From a virus: a DNA stretch of 28,106 nt. Of this stretch, positions 1-28,106 are shown piece after piece. Location of the stretch: positions 1 through 28,106 of the IMG/VR virus record IMGVR_UViG_3300030107_004594; one strand, written 5' to 3'. The notes below the pieces were generated by a model, which saw only the letters and a list, made by a program, of their open reading frames with translations, was not told the DNA's origin and searched no databases. The position numbers and the translations under genes were made by a program. Numbering within the stretch: the first letter of the stretch is position 1; each line of letters starts with the position of its first letter.

Positions 1-871
1 TTCCACCCGCACCCGGAATGCGAACTTTTACTCCTCTGATCTTAAATTTACGAGTAGGGATTGAACTGAACTGTTTTGAATCTAAGCGAAGTGCAATATA
101 AGCACTATTTAAATATGTCTGTTTTTTTTCTACGATTTCTGTATAACTTGTCCATTGAAAAGCATTTTGTAAAGCTGTATCTGAACTATCGGCTGTAACC
201 CTGACTACTCTTATATCAACAGGAAAAGCTCCAGTTAGATTAATTCGATAATCCTTTTGATAAGCATCAGGGGTTCGTCCTTTAATTGTGTCATTAATGA
301 CGTCTGAATAACCACCTGCATTGTATTGAACTTGAACCTTTAAATTAACTGAAGTTCCAACAATATCTCCATTAGATTTTGCTTCCTGTAATGCAGGTAC
401 AGTAACAGTAACCTTTACGGCATCTGTTGTTGTAGCTGTTATTGTTCTAGTTACTGAGGAAGATGTTGTAACAGTGACCCCAACAGAGGTCATTGATTCA
501 CTTTGATCTAAACCTGTTATATATGTCTGACTTCCTGTTCCAAATCTAGGGGTAAAAGTTACATCTTGAAAATTATAATCGGCAGAAGTAGGAGATGAAC
601 CTGCTGAAGTTTGCAGTATTTGAGTATCGTTTAAATAAACATCTTTTAAAGCAGAAACATTGTAAGCAGTAGTTCCTTTTGTTAGACCAGCCTTTGAAGG
701 TGTAGAAAAACCTTCAATTTCACCTTCTGAAATTAAATCCTGTATCGTTGCGAATTGCCTACTGTCTAAGGAATCCTTTTCTCTGGTTGGTGGTGGCGGT
801 GGTGACTGGCTACCGCCTCCTCCTCCTCCAGATCCACGGACAAATACTTTTTTATTAGTTAAGCCTGTCAT
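1..871 (-). CDS. J: Tail tip / host specificity protein J (N-terminal part, cut by window edge)
   Basis: This reading frame starts at ATG 871 and stays open to the window edge, giving about 290 residues; the C-terminus is missing. It should be the central tail-tip protein that contacts the host, as in lambda gpJ. The N-terminus has a Gly run followed by a Pro run, then QFATIQDLISEGEIEGF, which is the typical opening of the TipJ family. The segment RKFKIRGVKVRIP near residue 275 matches the conserved region seen before the fibronectin-like part of gpJ. The start overlaps the stop of the gpI-like gene by four bases (ATGA), so the two are probably translationally coupled. It is the last gene of the leftward tail block within the window. 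The family call is firm; receptor and host cannot be told. Confidence 0.88.
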   Translation of the reverse strand, partial: MTGLTNKKVFVRGSGGGGGGSQSPPPPPTREKDSLDSRQFATIQDLISEGEIEGFSTPSKAGLTKGTTAYNVSALKDVYLNDTQILQTSAGSSPTSADYNFQDVTFTPRFGTGSQTYITGLDQSESMTSVGVTVTTSSSVTRTITATTTDAVKVTVTVPALQEAKSNGDIVGTSVNLKVQVQYNAGGYSDVINDTIKGRTPDAYQKDYRINLTGAFPVDIRVVRVTADSSDTALQNAFQWTSYTEIVEKKQTYLNSAYIALRLDSKQFSSIPTRKFKIRGVKVRIPGAGG

Positions 872-1500
872 ACTCTCACTTGCTCCGTATCAACACCTAA
901 GCTGATTTGCACCGATCCAGTGATAATTTCTCCGTAGCAAATTGGTATCGGTGTCCCTGCTCTGGATGTATTTTGTACCCCACTAAAACTAAAAGAGAGC
1001 CTAGGGTCTGATTCTGATTCGTATTCAGGTACTTCAGGAACAGGCGTCAACATAGAAGAAACACCCGACAACATTAAACCTGCACCAGCCATCACCGCTA
1101 ATTTAGTCATCATTCCTGCTGCTGCTAACGATCCTGTCACTGTTGATGCTCCAAAAAATGCTTTCCCAAAAACCAAGCTAGAACCCGGAAATAAAAAAGC
1201 CCCTGCGATTAAAGTAGCCCCCAATAAGACCCTTCCAACACCACCGCCACCACCTGCCCCAATAAAAACAGGAACGATCTTTATATCTTGCACCCCAGAA
1301 GGATTATTTAAATTATCTAAGGTTAATTCTTCACTTCCTACTATTACCTTGTAATACTGCTTTGCCATATGGCTCTCTAATTCAGGCCAATTACATAATA
1401 AAAACCTAACAGCCTCACCTGCTGAATTGACATGTGCTTCTAATTCACTATGACCTACAAAGTCTTTTAAAGCACCATATAATTTGACTTTACGAAGCAT
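868..1500 (-). CDS. I: Tail assembly protein, lambda gpI family
   Basis: A 210-residue protein of the lambda gpI family, needed for assembly of the tail tip before the tail tube grows. The first ~80 residues form a ubiquitin-like region (KVKLYGALKDFVG opening, then IKIVPVFIGAGGGGG). This is followed by a Gly/Ala-rich hydrophobic stretch (residues ~85-150) and a C-terminus ending in a PICYGEIITGSVQIS-type segment, all usual for this family. It overlaps the preceding gpK-like gene by 11 bases and the following J gene by 4, which places it in the conserved order K-I-J. The hydrophobic middle could be mistaken for membrane helices, but in this family it is a Gly-rich linker or insertion region. 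Confidence 0.85.
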   Translation of the reverse strand: MLRKVKLYGALKDFVGHSELEAHVNSAGEAVRFLLCNWPELESHMAKQYYKVIVGSEELTLDNLNNPSGVQDIKIVPVFIGAGGGGGVGRVLLGATLIAGAFLFPGSSLVFGKAFFGASTVTGSLAAAGMMTKLAVMAGAGLMLSGVSSMLTPVPEVPEYESESDPRLSFSFSGVQNTSRAGTPIPICYGEIITGSVQISLGVDTEQVRV

Positions 1501-2194
1501 GATAGCGATACCTCTTACCAGTACATTTTAACAACCATTCAGAGTAAGGCTCCCTACAACTAAGCCTATGTGCTAAATGGTGTAAAACTTGATCCCCTAA
1601 AAAAATAGCAACATGATTTAAACCCGGATGCAAAATGCTCATTAATAAAACATCTCCCACTTCTAACTTGTCTTCTGGGCCTAACTCCTTAAAACCTGTT
1701 AACTCCGCACATTCTTCAAATAATGGATGTTTTAAAAAGTCTTCAGGGGTTGTAGGTCGTTCCCAATCACGTAGATTTATACCTTTTTCCTCTTTGTACC
1801 AATCGTGAACTAAAGACCAACAATCGGTAACTCCCCAAACCCAAGGTCTACCAATAAGAGGGGCTTTATAACCTGTTGGTTCGCAGTATCCCCATTGTTC
1901 CGTTTTTGGATTAACGATATGCCAAGGTAAGCCGCTTGATTCACAACTAAGTTTGTCAGCTTGGGAAGGAGCAGGGGGTGTAACAGGATGGCTATGAACA
2001 AGAGAAAGTATTTCTCCTGCACTGTCAGCTTTAACATAATCTTCTGGATCTAATATGAAGCATTGATGTGCTGTTAAAGCAAGATTGCCGCAAGGATAAT
2101 AAGTTTCTTTTCCCCTTGAATTAATAACAAGCCCAACAGATTCTTTTGGATCTTGTTCTTTTGCATGTGATAAAGCAGCTTCTTTCCAAGTCAT
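1490..2194 (-). CDS. K: Tail tip peptidase, lambda gpK family (JAB/MPN plus NlpC/P60)
   Basis: A 234-residue two-domain peptidase. Residues 1-105 are a JAB/MPN metallopeptidase domain with its zinc ligands visible: Glu18, then the His67-Ser-His69-Pro stretch and Asp80 (HxH followed ten residues later by Asp). Residues ~110-234 are an NlpC/P60 cysteine peptidase domain with catalytic Cys125 in GVTDCWSL and His194 in NHVAIFLGD. In lambda-like phages this protein sits in the tail tip and is thought to cut cell-wall peptide crosslinks or process tip proteins during assembly. It starts within the stop of the gpL-like gene (ATGA) and overlaps the gpI-like gene by 11 bases. Both active sites look intact, so both domains are probably active. 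Confidence 0.9.
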   Translation of the reverse strand: MTWKEAALSHAKEQDPKESVGLVINSRGKETYYPCGNLALTAHQCFILDPEDYVKADSAGEILSLVHSHPVTPPAPSQADKLSCESSGLPWHIVNPKTEQWGYCEPTGYKAPLIGRPWVWGVTDCWSLVHDWYKEEKGINLRDWERPTTPEDFLKHPLFEECAELTGFKELGPEDKLEVGDVLLMSILHPGLNHVAIFLGDQVLHHLAHRLSCREPYSEWLLKCTGKRYRYHAS

Positions 2195-2766
2195 ACAAAT
2201 GTTCCAATGGAAGGGAACTCTGCTCTAGTACATAATCTTTTTGGTGCTCTAACTCCCTGCAAATCTAAAGCTGCAACTAATTCAAAATCAACAGTAAATC
2301 TATTCTCAGCTGCTTTTCTATCAACAAAGTAAATTTCATCAGGAAATTTTGCGGTGGGATCTGGTGTGCCATAAGGATTAGTCCCTGAAGCCCAGTTTGC
2401 AGCATCAATAAACTTGGCAAGTGTCCGTATTCTTGTTACTTTTGCTCCGCCAAGATCATTACCTGCTGTGAACTTATTAATGTCTATAAGTATTGCCGAT
2501 ATAGTGGCAGTTCCATTAGCCACCCTAAGCGTGGGTCGGGGCATTTGTTTACCACTGAACCCAAAACCATCCGCCTGAATAGGGAGTCTTGTATAAGTAT
2601 TACCGCCCCAAATAATAGCCCCATTATTATTCTCATTAGTACCTGCATGAAATCTATAAGTAGCTGTACTGTTATGAAGTGCTGCTATTAATTGAAGTTC
2701 AAATAATTCAATAATTGCAGACGGGTTTGATTTTTGAATATCACTAACGACAGAAGCACTAGTCAT
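2191..2766 (-). CDS. L: Minor tail protein, lambda gpL family, lacking the Cys-rich C-terminal domain
   Basis: A 191-residue gpL-family tail-tip protein, placed exactly between the M- and K-like genes. Visible family features are the N-terminal SAIIELFELQL segment, the GGNTYTRLPIQADGFGFSG stretch near residue 55, and DRKAAENRFTVDFELVAALDLQG before the end. Lambda gpL carries a C-terminal domain with four Cys residues that hold an iron-sulfur cluster. Here the protein stops right after KRLCTRAEFPSIG, with a single Cys in the whole chain. The stop overlaps the K start (ATGA), and neither other frame at that point continues a Cys-rich domain, so this is not a simple frameshift. Family call is firm; whether the cluster was lost or never present is inference. 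Confidence 0.82.
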   Translation of the reverse strand: MTSASVVSDIQKSNPSAIIELFELQLIAALHNSTATYRFHAGTNENNNGAIIWGGNTYTRLPIQADGFGFSGKQMPRPTLRVANGTATISAILIDINKFTAGNDLGGAKVTRIRTLAKFIDAANWASGTNPYGTPDPTAKFPDEIYFVDRKAAENRFTVDFELVAALDLQGVRAPKRLCTRAEFPSIGTFV

Positions 2767-3107
2767 GGTTCAAATACCTCTCTAAATGTCGCTTGTATAG
2801 AAGCCCTGTCTTTATATGGGATACTCTTATTCCATTGTTGGCATACGAATTTACCTTGAGAATCCCCCGGAGGTGTCCAGTTAAACCAGTCTTGGTCATC
2901 TGCTCTAGCCTCTAAAAAAGTCTCTATCGTGTCTGCATCTGTTTCAGATACTTCAAACCTTACATTGTAAATTTTTGGATCTTGATTTGCTGCTAAACCG
3001 AAAACAATTCTTTGCTCATATCCATCTGCAAAAGACACAACTGATGATTTCGGAGAGCTTCTCTTGGAAGTCCCATAAACAGGATCAATAGAAGGAAAAG
3101 TTGCCAT
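2763..3107 (-). CDS. M: Minor tail protein, lambda gpM family
   Basis: A 114-residue protein of the lambda gpM family, which binds at the tail tip next to the tape measure during initiator assembly. Family marks are FADGYEQRIVFGLA near residue 27, the acidic helix ETDADTIETFLEARA, then DWFNWTPPGD and the closing segment ASIQATFREVFEP. It is about the usual length (110-120). The stop overlaps the following L gene by four bases and its start shares one base with the end of the tape measure gene, which fits the strict gene order H-M-L-K-I-J. Confidence 0.88.
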   Translation of the reverse strand: MATFPSIDPVYGTSKRSSPKSSVVSFADGYEQRIVFGLAANQDPKIYNVRFEVSETDADTIETFLEARADDQDWFNWTPPGDSQGKFVCQQWNKSIPYKDRASIQATFREVFEP

Positions 3108-5701
3108 TAAGTTAAAATTCCTCCGGGTCTTCTCTGTTTAATTAATTCTGATTGTATTGCGGTAGCCAACATTTCGCCTAGAGCTTTTCCTTCAGCCTCG
3201 TCACCCTGAACAGACGATCCAGTAGCGTCTACATTGACTACTACATTAGTGGAGCTTCCTCCTAGCTTGTCATTAGGTATGACTGTTCCGGTGTAATTAG
3301 GTACAAATAGCTCTGGGCCTTTTTCTCCTACAACATAAGGCTGCCCTCCTTTAGCTACGCCTCCTTCCGCTAACCCGTAGTTTGGTCCAGCAGTTCCCTT
3401 CCCTGTAAATGGATCGAAGTATCCTTTACTGCCCCCTCCTAAACTGTACCCCATTGTTGAACCAAGATTAAAACCTATACCTAGTATCTGCATTTGTATC
3501 TGTTTAGCTATCATTTGAGCGGCCATATCTAAGAACATATCAGCAGTTCTCTGGAACATATTTGATAATGCTTCTGATGCAGACATTGAGCCTTTTATTA
3601 TCCCTTTAAATGACTCCTCGAAAGCACTACCTATAGTCTGAGCTGCTACAACTAATTGATAAGTTGGATCATTTAATTTATGTAATTCTTTCTCTAACTT
3701 TATACTTTCAGCATAAGCGTAATTAAGCATTTTGAGTTTATTTTCAGAAATTACAAGAATTAAATCTCTTTCTCTTTGTAGGTTACTAATCTTTATTTCT
3801 TGCTGCTGAATTTCTAACTGAGTTATAGAAGAATTATCTTCATTCTTCTTTGCTTTCATTGAAGCTAGCTCTAGTTCCGCTCCGGTTATGTCTAATTCTT
3901 TCTTAGATAATTTAATACGTGTTTCTGCATTTAATATCTGTTCCCTGCTCATATCTACTCTATTACTTTCTAGGGCTATTTGTCTTTCTAATTCTATGCC
4001 TGTAGCGTACATTAATTTAGCCTGATGCTTATACACTTCTACAGAAGCATCAATCATTTCATTGCTATAACCTAGTTCTTTAAGCTCGTATTCTAAATCA
4101 GCTAATTTCTTACTTTCCGATGCAAGTTGTCGAAGTGGTCCGTATGCAGGATTGTGAAGAGGGTCTAATAAAGAATGTCCAGCTGTACCAAAATATCCTC
4201 TGGAAAACATTTCACTACTATCAAGGCTATGACCACCACCTAAACCTCCTCCTAAACCAAATGCAGGACCAACTCCACGAACATTTGAAGAAAGTACACC
4301 GCTTTCTTTTAGAAGTTTTTCTAAGTTCTCTATTACTTTTCTTTGTTCAGGTATAAGCTCAATTTCTAACTGATTCACCCTTCTCTGATTCGCCTCTCTT
4401 TGTACTATCCTATCGGTTATAATCTGCTCTATAGTCATATCCTTGAACATATCATCACTGGAAGTTCCAGTAAAAACGCTAAGTAGAGAAGACAAAGGCC
4501 CCGCAATGAATATGCCTAATTTGACTGCGGCATCAGACAGCAAAGTTCCGAACTTAGACAGCTCCTTATTTAGTTTTTGCAAATCTTCTGCATTTTGATA
4601 ACCAAACTTCGCACCAAACTGCGTTTCAGCTAACACCCCTGCACTCTGTTTCAAACCTGCACCACTTAGGGTCTGAACACTAATACTTAAGGTGGAATCA
4701 AAGTCTTTTAATTTCTTTACTAGAGCATCAAGATTGTTAGCTGGATCTCTTAAAGCTCCTCCCAACTCACTAATCGATTGTGTGAATTGTATTAATGCCG
4801 AGGCTGCGGCTGTAGCAACAAGACCTCCAGCAAAGCCGCCCATTTGACCGCCAAATCCTCCTCCTACTCCACCACCTATAGCTCCCGCACCAGCAACTAG
4901 AGGATTTTGCCCAAATAACAGCGGAAAAGCACCACTTATCATGGCACTACTTAAAGCTCCCTGCCTATCAAATTTTGCAGTCCTATTTCTTCCAAAATTT
5001 ATATAGTTAGCTGCCTGTCCTGATCGAGTATATGCTCTTCTACTTGCAATATCACTATAATCTCCTCCTATTCTGGCGGGTCGGGTAGATCCGGTTTTAA
5101 TTCGGTTTGATTTAGCTAAAGCCTGAGCATTTTTATGGTTAAGTGCGACTTCTTTTGTCGTTATTCGGACAATATCTTTACCCAAACTAAGAGATCTTCG
5201 GCGTTCTATTTGGGACGCTCTTCTAGTCTTAACTGTCCTAGCCGCCATTTTTTGCAGGGTCATTTGATATCTTTCTTCTTCGGTGTTGTAACCTGCCTTT
5301 GCTCTACCCGTAGATTTAACCACTGATGCTACTTTTCCTTCCAAAGCAAGCTTGTTATTAGCTTGTTTTATTTCTAAGTCTGTCTGAAGTTTTGTCTGTC
5401 TACTCCGTTGGATATTATCAGCATTTACCTGCTTACCTAAGTCAACTAAATCTCCCCCTACCTCTACATTCTTTTTAAGTAGTTTTATCTGCCTTCCTCT
5501 AGTTGCCTCAATAGAATTTTGTAGTGTTAATTCCTTATTGGCAGCAGCCGCCGACTTCTCTGCTGAATTCTCTGCTGATTGTCCTCTTTTAGCTGTTCCT
5601 CGCCTTGATTCTAAACGTTTTATATCTTTTTCCAGAGACTCTAAATCTTGTTTAAATTGCTCCTTATTAAGTCTTATGTTTACCTTATACTCTGCTGACA
5701 C
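3107..5701 (-). CDS. H: Tail tape measure protein
   Basis: An 864-residue tape measure protein that sets tail length and is ejected with DNA. The N-terminal ~200 residues are highly charged and probably coiled coil. A Gly/Ala-rich hydrophobic stretch lies at about residues 250-310, followed by a second long helical region rich in Glu and Lys (residues ~410-680). The C-terminal part (about 740-840) has the GLAEGGVAKGGQPYVVGEKG motif found in many lambda-like tape measures. The start is GTG at 5701; the upstream AAGG is very close to it, so translation may partly depend on coupling with the chaperone extension that stops 26 bases before. With the usual ~0.15 nm per residue this length would predict a tail near 130 nm (inference). 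Confidence 0.92.
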   Translation of the reverse strand: MSAEYKVNIRLNKEQFKQDLESLEKDIKRLESRRGTAKRGQSAENSAEKSAAAANKELTLQNSIEATRGRQIKLLKKNVEVGGDLVDLGKQVNADNIQRSRQTKLQTDLEIKQANNKLALEGKVASVVKSTGRAKAGYNTEEERYQMTLQKMAARTVKTRRASQIERRRSLSLGKDIVRITTKEVALNHKNAQALAKSNRIKTGSTRPARIGGDYSDIASRRAYTRSGQAANYINFGRNRTAKFDRQGALSSAMISGAFPLLFGQNPLVAGAGAIGGGVGGGFGGQMGGFAGGLVATAAASALIQFTQSISELGGALRDPANNLDALVKKLKDFDSTLSISVQTLSGAGLKQSAGVLAETQFGAKFGYQNAEDLQKLNKELSKFGTLLSDAAVKLGIFIAGPLSSLLSVFTGTSSDDMFKDMTIEQIITDRIVQREANQRRVNQLEIELIPEQRKVIENLEKLLKESGVLSSNVRGVGPAFGLGGGLGGGHSLDSSEMFSRGYFGTAGHSLLDPLHNPAYGPLRQLASESKKLADLEYELKELGYSNEMIDASVEVYKHQAKLMYATGIELERQIALESNRVDMSREQILNAETRIKLSKKELDITGAELELASMKAKKNEDNSSITQLEIQQQEIKISNLQRERDLILVISENKLKMLNYAYAESIKLEKELHKLNDPTYQLVVAAQTIGSAFEESFKGIIKGSMSASEALSNMFQRTADMFLDMAAQMIAKQIQMQILGIGFNLGSTMGYSLGGGSKGYFDPFTGKGTAGPNYGLAEGGVAKGGQPYVVGEKGPELFVPNYTGTVIPNDKLGGSSTNVVVNVDATGSSVQGDEAEGKALGEMLATAIQSELIKQRRPGGILT

Positions 5702-5727
5702 GACCTTATGCAGTAAATAATTTAAGT

Positions 5728-5931
5728 CTAGCGTAGCTTACGCATAGAGGCTCCTCTTTTTGCCGCTTCGTAAGCCTTTTCTTCTCTCTCTCCCTTAATT
5801 GTATAGTAGGCGTTCCAAGCATATAACTCTTCTGTGCTCATCTTTGATCGTATTTCTTTGAACGTATATCCCAGTTGTTCTGCTATAGAAAACTGTAAAT
5901 AGAGATAATCATCCTTCTCCAGTTGTGCTTT
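5728..5931 (-). CDS. Tail chaperone frameshift extension (gpT-like part of gpGT)
   Basis: This frame has no convincing start of its own: it opens after an in-frame TAA at 5932-5934, and its first internal ATG lies well inside the conserved part. It runs to TAG at 5728-5730. From the shift point it adds 66 residues (DDYLYLQFSIAEQLGYTF, then MSTEELYAWNAYYTIKG), the typical T-domain pattern of tail-chaperone fusions, where an LxxxFGxxxxEIxxxMSxxExxxWxAY-like pattern recurs. The fusion would contain 120 residues of the G-like protein plus these 66. In lambda the GT product recruits tail tube subunits to the tape measure. Its position between G-like and tape measure genes is exactly as expected. 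What is inferred, not seen, is that a ribosomal shift joins the two frames. Confidence 0.75.
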   Translation of the reverse strand, partial: KAQLEKDDYLYLQFSIAEQLGYTFKEIRSKMSTEELYAWNAYYTIKGEREEKAYEAAKRGASMRKLR

Positions 5932-5935
5932 TTAC
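5909..5935 (-). other. Candidate programmed +1 (or -2) frameshift site in the tail chaperone
   Basis: On the minus strand the zero frame reads GTA AAA AGC ACA ACT GGA and meets TGA at 5911-5909. The T-like frame is one base ahead of it and is closed upstream by TAA at 5934-5932. The shift must therefore occur between that TAA and the TGA, a 21-base window. The best slip point is AAA at 5932-5930: tRNA-Lys can move forward one base and still read AAA (5931-5929), after which translation continues GCA CAA CTG. A -1 shift would lead into a frame that soon stops. Good structural logic, no experimental support here. Confidence 0.55.
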
Positions 5936-6289
5936 GGCATCTGGGGTGCCTCCTTCTCCTAGCTCGTTCATCTTACTCATTATATCCAGCAGTACACTCA
6001 GAGGAATCTCCCTTTTTAAAGTAGCGGTATCTCCCTCAGAAAATAGTCTTTTTCCTTCCTCGTCTTGTGCCTTATTAATGATAGTTTGAAGCGCAAAGTC
6101 TAAACTACCCTCATCATCACCTTTATTCATAGCCTTTAGCGTATTATTTATAGCATCCCTATCTGCAATAGTTATTGGTGTCCAATAAATTTTCAAAATT
6201 AAGTCCTCTCCTTTAAATATAGAGTAACTATTGCGTTCCTCGACATTGAAGGCTTTCTTCAGCTTGTCGATAGCTCTTTCTTTAGACAT
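5909..6289 (-). CDS. Tail assembly chaperone, gpG-like
   Basis: A 126-residue acidic protein located just upstream of the tape measure gene, where siphophages keep the tail assembly chaperone. The sequence reads as a small alpha/beta domain (YSIFKGEDLILKIYWTPITI), a middle section with KAMNKGDDEGSLDFALQTII, and helices at the end (PLSVLLDIMSKMNELGE). The zero-frame stop TGA at 5909-5911 is closely preceded by a run of five A residues that overlaps the open T-like frame. Function is inferred from position plus the downstream T-like frame; the G part alone is poorly conserved in all phages. A leftward promoter-like TATACT is visible at about 6311-6316. Confidence 0.72.
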   Translation of the reverse strand: MSKERAIDKLKKAFNVEERNSYSIFKGEDLILKIYWTPITIADRDAINNTLKAMNKGDDEGSLDFALQTIINKAQDEEGKRLFSEGDTATLKREIPLSVLLDIMSKMNELGEGGTPDAVKSTTGEG

Positions 6290-6318
6290 AAATTTTTTTA
6301 ATACTAATGTAGTATAGC

Positions 6319-6810
6319 CTAGCTCGTTATGCTGAATCCTGCTTTAGAAAATCCTTTATCCATGTCTGCGGGAAGAAAAGATTTATGCTTCAAATAAATA
6401 GGCCACCATCTAGGTTTATTGGGTATATCATCACTAACAGTTGATTTCTTCGTTTGAAGGTGCTGTGCGTATGTGACAAGTTCGCCCTCTTCGTTGGGAA
6501 GTTTTGATGAAGGGTTGTTTACAGCAAAACCAGCATATTCAACCTTATTTCCTATATAGACAGGACTACCAAAAGGAACAGTTATTTTTCCCGCCCTTGT
6601 AGGGACACGAGTGGCTGGAACATCCACATCCAGATCTCTAGGTAGTGTAGGTTCTACAGGCGTAGGGCTTATAGCCCAATTTTTACCAAAACTTCCTGTC
6701 CACCACGGACCCTTATGCTGTAATCCATAACGTATTTCTACAGCACTTTCGGCAACTGCATCCTCTACAAGTTTTTCTAAATCTTTAGTTAGGTATTTTA
6801 TATCTTTCAT
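6319..6810 (-). CDS. Probable tail completion protein (HK97 gp10-like)
   Basis: A 163-residue protein in the head-tail joining block. The segment GPWWTGSFGKNW near residue 34 resembles the TGxLxxSW-type motif of HK97 gp10-like tail completion proteins, and YIGNKVEYAGFAVN near residue 86 resembles their N..YA..vE pattern. Members of this family sit at the tail end that joins the head, or aid completion of the neck. It lies directly downstream of the tail terminator gene with a 7-base gap. The call rests on motif resemblance and position. An alternative is a lambda gpZ-type minor tail protein. Confidence 0.6.
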   Translation of the reverse strand: MKDIKYLTKDLEKLVEDAVAESAVEIRYGLQHKGPWWTGSFGKNWAISPTPVEPTLPRDLDVDVPATRVPTRAGKITVPFGSPVYIGNKVEYAGFAVNNPSSKLPNEEGELVTYAQHLQTKKSTVSDDIPNKPRWWPIYLKHKSFLPADMDKGFSKAGFSITS

Positions 6811-6817
6811 AATAAAA

Positions 6818-7246
6818 TTAAGCGTTTGCAGTAAAGTTACAGCTTACAACGGCTAAATAGTGACTATTGTTCTCATCATTTACCGAAGTTGGTCCGGTTA
6901 TTTGTGAAACCCTTGGAGAAACAGAATACGTATCGGAGTAACCAGAAGCATTAACAGAAATTAATCCGTCAATTACAGATTCAGCTATTGCAGCAGCTAC
7001 AGCAGTTCCTTTATTTGCGGGAGCCATAACTCCACAGGTAATTGTCCCAGAATAGTAGTCTTGTGCTCCTCCGAGTGGTTGAACCGTAGACTGCTCGAAG
7101 TCCAGACTTACCATCACATATTTCTTGTTTTTACCGGGATTTGTGAAAGGCATGTTGTCAAACACAACGGTCACTGTCGCATCTGCGGCATTTACGGTTG
7201 TCTTTATCGCTGACTCAAATGCTGCTCTCGCTTTTACTAAAGTCAT
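6818..7246 (-). CDS. Tail terminator protein (gpU-like)
   Basis: A 142-residue protein that fits the tail-terminator family, which caps the tail tube at the length set by the tape measure and offers the surface that joins the head. The pattern is typical: an N-terminal helix (VKARAAFESAIKTTV), a strand with YVMVSLDFEQSTVQPLGG, a helix KGTAVAAAIAESVIDGLI and a closing strand HYLAVVSCNFTA. Its ATG shares one base with the stop of the upstream head-closure gene (TAATG), so translation is probably coupled. Recognition is by fold pattern and position, since these proteins share little sequence. Confidence 0.7.
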   Translation of the reverse strand: MTLVKARAAFESAIKTTVNAADATVTVVFDNMPFTNPGKNKKYVMVSLDFEQSTVQPLGGAQDYYSGTITCGVMAPANKGTAVAAAIAESVIDGLISVNASGYSDTYSVSPRVSQITGPTSVNDENNSHYLAVVSCNFTANA

Positions 7247-7629
7247 TAGAACACTAAATCAATGCGGAATAAATACTCTTGGCCTCCCTTTAAAGTACGA
7301 ATATTAGTTATTTTTGCAACCCTAGTCGAGCCAGAGAAGGTCAAGGTTACTTCATCCTGTAGAAGAGGTTGGCTGTTACCTATTAGGTCAGGAGTGACAT
7401 AAACTCTAGCTATATTCTCTTGAAAGCCCGCATCCTCACTAGAACTAACAAATTCTATGGGAACTTTTATTGTATAAGAAGTGTCTGTAGTTGTTACTGC
7501 TCCAGTAGCTACATTGTATGCCGGAGATGTCTTACGAGTGTAAGTAATTGTTGTATCTAAGGATGAGCCAAGATCAGCAACAACTTGTTTAGCTACGTTT
7601 TTGAATAGGGTGTCTAATGCTCCTGCCAT
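7246..7629 (-). CDS. Head closure / head-tail connector protein
   Basis: A 127-residue, mostly beta protein (for example VPIEFVSSSEDAGF and VTLTFSGSTRVAKITNIRTL) that lies between the adaptor and tail terminator genes. This is the place of the head-closure (stopper) protein, which plugs the portal-adaptor channel and receives the tail. The KVPIEF, VTPDLIG and closing EYLFRIDLV elements resemble other Hc1/FII-like neck proteins. It is 2 bases from the adaptor gene and overlaps the next gene by one base. Role is by synteny and general pattern. Confidence 0.6.
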   Translation of the reverse strand: MAGALDTLFKNVAKQVVADLGSSLDTTITYTRKTSPAYNVATGAVTTTDTSYTIKVPIEFVSSSEDAGFQENIARVYVTPDLIGNSQPLLQDEVTLTFSGSTRVAKITNIRTLKGGQEYLFRIDLVF

Positions 7630-7631
7630 GA

Positions 7632-8162
7632 TTAACCTCTAACTACTCTTACTTGATAACTACCAGAGCCACCAAGACAATAAGCACCAATATAGGACTG
7701 AAGCCACGGATAAACGTCAAATACATTGTTAATGGTTCCTACTCCCTGACTGTCAGTATTATATTTGACTTCAATATCACCTAACTTTACTTCTTCATAA
7801 GTTCCGTCTGTTCCTTTATTACCGATCATCGCAGTCGTATCATTTGCTAACTGTCTTGCTAATTCATATTGAGCATATTTAATTCCGTTAGGAATAGTTC
7901 CACATTTCAAATCAACCCCATCCACTGTGTAGTTATCCCTAGGCCATTTTAGTGCCTGTCCATCGTCACAACGATCACCGTAAAAATTTAAGCTATCGAT
8001 CCAGCGACACGCTGAAATTAGTGCTCTATTTTTAGCGTCATCGCTTTTATCATCCCAATCTGTTTCACTTGGAACGGTTTCAAAATAACTATCAGCTTCA
8101 GCTAAAGTCACGTAGCTATTAGAATTTTCCCCCTTTAAGGTGGCACTAATTGTTGCAGCCAC
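7632..8162 (-). CDS. Head-tail adaptor (often labelled DnaT-like)
   Basis: A 176-residue protein of the gp6-like adaptor type that binds under the portal ring. The opening NSYVTLAEADSYF, then the helix AKNRALISACRWIDSL, GQALKWPRD, IPNGIKYAQYELARQLAND and a C-terminal QVRVVRG are a characteristic pattern. Database entries for such proteins are often named putative DnaT-like ssDNA-binding, but its place right after the major capsid gene points to a neck role. A terminator lies between it and the capsid gene, so its expression depends on readthrough or a separate promoter. Confidence 0.78.
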   Translation of the reverse strand: MAATISATLKGENSNSYVTLAEADSYFETVPSETDWDDKSDDAKNRALISACRWIDSLNFYGDRCDDGQALKWPRDNYTVDGVDLKCGTIPNGIKYAQYELARQLANDTTAMIGNKGTDGTYEEVKLGDIEVKYNTDSQGVGTINNVFDVYPWLQSYIGAYCLGGSGSYQVRVVRG

Positions 8163-8199
8163 AGTTTAATAAATAGATATCTCTTCCATCATAGCGTCA

Positions 8200-8229
8200 T
8201 AAAAAAGCTCCACCCGAAAGTGAAGCTTA
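8200..8229 (-). terminator. Rho-independent terminator after the major capsid gene
   Basis: On the minus strand AAGCTTCAC (8228-8220), a six-base loop and GTGGAGCTT (8213-8205) form a nine-pair stem with one G-T pair, running into a U tract (8206-8201). It sits 27 bases after the capsid stop, so it would make capsid mRNA end here and lower expression of the neck and tail genes. No plus-strand gene is near. Confidence 0.82.
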
Positions 8230-8254
8230 ATTATGCCGACCTATGGCTCTCTAG

Positions 8255-9334
8255 TTATAGAGTTGAAGTATCAAGAGGTGTGTTAACTGTTAACTGAACC
8301 ATAGGGATCAGATCAACATCGTATGTAGCACTCCAGTTGGCCTTAGCACCAAGAACACTATTGGTTGGGTTGTCAGCAGCATTGCCCCACTTAGTACCCA
8401 TGATGTGATACGCAGTGTGGTAATCAACTGATAGAACATCCTGCTTAGAAAGAATGTTGCGATCTGCTTCAATGCGAAGCTCCTGCTGAACACCCTCAAG
8501 GATTGTTCCAGACTTAACCAAGTAGCAGTAGTATTCTTTGATGTGACCAGAAGAACCCGGCTGAACAGCGTTCACCTGAGAATCCATGATTACATTCATG
8601 CCAGCGAAAGTACCGATGCTCTTAGCATCAACACCTGCGCCACCGCCACCCCACTGAATACCTGTTCCAGTAGATAGTGCAGTAGTAGAGAAGGATAGTA
8701 AACCTACCTGATAGAGATAGAAGCCTACATTTGGGTGAACGATTAGTGTGTCTAGCTCGTCACCACGCTCTCCGAGAAGAGCACGACCTTTAGCTACGTT
8801 TGAAGCTGAAAGATAGTTCGCTTCAGCTTGTCCTGAACTAGCAGCAACCGCATAGTCACCAGCGTTAGCACTTAATGCTGTACCGAATAAACCATGTAGT
8901 TGATAGAACAATCTTTGGCTGTTTAGCTTATTGATTGCATCTGCAAGCTGGTTACGGATAGCAAGCATTGGATCTTCACCAGCAGCTAAAACTGCTACAT
9001 CATCAACCGCATAGGCAAAACCTCTATGGCAGATGGAAGCAATTTGTGTCGCAGTTCCGATCTTCTGTGGTGTCAAGTAACCATTGGTACTTGTACCCCA
9101 GTTAGAAGCACCTGTCATTACCTCTTCGGTTGGTGCTACTGGGTTGAACTCAGGAACTTGAATACGAGTTCCACCTTCTGTTGCGTCCAAGAAAGGACTG
9201 CGAACAACTGCGCCACTCTTTACAAAAAGACTGCGCTCTTTAATTGCCTCTTGTACATAACGAGACAAGTTATTCCTTTTAACGATATCCGCAAGTAGGA
9301 CACCGCCGGAATAATTCTGAAACGGGGCTGCCAT
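8255..9334 (-). CDS. Major capsid protein
   Basis: A 359-residue coat protein. The N-terminus (ILADIV-like LLADIVKRNNLSRYVQEAI) and the segments GTRIQVPEFNPV, QLADAINKLNSQRLFYQL, DTLIVHPNVGFYLYQVGL and the C-terminal VDYHTAYHIMGTKWG are typical of HK97-fold coat proteins in scaffold-dependent siphophages. The helix at about residues 128-150 plus the IVHPNVGFYL strand correspond to the spine helix and adjoining domain. It follows the scaffold gene and is followed by a strong terminator, the usual arrangement for the most expressed gene. No clear ribosome-binding site is visible upstream of the ATG. Two small stem-loops stand in the gap before it. Confidence 0.9.
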   Translation of the reverse strand: MAAPFQNYSGGVLLADIVKRNNLSRYVQEAIKERSLFVKSGAVVRSPFLDATEGGTRIQVPEFNPVAPTEEVMTGASNWGTSTNGYLTPQKIGTATQIASICHRGFAYAVDDVAVLAAGEDPMLAIRNQLADAINKLNSQRLFYQLHGLFGTALSANAGDYAVAASSGQAEANYLSASNVAKGRALLGERGDELDTLIVHPNVGFYLYQVGLLSFSTTALSTGTGIQWGGGGAGVDAKSIGTFAGMNVIMDSQVNAVQPGSSGHIKEYYCYLVKSGTILEGVQQELRIEADRNILSKQDVLSVDYHTAYHIMGTKWGNAADNPTNSVLGAKANWSATYDVDLIPMVQLTVNTPLDTSTL

Positions 9335-9363
9335 TTCAATTAATGGGGATTATTTAACGAGAT

Positions 9364-9400
9364 CCAAGTCACGGACTCGGTAGCTAGTTCACGGAACTAA
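9364..9400 (-). repeat. Two tandem stem-loops with the same three-base loop between scaffold and capsid genes
   Basis: Read on the minus strand, TAGTTC-CGT-GAACTA (9399-9385, with the scaffold stop in the stem) is followed five bases later by CCGAGTC-CGT-GACTTGG (9380-9364, one G-T pair). Both have the loop CGT. They lie in the 62-base gap upstream of the capsid start. They lack a U tract, so they are not standard terminators. A role in RNA processing or in shielding the capsid mRNA 5' end is possible but inferred. Confidence 0.6.
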
Positions 9401-10122
9401 CCGGATTGAGCCTCTCTCTTGAGCACGGCTGCAAGATCAGGCTCGGTAGCTTCTAGGGCCATTTGCCTAGTTAGATTAATACTACCTTCTTTCCAAGGGT
9501 TAGTCATTCCCGGAGAGACATTAGAGGTAGGGGTTGGTTTTGCACCCATTCCCGCAGCAGAACTAGCTTTGAAATGATGCTCCCAACCTGATCCCGGATT
9601 TCGTAAGTTACTTATGTATGTAGTTAAATCTTGTTCGACTCCTCCGTTTAAAACAACAACGTTACCTTCATTGTCTTTCTTTAGCCTGTCCTGCAATAAA
9701 GATAGTGTTTGTTCAGCATTAATAGCACCCAAATTGCTTATAGCAGCTAAAGCAGCACTTTTAGTGTTGGCAACTTCATTAGACGTTTTTAAATTTTCCA
9801 ACTCTTGATTTAAGGCGTTTATCCTTTGGTCCTTATCCTGAGCTGTTTTATTTGCCTCTTCCCATAGATCTTTCCATTGGCCTTGGTCCTCTAATTCCTT
9901 CTTCCTCTTTTCATCTTGTTTCTGGTACACCTCATCTAACTTTCGCTTAACACCCAAACGGTCTTCCTGAGCTTCAGCAAGTTCCTTCTTAAGAGCAGAT
10001 ATTTTAGTCTCATACTCTGTCTTTACATTTTCCAGATTAGGGGCTTGGGGAGTAGGAGTCTCAGCCACGGACTGTTCAGCAGGAGGCACGGACTCAGGCT
10101 GAATGACTTTTTCTTCCACCAT
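9397..10122 (-). CDS. Head scaffolding protein
   Basis: A 241-residue protein with the make-up of a phage scaffold: Pro/Glu-rich N-terminus (residues 1-35), a long charged coiled coil (about 36-115, LKKELAEAQEDRLGVKRKL), a helical region with ISNLGAINAEQTLSLLQDRL, and a flexible C-terminus with NPWKEGSINLTRQMALEA. The TNPW...LT...ALE pattern at the end is common in scaffolds of phages with this portal type. It lies directly upstream of the capsid gene and downstream of portal and a small gene. It would guide procapsid assembly and then leave. Confidence 0.85.
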   Translation of the reverse strand: MVEEKVIQPESVPPAEQSVAETPTPQAPNLENVKTEYETKISALKKELAEAQEDRLGVKRKLDEVYQKQDEKRKKELEDQGQWKDLWEEANKTAQDKDQRINALNQELENLKTSNEVANTKSAALAAISNLGAINAEQTLSLLQDRLKKDNEGNVVVLNGGVEQDLTTYISNLRNPGSGWEHHFKASSAAGMGAKPTPTSNVSPGMTNPWKEGSINLTRQMALEATEPDLAAVLKREAQSG

Positions 10123-10124
10123 GA

Positions 10125-10277
10125 TTAAGCGTCTGTTTCGCTAACTTTTTTAGGCTCCGCTTTTTTAGCGGTGCTCTTATTAGTGGCCTTTTTGGGAGGT
10201 TTAGGAGCTTCACAAGCTTCTGCATGAGCAGCCTCCAATTCTTCGGCAGTTATGCCTGAATCTAAATCACGGGACAT
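10125..10277 (-). CDS. Small Lys/Ala/Glu-rich protein between portal and scaffold
   Basis: A 50-residue frame starting ATG at 10277. It begins MSRDLDSGITAEELEAAH and ends in a Lys/Ala/Pro-rich tail (PKPPKKATNKSTAKKAEPKK). It ends two bases before the scaffold ATG and is preceded by an AGGAGAG ribosome site about 20 bases upstream, close to the portal stop. No domain is recognised. The tail resembles the low-complexity basic tails of DNA-interacting proteins. It could be a minor head or internal protein. Real by position and coding pattern; function unknown. Confidence 0.6.
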   Translation of the reverse strand: MSRDLDSGITAEELEAAHAEACEAPKPPKKATNKSTAKKAEPKKVSETDA

Positions 10278-10310
10278 GAGTTAAAAAGTCTCTCCTAGTA
10301 TTCTAATACA

Positions 10311-11750
10311 TTAATTGATTTTAGTCTCAGACGCACTGGGTAATACTTCTCCCTGTACCAAAATCTGCCTAAATTCCTCTCTATCAATGACTTTTTGATC
10401 GAACAGTGCAGTTAAGGCGGTTATATCCTGTCCTATTAGTCTATCAATATCAAAATCACGACTAATCTTGACTTCTGGAGGCTCAATTCCAAGATAATTA
10501 GCCGATAAATTGAATGTTTTTTGTAATTTCTGTTCTAATTCAAGCGAAACCATCGAGAGCATAGAATTTGTATCAACTCGGTCAAGTCTTCTCGCATCTG
10601 CCGATTCCGCCACGAATTTTTGTTGCGAAAGCGTACTAATGCCAAGTGTTGCCATTTGGAGTTGTAATTCTTGGATTTCAGACGTTTGTGCTTCAAATGC
10701 GCTTGATGCGGGTTCAACGTAATAAACTTTGTTACCCGGTTGGGTTGCCATTGCGTAGTTAACACTGACTGACATGTCTTTTGTTTGATCGTCCCAACCC
10801 TCAAGAACTAGCATTGGTTGTGATGCTACATGTAAGCTGTGAATTAGATCAGCTTGCCTTTGGAAATGAGCAAGATTGAGATACGCAATATCTAATAGAG
10901 GCGGTTTGCTCGTTAAAGTGTCAGTTTTATTTGCATAAAAGGTCACAAGGGGTACTTCGCCAAGTGAAAATTCGCCTTTTTCTATTAAATCGTACTCTTG
11001 GTCGCCTGATGGAGCGTCAAAATTACCTGCATAAGAATCATTTTGCCAGTACATTTCTTTATTTTGCTCTTTATCCCTATAAATTCGATATTTTCCGGGT
11101 TCGATTACTCTTACTTGATCGAAAACTTCTTCTCCAAATTCACCAGTAGGAACAACAGCCTTTTCAGCTATACGAACTTGGACTAAATTCCCATAATTAG
11201 TCTCTCTATCTAATCTCCATCCATAAATATTCATTGGATCGACTTCAATCCAATAAGGTCTTCTATTTTGCTGTCTCTCTTCAGCAAGACTTAATGCACC
11301 TGTAGGTGCTGGATAATCAACTAATACATGACTCTGACCATAAGTCAGAGAACACATGATTAATCTTCTGGCATATTCATCTATGTCTGACTTGCATCCA
11401 TCAACATCTTTTGCGAATACATCCGTCCAGTATGGATCGCCTATTAGAGTGATCGGTTTGCGAAGAATTAGACCCGTGGCAGCTCTAATTAATCGCTGTG
11501 TATATGGAGAAAATACAGCCCGATCAACTCTGGCTTTATATGCGGAATAGTCTTCTCTTGGTTCTAAAGGAAGAAAAGACTCCGAATTATCACGTAAATA
11601 TTCTGTCCCAAGCGTTACCGCCTTCATTATTTCCCAACTCTGAGCCATGTCCAATACCGCACGGGTGCGGAAAAATGGACTATCAGCACGACTCGGATAA
11701 GTTGTGCTAACTATGCTGGTTGGATATTTGCCGGGAACAGCGTAAGTCAC
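10311..11750 (-). CDS. Portal protein (DUF4055 type)
   Basis: A 479-residue portal protein, the ring through which DNA enters and leaves the head. It belongs to the family first listed as DUF4055: MKAVTLGTEYLRDN near residue 42, LPLEPREDYSAYKARVDRAVF, the segment YTQRLIRAATGLILRKP and the C-terminal helices with DIDRLIGQDITALTALF are characteristic. The start is GTG at 11750, chosen because AGAGGG lies about seven bases upstream. It lies downstream of the tail tube gene and upstream of the scaffold cluster. Length fits the family (450-500). Confidence 0.88.
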   Translation of the reverse strand: MTYAVPGKYPTSIVSTTYPSRADSPFFRTRAVLDMAQSWEIMKAVTLGTEYLRDNSESFLPLEPREDYSAYKARVDRAVFSPYTQRLIRAATGLILRKPITLIGDPYWTDVFAKDVDGCKSDIDEYARRLIMCSLTYGQSHVLVDYPAPTGALSLAEERQQNRRPYWIEVDPMNIYGWRLDRETNYGNLVQVRIAEKAVVPTGEFGEEVFDQVRVIEPGKYRIYRDKEQNKEMYWQNDSYAGNFDAPSGDQEYDLIEKGEFSLGEVPLVTFYANKTDTLTSKPPLLDIAYLNLAHFQRQADLIHSLHVASQPMLVLEGWDDQTKDMSVSVNYAMATQPGNKVYYVEPASSAFEAQTSEIQELQLQMATLGISTLSQQKFVAESADARRLDRVDTNSMLSMVSLELEQKLQKTFNLSANYLGIEPPEVKISRDFDIDRLIGQDITALTALFDQKVIDREEFRQILVQGEVLPSASETKIN

Positions 11751-11778
11751 GGGATTACCCTCTTATTGTGTTAACTCC

Positions 11779-12198
11779 TTAAATGTCTACAGCAGTTAGT
11801 GCGCCACTCATTTGGAAGTTAACGGATACAGTTTGAAGATCACCAACAGATGTTCCAAACTCTGCGCCTGTAACAATTCCCTTGAATTGCAACTTTTTAT
11901 TCCCAGAGGTATCTAAATACAACTCGAACATTGCATCAGCAGGATCTTCTGTTGTTACAACGTCTTTAATGAAATCTTGTGTTTCATCACCAGAAGATGC
12001 GGTGTAAAGCAATTCAACAGAACCACTTCCATCAATAAAACTACCTACATAACTACGAGCAGTTGATCCATGTGCTGTGCAATCAAGCACATCTTTACTT
12101 AAAGAAAAATTCCAACTCCGTGTAGAGGCAACTGTTGCAACAGTTCCAGTTGTGTTCTTAAACTTGACGGAGCCTTCTTCGCCACGATAGAAAGCCAT
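11779..12198 (-). CDS. Tail tube (major tail) protein
   Basis: A 139-residue, beta-rich protein with the pattern of siphophage tail tube proteins: EGSVKFKNTTG at the start, STRSWNFSLSKDVLDCTAHG, then VGSFIDGSGSVELLYT, and a closing DLQTVSVNFQMSGAL. These are the strands that stack into the tail tube. It is about the minimum length for a tube protein without extra Ig domains. Its place is odd: between terminase and portal, about 5.5 kb away from the tail terminator and chaperone genes that normally flank it. Call based on pattern; the position made me check it for a head decoration role, which the sequence does not favour. Confidence 0.8.
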   Translation of the reverse strand: MAFYRGEEGSVKFKNTTGTVATVASTRSWNFSLSKDVLDCTAHGSTARSYVGSFIDGSGSVELLYTASSGDETQDFIKDVVTTEDPADAMFELYLDTSGNKKLQFKGIVTGAEFGTSVGDLQTVSVNFQMSGALTAVDI

Positions 12199-12232
12199 GA
12201 TTAAAACTCAAAAATATAGGTATGTTAATAGT

Positions 12233-12382
12233 TTAACTTGTACTGGAAGTTTTTACAGGCTTTTGACCAACAGTTTTTGCTTTATTGTCTAAATACTGCT
12301 GACACCTATGATCCCATAAAGCGGGATTGTTTTTCCCTTTTACCGCTTTAAGTGCATCCAACTGCTCATTGGTAAGAGCCAT
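12233..12382 (-). CDS. Small unknown protein next to the tail tube gene
   Basis: A 49-residue frame with ATG at 12382, beginning MALTNEQLDALKAVKGKNNP and containing LWDHRCQQYLDN. It is preceded by the small basic gene (two bases gap) and followed by the tail tube gene. There is no transmembrane or known motif. The N-terminal LTNEQLDALKA reads like a short helical segment. Position in an otherwise gap-free structural operon and clean coding pattern support it as real; function is unknown. Confidence 0.55.
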   Translation of the reverse strand: MALTNEQLDALKAVKGKNNPALWDHRCQQYLDNKAKTVGQKPVKTSSTS

Positions 12383-12384
12383 AA

Positions 12385-12495
12385 CTACTTGCCTTTAGAC
12401 TTGGTTTTCTTAGTAGAAGACTTTTTAGACTTCTTACTTCCTCTTACTGTAGCTAAATATCCCTCACATCTTTTAGTTCCGGCAGACTTTTTCAT
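12385..12495 (-). CDS. Very small, highly basic protein downstream of terminase
   Basis: A 36-residue frame with ATG at 12495, four bases after the terminase stop. It begins MKKSAGTKRCEGYLATVRGS and the rest is almost only Lys, Ser and Thr. Net charge is strongly positive, so nucleic-acid contact is likely in general terms. There is no recognisable domain. It fills the gap between terminase and the next small gene exactly, which supports it as a gene, but its size makes the call modest. Confidence 0.5.
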   Translation of the reverse strand: MKKSAGTKRCEGYLATVRGSKKSKKSSTKKTKSKGK

Positions 12496-12499
12496 TTCT

Positions 12500-13756
12500 T
12501 TAGTAAATTCTGTATGTAGTTTGCCCTAAAGTTTCGGGTTTTGCCAAATTGAACTGTTGGAGACATAAATAACCAAAAGCGTCAAACGCATGGTCAACAC
12601 CTAAATTCTTATTTGGCATCCCGGTATTCGGTGCATAGGTGAGAGTCCTTAAAGATTTTATTAACTCTTTGCAACGTGGATGAATCAATGTCCGTCTATC
12701 TCCATTTGCATCCAATAATGCCGTATTCACAGCAGTAACTTTATCTCGTATTTTCCAAGGCGCTTTTGGTGAAGAAACGTTAAAACCACTCCTCCTTAAA
12801 ATACTATGGTCAGTTGCACCTATTCCAGATGTTTTCCTAGCTCCCCCCGTGGGATCAGGACATGCTATTACTCTTCGATCAATTCCATACCTTCTCGTAA
12901 CTTCCTCTGCAAAGTCCCATGTGGTTGCCCCACCTGTGAGCATGATTTCATCAAAAACATAAAGGTTTTCCCCATCTCTTACAGCACATATTCCTGACAT
13001 AGGATCTACGTTGAAGTCCACTCCCAAGAGAAGGGGAGAAATGCTTATATCCCTTGCTTCCGCAGAAATATTCATGTCTCCAAAAGAGATTGCAACAAGA
13101 CCAGTGAGATTCTCGAAGCTTGCCTCAAATTCTTGCCGGAATGTTCGCTCGTCTAACTGAGCCTTCGCTGCCTCAACTTCTTCTTTCGGGACATTTCCCC
13201 CATCTATTGTCGTGTAACTCCAGCGAGTCCATTGATTTGTCTCGTCTTCTGGGACGTAACACCATAAATCGTAAAACCAACTCGCCGTGCCATCAGGGGT
13301 ACTGATAAATAATGCCCATCCTTGTTTATCTGCTAAAGCAGGTCTTATTACTTGAAACCAGACCTCCGAATCCATAAATGCCGCTTCGTCTAATACCACT
13401 CCCGCTAAACTTCGACCCCTTAGAGCCATTGCGTTTTCTGTGCCTTTTAGTTCTATGAGCGATCCATTGATTAGTTCTATTTTTAGGTCTGTCTCGTTTT
13501 TAGCTCTTATCCACTCTTTTGGGACTAGTTTCTTTATCTCTTTCCACGCTATGTCTTTAGCCATGCGATAGGTGGGAGCGCAGTAGAAATATGTCTCCCC
13601 CGGTCTTTTTATGGCAGCTTTTAAAAGTTCAATGCAGGAAAGATAGGATTTTCCGAAGCGTCTTCCGGCTACTAGCACTCTGAATCTGCTTGGATTGTTG
13701 AACACTTCCCCCTGCGCCCAACGTAGGGTTAAAGGCGGTGCTGTTTTGCTACTCAT
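12500..13756 (-). CDS. terL: Terminase large subunit (packaging ATPase-nuclease)
   Basis: A 418-residue DNA packaging motor. The N-terminal ATPase has Walker A at residues 30-37 (AGRRFGKS) and Walker B at about 118-124 (AGVVLDEA, with Asp123 and catalytic Glu124). The C-terminal RNase H-like nuclease begins near residue 240 with GVDFNVDPMSGIC (first metal Asp), and VDHAFDAFGYL supplies the last metal Asp. It translocates DNA into the head and cuts it. It heads the leftward structural block. The small subunit gene lies upstream on the other strand. Length is typical. Confidence 0.95.
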   Translation of the reverse strand: MSSKTAPPLTLRWAQGEVFNNPSRFRVLVAGRRFGKSYLSCIELLKAAIKRPGETYFYCAPTYRMAKDIAWKEIKKLVPKEWIRAKNETDLKIELINGSLIELKGTENAMALRGRSLAGVVLDEAAFMDSEVWFQVIRPALADKQGWALFISTPDGTASWFYDLWCYVPEDETNQWTRWSYTTIDGGNVPKEEVEAAKAQLDERTFRQEFEASFENLTGLVAISFGDMNISAEARDISISPLLLGVDFNVDPMSGICAVRDGENLYVFDEIMLTGGATTWDFAEEVTRRYGIDRRVIACPDPTGGARKTSGIGATDHSILRRSGFNVSSPKAPWKIRDKVTAVNTALLDANGDRRTLIHPRCKELIKSLRTLTYAPNTGMPNKNLGVDHAFDAFGYLCLQQFNLAKPETLGQTTYRIY

Positions 13757-13856
13757 GTAGTAAAGAATAACGGTTTATTTGATTTTTTTCCTTGCACGTA
13801 TCGACTAAAAGAGGGATTGAGCGTTATTATCGGTTTATTAGTGTACGTTTCTGCCC
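13757..13856. promoter_or_regulatory. Divergent control region between the two terminase genes
   Basis: These 100 bases separate terL (leftward) from terS (rightward) and must hold both start signals. An imperfect direct repeat is visible: AATAACGGTTTATT at 13766-13779 and ATTATCGGTTTATT at 13826-13839. A TACTAC element on the minus strand abuts the terL ATG. Promoter boxes are not convincing. The repeats could be TerS binding sites (pac/cos-like) or regulator sites; both are inference. Confidence 0.35.
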
Positions 13857-14303
13857 GTGGCTGAAGCTATTTTAAACAATTTTGAAGACTCTTTTGCTCC
13901 CGTGGAGCAGGAAGTTGTAAAGAAGAAAAATCCCGGTAGATCACATGCTCATGTGGTCGAAGCTAGGAGGCAACGACTTTATAAAAGACAATTAGAGGGT
14001 CATACAACAAGACAATTAGTTCTGGATCACGCTTCAAAAGAAGGGGTTTGTACTAAAACTGCTTGGAATGACTGGACCGCAGTTAACCAATGGAACGAGG
14101 AAGACTGGCAAAAAGATCGGGAGAATATGCTTTCCAGATTGCAGAGTATGCGGGTTAGATTATTTAATCAAGCGGTTAAAAAAGGACAGCTTCAGACCGC
14201 TGCCCAGATACTTGATTCTTTGGGTAAAGTTATTGGGGAAAGCGTAGAAACTGTGAATATTAATGCACCTGAGCTTGCAATACGAGTAGAAAGTAAAGAA
14301 TAA
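13857..14303 (+). CDS. terS: Terminase small subunit
   Basis: A 148-residue protein with the plan of a small terminase: a flexible N-terminus, a DNA-binding helix-turn-helix (about residues 30-75: LYKRQLEGHTTRQLVLDHAS then TKTAWNDWTAV), a helical oligomerisation region (SRLQSMRVRLFNQAVKKGQL), and a C-terminus with AAQILDSLGKVIG and VNINAPELAIRVE, usual for TerS proteins that bind the large subunit. It would recognise the packaging site. The start is GTG at 13857, without a clear ribosome site. It is transcribed away from terL, which is uncommon since the pair is usually co-directional. No other candidate lies beside terL. Confidence 0.78.
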   Translation: MAEAILNNFEDSFAPVEQEVVKKKNPGRSHAHVVEARRQRLYKRQLEGHTTRQLVLDHASKEGVCTKTAWNDWTAVNQWNEEDWQKDRENMLSRLQSMRVRLFNQAVKKGQLQTAAQILDSLGKVIGESVETVNINAPELAIRVESKE

Positions 14304-14305
14304 GG

Positions 14306-14334
14306 TTGCATTTTTTAAGCTACTAGTGTAGTAT
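14306..14334 (+). promoter_or_regulatory. Sigma70-type promoter just after terS
   Basis: TTGCAT (14306-14311), 17 bases, TAGTAT (14329-14334). It begins three bases after the terS stop, and the -35 box lies in the left arm of a nine-base inverted repeat (AAGGTTGCA 14302-14310; TGCAACCTT 14411-14419). There is no gene downstream on this strand before the terminator at ~14,450, so it would drive a short RNA. Confidence 0.5.
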
Positions 14335-14340
14335 ATAGAA

Positions 14341-14480
14341 GTAATACATAAGAGCTTATTTTATGGTTTATCAGTAGGTTCCGAGGAGGCTGGTACGTAT
14401 GTACTAACTTTGCAACCTTCCCCCCTTAAAAAAAAATAGACAAAAAAAATTCCCCACTTTTGGAAATGGGGAAAATTTTT
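14341..14480 (+). ncRNA. Candidate small RNA between a promoter and a terminator, with a start-stop minigene
   Basis: A unit of about 140 bases defined by the promoter at 14306-14334 and the terminator at about 14,450. There is no open frame of useful size. It does contain a strong ribosome-binding sequence (GAGGAGG at 14383-14389) nine bases ahead of ATG TAC TAA (14399-14407), a start-stop minigene of two codons. The right arm of the AAGGTTGCA repeat lies inside it. It matches no RNA family I know. It may be a regulatory RNA, a minigene like the lambda bar elements, or part of a packaging site. All of these are inferences. Confidence 0.4.
14442..14480. terminator. Bidirectional terminator
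   Basis: TTCCCCA (14450-14456) pairs with TGGGGAA (14467-14473) over a ten-base loop. There is an A run on the left (14442-14449) and a T run on the right (14475-14480), so the hairpin is followed by U residues on both strands. It would stop rightward transcription from terS or the short RNA unit, and leftward transcription from the gene at 14,487. Confidence 0.85.
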
Positions 14481-14486
14481 AAAAAA

Positions 14487-14843
14487 TTAATTTAATTTTA
14501 AATTTGGAAGATTTACAGAAGTTAAGAATTTCTTGGCGTGGTCAATTTGAAAACTTAATACAGAGTAAACAGATTTCAAATCTTTCCAGGCTAGACGAGT
14601 TTCTTTCTTATGTATTCTCATCCCGTGAAGAGTTTTAGAATTGGCGGCGTTTAAAATGTCGCTCCAATCTTTCAAACTTTCAGAATTTTCGTTTTCAAAA
14701 ACCTCGAGGGTCAATTCCTCGCATTTTTGAAAAAGTTCTGCATTCTTCCATTTTTTGCCGGTTGCGGGATTGGTCGCAGGAAATGAAGAAATTTTCATTT
14801 TGATTTGGTAAGCGGTTGAAAAAGTTTTTCCGCTTAAATCCAT
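14487..14843 (-). CDS. Unknown early-region protein
   Basis: A 118-residue protein that I do not recognise. It opens MDLSGKTFSTAYQIKMKIS, contains NPATGKKWKNAELFQKCEEL and closes with a Lys-rich helical part. It has no membrane segment or Cys pattern. It stands alone between a bidirectional terminator downstream and a promoter-like TACAAT with a 30-base palindrome upstream. This suggests a separately regulated gene, the arrangement often seen for early, host-directed or regulatory genes. The reading frame is long enough and uncontested, so it is very likely a real gene. Confidence 0.65.
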   Translation of the reverse strand: MDLSGKTFSTAYQIKMKISSFPATNPATGKKWKNAELFQKCEELTLEVFENENSESLKDWSDILNAANSKTLHGMRIHKKETRLAWKDLKSVYSVLSFQIDHAKKFLTSVNLPNLKLN

Positions 14844-14861
14844 AATAGAAAAATAATTTCT

Positions 14862-14906
14862 ATTGTACTACAATTAGTAACAAAACTTATTGATAAGAAT
14901 TGTTAC
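14862..14906 (-). promoter_or_regulatory. Promoter with a 30-base palindromic operator-like site
   Basis: On the minus strand TACAAT (14867-14862) would be the -10 box of the gene at 14843. Directly upstream, 14877-14906 is a nested palindrome: GTAACAA, AA, CTTAT, TG, ATAAG, AA, TTGTTAC. Only the AA pairs break the symmetry, so 24 of 30 bases pair. It covers the place where the -35 box would be, as expected for a repressor or activator site. There is no good -35 box, which would fit activator need or phage-specific recognition. Confidence 0.5.
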
Positions 14907-14959
14907 AATAAAAATTAATTAGGAGTACATTTGTATTAAAAAATTATTTCTTACAGTAT

Positions 14960-15088
14960 TTCGGAAAAAATAGCGGGTGATACTGGTTAGAGCAGCTATT
15001 AAAAGGGTCCATAGTCAATAAAAGACCTTTTATAGGCTTAGAGAAGGAAAAGAACAAAAAATGGTTCTAAATCCTTCTAAAAGCGTAT
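14960..15088. other. Noncoding stretch with two stem-loops
   Basis: Between the palindrome at 14.9 kb and the ardA-like stop there is no open frame. Two stem-loops are visible: AAAAGGGTC (15001-15009) with GACCTTTT (15024-15031, one bulged G), and AGAAGGA/AGAAC (15042-15055) with GTTCT/TCCTTCT (15064-15078, small internal loop). The second lies just after the ardA-like gene in its direction of transcription and may act as a weak terminator or RNA 3' end. A tRNA-like D-arm at 14981-14995 has no matching T-arm. Confidence 0.4.
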
Positions 15089-15700
15089 TTAATAAAGCTC
15101 CTCAAAATAATGACCACCTTCTAGACCAAAACAATTTCTAAAACTTAATTCTCTCCATGCTTTGCCGTAATCAATACAGGTTAAAACTTCTGAGCGGATA
15201 TTATCAAGGTATCCAAAATCTTCAAAATAAGATTCGGCAAAATCTTCATTAGAATCATATTCTCCGTAGTAGATTAATTTTTCCAAGTAAAAATCTACGT
15301 CCTGAATACCTCCGAAATGCTTATTAAGAGAATTAATTAACTCAATAGTTAAGTCAGGTTTTTCTTCTTGGATAGAATCAACCAAGTCAAAAAAATCATA
15401 AACCTCTTTTGCGCTCAAATATTCGCCATAAATTGAAGATATGCAGCCCTCATAATCTGTAAAAAAGATTTCCTCAGAATCGGGAACTGGAGAAGTATCA
15501 ACAATAAATTTTAAGCACTTGTTCCATTTATCAGAAAATTCCTCATAATCTTCTGAGTCCTTAAACATTGTCCAAACATCACACCATAAAAAGTGATGGG
15601 AGCCTTGGTTATAAGCACTTAAGCATTGAAAACACAAAGAGGCGTAAGTACCTTCTTTTCTCTCAAAATACTTAGGCTTAGAAATAGTAGATTGAATCAT
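15089..15700 (-). CDS. ardA: ArdA-type antirestriction protein
   Basis: A 203-residue, very acidic protein of the ArdA family, which mimics bent B-form DNA and blocks type I restriction enzymes. Family marks appear in order: YASLCFQCLSAYNQGSHHF (the LSAYNxG element), WCDVWTMF, the segment PVPDSEEIFFTDYEGC, GEYLSAKEVYDFFDLVD, YYGEYDSNEDFAESYFED and IDYGKAWRELSF with GGHYFEE near the end. It is slightly longer than most ArdA proteins. AGGAG lies ten bases ahead of the ATG. It should be made early to protect incoming DNA. A leftward promoter-like element CTATTGTAGTA is at 15751-15741. Confidence in family is high; activity is unproven. Confidence 0.8.
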   Translation of the reverse strand: MIQSTISKPKYFERKEGTYASLCFQCLSAYNQGSHHFLWCDVWTMFKDSEDYEEFSDKWNKCLKFIVDTSPVPDSEEIFFTDYEGCISSIYGEYLSAKEVYDFFDLVDSIQEEKPDLTIELINSLNKHFGGIQDVDFYLEKLIYYGEYDSNEDFAESYFEDFGYLDNIRSEVLTCIDYGKAWRELSFRNCFGLEGGHYFEELY

Positions 15701-15781
15701 TTTTAAAAATCTCCTAAAGGTGGGGAATGATTTGATAAAATACTACAATAGAATATTTTAAAAGTATATAGGTATTTTTAC

Positions 15782-16483
15782 TTATGCTCTATTTGATACA
15801 GGCATAATTAAAAATTCAAGCTCGGGGGTAAAGCCTTCTAAATTTTCAAACTCAGGAAGAGAAAAAGAACTTTTTAAAAGTAAAGGGGTATTAATTCCAT
15901 TACCTTCAAACTGAATAGGAGAATTGAAAGAGTCGGAATACTTAGAAATATTTTTAGAAATTAAGCTTAGATATTTTGCATTTAAATTAAAAGGATTTTC
16001 ATAATTATTAGAAAATAAATCAGGGAATAATTGCTCTACATTAGGAAAATTATCAACATCAAAATTTTGATAATTTCTAGCCTCTAAAAATTCTCCTTTT
16101 TTATCTCGCAAACTTAAATAATTATTTTTAGCAAAAATCAAGGAATTAGATTTTCTTTCTTGCTTTTTGAAAACATCCGCTCCAATAGATAAAGGTTTTT
16201 CAATAAAGAAGTTTTCGCAATCTGTAGGAAATTTAAACCTAAAACAGACATGCCCATTTGTTGCATAAATACCGATAAATTTTTTATCGTCTAAAAAATC
16301 AACTCTTATAAATTTTATAGGATACCTTTCTTTAGAAACAAAATCTTGAGCAATAAAAAAAGGAGCAGCTGGTAAAACTCCCCATATTTCAGAATCACAA
16401 GTTATAGAACCTAATTCGTTTAGGTGTTCCAGTTCTTGTAAGTCATTGTCTCGCAAGGCTTTATCGGTCATTGTAGAAGTCAT
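15782..16483 (-). CDS. Probable two-domain DNA sliding clamp (beta-clamp-like)
   Basis: A 233-residue protein, counted from ATG 16483 (MTSTMTDKAL). The frame extends to a TTG at 16540, but that TTG is part of a -35 box, so the shorter start is preferred. It carries the landmarks of bacterial DnaN: IYATNGHVCFRF where clamps have ATDGHRL, FPNVEQLFPD where they have FPxxxxxiP, NAKYLSLISKNISKY for the start of the last domain, then INTPLLL and FLIMPVSNRA at the end, like the closing MPV/MPM of clamps. Only two clamp domains fit, so a ring would need three subunits. It would raise polymerase processivity. It is divergent, so an unrelated fold remains possible. Confidence 0.6.
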   Translation of the reverse strand: MTSTMTDKALRDNDLQELEHLNELGSITCDSEIWGVLPAAPFFIAQDFVSKERYPIKFIRVDFLDDKKFIGIYATNGHVCFRFKFPTDCENFFIEKPLSIGADVFKKQERKSNSLIFAKNNYLSLRDKKGEFLEARNYQNFDVDNFPNVEQLFPDLFSNNYENPFNLNAKYLSLISKNISKYSDSFNSPIQFEGNGINTPLLLKSSFSLPEFENLEGFTPELEFLIMPVSNRA

Positions 16484-16511
16484 TTTGTAGTTTTGGGTGA
16501 ACTTATGTAAT

Positions 16512-16540
16512 ACAATATCATAGGTTCCCAAAAAATGCAA
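16512..16540 (-). promoter_or_regulatory. Leftward promoter of the clamp-like gene
   Basis: On the minus strand TTGCAT (16540-16535), 17 bases, TATTGT (16517-16512). Transcription would start near 16505, about 20 bases before ATG 16483. The same -35 (TTGCAT) with a 17-base spacer is used at 14306. No ribosome site is seen in the short leader. Confidence 0.5.
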
Positions 16541-16576
16541 CGATTGAGAATTATCAATGAGAATAAAGGTTAAGGG

Positions 16577-16605
16577 TTCTCAAAATTCATCTATTATGCT
16601 ACTGT
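16577..16605 (+). promoter_or_regulatory. Rightward promoter of the four-gene accessory operon
   Basis: TTCTCA (16577-16582), 17 bases, TACTGT (16600-16605) with an extended TATGC just before the -10. The sequence TATGCTACTGTA is close to TGTGCTACAGTA at 22,202 and TGTGCTAGAGTA at 25,284, so these may be one promoter class. Confidence 0.45.
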
Positions 16606-16638
16606 ATAAAAGTAATTTCATTTAAGGCTACCTGACCT

Positions 16639-16806
16639 ATGAAGAAAACCCCAACTGACCTTACTGAGTTTAGAAAACTCAAAATAGCAAGAGAGACAAT
16701 AAAAAACCCTAGCTTAGAACTTTTAGGAGGACCAACTTTTTTAGAGTCGCTCCAGATAATCGCAGAATACGAAGCAAAGCAACTTTTAAAAAATAGGAGC
16801 TTTTAA
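16639..16806 (+). CDS. Small unknown protein, first gene of the accessory operon
   Basis: A 55-residue frame starting ATG 16639 (MKKTPTDLTEFRKLKIARET), containing NPSLELLGGPTFLESLQII and ending in a basic tail. It looks like two helices joined by a Gly-Gly turn. It ends two bases before the next ATG, whose ribosome site (AGGAG) lies within its last codons, so the two are probably coupled. It is not recognised. Real by position, promoter and coupling. Confidence 0.55.
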   Translation: MKKTPTDLTEFRKLKIARETIKNPSLELLGGPTFLESLQIIAEYEAKQLLKNRSF

Positions 16807-16808
16807 AG

Positions 16809-17126
16809 ATGAATAAAAAAGAAGGCATTGAACTAATAGAAGACCTATTAAAACAAAAATCAAAACGTCTTGAAATTATTCAAATTTTAGAAGAGAGAGG
16901 CGTTCCAACATCAAGCGCTTATCGTTGGCATATGGAAGCATACAAAAACGACAAGTGGGAGGACCCACTAATTAAGAAAGATTCTCAAATACTACTAGAC
17001 AAAAATTTAGCTATTGATTGTTTAAGGGATCAACTAAATAAAGCTTTAGTAGAAGACAACACAGAAAAAATAGTTTCACTTTCTAGTGAATTATTAAAAG
17101 CCCACAAAACAGCAAGGAGTTTTTAA
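16809..17126 (+). CDS. Helix-turn-helix protein resembling a small terminase subunit
   Basis: A 105-residue helical protein. Residues ~15-50 look like a DNA-binding helix-turn-helix (SKRLEIIQILEERGVPTSSA followed by YRWHMEAYK), then a charged helix and LRDQLNKALVEDNTEKIVSL with SSELLKAHKTARSF at the end. The plan is like TerS: an HTH, a W/ED segment, a helix with L-R, and a closing 'L-x-A-x-D-x-x-K' helix. The true terS stands beside terL at 13.9 kb, so this may be a paralogue or a regulator with a related HTH. It is coupled to both neighbours (gap two bases each side). Confidence 0.55.
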   Translation: MNKKEGIELIEDLLKQKSKRLEIIQILEERGVPTSSAYRWHMEAYKNDKWEDPLIKKDSQILLDKNLAIDCLRDQLNKALVEDNTEKIVSLSSELLKAHKTARSF

Positions 17127-17128
17127 CA

Positions 17129-17368
17129 ATGACTAAGCAGCGTACCATCACATTGACAGATAGAACTGATGAACTTTTACAAGAGCATCAATTTATCCTG
17201 ATGAGATTTATTCAACACACCGCCTCTATGCCTTATATGTATCAAGAAAGCGTAATGCAAAGATTGAAAAAATTTATACATGAAAATCCTTGGATAGATG
17301 ATATTGAAAATTTAGACAAGGAATTATTTTTAGAAGCACACCCTACAACTGAAGAAGAAAATGACTGA
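17129..17368 (+). CDS. Unknown acidic small protein
   Basis: A 79-residue protein (MTKQRTITLTDRTDELLQEH at the start, ENPWIDDIENLDKELF near the end, acidic tail). The first ten residues resemble the beta strand of ribbon-helix-helix proteins (QRTITLTDRTDELLQEH), but the helices after it are longer than usual and I do not claim the fold. It overlaps the zinc-ribbon gene by eight bases, so the pair is probably translated together. Function unknown. Confidence 0.5.
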   Translation: MTKQRTITLTDRTDELLQEHQFILMRFIQHTASMPYMYQESVMQRLKKFIHENPWIDDIENLDKELFLEAHPTTEEEND

Positions 17369-17570
17369 TTCTACTAATGAAGAAAAGGAAGTTTTTAGTT
17401 GTTTTTCCTGCGGTGTTTACCCATTAGTTTTTGAAAATGATGGAACTCTTGAAGGAGCACAAGAATACGAACCACACCCTGAAAATTTCGGAGAATATTA
17501 TTGTGGATCTTGTGCAATGAAGGAATTTCCTGAAGCAATAGATCCTGAATATATAGAGGAGGATGAGTAA
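17361..17570 (+). CDS. Small zinc-ribbon protein
   Basis: A 69-residue acidic protein with CFSCG at residues ~14-18 and CGSCA at ~48-52, a CxxC pair about 33 residues apart that would bind one zinc. The end is strongly acidic (EAIDPEYIEEDE). Such small zinc ribbons are common in phages and often bind host transcription or replication proteins, but nothing shows a partner here. It ends the rightward four-gene unit, facing the leftward nuclease gene whose stop lies 12 bases away. No clear terminator lies between. Confidence 0.55.
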   Translation: MTDSTNEEKEVFSCFSCGVYPLVFENDGTLEGAQEYEPHPENFGEYYCGSCAMKEFPEAIDPEYIEEDE

Positions 17571-17582
17571 TGTGGAAGAGAA

Positions 17583-18473
17583 CTAACTAAAAACAGCTTC
17601 ATTATCCAATACGCTCCAGCCGTATGCATTTACAGATTCTTTAGGGTACGCTCTAAGGAATTTTTTACTACGCTCCAGAAATCTACATTCTGCTCCTCTT
17701 AATTCCAACTCACTAAGTTCTCTAATCTGAGGTGGACCACTTCTTCGTGCAATGACTATGAAAGCGCCTTTTAGCTTTTCTATACCAGTTAACTTTTTAA
17801 GCCCGATTGAATACGCTCCAATCTGATCGCAATAATCTGCTAATAATTCTTCTGATCTAGCGTGTTGGCTTGTCTTCCAATCCACTATGAAAGGCCCTTT
17901 TCCTTCTATATCTAAAAGTGCATCTGCCGTTCCAGCAAAACAACCACTGTGTACGGAAAATTCAATGGCATGAATGGCGGTTACCTTCTCAGCGATCCAA
18001 CTCCGTAAGCTTCGGGTGTAGCCACTGGCTGACCACGATATACGAGGGGCCGATTTCGTAGCCTTTTCAATCGCCCATTTTGTAATCGGGGATGGACAAC
18101 GCTCCAGCCCGTCATCACTTTTCTTCCAAACATTACGCCTATTGGCAGAATTGCGAGAAAGCTTAACTGCGGTTTTAAGAATGTATTCAACATGATTGTG
18201 AGTGAGTGTTCCACGTTGGGCAGCAATGTCTCTTTCCTGCTCAGAGTTTTTACGTTCCAGCCACTTCTCTAGTGCCTGTTTTTGTAAAGGATCAGCAGTT
18301 TCTTTAATGATATGAGTGACGGAGTGATATATCTTGCCTTCTTCATCTCTATATATACGGTGAGGGAAAACCTTATGAGAGTCATCTCGTTCCAGTTTCC
18401 ACTTTGCTAGACCTGCCAGAGCATTTTGAGGATCTAGCATGTCTTGTAGATGTAAATTGGTATACGTTCCCAT
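17583..18473 (-). CDS. PD-(D/E)XK nuclease, RecB/Cas4-like exonuclease
   Basis: A 296-residue nuclease of the RecB-type PD-(D/E)XK superfamily. Visible elements: RGTLTHNHVEYIL near residue 87 (conserved His), EFSVHSGCFAGTADALLD with Asp184, IVDWKTSQ with Asp198 and Lys200 (the D-x-K core), and YCDQIGAYSIGL, the Q-xxx-Y motif that follows the core in this group. It probably resects DNA ends for recombination or replication. It sits at the end of a leftward group that also holds the probable SSB gene, a usual pairing for phage replication and recombination. Catalytic residues are intact. Confidence 0.85.
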   Translation of the reverse strand: MGTYTNLHLQDMLDPQNALAGLAKWKLERDDSHKVFPHRIYRDEEGKIYHSVTHIIKETADPLQKQALEKWLERKNSEQERDIAAQRGTLTHNHVEYILKTAVKLSRNSANRRNVWKKSDDGLERCPSPITKWAIEKATKSAPRISWSASGYTRSLRSWIAEKVTAIHAIEFSVHSGCFAGTADALLDIEGKGPFIVDWKTSQHARSEELLADYCDQIGAYSIGLKKLTGIEKLKGAFIVIARRSGPPQIRELSELELRGAECRFLERSKKFLRAYPKESVNAYGWSVLDNEAVFS

Positions 18474-18478
18474 AATTA

Positions 18479-18679
18479 TTATAACTCAAGTCTCCTCTTT
18501 AGCCAAGGGGCAGGATAGTAATGGCAGTTCATTTTGTGATTGGTTCCTTTAATTGGGTGAGGGTGGGTAGGTGGTTCTTCTCCAAAATCTTCTATGTATT
18601 TCCTCTTGATCTTCTTACCCAGTACGGATATATAATTTTCTATAGTTACCCATGCGAAGGGTTCTGGAGGACTACTCAT
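18479..18679 (-). CDS. Unknown small protein upstream of the nuclease
   Basis: A 66-residue protein, MSSPPEPFAWVTIENYISVL at the start, then basic GKKIKRKYIEDFGEEPPTHP and a C-terminus with HYYPAPWLKRRLEL. It ends five bases before the nuclease start and is led by a promoter-like GTACTACTTAT element at about 18,710-18,700. I know short proteins of this style from phage replication regions, but no function. Likely co-transcribed with the nuclease gene. Confidence 0.55.
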   Translation of the reverse strand: MSSPPEPFAWVTIENYISVLGKKIKRKYIEDFGEEPPTHPHPIKGTNHKMNCHYYPAPWLKRRLEL

Positions 18680-18787
18680 ATCACTTAAAAAACTGTAGAT
18701 AGTCTAATAAGTAGTACATTGCCAAGATATACAAGGGCTTACTTAGTAATTACTTTGCATACCTTTGCTCCATGATTGAAACATCAA

Positions 18788-18967
18788 TTAACGCTTTACT
18801 GCTGTGACAAGTACCACAGAGTTGGGCCATCTCTTTAATGCCTTTTCCTTTGCATCTGAGGGTGAAGTTGCATATATACGGAAGTTGATCCTATTTTCAT
18901 TAGGCGGTTTAACAATAAGTTTGTACGCCTTCAAGGATTCGGTCTCTGTCGGAGAAGAAGGTTCCAT
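18788..18967 (-). CDS. Small conserved-looking protein
   Basis: A 59-residue frame from ATG 18967 to TAA at 18788. It reads TESLKAYKLIVKPPNENRIN, then FRIYATSPSDAKEKALKRWP and ends SVVLVTAVKR. This is a compact alpha/beta pattern: a strand, a strand ending in ATSPSDAKEKALKRW and a last strand. A rightward frame from 18,804 overlaps it but is less protein-like. It stands between the terminator of the SSB-like gene and the 18,479 gene. Function unknown. The strand choice is by coding pattern. Confidence 0.55.
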   Translation of the reverse strand: MEPSSPTETESLKAYKLIVKPPNENRINFRIYATSPSDAKEKALKRWPNSVVLVTAVKR

Positions 18968-18971
18968 AAAA

Positions 18972-19006
18972 CAAAAAAATATAGGGGCTAATGAAAGCCC
19001 CTTTTG
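18972..19006. terminator. Bidirectional terminator after the SSB-like gene
   Basis: GGGGCT (18984-18989) pairs with AGCCCC (18996-19001) over a six-base loop. T residues follow on the plus strand (19002-19005), and the A run at 18973-18979 gives a U tract on the minus strand. It lies seven bases beyond the stop of the SSB-like gene and would end that leftward transcript. Confidence 0.8.
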
Positions 19007-19012
19007 TTGAGT

Positions 19013-19636
19013 CTACTTATCCTCAGTGAAAGGATTAGTACCGGAAAGTAATCGGGTTAGATCGAATCCATCCTTCTTAGCTTTATCCCATGCTTCCTGT
19101 ACTTTTTTGTCTGTTCCCTTTTTACGAGGGGCAGTGCGTACAGAGTATTCGGTGTTTAAACCTGTTCCCTCTTTTCCCAAAATCCAATCAGGTTCGAGAA
19201 TGTTGTCGTAGTCATCTTCACGATCCACGCTTTGAGTTTCTTGGTCAAAGGCTCTATTTACAGAAGATTTGTCACTAGCAAATATTTGTATTGAACCAGT
19301 GTCATGGTTGTAAACGGGTACTGCAATATTAAAGAGGCAGGGGCCGGGGCCATCTCCTCTAAAATTTAAACCTCGCTCCCATTTGTCACCGAACTCGGCT
19401 TCAATATCGTCATTGGTAGGCTCAAAATCAAAACGAAGAGGTTTTTTAATAAGCTTTCCTCGCTCATTAAGATTTCCGTCCTTGTCCTGTAACCAAACTT
19501 CCCAGTATTCAAGGGGAGTTTCTTGTAATAAAGCAAACCTTACAGTAGTACCTGTAGGAATACCGCCGGGATTCAAATAACCGCCTGTAGCTTTTGGAGC
19601 TACGGCTGCTGATCCCTCTTTAGATAGAAAAGGCAT
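19013..19636 (-). CDS. Probable single-stranded DNA-binding protein
   Basis: A 207-residue protein with the make-up of the phage SSB type found next to primase and PolA genes. The N-terminal half is beta-rich (TTVRFALLQETPLEYWEVWL, then KKPLRFDFEPTNDDIEAEFG). The middle has CLFNIAVPVYNHDTGSIQIF, followed by a section ILGKEGTGLNTEYSVR, and the C-terminus reads GFDLTRLLSGTNPFTEDK, ending acidic and aromatic as in SSBs that recruit partners. It would coat single strands at the fork. It has its own strong promoter and terminator, so a lone, highly expressed gene fits. The function is inferred from pattern and neighbours. Confidence 0.6.
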   Translation of the reverse strand: MPFLSKEGSAAVAPKATGGYLNPGGIPTGTTVRFALLQETPLEYWEVWLQDKDGNLNERGKLIKKPLRFDFEPTNDDIEAEFGDKWERGLNFRGDGPGPCLFNIAVPVYNHDTGSIQIFASDKSSVNRAFDQETQSVDREDDYDNILEPDWILGKEGTGLNTEYSVRTAPRKKGTDKKVQEAWDKAKKDGFDLTRLLSGTNPFTEDK

Positions 19637-19677
19637 GTGTTAAAAAATGCTGTAGGCGTTAGCCCTGTGCATTTTCT

Positions 19678-19706
19678 ATTGTAGTAAGGTGACAGATATA
19701 TGTCAA
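19678..19706 (-). promoter_or_regulatory. Strong leftward sigma70-type promoter of the SSB-like gene
   Basis: On the minus strand TTGACA (19706-19701), 17 bases, TACAAT (19683-19678). The -35 is a perfect match and the -10 is five of six. Transcription would begin about 19,671, 35 bases ahead of the ATG. It interlocks with the rightward promoter at 19689-19717. Confidence 0.8.
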
Positions 19707-19717
19707 TGGCGTATAAT
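19689..19717 (+). promoter_or_regulatory. Rightward sigma70-type promoter of the primase-helicase gene
   Basis: GTGACA (19689-19694), 17 bases, TATAAT (19712-19717), a perfect -10 and five-of-six -35. Its -35 sits in the spacer of the leftward promoter and the other way round. The two -35 boxes form an inverted repeat, TGACA GATATA TGTCA (19690-19705). Two polymerases can hardly bind both at once. Confidence 0.75.
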
Positions 19718-19721
19718 TAAA

Positions 19722-19754
19722 AAACGGCTAAGGCGGAGTAAACCTTAACCGTTT
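19722..19754 (+). promoter_or_regulatory. Stem-loop at the 5' end of the primase-helicase mRNA
   Basis: AAACGGCTAAGG (19722-19733) pairs with CCTTAACCGTTT (19743-19754) with one mismatch; loop of nine. The expected transcription start is about 19,724, so the RNA would begin inside this stem. AAATTTTG follows, so it is either a protective 5' hairpin or an attenuator. The choice between the two is inference. Confidence 0.6.
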
Positions 19755-19788
19755 AAATTTTGTCTATTTACATAGGTATTGTATCACA

Positions 19789-22068
19789 ATGAGTCTACTT
19801 GAATTTGTAAAGAATCTTCCTGAAAATTTAGTTTACGCCCCAATTTATAGAAAGGGTGTAGAGATGCGTTCTAAAGAAGGGAAGAAAACTACTAGTACAG
19901 GGAAAAATCCATACGGTGAAGCTTATGAAAGGAAATTTAGACCTTCTGATGTAGTACATTTCCTAGAGAACAACACAGATAGATTTGGAGCAGTAGGGCT
20001 ATTCACAGGTATAAGAGGTTCTGGGGTTTGCATCCTTGATGTAGACAGAAACCTATCTGCCTTAAAGAAAAAATGGGGAGATACGCTAGATAACGCCCCA
20101 GAAATAAAGAGCACAAAGAGAAACGCTGCTAAATACGTCTTTAAAGTCCCTGAAGAGCTTTGGAGTGATGTTAAGGGGCGTTTCCTTTCACAAGAGACTT
20201 CAACCTGCTACGAGATCTTATGGGGCAGACAGGGGCTTATATATGGTGCTTACCCCGGATCTAAAACCTCTTCAAAAGGAGAGTACACATTTAAAGGTGA
20301 TCTAAAAGACATACCTATTGCTCCCCCTTGGTTACTAGCCGAGATGAAAGCTCTTAAGGCAGGAGAGACTAAAGAGGGTTTTGTAAAAAATAGAAAAGGA
20401 CTTGATCTAACAGACAGAACAGAAGACGAAATAGCTCAAATAATTCAAGAATGTCTAAGCGTCATCACGCACCAAGGGGCAGGAAGCCGGGATCACTGGG
20501 TAAAAATAGGAATGGCAATACATTCCGAATTATCTGATGAAAGCGGTTTAACTCTTTGGTCTAAGTGGTCTTCTGAAGATCCTGAGTATGCTGATGATTG
20601 GGGTAAAGGTAATCCGTGCGAATCTGTATGGAAATCTTTTAAACGAGGCGGTATTGGTCTAGGTACTCTCATATATTGGGCAGACAGAGAAGATCCAAAA
20701 AGAGCAAGATTCTCAGCAATAAGTAAGGAAATACTTGAAAAAGCAGAAGCAAAACAAGTTATAGATACTCGACTATTCATACCTAATTTTGACGAGTTCT
20801 ATGAAAGGGCAGACAAGATATTTATGGATGAAAAATCATCCGTAGGTAAGAGAAGATACCAACTAAATAGGTTGGCTAATGATGCAGGAATAAGAGTTAA
20901 AGGAGCACAAGAAATAACAGAGATGTATCTATCAGAGAGAGAACAAAGAATGGGTAAGACTAGACAAAGAACAGCAGAAGAAAGATTTAACGACCCAGCG
21001 AAAGCTCACTATTACATCCCCGGCATCTTTTGTGCAGGTGTTTGGGTGTTATCAGGAGAGGGAGGTTCAGGCAAAACAAATATGGCATGGGCATTTGCTA
21101 GAAAATTTTTAGCTGGAGAAAACTTAGATACACCGGATGGAAGTCGCTCCACTGAAAAAGGAAATGTAGTTTGGTTATCTGGGGATCAGATGGATGCGTC
21201 CATAGACGATCAATTAGTTACCCACTTGAAAAAGGAACATACAAAAAATCTATTTATAGAAAATAACTTCAATATCAACGACTATCCCGCATTTATGGGA
21301 CTTATCAATGAACACAAACCCAAACTTGTGGTTATTGACAGTCTCAGATCGTGTCATAGAGGTACAGGTATCTCTGAAAATGACAGTGAATTTGCTTTAC
21401 CGCTTAGGTGGTATGAACAAATGATGGGGGATATGTTCCCTAGCTGCATGATTCTGATTCTTCATCACAGTGGAAAAGGTGGATCAGGTCCAAGAGGTAC
21501 AAGTGCGATTAGAGATATGTGCTCTTTCTCTATGAACTTTGAGATACCTTCCGCAAAAAGTCCTTATAACCCTCTAACCACAAGGATAATTACATTCAAA
21601 AAACACAGGTTTGGATTAACGAACCATCAAGTTACAGCTCTTCTTAAAGATGACGACACGATTAGTCTCATGTACCAAGGTGCTGTAGATGCTGAATGTA
21701 AGGGTGCTTCCGTTCAGGACAGAGTAAGAATTACGCTTACCAAGGATGTTGACAAGATTTGGACAGTAGAGGAACTCTCTCAAGAACAATTTGTTTGTGG
21801 AAGCAAAGATGCAGTTAGAAAAGCTCTGCAAAGATTAGACAGAGAGGGGTTAGCGACAAGAACAGGTTCTACAGATGGAGGAAGAGGGAAAACGAACCAG
21901 TGGAAAGCTGCTGGTACTGGCCCTATATATAAGAGTTTTATTTCGTCCCAGTATCCGAAATCTACTGGTACGACAGAAGAAAAAACTGGGAAAGCGGTTG
22001 TCCCAACCCCAGAATTGTCCCAGTTTAGAGGGAGTATGGAGGAATCCTTTCAAAAGTGGGACAATTAA
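19789..22068 (+). CDS. Primase-helicase (PrimPol, PriCT-2, RepA/AAA_25-type helicase, winged helix)
   Basis: A 759-residue replication protein. Residues ~1-200 form a primase-polymerase domain, with the metal-binding Asp84 and Asp86 in GVCILDVDRN. Residues ~205-305 resemble a PriCT-2 linker (SRDHWVKIGMAIHSELSD, then WKSFKRGGIGLGTLIYWA). Residues ~400-620 form a RecA-type helicase core: Walker A 423-430 (GEGGSGKT), Walker B near Asp517 (KLVVIDSLRS) and ILILHHSGKGGSGPRGTSAI. A winged helix follows near 645-705 (SKDAVRKALQRLDREGLATR). It would open the origin, unwind and prime. The last part of the gene carries the octamer array described separately, so its protein tail (after ~710) may be shaped by that DNA. 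Confidence 0.9.
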   Translation: MSLLEFVKNLPENLVYAPIYRKGVEMRSKEGKKTTSTGKNPYGEAYERKFRPSDVVHFLENNTDRFGAVGLFTGIRGSGVCILDVDRNLSALKKKWGDTLDNAPEIKSTKRNAAKYVFKVPEELWSDVKGRFLSQETSTCYEILWGRQGLIYGAYPGSKTSSKGEYTFKGDLKDIPIAPPWLLAEMKALKAGETKEGFVKNRKGLDLTDRTEDEIAQIIQECLSVITHQGAGSRDHWVKIGMAIHSELSDESGLTLWSKWSSEDPEYADDWGKGNPCESVWKSFKRGGIGLGTLIYWADREDPKRARFSAISKEILEKAEAKQVIDTRLFIPNFDEFYERADKIFMDEKSSVGKRRYQLNRLANDAGIRVKGAQEITEMYLSEREQRMGKTRQRTAEERFNDPAKAHYYIPGIFCAGVWVLSGEGGSGKTNMAWAFARKFLAGENLDTPDGSRSTEKGNVVWLSGDQMDASIDDQLVTHLKKEHTKNLFIENNFNINDYPAFMGLINEHKPKLVVIDSLRSCHRGTGISENDSEFALPLRWYEQMMGDMFPSCMILILHHSGKGGSGPRGTSAIRDMCSFSMNFEIPSAKSPYNPLTTRIITFKKHRFGLTNHQVTALLKDDDTISLMYQGAVDAECKGASVQDRVRITLTKDVDKIWTVEELSQEQFVCGSKDAVRKALQRLDREGLATRTGSTDGGRGKTNQWKAAGTGPIYKSFISSQYPKSTGTTEEKTGKAVVPTPELSQFRGSMEESFQKWDN

Positions 22069-22157
22069 ATAGTGGGACAAGCCCTTGTCCTAGTTATTTT
22101 CCTTTGTATGAGAGGGTTTTGGCTCGGTTGGGACAAAACAACACTCTTATATAGGGG
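21920..22157. repeat. Dyad of TTGTCCCA octamers, candidate replication origin
   Basis: The octamer TTGTCCCA occurs at 21998-22005 and 22015-22022 in forward orientation and at 22057-22064, 22073-22080 and 22129-22136 in reverse; near copies are at 21943-21950 and 22085-22092. The left copies (21943, 21998, 22015) mirror the right ones (22136, 22080, 22064) about a point near 22,039.5, to within one base. The outermost boxes are part of a longer inverted repeat: CCCTATATATAAGAGTTTTA at 21921-21940 against TAAGAGTGTTGTTTTG read on the other strand from 22152. It straddles the primase-helicase stop and is followed by an AT-rich stretch to about 22,180. Iteron-like boxes next to a primase-helicase gene suggest an origin; an operator is the alternative. 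Confidence 0.75.
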
Positions 22158-22181
22158 TAGATATATTTTTTTGTTAAGGGA

Positions 22182-22210
22182 GTGACAAAAACGTTCTTAT
22201 GTGCTACAGT
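22182..22210 (+). promoter_or_regulatory. Rightward promoter of the small-gene/polA group
   Basis: GTGACA (22182-22187), 17 bases, TACAGT (22205-22210) with extended TGTGC before the -10. The -35 equals that of the primase-helicase promoter. It lies just right of the octamer array, so a protein bound there could control it. It leads to the gene at 22,237 and on to the polymerase. Confidence 0.6.
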
Positions 22211-22236
22211 AATGGAGTAAACCTTGGTCAAGACAC

Positions 22237-22599
22237 ATGACCCAATTAACAGAGGATCGCACCCATACTGTGCATCCCGAAAACTCTCCAAACCAAATAG
22301 AGGAGTTCCGTTTCACCTACGGAGAAGAGTACGTTTACATACGAGCTGTAGTTGATGATGTTGTTTTAGTTCATTACGCAACATGGCTGTCACCAGAAGA
22401 GTATGAGGCTGCTCTATGCGAAACAAGTATTTATTGGGGCGAACCCATTACTCCTGCAAATGCTCCTACTCAAAAAGATATAGAGGAAATGATATCTCTT
22501 GGTCATTTATGTGACTGGGAAGTAGTAGAAGAAGACTGCGAACCAACGGATGATGAGATGATGTCATCCTTCGGCACTAAATGGCATGACGGTCTGTGA
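22237..22599 (+). CDS. Unknown acidic protein
   Basis: A 120-residue acidic protein. It has EEFRFTYGEEYVYIRAVVDD, which reads as paired beta strands, ATWLSPEEYEAALCETSIYW as a helix, and an acidic tail (CDWEVVEEDCEPTDDEMMSS). No family is recognised. It is the first gene after the octamer array and promoter and overlaps the next gene by one base (TGATG), so it leads a coupled set of four small genes that ends in polA. Confidence 0.6.
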   Translation: MTQLTEDRTHTVHPENSPNQIEEFRFTYGEEYVYIRAVVDDVVLVHYATWLSPEEYEAALCETSIYWGEPITPANAPTQKDIEEMISLGHLCDWEVVEEDCEPTDDEMMSSFGTKWHDGL

Positions 22600-22844
22600 T
22601 GAAAATTCTTCCTTGTTCCGCTATACCTATTAATTCTTTAATCAATGCTTTGGTTATTTTTGAAGAATCAGGTAATTCCTTTTATATAGGTTCTATAGGT
22701 TTTTCTTTAGACAATCATCAAGTTATGGTTGATCTTATTGACACTGACAATCTTGTATACCACAGCAGTATCCCTATAGATAGATTAGACCCTTGTTCTA
22801 TTCAACTTAATTCCGAATCTTTTACCCTAAATAGGAGCATCTAA
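22599..22844 (+). CDS. Unknown small protein
   Basis: An 81-residue protein from ATG 22599 (MKILPCSAIPINSLINALVI); a GTG one codon earlier is possible, but the ATG overlaps the previous stop as TGATG. It is beta-rich: SFYIGSIGFSLDNHQVMVDL and the following segments look like strands. It is not hydrophobic enough for a membrane helix. Its stop shares a base with the next start. Function unknown. Confidence 0.55.
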   Translation: MKILPCSAIPINSLINALVIFEESGNSFYIGSIGFSLDNHQVMVDLIDTDNLVYHSSIPIDRLDPCSIQLNSESFTLNRSI

Positions 22845-23083
22845 TGACTGTAATGAATGACGAAAAATGGGCTGAGTATCGTGTTCTATCAAGAACTTGG
22901 CGATCTCTAATAGATAAGCAAAATTATTACTTAGAAGAAAGTAATAAACATCAAGCTGTTGGTAATCATAAAGAGTCAATGAACTCTTTTAATCAGTACA
23001 AAGGTTACGGACATGCTTGCAATGATCTTTTTAAGATTATGCAGGACTTAGATAAACCTAAGCAGTTAGAGATTGATTTATGA
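22844..23083 (+). CDS. Unknown small helical protein
   Basis: A 79-residue protein, helical by composition (WAEYRVLSRTWRSLIDKQNY, then EESNKHQAVGNHKESMNSFN). A good ribosome site, AGGAG, lies about seven bases ahead of the ATG. It overlaps the next gene by four bases (ATGA). The Tyr/Asn/Gln-rich helices resemble short coiled-coil phage proteins. No function can be given. Confidence 0.55.
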   Translation: MTVMNDEKWAEYRVLSRTWRSLIDKQNYYLEESNKHQAVGNHKESMNSFNQYKGYGHACNDLFKIMQDLDKPKQLEIDL

Positions 23084-23319
23084 CCCTTAATAACCTACAT
23101 AAAACTGCTGTGCTTTATCAATTATCTACAGAACTACACGATTACTTATCTAGTAAAAATCAAGATGTTTTGTTTATACCTTCCTGTACTTGGTGGCAGG
23201 ATGAAGGACAGTACGGACTCATTAAACGCATAAGCAAAGAAGACGTTAGCTGGTCCGAATTAAGGGCTTATTACCTATCTATCTTTATCAGAACTAAGTA
23301 TCACATCAAAAAGAAATGA
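23080..23319 (+). CDS. Unknown small protein directly ahead of DNA polymerase
   Basis: A 79-residue protein: LHKTAVLYQLSTELHDYLSS as an opening helix, VLFIPSCTWWQDEGQYGLIK in the middle and a basic end. Its stop overlaps the DNA polymerase ATG by four bases (ATGA), so the pair is coupled. Genes in this place may be accessory factors of the polymerase, but that is by position only. Confidence 0.5.
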   Translation: MTLNNLHKTAVLYQLSTELHDYLSSKNQDVLFIPSCTWWQDEGQYGLIKRISKEDVSWSELRAYYLSIFIRTKYHIKKK

Positions 23320-25262
23320 CTGACTACACAGTGTACTACGGTATTGAACATCTGAGCCGTGTTCATACATCCACCAGTATTGCCTTCGATACTGAAACGC
23401 TCCAGTTGCAACCGGAAAAAGGAAAACTAAGACTTTTGCAGCTTGGCTGTTACACAAATAAGGCTATTGTTGTTATTGATTGCTTTGAGTTAGAGGATGA
23501 AGACTGGCATAAGTTGGAGTTATTTTTTTGTAATGGGGAGCGTTTTTGGCTAGCTCATAACGCTGTTTTTGATCTTGCATGGTTGCAGGAACACGGGTTA
23601 TACCCAAGAGGCAGAGTTAGATGCAGTATGCTTGCCAGTCGGTTACTAACCAACGGTATCCCTAAGATGAAACATGGGTTAGATGCTGTAGCCAAAAGAC
23701 ATCTAGGTATAGAAATATCGAAAGAACAACAACTATCTGACTGGGGAGCTGAAGTTTTATCTAAAGAACAAAAAGCATACGCTGCTAAGGATGTGGAGGT
23801 TTTACTTGAAATAGACCAAAAATTAGATATAAAAATGCGGTCTGCCTTTTTACATGATGCTTTTGCCTTGGAGTGTAGAGCCTTACCTGCAATGGCTCAG
23901 ATGTGGAGAACAGGTCTTCCTTGGAATAAAGGCTCTTTAGAAAAGGCTCGTAAGGATTTAGAACATGACACTGTTCAGATAGGAAAAGACTTTATAAGAT
24001 TTTTAGATGAATCCTTACCTGAAGATAAGAAGTTACCTAGGGAAGGCGTGGAAGATATTAAAGAGGAATTAGAAAGAGCAAAAGATAAAATTACACAAAT
24101 GGGACACGCCCCTAAAGATTATGAGAGATGGGAAAATAGAGTTAAAGATTTAGAAGAACAAATTGAGTCAGCTCCCTTTAATTTGAGAGGTAAGGATGAA
24201 GGATCTATACGTTTAGGTACTAAAAAATATGCGGGATTTAATCTGAATAGCCCTAAGCAGTTAATAGATAAATTTTCCAGCGTATTGGGATTTACTCCAT
24301 TAAATGAAGAGGGTAAAGCTAGTGCTTCTAGGCAATCTCTTAGAAAATATGCAGCCGACCATGAAGTAATACAGATATATTTAGATTGGAAAAGGAAAGA
24401 AAAGAGGAGACAGATGATTACTTCTATACAGGAAAAAATGGCAGAAGATGGATTTGTAAGGGCTTCATATATGCAATTAGGAGCTGACACTGGACGTATG
24501 AGTTCTATTAAACCTAACAACCAGCAAATCCCTAGAGATGTTGAGTTTAGAAAATGTGTAGAAGCAAAAGAAGGTTGGAGAATAGTGGACGCTGATTTCA
24601 GTCAAATGGAACTGCGTCTAGCTGCTGCCTTAGCTAATGACAAAAATATGATTTCAGCGTTCCAAGCAGAAGAAGATTTGCATGATTACACAGCTAAACA
24701 AATGGGTTGTGATAGACAAATAGCAAAGTCCGCTAATTTTGGTCTTTTATATGGTGCGGGTGCAGAAGGTCTTAGAAATTACGCCGGAGCTAGTGGTGTT
24801 CTTATGACTAAGGGAGAGGCAGTAAAAATTAGAAATAACTGGCTGTCTACTTATAACGGTATTCGTTTATGGCAGTACAAGAATCAAATGGAGGCTAAAG
24901 AAAGTGAGAGAGATGAATGGCCTGAAACTCGAATACCTGTATCAAATATGCGTAGGTACTTGAAAGGTGATTTGAATAGGGTGACTGTGAGATGTAATAC
25001 CCCAATACAAGGGGCAGGTGCAGCAATTTTAAAATGTGCTTTAGGTAGTCTTTGGCCTTTGGTTAAAGAAGCCGGAGAAGATACGGTGAGAATTGCCGCC
25101 GCTGTGCATGATGAATTAATTTTATTGGCGAGGGAAGATGTAGCTGAAGAGTGGGCAGCAACACTTAAAACTATTATGGAAAAAGCAGAGTCTAAATGGC
25201 TAGGAGATATACCTGCTCTGGCGGAAGTATCAGTAGGTAAAAATTGGTGGGAGGTACACTAA
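23316..25262 (+). CDS. polA: DNA polymerase, family A, with 3'-5' exonuclease
   Basis: A 648-residue replicative polymerase. The exonuclease domain is intact: Asp25 and Glu27 in AFDTET, Asp86 in LAHNAVFDLAWL, and Tyr155/Asp159 in YAAKDVEVL. Polymerase motif A has Asp427 in DFSQMELR with Glu432; motif B reads RQIAKSANFGLLYG with Arg467, Lys471 and Phe475; motif C has His598-Asp599-Glu600 in AVHDELILLA. There is no 5' nuclease domain. Phe475 matches Phe762 of E. coli Pol I, a residue proposed in viral metagenome work to go with a virulent life style. It extends primers made by the primase-helicase upstream and may work with the SSB-like and clamp-like proteins. Confidence 0.97.
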   Translation: MTDYTVYYGIEHLSRVHTSTSIAFDTETLQLQPEKGKLRLLQLGCYTNKAIVVIDCFELEDEDWHKLELFFCNGERFWLAHNAVFDLAWLQEHGLYPRGRVRCSMLASRLLTNGIPKMKHGLDAVAKRHLGIEISKEQQLSDWGAEVLSKEQKAYAAKDVEVLLEIDQKLDIKMRSAFLHDAFALECRALPAMAQMWRTGLPWNKGSLEKARKDLEHDTVQIGKDFIRFLDESLPEDKKLPREGVEDIKEELERAKDKITQMGHAPKDYERWENRVKDLEEQIESAPFNLRGKDEGSIRLGTKKYAGFNLNSPKQLIDKFSSVLGFTPLNEEGKASASRQSLRKYAADHEVIQIYLDWKRKEKRRQMITSIQEKMAEDGFVRASYMQLGADTGRMSSIKPNNQQIPRDVEFRKCVEAKEGWRIVDADFSQMELRLAAALANDKNMISAFQAEEDLHDYTAKQMGCDRQIAKSANFGLLYGAGAEGLRNYAGASGVLMTKGEAVKIRNNWLSTYNGIRLWQYKNQMEAKESERDEWPETRIPVSNMRRYLKGDLNRVTVRCNTPIQGAGAAILKCALGSLWPLVKEAGEDTVRIAAAVHDELILLAREDVAEEWAATLKTIMEKAESKWLGDIPALAEVSVGKNWWEVH

Positions 25263-25283
25263 TTTAGGCACACTTTTATAGAA

Positions 25284-25295
25284 TGTGCTAGAGTA
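25284..25295 (+). promoter_or_regulatory. Extended -10 element of the gene at 25,315
   Basis: TGTGCTAGAGTA matches the extended -10 sequences at 16595 (TATGCTACTGTA) and 22202 (TGTGCTACAGTA). No fitting -35 box is visible. It overlaps the right arm of a small inverted repeat, GCACA at 25268-25272 and TGTGC at 25284-25288, which could be a protein site. Confidence 0.4.
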
Positions 25296-25314
25296 GTACA
25301 ACGTTAAAGTTTTA

Positions 25315-25578
25315 ATGGCATTAAAACACGGTAACAAAACTTACCTCCAAATTCTTCTCGACCCACACAGAGCGAAGTTGGTTCACGAAAGGGCCAAAGA
25401 AGAAGGAATACGGGCTACAGCTTGGATAAGAAATGCTGTTTATAGTGAACTACAGAGAAAGTTAAACAGTTCTATATATAGAGAAGCGGAGGCAAAAGAT
25501 GAGGCAGTATGGCGAGAGTCAGTAAGACGTAGAGTAGAAGGGCGTATATCACCTACAGAATCGGATGACGGGCAATGA
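25315..25578 (+). CDS. Probable ribbon-helix-helix DNA-binding protein
   Basis: An 87-residue basic protein. Residues ~8-45 have the ribbon-helix-helix layout: strand TYLQILLDP, helix HRAKLVHERAKEEG, turn, then second helix ATAWIRNAVYSEL. The C-terminal half (NSSIYREAEAKDEAVWRESV) is a charged helix. Such proteins often repress their own promoter, and a short inverted repeat (GCACA/TGTGC) lies just upstream at 25268-25288. It has a separate promoter-like element and overlaps the next gene by 14 bases. Confidence 0.6.
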   Translation: MALKHGNKTYLQILLDPHRAKLVHERAKEEGIRATAWIRNAVYSELQRKLNSSIYREAEAKDEAVWRESVRRRVEGRISPTESDDGQ

Positions 25579-25750
25579 AGTTCTTAAGTTATTTAAGACA
25601 GCAGCACACTACGGAAATGGTTTTGAAAAACGTCTAGCGGAAGCAGGTATCGTTGCTGATGCGGACAATAAAGCACTTATTTTAAGGACTTGGCCTTTTC
25701 TGTCCCAACAATATGGTCCCGGATCAGCTTTATTTAATGAGTTTCTGTAG
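25565..25750 (+). CDS. Unknown small protein
   Basis: A 61-residue protein, MTGNEVLKLFKTAAHYGNGF at the start, then a helix with KRLAEAGIVADADNKALILR, and FLSQQYGPGSALFNEFL at the end. No motif is recognised. It overlaps the RHH-like gene upstream by 14 bases. Its end overlaps the end of the leftward gene at 25,730 by 21 bases, so the two transcripts converge without a visible terminator. Confidence 0.5.
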   Translation: MTGNEVLKLFKTAAHYGNGFEKRLAEAGIVADADNKALILRTWPFLSQQYGPGSALFNEFL

Positions 25751-26008
25751 CCAGTTATCTTCTGGCTGCTTAACGGGATTTTCTGCACATATAACTTTTG
25801 CTTGCAGAAAGGCAATTTGTTCTAAACATTTAGAAATAAATTGAGACTGATGGAAGTTTTGCCTTGCGAAAGTAATGGCATGATTCCTTAGTTCTTCTTT
25901 GTCTTGGCACTCATTTAATACAACAATATTTTTTTCCATTGTAAATTCTTCCTCAACAGAAGGCGGCTCAACTAAAGGAGTGATGTCAATGTGAACGTAA
26001 TCGGTCAT
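25730..26008 (-). CDS. Unknown small acidic protein
   Basis: A 92-residue protein with MTDYVHIDITPLVEPPSVEE at the start and a helical rest (KEELRNHAITFARQNFHQ, then SQFISKCLEQIAFLQAKVIC). The last residues (PEDNWLQKLIK) are basic. Its start overlaps the end of the 25,986 gene by 23 bases, so the leftward genes are packed together. No function is recognised. Confidence 0.55.
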   Translation of the reverse strand: MTDYVHIDITPLVEPPSVEEEFTMEKNIVVLNECQDKEELRNHAITFARQNFHQSQFISKCLEQIAFLQAKVICAENPVKQPEDNWLQKLIK

Positions 26009-26213
26009 AAGCCTTATTCATTCTAGTTTCAAGTTTATCTCTTTTCTCTAAGTCTGGGCCAAGTTCTTTTAACCCTGTGTAAAGACCATGTAAGGGATGG
26101 TTTTTTCTATGTCTTCCATCAAGGACGTACCAACGATCCATAGTTATTACTCGTTGAAGGTCTTCTTCAAGCCATTCTCTTTTATACATTTTTGAATTAC
26201 ATTGGTAAGTCAT
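25986..26213 (-). CDS. Small conserved-looking phage protein
   Basis: A 75-residue basic protein. It contains REWLEEDLQRVITMDRWYVL, then DGRHRKNHPLHGLYTGL and a charged helical end. The W-Y-x-x-DGRH-x-x-x-HP-x-HG-x-YTGL stretch is familiar to me from short proteins in cyanobacterial phages, but I know no function for it. The conserved His and Gly residues suggest a folded, perhaps metal-binding, element. It is tightly packed between two leftward genes. Confidence 0.6.
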   Translation of the reverse strand: MTYQCNSKMYKREWLEEDLQRVITMDRWYVLDGRHRKNHPLHGLYTGLKELGPDLEKRDKLETRMNKAYDRLRSH

Positions 26214-26379
26214 TTACTTTTCGTCCGGGAAATAATGCCTGTTCCAGCATGTCTGCCAAACGATCATCAACGTCATTATCTGTCCTTTTAACAGCCGCCC
26301 TAATGATGTCTAAGGCGAGTTGTTTAATTGCTTTACTTCTTAAAAAAGTAAAGATAATCGGTTTAAGTACAGCAAGCAT
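26197..26379 (-). CDS. Small protein of unknown function
   Basis: A 60-residue protein, MLAVLKPIIFTFLRSKAIKQ at the start, then helices with LALDIIRAAVKRTDNDVDDR and LADMLEQALFPGRKV. The amphipathic first segment is short and probably not a true membrane helix. The DNDVDDRLADMLEQALF pattern recurs in small phage proteins. It overlaps the next leftward gene by 17 bases. Role unknown. Confidence 0.55.
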   Translation of the reverse strand: MLAVLKPIIFTFLRSKAIKQLALDIIRAAVKRTDNDVDDRLADMLEQALFPGRKVNDLPM

Positions 26380-26452
26380 AAGAATAAGTGCTACTTCCCA
26401 AGACTAGACAAAAACGCTAGTTTTAGCATGGTGATCCCCAACACCCAAGCAG

Positions 26453-26490
26453 AACCTCCGTTTTAGTAGTCAACGGAGGTTTTGTTGTTT
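26453..26490 (+). terminator. Perfect ten-pair hairpin followed by T residues on the plus strand
   Basis: AACCTCCGTT (26453-26462) pairs perfectly with AACGGAGGTT (26472-26481) around a nine-base loop; TTGTTGTTT follows on the plus strand. On the minus strand there is no U tract. The hairpin lies inside a leftward gene group and its loop holds the stop of the small gene at 26,470. It could block rightward transcription entering from the polymerase group. Confidence 0.6.
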
Positions 26491-26559
26491 CTGCCAAGCC
26501 TTGATTAATAACTCTAACTCTTTGATCCTCTGCTTGGCTCGCTCTATCGATTCCTCCAT
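26470..26559 (-). CDS. Very small helical protein
   Basis: A 29-residue frame from ATG 26559, MEESIERAKQRIKELELLIK followed by AWQKQQNLR. It is an almost pure amphipathic helix with a coiled-coil heptad. Its start lies within the end of the membrane protein gene at 26,544 and its stop in a hairpin loop. The length is minimal, but the clean heptad pattern and overlap speak for a real gene. Function unknown; a partner for the membrane protein's coiled coil is a guess. Confidence 0.45.
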   Translation of the reverse strand: MEESIERAKQRIKELELLIKAWQKQQNLR

Positions 26560-26729
26560 CTACTGTTACTTGTTTTATTTCCTTCTAACCTAGCGAGGTC
26601 TTTTTCAATAGCGTTTAATCGATGAAATATTTCACGAAAGTTTCCTTGATTTCTATTTGATCTGTTAGCTAATACCATTAGAAACGCTGAGATTGCTGCT
26701 CCGACAAGGGCTGCCCATACTTCAACCAT
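26544..26729 (-). CDS. Small membrane protein with N-terminal TM helix (holin-like or spanin-like)
   Basis: A 61-residue protein. Residues ~4-21 form a hydrophobic helix (VWAALVGAAISAFLMVLA), then a polar turn NRSNRNQGN and a coiled coil FREIFHRLNAIEKDLARLEG, ending in a basic tail. One N-terminal TM with a short cytoplasmic coil is a layout seen in some small holins and membrane accessory proteins. No endolysin is in this window, so the lysis role stays open. It stands divergent to the two-TM protein at 26,777. Confidence 0.55.
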   Translation of the reverse strand: MVEVWAALVGAAISAFLMVLANRSNRNQGNFREIFHRLNAIEKDLARLEGNKTSNSRWRNR

Positions 26730-26776
26730 TTTTTATAAATTGCAAGTAATCTTAGTATGACCTGCTTCGTATTTTT

Positions 26777-27247
26777 ATGGATGAAAAACCGCCTTCAGAT
26801 GTAAAGCCTAAAAAGAAAGGGCCACTAGGAAAAATAAAAGATGCTCTTTTACCAGATGCCGAAGAACAAGCTGCCATCATTAGTACAGGAGTAAGGATTG
26901 CAGTATTAGCTTGGTCAGGCGCAATACTCACATTAAATTACGTTGCTATTCCCGGAATACCGCAACAGAAGATAGATCCAACCTTTATTGCCAGCGTGTT
27001 TACTGGGGTATTAAGTTCATTCGGAATCGTTACAGCGTCTAAGAAAGGTGATGGAACTTACAAGAATGATAGTGAAAAACCTATAACTAAAAAAGAAATT
27101 GAACAAGTAATAGCAACATCAAATAGTGGACAAAACTACCAGACCATAAGGGTTCTTACTCCTCTTGAAATAAAAGGCGCAGAAGTTGTAAAATACGACC
27201 CAATAACAGGTAAAGAAATCGACCCTCAATCAGGCAAATTGACATGA
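26777..27247 (+). CDS. Two-TM membrane protein, holin candidate
   Basis: A 156-residue protein. A basic N-terminus (KPPSDVKPKKKGPLGKIKDA) precedes two hydrophobic helices at about residues 35-58 (TGVRIAVLAWSGAILTLNYV) and 67-87 (PTFIASVFTGVLSSFGIVTA), followed by a polar C-terminal half (residues 90-156). A two-helix hairpin with a charged tail is a common holin plan. It overlaps the next gene by four bases, which encodes an exported protein. There is no strong promoter box in the 47-base gap to the divergent gene. Holin is a candidate, not a firm call. Confidence 0.5.
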   Translation: MDEKPPSDVKPKKKGPLGKIKDALLPDAEEQAAIISTGVRIAVLAWSGAILTLNYVAIPGIPQQKIDPTFIASVFTGVLSSFGIVTASKKGDGTYKNDSEKPITKKEIEQVIATSNSGQNYQTIRVLTPLEIKGAEVVKYDPITGKEIDPQSGKLT

Positions 27248-27765
27248 AAAGACTAATCCCTTTACTTTTTCTTTTGGCAGTCCCAGCAGCTAACGCTGAT
27301 ATGAGGCACTCCATTAAATCAAGTGCAACGATTACGTTAGACCCTGCTTATTCATCTGCTAATCGCATTGGAACGACTTATGCAGTTTCAGGCTCCAACG
27401 TGACCCCAAGTACAACCATTTCAGGTACTACTACATCTGGTGCGATTGGGGGGTTGAACATTGGTTCAGTCACCGCAGGAGTTCCCGCCTATGTGGACAC
27501 TGATTTTGCAGTGACAACAGCAGGATCAGCTTTCAGTATTAATGAAACACTGACTCAAGGTGATGCGGTTCAATCTGCTACAACAGTTAGCTCTGGAGTG
27601 GTCGGATCGCTTCCTTCTCTTGGTTCTACTGTTACAGGGTCCGGTGGAGTTACAGGAGGCACTATTACTTCTCTAACTTCTGGGGTACATACTTGTGGCG
27701 GAACTATGGGGGCTGGCTCTAGCTGTACTGCTACAAGCATTATTGAAACCTTTGTAGGTGACTAA
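27244..27765 (+). CDS. Exported Thr/Ser/Gly-rich protein of unknown function
   Basis: A 173-residue protein with a clear signal peptide (MKRLIPLLFLLAVPAANA, probable cut after Ala18). The mature part is low in charge and rich in Ser, Thr, Gly and Val, with repeated beta-like segments (for example TYAVSGSNVTPSTTISGTTT and SGVVGSLPSLGSTVTGSGGV) and a Cys pair near the end (HTCGG...GSSCTAT). It may be exported to the periplasm or cell surface. A signal peptide on a phage protein is notable. It is followed by a small gene and then a second protein that starts the same way. I do not know the family. Confidence 0.65.
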   Translation: MKRLIPLLFLLAVPAANADMRHSIKSSATITLDPAYSSANRIGTTYAVSGSNVTPSTTISGTTTSGAIGGLNIGSVTAGVPAYVDTDFAVTTAGSAFSINETLTQGDAVQSATTVSSGVVGSLPSLGSTVTGSGGVTGGTITSLTSGVHTCGGTMGAGSSCTATSIIETFVGD

Positions 27766-27959
27766 TGAAACTTGATCTCAGAGATTTCTTTGAAGCCTTT
27801 GACAAGGGTGATCCCTATCATCTTTGTGCTGTTGGTGAGCTTTATTATTTGATCTCCGACACTAACCCTGAAATTTTAGATGCAGAAGCCGAATGGTTTC
27901 AAACTTGGAAATGGGGAGGCAAGAGAGATTTGAGAACAGGAACTAAATTGAACCAATGA
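27765..27959 (+). CDS. Small acidic protein
   Basis: A 64-residue protein, MKLDLRDFFEAFDKGDPYHL, then VGELYYLISDTNPEILDAEA and EWFQTWKWGG near the end. The LDLRDFFEAFDKGDPxH and LDAEAEWFQTW pattern is familiar from short cyanophage proteins, without known function. Its ATG overlaps the stop of the exported protein gene (TAATG), and its stop overlaps the next ATG (ATGA), so it lies between the two signal-peptide genes in one coupled unit. Confidence 0.6.
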   Translation: MKLDLRDFFEAFDKGDPYHLCAVGELYYLISDTNPEILDAEAEWFQTWKWGGKRDLRTGTKLNQ

Positions 27960-28106
27960 AAAGAATACTGCCACTATTTATATTATTAATACCAGCTAAA
28001 ACCTTAGCTGTGCCAGTGGTTCCCAACTTTTCTAGCGGAAGTATGACTGCGGTTACAAATACAACTTCTATTGTGACAGAAACAATTACAAGTCTTGACT
28101 ATAATA
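27956..28106 (+). CDS. Second exported protein (N-terminal part, cut by window edge)
   Basis: The first 50 residues only. A signal peptide is visible, MKRILPLFILLIPAKTLA, then a polar Ser/Thr/Val-rich start VPVVPNFSSGSMTAVT. It starts like the product at 27,244 (MKR-L-P-L-x-x-L), so the two may be tandem paralogues. The rest lies outside the window. The role cannot be judged. Confidence 0.55.
   Translation, partial: MKRILPLFILLIPAKTLAVPVVPNFSSGSMTAVTNTTSIVTETITSLDYN

Follow-up and report, generated by a model that had tools for sequence, protein, structure and literature searches.

A candidate replication origin at the 3' end of a phage primase-helicase gene, with a winged-helix residue that tracks its box word

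The initiator gene and the boxes at its end

The window analyzed here is the whole 28,106-nucleotide stretch (28.1 kb) of IMG/VR virus record IMGVR_UViG_3300030107_004594. Its plus strand carries, at 19789..22068, a primase-helicase gene encoding 759 amino acids, which we call the initiator and characterized by Pfam domains, sequence and fold matches, and AlphaFold2 modelling. Pfam recognizes a Prim-Pol domain (residues 36-181), a PriCT_2 domain (219-298), and an AAA_25 RepA/DnaB-like ATPase (400-565). By sequence, the closest solved helicase to the ATPase is RSF1010 RepA (1g8y), and by fold the best matches are RepA (1olo and 1nlf) and DnaB. The C-terminus consists of a winged helix (about residues 642-707), a disordered tail (710-749), and a terminal helix (743-758); the AlphaFold2 model of the whole protein has a mean pLDDT of 80, with residues 710-749 below 50. 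The winged-helix domain (21712..21909, plus strand), the proposed reader of the boxes described below, runs helix-helix-helix (673-685)-strand-strand in the full model. Modelled alone it has a mean pLDDT of 67, and winged helices in the PDB match it with Z scores up to 10.2.

Two further features of the protein family were seen along the way. In the Prim-Pol domain, window positions 20122-20145 (residues 112-119) encode a family-conserved NAAKY[VL]F, with a lysine, at the place where the catalytic Ser-x-His motif of many Prim-Pol primases is expected; the catalytic motif may be altered in this family. Outside a marine group with short tails, many family proteins finish in a short helical segment that has a tryptophan close to its end (FQKWDN, DLWK, MWNAS, VWD; window positions 22051-22065). 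This segment is possibly a protein-interaction tip.

Five exact copies of the octamer TTGTCCCA fall inside 139 bp at the end of the initiator gene. Two are on the plus strand, at 21998..22005 (box 3) and 22015..22022 (box 4), and three on the minus strand, at 22057..22064 (box 5, over the last codons of the gene), 22073..22080 (box 6), and 22129..22136 (box 8, outer right). Allowing mismatches adds box 1 at the outer left (TCGTCCCA, 21943..21950, plus strand) and box 7 (TTGTCCTA, 22085..22092, plus strand), each with one mismatch, and the degenerate box 2 (CTTTCCCA, minus strand), which at its computed position of 21987..21994 is the exact mirror of box 7. With signs for orientation and numbers for spacing in bp, the boxes read + 43 - 12 + 17 + to the left and - 16 - 13 + 43 - to the right of position 22,039.5, an eight-box mirror array containing two convergent pairs at 43 bp, each with one degenerate member. 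Outside the boxes lies a longer inverted repeat with arms CCTATATATAAGAG (21922..21935, plus strand) and CTCTTATATAGGGG (22144..22157, plus strand); a flank alignment as good was obtained in 1 of 200 shuffles.

The original prediction, made from the letters of the window, had described a near-perfect dyad of seven boxes extended by an outer inverted repeat. All five octamers and both near copies (21943 and 22085) are where it placed them, its spacings of 55 and 17 on the left and 16 and 56 on the right about 22,039.5 are correct, the outermost boxes are exact mirrors, and the outer repeat is real. It missed the degenerate eighth box, and "near-perfect" was generous for a mirror array in which three of eight boxes differ from the octamer. 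Its origin reading also called for an octamer that is not equally frequent elsewhere, which agrees with our counts: of six exact copies across the record (shuffle mean 0.84), only the one at 7042 is outside the array. In 300 dinucleotide shuffles, the largest number of copies of any 8-mer within a 150-bp span was four, compared with the five observed here. These shuffles, together with the reversed-word and wrong-spacing scans reported below, rule out a chance origin of the array. A second inverted motif, CCAGT...ACTGG (or ATTGGTATCACTGG), lies in the spacer of the outer pair at window positions 21948-21968 and recurs in many lineages.

The left part of the array, 21943-22068, also encodes residues 719-759, and it can hold DNA sites because it falls mostly within the predicted disordered tail. 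The original prediction had placed this half under both protein and DNA constraint; that it is coding stands, but the protein constraint is probably weak, as judged from the predicted disorder. The locus thus illustrates one way for a cis element to be accommodated within coding DNA. To the right, a stretch at 22140..22199 (no strand assigned), in which the original prediction had proposed opening at about 22,140-22,180, is a candidate unwinding element: 40-bp windows reach 72% AT at 22,140-22,200, compared with about 55-62% at the array centre. At 22 kb the GC skew keeps the same sign, which is weak evidence either way because the skew follows gene strand in this 28-kb fragment; as an origin marker it gave no usable signal.

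Conservation of the array among relatives

We first collected 48 relatives from IMG/VR, of which two have 84-88% identity and most have 33-59%; further searches enlarged the set to 107 distinct proteins, each taken together with its 3' end. As the original prediction had required of close relatives, an array is present at the same place, the initiator 3' end, and this holds for close and distant relatives alike, in all but a few of the 107. In nearly every relative a short word recurs near the end of the gene and is seldom found in the rest of the locus. The octamer itself had to be discarded as the conserved unit, since TTGTCCCA is missing from most relatives, where a different word takes its place. 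By lineage, the word is TGTCCCA, TGTCCCC, TGTCCCG, TGTCCAG, TGTCCGG, TGTCCTN, TGTTTCA, or TGTCACA. From lineage to lineage the boxes change together, while the mirror order and an inverted pair at 43-45 bp persist. For instance, lineages using TGTCCCA, TGTCCAG, and TGTCCCC, which are about 42-46% identical to the window, have the same order, give or take a base or two: + 44 - 13 - 16 + in one half-array and - 15 + 13 + 44 - in the other. Of 48 non-redundant arrays, 41 contain a convergent pair (TGT...ACA) at 42-46 bp, compared with only 4 of 215 opposite-orientation pairs at that distance. Boxes in the same orientation are modestly phased to the helix, with a period of about 10.1 and an R of 0.45, where the null reached at most 0.27. 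Among twelve long records, 11 have the box pair nowhere but in the array; the remaining one uses a different box word. Arrays are weak or unclear in L140, L135, L050, and some TGTCCTN members. None of the 50,697 cultured-phage records searched carries this family, and no named phage relative turned up beyond an 11% match to Klebsiella phage KA2-1.

Inverted boxes could instead act through structure and not as protein sites, forming either a cruciform in the DNA or stem-loops in RNA that serve termination, regulation, or priming. The strand across the window's array does fold far better than its shuffles (z -5.64), and concerted change of inverted boxes is what would keep such pairing intact. 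Most of the fold excess comes from the boxes, however: over 33 arrays the mean z is -5.8 with boxes and -1.3 without them, which also led us to reject an extended cruciform. The arrays contain same-orientation pairs with mild helical phasing as well, and structure alone does not predict the co-variation of the box word with one helix residue described below. We therefore regard a purely structural role as very improbable.

An operator is the other reading suggested by the position of the boxes, with the winged helix or a repressor controlling transcription of the initiator or of downstream genes. In the window the boxes lie on both sides of the gene end, the start of the next gene is at 22237, and one promoter-like site lies at 22182, although such sites are no more frequent than in shuffles. 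Across relatives, on the other hand, the array stays with the initiator 3' end, and in many lineages all of it is within coding sequence, as much as about 320 bp ahead of the stop. Regions of phage P4 with the same box grammar are annotated as the origin and as a cis-required region for replication. Because the array is so often inside the coding region and the annotated P4 ori has a 44-bp inverted pair, we consider a solely regulatory array unlikely; autoregulation could coexist with origin function.

Two observations concern repeats in particular relatives. The sister pair L033 and L140 have odd arrays at their gene ends, a possible recent box switch: L033 combines four copies of TGTCCC with TTTCACACC repeats downstream of the gene, and L140 carries TGTTGAGG. 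The word CGYTCCA is in strong excess across the whole loci of marine relatives, in L022 (37 copies in 12.1 kb compared with 3.7 in shuffles, the largest shuffle count being 8) and also in L012, L014, L034, L036, and L041. It lies mostly on one strand and, unlike the boxes, spreads beyond the candidate origin; codon use may account for the excess.

Residue 677 and the box word

Within the predicted recognition helix SKDAVRKALQRL of the winged-helix domain, S-K-D-A-V-R677-K-A-L-Q-R-L, the sixth residue (codon at 21817..21819, plus strand) tracks the box word. Arginine at this position accompanies TGTCCCA, lysine TGTCCCC, glycine TGTCCTN, and histidine or glutamine TGTCCAG. Among 746 alignment columns, R677 ranks first for predicting the word. 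For A versus C at base 7 the correspondence is exact, with a normalized mutual information of 0.79, and the next column reaches 0.29. We also placed the changes on a tree built without the winged helix. In the smaller set, 8 of 8 independent pairs agree; the enlarged set contains 15 changes between arginine and lysine, and yields 13 concordant independent pairs, none discordant, and one without a difference (p = 0.00024).

We then carried out a blind test in which contigs were picked by DNA pattern alone and the residue was read afterwards. Arginine was found in 60 of 61 new family members with TGTCCCA and lysine in 36 of 36 with TGTCCCC, an agreement that holds in many helix contexts. Residue 677 is not the sole determinant of the word, since exceptions exist: KVEAIRK occurs with TGTCCGG, KVDAIRK with TGTCCAG, SVSAIAK with TGTCCCA, and SVAGIRKATQRL with TGTCCA[AG]. 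Lysine at the first helix position was considered as the sole cause of TGTCCAG and rejected, as KPAAIRK occurs with TGTCCCA.

Because the winged helix and the array adjoin, some of the concordance could have arisen if both were exchanged together as a single module. Such exchange predicts that other winged-helix columns would do as well as R677, and they do not. The earlier guess that the boxes are read by the initiator's winged helix thus receives strong comparative support from the rank of R677, the blind test, and the independent pairs. The code is specific and testable: an R677K substitution should switch the preference from TGTCCCA to TGTCCCC. In the openly licensed literature we found no paper describing these boxes or this residue code.

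Origin reading and comparison with known systems

Similar arrays lie beside other kinds of initiators. A scan for the TGTCCCA pattern returned at least 120 contigs, compared with 2 for the reversed word and 22 for a spacing 7 bp shorter. Of the contigs listed, 85 have the pattern at the 3' end of a family member; the remainder have other proteins within a few hundred bp, among them CHC2-Toprim-AAA_25, PriCT_1-AAA_25, DUF5906/D5, VapE, DUF927-HTH_56, and DUF3987 proteins. Some of these arrays are close to the P4 ori, such as L203 (- 20 - 11 - 22 + 45 - 8 -) and L218 (- 8 - 12 - 22 + 43 - 8 -), although the TGTCCCA and TGTCCCC scans themselves impose the 43-45 bp spacing, so that these cases are not independent evidence of spacing for initiators outside the family. 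The spacing preference outside the family is drawn from P4, the sole unselected case, and from the lower wrong-spacing count. The residue code does not carry over to these other families, whose C-termini lack the A-I-X-K helix. One locus of 2 kb, L201, has about 14 copies of TGTCCCA at 177-400, mostly on the same strand and 12-13 bp apart, tandem and not mirrored, and contains no recognizable initiator.

The occurrence of TGTCCCA arrays of the same geometry beside unrelated initiators without this helix (D5/DUF5906, DUF927-HTH_56, VapE, DUF3987, CHC2-Toprim-AAA_25) is what would be expected if a separate widespread factor, of host or phage, read the boxes and then recruited the initiator. A shared factor of this kind would not readily allow the box word to differ between close lineages, nor does it fit the co-variation of R677 with the boxes within the family, and we give it the least credence of the explanations considered. 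A broader proposal, on which we are evenly divided, is that self-loading initiators with unrelated motors (RecA/RepA-like, SF3/D5, VapE, DUF927, DUF3987) share one origin grammar of TGT-starting boxes with a convergent pair 43-45 bp apart at the initiator 3' end. The box identity of the RepA type would be set mainly by a one-residue code (R for TGTCCCA, K for TGTCCCC, H or Q for TGTCCAG, G for TGTCCT), making the origin of an uncultured phage predictable from its protein and vice versa.

The best explanation for the array, to which we assign a probability of roughly 0.83, is that it is the phage's own replication origin, self-encoded in the manner of P4 and the PICIs and read by the initiator's C-terminal winged helix. 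From the array, its conservation and geometry, and the co-variation of box and residue, we infer both binding by the winged helix and origin firing. The origin would be carried at the 3' end of the gene for a single protein combining a primase-polymerase, a RepA/DnaB-like ring motor, and the winged helix. The winged helix would recognize boxes of the form TGTNNNN, in which base 7 would largely be dictated by residue 677. The mirrored halves of the array, with about four boxes and an inverted pair 43-45 bp apart (about four helical turns) in each, could seat two oppositely facing initiator assemblies; the motor would be loaded where the DNA is locally melted, and the primase domain would start synthesis. 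The melting site, the loading of two rings, and bidirectionality are suggested by the symmetry of the array and by analogy with known initiators. Against the origin reading stand the unchanged sign of GC skew, the absence of the helix motif from P4 alpha, and the same word and geometry beside unrelated initiators. With these weighed, the analysis names a candidate origin and its likely reading residue for a large family of uncultured phages.

Among the closest known systems is phage P4, whose alpha protein fuses a primase, a helicase, and a C-terminal origin-binding domain. The window's initiator likewise joins a primase, a helicase, and a C-terminal domain, for which origin binding is proposed. 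The P4 record annotates an ori and a crr with type 1 repeats, which we read as TGTTCACC, and both P4 and the window have 8-bp boxes starting with TGT in both orientations. The P4 ori reads - 10 - 11 - 21 + 44 - 10 -, with its convergent pair at 44 bp, compared with 43 bp twice in the window. The crr lies directly 3' of alpha and ends 45 bp past its stop; the window's array likewise sits at the 3' end of the gene for the initiator. The differences are also clear: the box word is TGTTCACC in P4 and TTGTCCCA in the window, a TGT start alone being common; the P4 ori is far from alpha, whereas the window has a single array at the gene end; and P4 alpha lacks the A-I-X-K helix motif of the window's family. 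Its motor is of SF3 type, unlike the RecA/RepA-like AAA_25 motor here (RepA best by sequence, RepA or DnaB by fold), and its origin-binding domain is absent among the fold matches listed for the window's winged helix. The 43-45 bp inverted pair thus links these phages to the annotated P4 origin despite a different helicase fold, which suggests an origin architecture conserved or convergent across motors. In phage N15, simple word counts over the stretch that includes gene 37 (DNA replication protein) revealed no box array of this kind.

The origins of SaPIs and PICIs lie immediately 3' of rep and contain two iteron sets flanking a central AT-rich region, and PICI rep and ori drive replication in a plasmid assay in E. 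coli (PMC6092414); the Rep proteins bind this iteron origin through their C-terminal domain (PMC7581432). The window similarly has two mirrored half-arrays at the 3' end of its initiator gene; unlike in PICIs, its clear AT-rich stretch is found on the right of the array, and its left half-array is coding sequence. The SCCmec helicase Cch2 also uses a C-terminal domain to bind repeats downstream of its own gene (PMC7581432), but it differs in having three short direct-repeat iterons (AAGTG), a D5-type motor, and a separate primase-polymerase. In domain architecture, by which alone they were compared, the window's initiator matches the PrimQH family of PrimPol-PV1 AEP fusions, which combine an AEP, PriCT, a RepA-type ATPase, and a winged helix at the C-terminus that had already been suggested to recognize an origin (PMC5862659). 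The window goes beyond that suggestion by giving a site and, through co-variation, a candidate reading residue, so that a specific and testable code takes the place of the general idea that the winged helix might recognize an origin.
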